The translations under genes were made by a program, and so were the position numbers. Of a DNA stretch of 7,512 nucleotides, positions 1 to 7,512 are shown piece after piece. Source of the stretch: Parabacteroides sp. (lineage in GTDB: Bacteria > Bacteroidota > Bacteroidia > Bacteroidales > Tannerellaceae); the NCBI GenBank assembly GCA_020026285.1, contig JAHHQS010000176.1, positions 1 to 7,512 on the forward strand, read 5' to 3'. Every line of letters begins with the position of its first letter. Within the stretch, counting starts at the first letter, position 1. The notes under the pieces are model-generated. The model worked only from the letters and a program-made list of their open reading frames with translations. It did not search any database and was not told the origin of the DNA.

Positions 1-1
1 C

Positions 2-376
2 AAAGTAACAGCTGAACATGCCGGTGAGCCTGATAAAAACGGCCAATTCAGAATTGTTTCAAGGACAGAAATTATAGAGCCAAATGATGTTTGTACGGAT
101 TCCTATTTGATTATTGGTGCTTCGGAAGACAAGTCTATTGTTGAGAATGAATATAAGTATATTCAAACTCGTTTTGCTAGATTTTTATTAATGCTGGCAG
201 TATCTTCTATAAATCTTTCTCCTGATAAGTTTCAATTCATTCCATTGCAAGATTTTACGGAAATATCTGATATTAATTGGAATAATATCTCTGATATAGA
301 CAATCAGTTGTATATCAAGTATGACTTATCAAGAGAAGAAATAGCATTCATAGAAAAAATGGTTAAAATCATGTAA
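2..376 (+). CDS. C-terminal end of an Eco57I/TaqI-like restriction-modification methylase (partial at window edge)
   Basis: The reading frame is open from the first bases and ends at TAA 374-376, so only about 124 C-terminal residues are seen and the real start lies outside the window. The internal TTG at 107 is not a credible start because the upstream codons continue the same protein. What I see: an EPNDVCTDSYLIIG segment, a KYIQTRFARFLLML helix, FIPLQDFTE, and a tail reading LYIKYDLSREEIAFIEKM. From memory of the family, large Eco57I-type (type IIG-like) restriction-modification methylases end in a closely similar way (EPN..C.ETYLVIG, YIQTKFFRFL, FVPLQDFS, LY.KYGL..EEIAFIESMI). This region belongs to the C-terminal target-recognition part, not the methyltransferase core, so catalytic motifs cannot be checked. 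It converges with the ATPase gene. An alternative is the end of another adenine-specific methylase or helicase-methylase fusion. Confidence 0.65.
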   Translation, partial: KVTAEHAGEPDKNGQFRIVSRTEIIEPNDVCTDSYLIIGASEDKSIVENEYKYIQTRFARFLLMLAVSSINLSPDKFQFIPLQDFTEISDINWNNISDIDNQLYIKYDLSREEIAFIEKMVKIM

Positions 377-444
377 TAGCAGATTTAAAAAACGGAATGA
401 ATTTACAGTACCCTGCATACTCTAAGATCGGTAAACAATAAAAT

Positions 445-490
445 TGATAAACAGAATTCTATCAATGAATCAATGGAATTCTGTTTGTCA
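445..490. terminator. Bidirectional hairpin terminator between convergent genes
   Basis: The left arm at 445-462 and the right arm at 473-490 pair over 18 positions, all Watson-Crick except two G-T wobbles, around a 10-nt loop (463-472). The core arms are AAACAGAATTC and GAATTCTGTTT. On the minus strand the hairpin is followed by a T-rich run (ATTTTATTGTTT), which fits intrinsic termination of the ATPase transcript. On the plus strand the following tract is poor in T. It lies about 70 bp after the restriction-modification gene stop and 100 bp past the ATPase stop. The role is inferred from position and structure. The rest of 377-589 holds no supported gene. Confidence 0.65.
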
Positions 491-589
491 TAAAATCGAA
501 TATTAGGAGAACTTATAGAATTCTATTTTTATTTAAGTACCTACGAATTTTAGAAAGTGACAGTTTATTGGATAAAAGCTATTATGGGA

Positions 590-1972
590 TTAAGTGGCTA
601 AAAGTGTTTTTAATTTCAATAAAGTTTCATCTGAACCAAAATTTGGAAAAGCGCCAAAGAGTCCCTTCAGATAACTTCTTTCAAGTTCTTTATCAAATCG
701 TAAGCTAAATTTTTCATCTAAACGATTTAGAGAACTCACACCATCTTTATTCTTTTCTATTAGCCATATTTCATCCCTGCGAAGTAAGTCTTGATCCATT
801 AATGTACTTTCATAGGTTGTAAAAATGAGTTGTGTAGAAATATTATTGGAATATTTGAAAAATAATTCTATTAATTTTCTCATTAACGCCGGATGAAGAC
901 TACGTTCCATTTCGTCAATTACAAAAACTTTATCTCCCTGAATTAAATCTAAAATAAGAGGTATGTAATCAAATATACGCTGCGTACCATCACTCTCGTC
1001 TCCTAATGAAAAATATTCTTTTCCTTCTTTGTCAATTATATTATGAATGGTCTGAAGCTTTTTAGTTTTGATTGTACCGTCTGCAAACGTAATAAGGTAT
1101 AAATTATTCTCAAATTTTAGTGAACCAAATGCTTCTGCATTACTAGATTTTGACAAATCCGTTTTGATAAATTGTTTCATTTCTTGAGTTATACCTAACT
1201 TATCAAATTCAACATCTATAAGATCAATTGTTTGGATACCAGTGTCAAAATATCGTAATAACTCGCCAAAACCTTCTTTTAACTGTTCATCATTAACAGC
1301 TTTCAACATCCCTCCTTGTTTATACGGAGTGTCAGGAAAAAGAACTTTCAAAGTATCAGCAAACCATTTGATTACTTCCCACAGGTCTTCAATATTTGAA
1401 ACATTATCTCTGAGATTACGGTTAATAACCTCATGAAGAAATAATTGGTGTTGAGGTGTAGCTTTAGCAAAGAAAAACAAGAACTGCTTTTCTTCATCTT
1501 TGGGATTTAATTTAGTTAGATAAGATATATTGAAAATTTCTTTTGCAGTAATATCTCTATTGAAAATTATATATTCCGTTTTTCGAGTTATTTTTTTTAG
1601 CCATTCCTTCGAAATTCTTTCTGCATTATAGCTAAATCCATACTCATATTTTTTATTGTTACATAATATTTGATAAATGATAGTTGTATCTTTATTCTTG
1701 CATTCAGAGCTTAAAAGAAAAGGATGATACTCTATTAGTGTTTCTGCTTGTGTACCCAAAAGCACAAGTCTCTTGCCAAGCTCCAATGCTTTCACAAAAT
1801 TACTTTTTCCTCCTGCATTGGAGCCAAACAAGGCAGCAGATTTTAGAATCCAATGTCCTTTTACAGGTTCAACTTTATGCTCTTTATTTTTTGATCCTTT
1901 GCCAGGTTGAAGTTTGAAAACTTCTCTGTCTTTGAAAGAGAGATAATTCTCTACAGTGAATTGCTGTAACAT
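590..1972 (-). CDS. AAA15-type ABC-like ATPase (RloA/abortive-infection family), H-loop His replaced by Tyr
   Basis: This 460-residue ATPase has the split nucleotide-binding fold of the AAA15/AAA21 group, soluble ABC-like ATPases common in phage-defence loci (RloA, AbiEii-like and Septu PtuA relatives). Visible motifs: an N-terminal FTVENYLSFKD strand (residues 5-15), Walker A GSNAGGKS (50-57), an ABC signature-like LGDESDGTQR (323-332), Walker B VFVIDE with catalytic D353-E354, and a D-loop SLHP (358-361). A substrate-specific middle region spans about residues 80-320. The C-terminal part reads LLRRDEIWLIEKNKDG, then YLKGLFGAFP, as in family members. The H-loop position reads TTYEST, with Tyr387 (codon TAT) where TTH is usual. 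There is no fused TOPRIM domain and no RloB-like or HNH partner gene beside it, so its effector, if any, is unknown. It is transcribed divergently from the CBASS-like operon. The ATG at 1972 has no clear Shine-Dalgarno sequence, which is common in Bacteroidota. Confidence 0.88.
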   Translation of the reverse strand: MLQQFTVENYLSFKDREVFKLQPGKGSKNKEHKVEPVKGHWILKSAALFGSNAGGKSNFVKALELGKRLVLLGTQAETLIEYHPFLLSSECKNKDTTIIYQILCNNKKYEYGFSYNAERISKEWLKKITRKTEYIIFNRDITAKEIFNISYLTKLNPKDEEKQFLFFFAKATPQHQLFLHEVINRNLRDNVSNIEDLWEVIKWFADTLKVLFPDTPYKQGGMLKAVNDEQLKEGFGELLRYFDTGIQTIDLIDVEFDKLGITQEMKQFIKTDLSKSSNAEAFGSLKFENNLYLITFADGTIKTKKLQTIHNIIDKEGKEYFSLGDESDGTQRIFDYIPLILDLIQGDKVFVIDEMERSLHPALMRKLIELFFKYSNNISTQLIFTTYESTLMDQDLLRRDEIWLIEKNKDGVSSLNRLDEKFSLRFDKELERSYLKGLFGAFPNFGSDETLLKLKTLLAT

Positions 1973-2025
1973 ATATATTGTATATAAAACGGTGCGACCG
2001 CTATTATTAAATCATCAACATGGTG

Positions 2026-2056
2026 CAAAAATAGCGATTTTTTCTCATTTAACGAA
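2026..2056 (-). promoter_or_regulatory. Bacteroidota-type promoter for the ATPase gene
   Basis: Read on the minus strand, the -7 box TATTTTTG (2033 to 2026) matches TAnnTTTG fully. The -33 box TTCG (2056 to 2053) matches TTTG at three of four positions, with 19 bp between them. Transcription would start near 2018, giving a leader of about 45 nt before the ATG at 1972. Assigned by consensus and position only. Confidence 0.5.
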
Positions 2057-2084
2057 GCATGTGCTAATAAATATTTTACATAAG

Positions 2085-2108
2085 GTGATAATGATGAGAT
2101 TTTATCAC
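2085..2108. repeat. Short inverted repeat between the divergent promoters, possible operator
   Basis: GTGATAA (2085-2091) and TTATCAC (2102-2108) are perfect 7-bp inverted arms separated by 10 bp. The element lies between the two outward-facing promoters, 17 bp upstream of the -33 box of the operon promoter. This layout would suit binding of a dimeric regulator. No regulator gene (for example a WYL or HTH protein) is present in the window. In such AT-rich DNA a 7-bp repeat could arise by chance, so this is a weak call. Confidence 0.25.
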
Positions 2109-2125
2109 ATTTTAAAACACTTTCA

Positions 2126-2157
2126 TTTGGGGGATAAAAAAGAATATACTACATTTG
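2126..2157 (+). promoter_or_regulatory. Bacteroidota-type promoter for the CD-NTase operon
   Basis: The -33 box TTTG (2126-2129) and the -7 box TACATTTG (2150-2157) both match the Bacteroidota consensus exactly, with 20 bp between them. The start point would fall near 2164, leaving a leader of about 22 nt that contains the purine-rich AGAAGGA (2176-2182) three bases before the ATG at 2186. It is the only strong promoter seen ahead of the three-gene operon. Confidence 0.75.
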
Positions 2158-2185
2158 CATTTGAAAAATAATAAAAGAAGGACAT

Positions 2186-3127
2186 ATGAGTATTGATAAA
2201 AACAATCATTTGAGGGAAGTGCTAGACACTCACAAGATGTGTCACGTCCAGGATTTCGTGAATAAAGTAAAAAAACGTAGAGAAGAGATTAAAGCCAAGG
2301 TGCACAACCATTATGGTAGCGACAAGTATCCATCGTTTGGATCTGGCAGTTTTGCTAAGCATACCGCCACCAATGTGAAGTTTGACCTTGATTTGGTGGA
2401 GCCGTTCAAGCGTAATGCTTTCAGAACATTACAGGAGATGTTTGATAGCGTAAATAATTTCCTTACAGAGGAATATAAGAATACTGGTGTGACTATTCGC
2501 AGGCAAAAGGTTTCAATCGGTGTAAGTTTCCCTATTGAAGAGGGAGATGAAAAGCCGGTTGAACTTGATGTGGTACCTGGAAGAGAACTAAGCGATGATG
2601 ATTATCTTGATTCGCATGATTTGAACCTATGTTTTAATGAGGACCATTGGGGGTTCAAAAAGGGAACAAGCCAAAAAACAAACATTCAGAAGCAGATTGC
2701 GCATATACAAGGTAAGGAAAGTGAGCGTCAGATTATCCGTCTGCTTAAAATATGGAAAAAGCAGAAGGATAAGAAATACAAATCATTCGTTATTGAACTG
2801 GCTGTAATAAAAGCTCTTGAGGGCTATAATGGTGATAAGGAGCTTTGGTCAAGGTTAAAATATACGATGGAGTATCTTCGTGACCACATAGCAGAAAGCA
2901 GTTTTCATCTTTATGACCCAGGCAACACAAACAATGATGTCATAGCAGCCATGCAAGACTACGATAGACAATCGTTTAAATCGGATATGGAGAGTATGCT
3001 TAATAACATAAGCTGTAATCCTGATTTCTATTTGCCTTACTACTTCAAGGCAAACGAGAAGTATTGTGGATATAAAGAGAAAAGTGTGGGAGCCGCTTAC
3101 CCAACAAGTGCAAAACGATTCGGATAG
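2186..3127 (+). CDS. cdn: CD-NTase-like nucleotidyltransferase (CBASS second-messenger synthase)
   Basis: This 313-residue protein of the cGAS/DncV-like (Pol-beta superfamily) group is expected to make a cyclic or linear oligonucleotide signal on phage infection. What I see: the nucleotidyltransferase loop FGSGS (51-55), the metal-binding pair D67-L-D69, and the third acid D128 in VELDVVPG. The C-terminal helical domain includes RLLKIWKK (185-192) and an OAS-like YDPGNTNND (243-251). All three catalytic aspartates are present, so it should be active. The loop after GSGS reads FAKHT, not the common xxGT, which suggests a divergent clade; I cannot assign a product or clade. The protein ends in KRFG, a free C-terminal glycine suited to conjugation by the E1-E2 protein encoded 8 bp downstream. 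AGAAGGA lies just ahead of the ATG. The neighbouring genes match type II CBASS strongly. Confidence 0.88.
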   Translation: MSIDKNNHLREVLDTHKMCHVQDFVNKVKKRREEIKAKVHNHYGSDKYPSFGSGSFAKHTATNVKFDLDLVEPFKRNAFRTLQEMFDSVNNFLTEEYKNTGVTIRRQKVSIGVSFPIEEGDEKPVELDVVPGRELSDDDYLDSHDLNLCFNEDHWGFKKGTSQKTNIQKQIAHIQGKESERQIIRLLKIWKKQKDKKYKSFVIELAVIKALEGYNGDKELWSRLKYTMEYLRDHIAESSFHLYDPGNTNNDVIAAMQDYDRQSFKSDMESMLNNISCNPDFYLPYYFKANEKYCGYKEKSVGAAYPTSAKRFG

Positions 3128-3135
3128 AAAAGAGT

Positions 3136-4791
3136 ATGATGACAGCAGATAGAATAAAGGAATTGATAGGTACTCTTTACGGAGTTTGTCTCGTTGATGA
3201 TTTTACTTTCAACGAGGCTGGTTCGTTGAAAGGACGTATTGCCGTAGCAACTGGTCAAAACAATGCTAATTTAGAATGGGAGGTAGAGATCAGTTCTACT
3301 TATCCGTTTAAAGTAATGGGTAGGGAATCTATATATTTTCAAAATAAGAATCTGCTGGACTATCCACATATTATGCAAGGCGGTAATCTGTGTATACATT
3401 CTGCAGAATATGAGAATGCTGAGATGCAGTTTGTGAATGACTTGAAACAGTTGAAAGAATGGGTAGAGAAATACTATGTAAGGGGAGAGAAGGATGTACA
3501 CTATGAGCATTTAGTGGTGAACCACTATCTGATTCGCGAACAATATTATACTTTTTGCTTCGCAGAGACTCAAGAAAACTTTACCGAAGGAGACTATGGG
3601 ATAGTAAACTATGCAGTGTTGCCTTCAGGTCGGAAAAATGACGCCCCCGTCATCAACTATGTGGCACAAAAGTTTGTATCGTGTGCGCAAGTGAAAAAGA
3701 AAGAATTCCTCTGTAAGATTAGTAAGTCCTACCAAAAATTAAGTTCATTTGACGGTGTATATTGTTTGCTGAATAACATACCATCGAAACATGCCAAATT
3801 TATTGTTGAGGATTATGATTCTATCAAAGCGTTGTTCTTACAGAGTCAGAAAAATTATATCTATAGTTTTGTGGTATCACATAGAGATTATACTTTCTTC
3901 CCGCTTTTCTGTGGATATAGAATTCCCGGAGGTGATGTTTATTGGCAGGTAATGATGCTCTTCATGGACGATTTGCCGATAAAACCAGTACGAGTGGGCA
4001 CCGGCAAAGACAGGATTTGGTTTACCGATTTTAAACAAGGGCTAATCCAATGGGCAGAAACCGTGGATATTTCATATAAGTATTTCTTTGGACGTGGAGC
4101 CATGCCCGAAGAACTGGCTAACAAGAAAATATTGATTATGGGCATCGGAGCTATAGGTAGTATTGTGGCTGAGACTTTAACAAGATGTGGCACGAAAGAA
4201 ATAATGCTCTGTGATATAGACAATAAAGAGCCAGGAAATGTTTGTCGGTCTGCCTATCCTTTTTATACGGGCATAACCGAGAAAACCTTGGATATGGAGA
4301 GTTTACTGACACAGATTTCGCCTCATGTTAAATGTGCCAGTTTGAAACCTATCGTCGACTTAGTGGTGAAAAAATATGCGGCAGAACATGAAGATAAAAG
4401 TAGTCTTGCGGAGTTATTTGACGAGTTTGATGTAATATTTGATTGTACTACGGATAATCAACTGATGCGGGTAATGGATTCTACGAAGACAAAAGCCCAG
4501 CTGGTTAATCTCTCAATCACTAATCACGCACAAGATTTGATATGTGCATTTTCACCTAATGTAACAGAGACCGTTTTGTTGGTATATGACTTACTTAAGC
4601 GCGATACGGAAACCGATATGTATAATCCTACGGGGTGTTGGAACCCGACTTTTAAAGCTTCATATAACGACATAGAATGTAAGGTGCAGTTTGCCATGAG
4701 CCATATTATCAGGATGTTGAGTCGGATGGAACCATTAAGTAATTTTTATATAACAGAAGACGATTTGAATTTAAAAATAAATAAGTTATGA
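3136..4791 (+). CDS. cap2: E2-E1 fusion protein, Cap2-like (ubiquitin-like conjugation of the CD-NTase)
   Basis: This 551-residue fusion combines an E2-like conjugating domain and a ThiF/E1-like adenylating domain, as in type II CBASS Cap2, which joins the CD-NTase C-terminus to a target and primes signalling. The E2 domain covers about residues 1-145. Its likely catalytic Cys86 lies in YPHIMQGGNLCIHS, equivalent to the HPNI..G..C segment of E2 enzymes, though the HPN triad itself reads YPH. A connecting region (about 150-320) leads through FFGRG to the adenylation domain: Gly-rich loop GIGAIG (336-341), D360-I-D362, GNVCRS (367-372) with the conserved Arg371, and D436. The best candidate for the E1 catalytic cysteine is Cys501 in GCWNPTF. 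ATG codons at 3136 and 3139 both follow the purine-rich AGAAAAGAG; the second has better spacing. The gene overlaps the JAB gene by four bases (ATGA), indicating translational coupling. Confidence 0.9.
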   Translation: MMTADRIKELIGTLYGVCLVDDFTFNEAGSLKGRIAVATGQNNANLEWEVEISSTYPFKVMGRESIYFQNKNLLDYPHIMQGGNLCIHSAEYENAEMQFVNDLKQLKEWVEKYYVRGEKDVHYEHLVVNHYLIREQYYTFCFAETQENFTEGDYGIVNYAVLPSGRKNDAPVINYVAQKFVSCAQVKKKEFLCKISKSYQKLSSFDGVYCLLNNIPSKHAKFIVEDYDSIKALFLQSQKNYIYSFVVSHRDYTFFPLFCGYRIPGGDVYWQVMMLFMDDLPIKPVRVGTGKDRIWFTDFKQGLIQWAETVDISYKYFFGRGAMPEELANKKILIMGIGAIGSIVAETLTRCGTKEIMLCDIDNKEPGNVCRSAYPFYTGITEKTLDMESLLTQISPHVKCASLKPIVDLVVKKYAAEHEDKSSLAELFDEFDVIFDCTTDNQLMRVMDSTKTKAQLVNLSITNHAQDLICAFSPNVTETVLLVYDLLKRDTETDMYNPTGCWNPTFKASYNDIECKVQFAMSHIIRMLSRMEPLSNFYITEDDLNLKINKL

Positions 4792-6053
4792 AATATTATC
4801 TGGCGAGTGATGATTTGTATATAGAGATACAGGCTTCTGTGTTCAACCAAATACAGTTGCAGGCTGAGGGAGAGTATCCAAATGAGAACGGAGGGATGCT
4901 CGCAGGACGATATTCCACAGATAGACATACGGTGTATATAGAAAAGGTTATAGAGCCTATGGAGAAAACAACTAGCAGGACAACCTTTATAAGAAACACC
5001 AAGGGTATGGAAAAAGTTTGGGAACAATTGGCCAATGATGGATTACGATACGTAGGTGAATGGCATAGTCACCCCAATTGCTCCACACAATATAGCGGTA
5101 CGGACTTATCAGCTATGGCAGATATTGAGAAAGAAGTGAACATTGAGAATCCATTATTACTGATAGTTAGTGTTAGAAGTGATGGGCTTAGTGGCCATAC
5201 TTTCTATTGTTATAATAATAAATTATTGGAATACAAAAAGATGGTGGATTTAAGAGAATTATTTCATGGCTTGCAAAAGCAGATGTTAGCAAGTCTATAT
5301 GTAAATAGGGAGTTTATTAAACATGCCCCCAGCAAGGGTGATGCTACAGAACAACATTGGATTGAATTTTTACGCACTTATCTTCCAGATAGATATAGGG
5401 TAGATAAGGCTATTGTAATAGATTCAACTGGTAATGTTAGCGATCAGATGGATGTAGTCATTTATGATGCAATTTACACTCCTTTCATATTCAAACAGGA
5501 TGGTTTTATGTATATACCTGCAGAAAGTGTGTATGCTGTGTTCGAGGTTAAACAAGATGTAGAAGGGAATATCGAATATGCTGCTCGGAAAATAGAGAGC
5601 GTGCGTAAATTGAAAAGAACAAGTATAGATATGGTCGCCTCAGGAATGATTAAGCCAGCCAGACCATTGACTAAAATAATTGGTGGTATATTAACTACGA
5701 CAAGTTCGTATAAAAATAATGAAACCATAGAAGAACATTTAATGACACTAAAAGGCTTACAGACATTGGACTTAGGATGTCTTTGTAATATGGGCAGTTT
5801 TTATGTAGATTATAATGAAACAGAACCTGAAGATATACACCCAACCAAAGATATCAACGATAACCGTAAGTATATAGATCTGGTATATGAGAGTCGCAAA
5901 GTAAAAGAAATTAAGTTTAGCGATAAGGATGTATCTATTTTCACATTCTTTCTTCAGCTTGTAAGCTATTTAAAGGCTATTGGTACTGTCCCAGCAATAG
6001 ATATCAATGCATATCTCAAGGCTATCAATGCAAAAATTGACGAAGATATTTAA
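4788..6053 (+). CDS. JAB/JAMM isopeptidase (Cap3-like) fused to a DUF6602-like PD-(D/E)XK nuclease domain
   Basis: The N-terminal domain (about residues 1-150) is a JAB/JAMM metalloprotease with every active-site element: Glu33 in ENGGMLAG, H93-S-H95-P, and S103-x-x-D106. In type II CBASS the JAB protein Cap3 removes Cap2-made CD-NTase conjugates, and that role fits here. Canonical Cap3 is a single domain of roughly 160 residues; this protein has 421. The extra part (about 160-420) resembles DUF6602: a helix with E188 (EQHWIEFL), LPDRYRV, then SDQMDVVIYD with D222, and AVFEVK with E253-V-K255. E...D...ExK is the PD-(D/E)XK nuclease pattern, so I infer a DNase-like domain. The last 130 residues are unassigned. 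Because the operon lacks a usual effector, this domain is an effector candidate. The start overlaps the stop of the E2-E1 gene. JAB is certain by motif; nuclease function is inference. Confidence 0.85.
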   Translation: MKYYLASDDLYIEIQASVFNQIQLQAEGEYPNENGGMLAGRYSTDRHTVYIEKVIEPMEKTTSRTTFIRNTKGMEKVWEQLANDGLRYVGEWHSHPNCSTQYSGTDLSAMADIEKEVNIENPLLLIVSVRSDGLSGHTFYCYNNKLLEYKKMVDLRELFHGLQKQMLASLYVNREFIKHAPSKGDATEQHWIEFLRTYLPDRYRVDKAIVIDSTGNVSDQMDVVIYDAIYTPFIFKQDGFMYIPAESVYAVFEVKQDVEGNIEYAARKIESVRKLKRTSIDMVASGMIKPARPLTKIIGGILTTTSSYKNNETIEEHLMTLKGLQTLDLGCLCNMGSFYVDYNETEPEDIHPTKDINDNRKYIDLVYESRKVKEIKFSDKDVSIFTFFLQLVSYLKAIGTVPAIDINAYLKAINAKIDEDI

Positions 6054-6105
6054 GAGTTAAAGTGATAGATAGCATTGTCCAAAATTCACTATCTTTACTA
6101 TGTGT

Positions 6106-6136
6106 AGAGTATGTGGTATAAAGCCTTAAATACTCT
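6106..6136. repeat. Small inverted repeat in the gap after the JAB gene
   Basis: AGAGTAT (6106-6112) and ATACTCT (6130-6136) form perfect 7-bp arms around a 17-nt loop, followed by the fairly T-rich TATTCTTGTGTTTT. It could act as a weak terminator or attenuator between the three-gene operon and the next gene. The long loop and short stem make this doubtful. Confidence 0.25.
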
Positions 6137-6144
6137 TATTCTTG
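6112..6144 (+). promoter_or_regulatory. Possible weak promoter for the HEPN-like gene
   Basis: TGTG (6112-6115), 21 bp, then TATTCTTG (6137-6144) matches the Bacteroidota TTTG / TAnnTTTG pattern with one mismatch in each box. It would start transcription about 20 bases ahead of the ATG at 6174. A second -7-like box, TATCTTTA (6090-6097), has no good -33 partner. Read-through from the upstream operon is equally possible. Confidence 0.3.
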
Positions 6145-6173
6145 TGTTTTAATATTAAAGAGATAATCGTTAA

Positions 6174-7286
6174 ATGAAAAAGTCTGATATATTTTGGCAA
6201 ACATATATGAACCTTGAAAAAGAGGTTGTAGAAATGGCAAAATACATTTTTATCACCGATGAGAAAATTATAAATAAAGGTGGTCAAGAAGTTGTCGAGT
6301 CGTGTTCATCGCAATTGTTGACATTTTCACCATATATAGCAGACCTGCTTATACGCTGTTGTGTTCAAATAGAGGCAATTTCAAAAGAGTTGTATTTTGA
6401 ATTCAATGGGCAGAAAGAAAGAGGCGATAGTACTATTAAATTTGATGAAGATTGTTTGAAAATAATAGATATGAAATGGGAAACTCATAACAAGCGTGTG
6501 CTTGTAGTTACCCCTTTCTTTAATTTGACGAAGGATGAGAATCGGGTATTGCGTCCTCTTAAAGAAGCCCATAAACGACAAGGAGCATATTGGGAAAGGG
6601 CCTATCAAGCCGTAAAGCATGATAGGTATTCTTGCTTACATATAGGCAATGTAAAGGCACTTATTCATGCATTAGCGGCTCTATATCTGTTAAATGTGTA
6701 TTATCGTAAAGAAACTTGGGTTATTCGATATCAGGATTTAGATAAGCAGGATTTCAGTATGGGGTCTGCGCTGTTTGCGGTGTTAAAGCCAAAAACCGAT
6801 CAATTATGGGAAGGAAATAATCCGGTAAAGAGTGAAAGCCCTTTTGTTGTCAGTTATGAAGATGATGTTTACAAACAGATAGATGATATAAGGTGTAAAG
6901 AATATGATGATTTAAATAACTATTGGAGGCAACAACCCGAATTACATGAGCCTGCATTCTTGGCTCAGTTGCAAGAAGCTTCCCAAAAAGAACAAAGGGT
7001 TATGCAAATTTGGGAACTGGCAAAATATAGACTCAATAAAGCCATACCACCAACATTGCCCTTTGCAGTGAGAAAAGAACATCTTATAAAAAGTGAAGCT
7101 TGGAATTGTTGGATAAATCAACATAACAAACATCTTGAGCCCGAAGAAATAACTGAAGAAAACATTCAAGACGAAATAAATATAGTTGGTGTAAGATGGG
7201 GTATGGAAATAATGAAGCGGTATCAAAAATTAGAATGGATACCAATTGCTATGAATAGTGGATTATGCAGAATATACATACCATAA
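6174..7286 (+). CDS. Protein of unknown function with a HEPN-like N-terminal half, candidate RNase effector
   Basis: This protein has 370 residues with no signal peptide or membrane segment. The N-terminal half (about 1-180) looks all-helical: FWQTYMNLEKEVVEMAKYI, then SPYIADLLIRCCVQIEAISKELYF (about 52-75), and WERAYQAVKHDRYSCLH (140-156) followed by an alanine/leucine-rich helix to about residue 177. R151 and H156 form an R-X4-H motif at the start of that helix, the signature of HEPN ribonucleases common in toxin-antitoxin and abortive-infection systems. I recall similar uncharacterised bacterial proteins carrying the VKHDR motif but cannot name a family. The second half (about 185-370) is unassigned and rich in charged and Trp/Tyr residues. 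AAAGAGA (6157-6163) lies 10 bases before the chosen ATG; the next in-frame ATG (6207) would remove a conserved-looking start of the first helix. It follows the JAB gene after 120 bp on the same strand, so membership in the system is likely but unproven. Confidence 0.7.
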   Translation: MKKSDIFWQTYMNLEKEVVEMAKYIFITDEKIINKGGQEVVESCSSQLLTFSPYIADLLIRCCVQIEAISKELYFEFNGQKERGDSTIKFDEDCLKIIDMKWETHNKRVLVVTPFFNLTKDENRVLRPLKEAHKRQGAYWERAYQAVKHDRYSCLHIGNVKALIHALAALYLLNVYYRKETWVIRYQDLDKQDFSMGSALFAVLKPKTDQLWEGNNPVKSESPFVVSYEDDVYKQIDDIRCKEYDDLNNYWRQQPELHEPAFLAQLQEASQKEQRVMQIWELAKYRLNKAIPPTLPFAVRKEHLIKSEAWNCWINQHNKHLEPEEITEENIQDEINIVGVRWGMEIMKRYQKLEWIPIAMNSGLCRIYIP

Positions 7287-7512
7287 GTAACTATAATTTT
7301 TCAGGGTACATCAAGTGTAATCATAAATTTAACCAAGCACCGGAGAAATGTTCACTTTATATTACAGATAAGTTGAGAGAACTTGTTGCCTGTTATTTAT
7401 ATATTGGGTATTCAGTCTTTATTGAGCGTATCATTGTGTAATTTATATGCTATTATACATAGTCGTCCCTTAAGAACATCTTTATCTATTGATATTCAGC
7501 AAATTAGTTTAT
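7287..7512. other. Intergenic sequence with no supported gene
   Basis: Stops occur in all six frames. The longest stop-free run reaching the right edge (about 7376 to the end, plus strand) has no convincing start and no recognisable product. A 5-bp hairpin (AAGTT-GAGAG-AACTT) lies in this stretch but lacks a T-tract. No tRNA, attachment site or strong promoter is evident. Confidence 0.5.

Follow-up and report, generated by a model that had tools for sequence, protein, structure and literature searches.

The short (+)-strand operon in the analysed window (the whole stretch of 7,512 nucleotides from Parabacteroides sp.) is very probably a type II CBASS system in which a Cap3-like isopeptidase and the effector nuclease NucC are made as a single protein (Table 1). 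The gene for this protein starts with ATG, at a 4-bp overlap with the Cap2 stop, and follows those for a CD-NTase and for Cap2. An initial annotation had placed a JAB isopeptidase and a DUF6602-like nuclease in one chain, downstream of CD-NTase and E2-E1 genes in a type II CBASS operon. Both points were borne out: Pfam recognizes Prok-JAB (63.1 bits, cut-off 25, residues 16–129) and DUF6602 (107.2 bits, cut-off 27, residues 174–275) in the same frame, which is open in 11/11 genome loci from one scan of species genomes, and Pfam and PADLOC identify the upstream genes. The residues singled out at that stage (E33, H93, H95, S103, D106, E188, D222, E253 and K255) all lie at the numbers then given.

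Table 1 Positions of the operon, its domains and key residues in the window
Feature	Position	Strand	Basis or remark
AAA ATPase, upstream of operon	590–1972	−	AbiLi-like by PADLOC
CD-NTase (CBASS cyclase)	2186–3127	+	313 aa; PADLOC Cyclase PDLC00803, 286 bits; C-terminal Gly
CD-NTase C-terminal Gly codon, residue Cap2 would activate	3122–3124	+	Tail KRFG in 11/11
Cap2, E2-E1 conjugating enzyme	3136–4791	+	551 aa; PADLOC E1-E2 PDLC00852, 759 bits
JAB–NucC fusion protein	4788–6053	+	421 aa; Pfam, PADLOC and PDB matches, model
JAB/JAMM (Cap3-like) domain, residues 1–149	4788–5234	+	Prok-JAB
JAMM Glu33 codon	4884–4886	+	E in 169/169 fusions among matches listed
JAMM H93-x-H95 ... S103-x-x-D106	5064–5105	+	Each residue 169/169 among matches listed
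Seam Y149/K150: JAB end, NucC position 1	5232–5237	+	Ends of unfused relatives; model
NucC nuclease/cA3-receptor domain (predicted), residues 150–421	5235–6050	+	Sequence match
R202 = EcNucC R53	5391–5393	+	Alignment; R in 118/118 rows
D222, catalytic by alignment, = EcNucC D73	5451–5453	+	D in 118/118 rows (A5)
Y230 = EcNucC Y81	5475–5477	+	Alignment; Y in 118/118 rows
E253-V-K255, catalytic by alignment, = EcNucC E104/K106	5544–5552	+	E in 116/118 (D in 2), K in 118/118 rows (A5)
Clade-specific NucC insertion, residues 343–372	5814–5903	+	Absent in EcNucC, present in unfused relatives
T400 = EcNucC T226	5985–5987	+	Alignment; T in 118/118 rows

A CD-NTase, an E2-E1 Cap2, a JAB domain and an effector lie together at 2186–6053, and by this gene content the operon is a type II CBASS system. 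The cyclase contains GS...DLD and LDVV motifs, which we take to have their usual roles in CD-NTases, and scores 21.8 bits with Pfam SMODS, under the cut-off of 26.5. By itself it matches no PDB entry by phmmer at E 0.01, and a profile built from its alignment (A3) finds E. coli MS115-1 CdnC (6p80) as best PDB match (E 2.2e-08). As the cyclase alone lacks a PDB match, the case for cA3 as the signal of the operon comes mostly from the effector, with the CdnC profile match as the sole other hint; cA3 would nonetheless be the signal we expect. For Cap2, the best solved relative is PDB Cap2 7to3 (E 1.2e-12), and the candidate E2 cysteine C86 (NLCIH) and E1 cysteine C501 (TGCW), both presumably catalytic, are invariant in 7/7 rows (A4). 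The cyclase tail reads KRFG in the window and in the ten loci that retain the cyclase 3′ end, and FG ends the cyclase in 6/6 relatives found via a flavobacterial Cap2; excerpts of PMC10097602 report a C-terminal Gly or Ala for cyclases of operons with full Cap2 and Cap3, and Gly occupies this position here in 11/11.

The JAB half is also matched by the PADLOC JAB model, and its E33, H93, H95, S103 and D106 are invariant in 169/169 fusion proteins among the matches listed; a JAMM site sits on a JAB fold here, as in Cap3. Because its score with the NCBIfam Cap3 equivalog NF050170 (25.4 bits) is far under the cut-off of 200, we call it Cap3-like and not Cap3 in NCBI's sense. This head would release CD-NTase from its conjugates.

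By sequence match and predicted fold, the second domain is NucC, which is the exact name for the DUF6602-like nuclease part. It matches PDB 6p7o (NucC) with E 1.4e-45 over query residues 155–342, with a second piece at 384–411, and PADLOC scores it as NucC (187 bits, 148–415) and Effector NucC (303 bits, 151–415); its identity with the E. coli NucC of L023 is 40.9% (237 positions). The earlier PD-(D/E)XK assignment held up, D222, E253 and K255 aligning with D73, E104 and K106 of E. coli NucC (EcNucC) and so supplying the Asp, Glu and Lys of that motif. E188, D222 and E253 are invariant in 169 fusions and K255 in 168/169, among the matches listed. Neither of two refuting outcomes named beforehand, poor conservation of these residues or a fold foreign to nucleases, came about, the predicted fold of the nuclease half being that of NucC. 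The equivalents of R53, Y81 and T226 of EcNucC, which we take to be cA3-pocket residues, are all present. According to excerpts of two reviews (PMC10419184 and PMC10002423), NucC binds cA3 itself, which favours the earlier suggestion that one nuclease domain serves as receptor of the second messenger and as effector; the NucC part would form trimers, assemble into hexamers upon cA3 binding and cleave double-stranded DNA.

In the working order that we favour, Cap2 would use the C-terminal Gly of CD-NTase to conjugate this enzyme to a target, and the JAB heads of the fusion would undo this conjugation. Upon infection CD-NTase would make cA3, which would bind the NucC part and let trimers pair into hexamers; these would cut double-stranded DNA and end the infection at the price of the cell. 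Excerpts of the literature report the NucC steps (PMC10419184 and PMC10002423) and both Cap2 conjugation and its reversal by Cap3 (PMC10097602 and PMC11153139) for relatives. The main effect of the fusion would be a fixed 1:1 ratio of deconjugase to effector, with three isopeptidase heads on the inactive trimer or six on the active hexamer, and this dosage, we infer, is the reason for the fusion.

Two protein searches gave 169 distinct fusion proteins of 405–428 residues (best 120 of 3100 and best 120 of 2577), in a ranking by whole-protein score that favours fusions. These proteins, among the matches listed, and the open frames in 11/11 loci rule out a frame artefact or chance fusion. By record titles, the 11 loci are spread over several Bacteroidales families. 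At least parts of the cyclase and Cap2 genes lie 5′ of the fusion, in the same order, in 10/11 loci, L007 having a Cap2 remnant only. Four of the 11 (L001, L003, L007 and L011) have a disrupted or missing cyclase or Cap2, some of these being MAGs in which assembly errors are possible, and the fusion frame is open in every one. By these sequences the fusion can apparently persist for a while after its partners are gone, a pattern as if loss began with the cyclase side and then left the effector silent.

Within the order of the centre genome G002, 23/393 sampled genomes have a match and three have the full fusion (G002 itself, G003 and G006); the fused protein is rare. Across Bacteroidota, DUF6602 occurs at 44 places in 42/395 genomes, with the fusion known only in G002. 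The neighbourhoods of 20 of these 44 places, a sample that does not extend to the long frames in G100, G295, G032 and G273, hold no JAB in the nuclease frame (phmmer, E 1e-4; in L071 this test missed the nuclease itself), so that within this sample the fusion is ruled out as a general habit of NucC. None of the flavobacterial NucC relatives (best 120 of 659) has a JAB Pfam match. Among plasmids, 146 records match the fusion protein, none over 80% of its length, and the operon has no near DNA match; no phage record matched, and 27 pattern matches in viral contigs include no relative. The window Cap2 finds 79/395 genomes of the phylum sample at E 0.001, strongly in G002 and G095 only, the next best having E 7e-12.

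The origin of the fusion can be read from unfused relatives. In the order of G095, a Flavobacterium by the name of an identical protein, a search at E 1e-20 finds this Cap2 subfamily in 6/395 genomes. Four of the loci (L130, L132, L133 and L134) carry cyclase, Cap2, JAB and NucC as separate genes in the same order; the fifth (L135, 1450–3597) shows that this operon family has a second kind of fusion, a Cap2–JAB protein of 715 aa followed by a separate NucC, and in the sixth genome the flank contains no match to NucC. In 5/5 relatives with NucC, the NucC frame opens with an ATG 8 bp before the JAB frame ends. In the alignment, unfused JAB frames end in ...YE-stop at fused Y149 and unfused NucCs begin with M(N/S).., then KI..LF, at fused K150, and therefore a whole JAB minus its last residue appears joined to a whole NucC. 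The best explanation of these sequences is that the fusion arose from adjacent genes of this overlapping kind, and such an overlap points to joint production of JAB and NucC even before they were fused.

The same overlap could mean that the tether is neutral, a workable accident in which each half acts on its own and nothing is gained from 1:1 dosage. We regard this as possible, if somewhat unlikely: by alignment, nothing is lost at the seam beyond the final residue of JAB and the start of NucC, and L135 shows that a different fusion has formed, whereas the fused NucCs are monophyletic and spread across several families, and no split form occurs among the best 120 of 3100 and best 120 of 2577 matches, in a ranking that favours fusions. 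Monophyly (7 rows, support 100/97) comes from trees of 20 hand-picked rows each, fused and unfused, and is the one result that we use, because long branches and weakly supported forks mark the trees of JAB and Cap2. In the NucC tree, fused NucC lies beside unfused NucC from type II, E2-only and type III loci (L059 and L061, with HORMA and TRIP13) in a larger clade (14 rows, 100/98), with a fork grouping the unfused neighbours at 84/86. The closest unfused NucC in the compared set is that of L058 (57.4%). L058 has a short type II-like arrangement (4317–6738) of cyclase, E2-only protein with SEC-C motif and NucC, and L056 (6475–8709, − strand) a 744-aa protein, encoded beside a NucC gene, whose residues 453–744 are a CBASS cyclase (PADLOC 388 bits).

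A tighter relation between the halves would be allosteric, the CD-NTase tail or conjugate on JAB controlling NucC hexamer assembly, or cA3-bound hexamers switching JAB. In the retained structure model, from an alignment of 32 fusions together with 86 standalone NucC rows, JAB ends in a strand (145–150) and NucC begins with a helix (155–176), some four residues apart; with 73 close fusions as input the nuclease was poorly modelled (mean pLDDT 64.6, below 50 at residues 154–247). This short spacing, the fusion in all 169 relatives among the matches listed, though the ranking favours fusions, and the docking precedent of a solved Cap3–CD-NTase complex (9ild, by title) speak for such coupling. The model has a pTM of 0.67, for which reason the relative placement of JAB and NucC is not trusted and no domain arrangement is defined. 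The roughly 30-residue insertion in NucC is ruled out as fusion-specific, being absent in EcNucC and present in the unfused NucC of L058, L059 and L061. Since relatives keep separate genes, L135 joins JAB to Cap2 and unfused NucC has the same insertion, the evidence leans against an obligatory JAB–NucC contact, and we hold coupling to be unlikely. The earlier proposal that JAB docks on the CD-NTase tail and holds the nuclease inactive found no support in any test run. We are equally doubtful that the JAB heads serve as a safety catch or feedback device, with bound cyclase blocking the NucC hexamer or six clustered heads altering deconjugation; if true, a single protein would link the state of conjugation with the cA3 signal and the destruction of DNA.

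Both halves are under selection and seem functional. Median dN/dS over 65/66 pairs of 12 nucleotide sequences (L008/L009 left out) is 0.12 for JAB (47 pairs with usable dS), 0.086 for NucC (34) and 0.258 for the insertion (49), with dS near saturation for many pairs. As the 73-row fusion subset is 71–90% identical to the window protein, conservation among fusions is weak by itself; the standalone NucC rows broaden the nuclease half. That the protein is an effector only, with a relic JAB as N-terminal scaffold, is very improbable: it would accord with the low score on NCBI's Cap3 equivalog model, against which stand the complete JAMM site in 169/169 among the matches listed, the JAB dN/dS, the JAB fold and the PADLOC JAB match. 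Against our own reading, of isopeptidase and effector as one working protein of a type II CBASS operon, count the Cap3 model score (25.4 of 200), the pTM, the cyclase without a PDB match and the disrupted partners in 4/11 loci.

An ATPase gene matching that of the window (phmmer) lies upstream of the cyclase in 11/11 loci and is of several kinds. The AbiLi-like one, on the opposite strand in the window, has a close match in L004; L010 and L011 have other kinds, and Pfam AAA_21 is found in L002, L010 and L011. In seven loci a 200-aa gene follows the ATPase and ends 20–24 bp 5′ of the cyclase; in L002, the one locus examined, it is Pfam RloB. Downstream, the ORF at 6174–7286 (+, 370 aa) belongs to no family recognized by Pfam, PADLOC or NCBIfam, lacks a counterpart in the 11 fusion loci, and is ruled out as an operon partner. 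At 2126–2157, 5′ of the cyclase, TTTG and TACATTTG were spotted by eye at 20-bp spacing, which we take to resemble a Bacteroides-type promoter; scans gave no excess of promoter-like (17 matches against a shuffle mean of 23.6) or terminator-like (1 against 2.6) patterns.

All parts of the fusion are already known. The nuclease half resembles NucC of E. coli MS115-1 (PDB 6p7o/6p7p; an effector of CBASS and type III CRISPR) in the whole domain, catalytic triad, presumed cA3-pocket residues and fold, and differs in lying C-terminal to JAB and in the insertion common to unfused Bacteroidota NucC. The JAB half shares fold, JAMM site and position after CD-NTase and Cap2 with Cap3 of type II CBASS (PDB 9ild), which is normally a separate small protein, whereas here JAB is the N-terminal third of an effector and far under the NCBIfam cut-off. 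The four loci with separate genes are alike in a CD-NTase ending in FG, the Cap2 subfamily, JAB, NucC and gene order; their JAB and NucC overlap by 8 bp, whereas those of the window are fused. PADLOC has models in which JAB is tethered to another CBASS part (SAVED5--SAVED_TIR_JAB, PDLC02013, and E1-E2 PDLC00827, whose last part matches JAB), so that tethered JABs are a known theme; the partner there is a TIR-SAVED effector or Cap2, in contrast to NucC here. The JAB–NucC pairing in one protein is new as far as the literature was searched: it is not described in the open-licence literature covered, a scope outside which lie the NucC structure paper, one Cap2 paper and surveys of CBASS and of nucleotide-centred systems, where mention is possible, and excerpts of PMC13424991, PMC11153139, PMC10952713, PMC7159879, PMC10419184, PMC10002423, PMC12409355, PMC10449497 and PMC10097602 do not mention it.

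Reports of what Cap3 does disagree: excerpts of PMC11153139 and PMC10097602 propose a restraint on cyclase priming for a V. cholerae system, and report raised immunity for one of B. cereus and a requirement against some phages only for one of E. coli. The fusion lineage cannot produce its effector without the isopeptidase, and close unfused relatives are available for comparison. One can ask here directly whether Cap3 and the effector must match in amount or place, and the lineage thus offers a natural handle on why anti-phage CBASS systems need their protein-unlinking enzyme at all.
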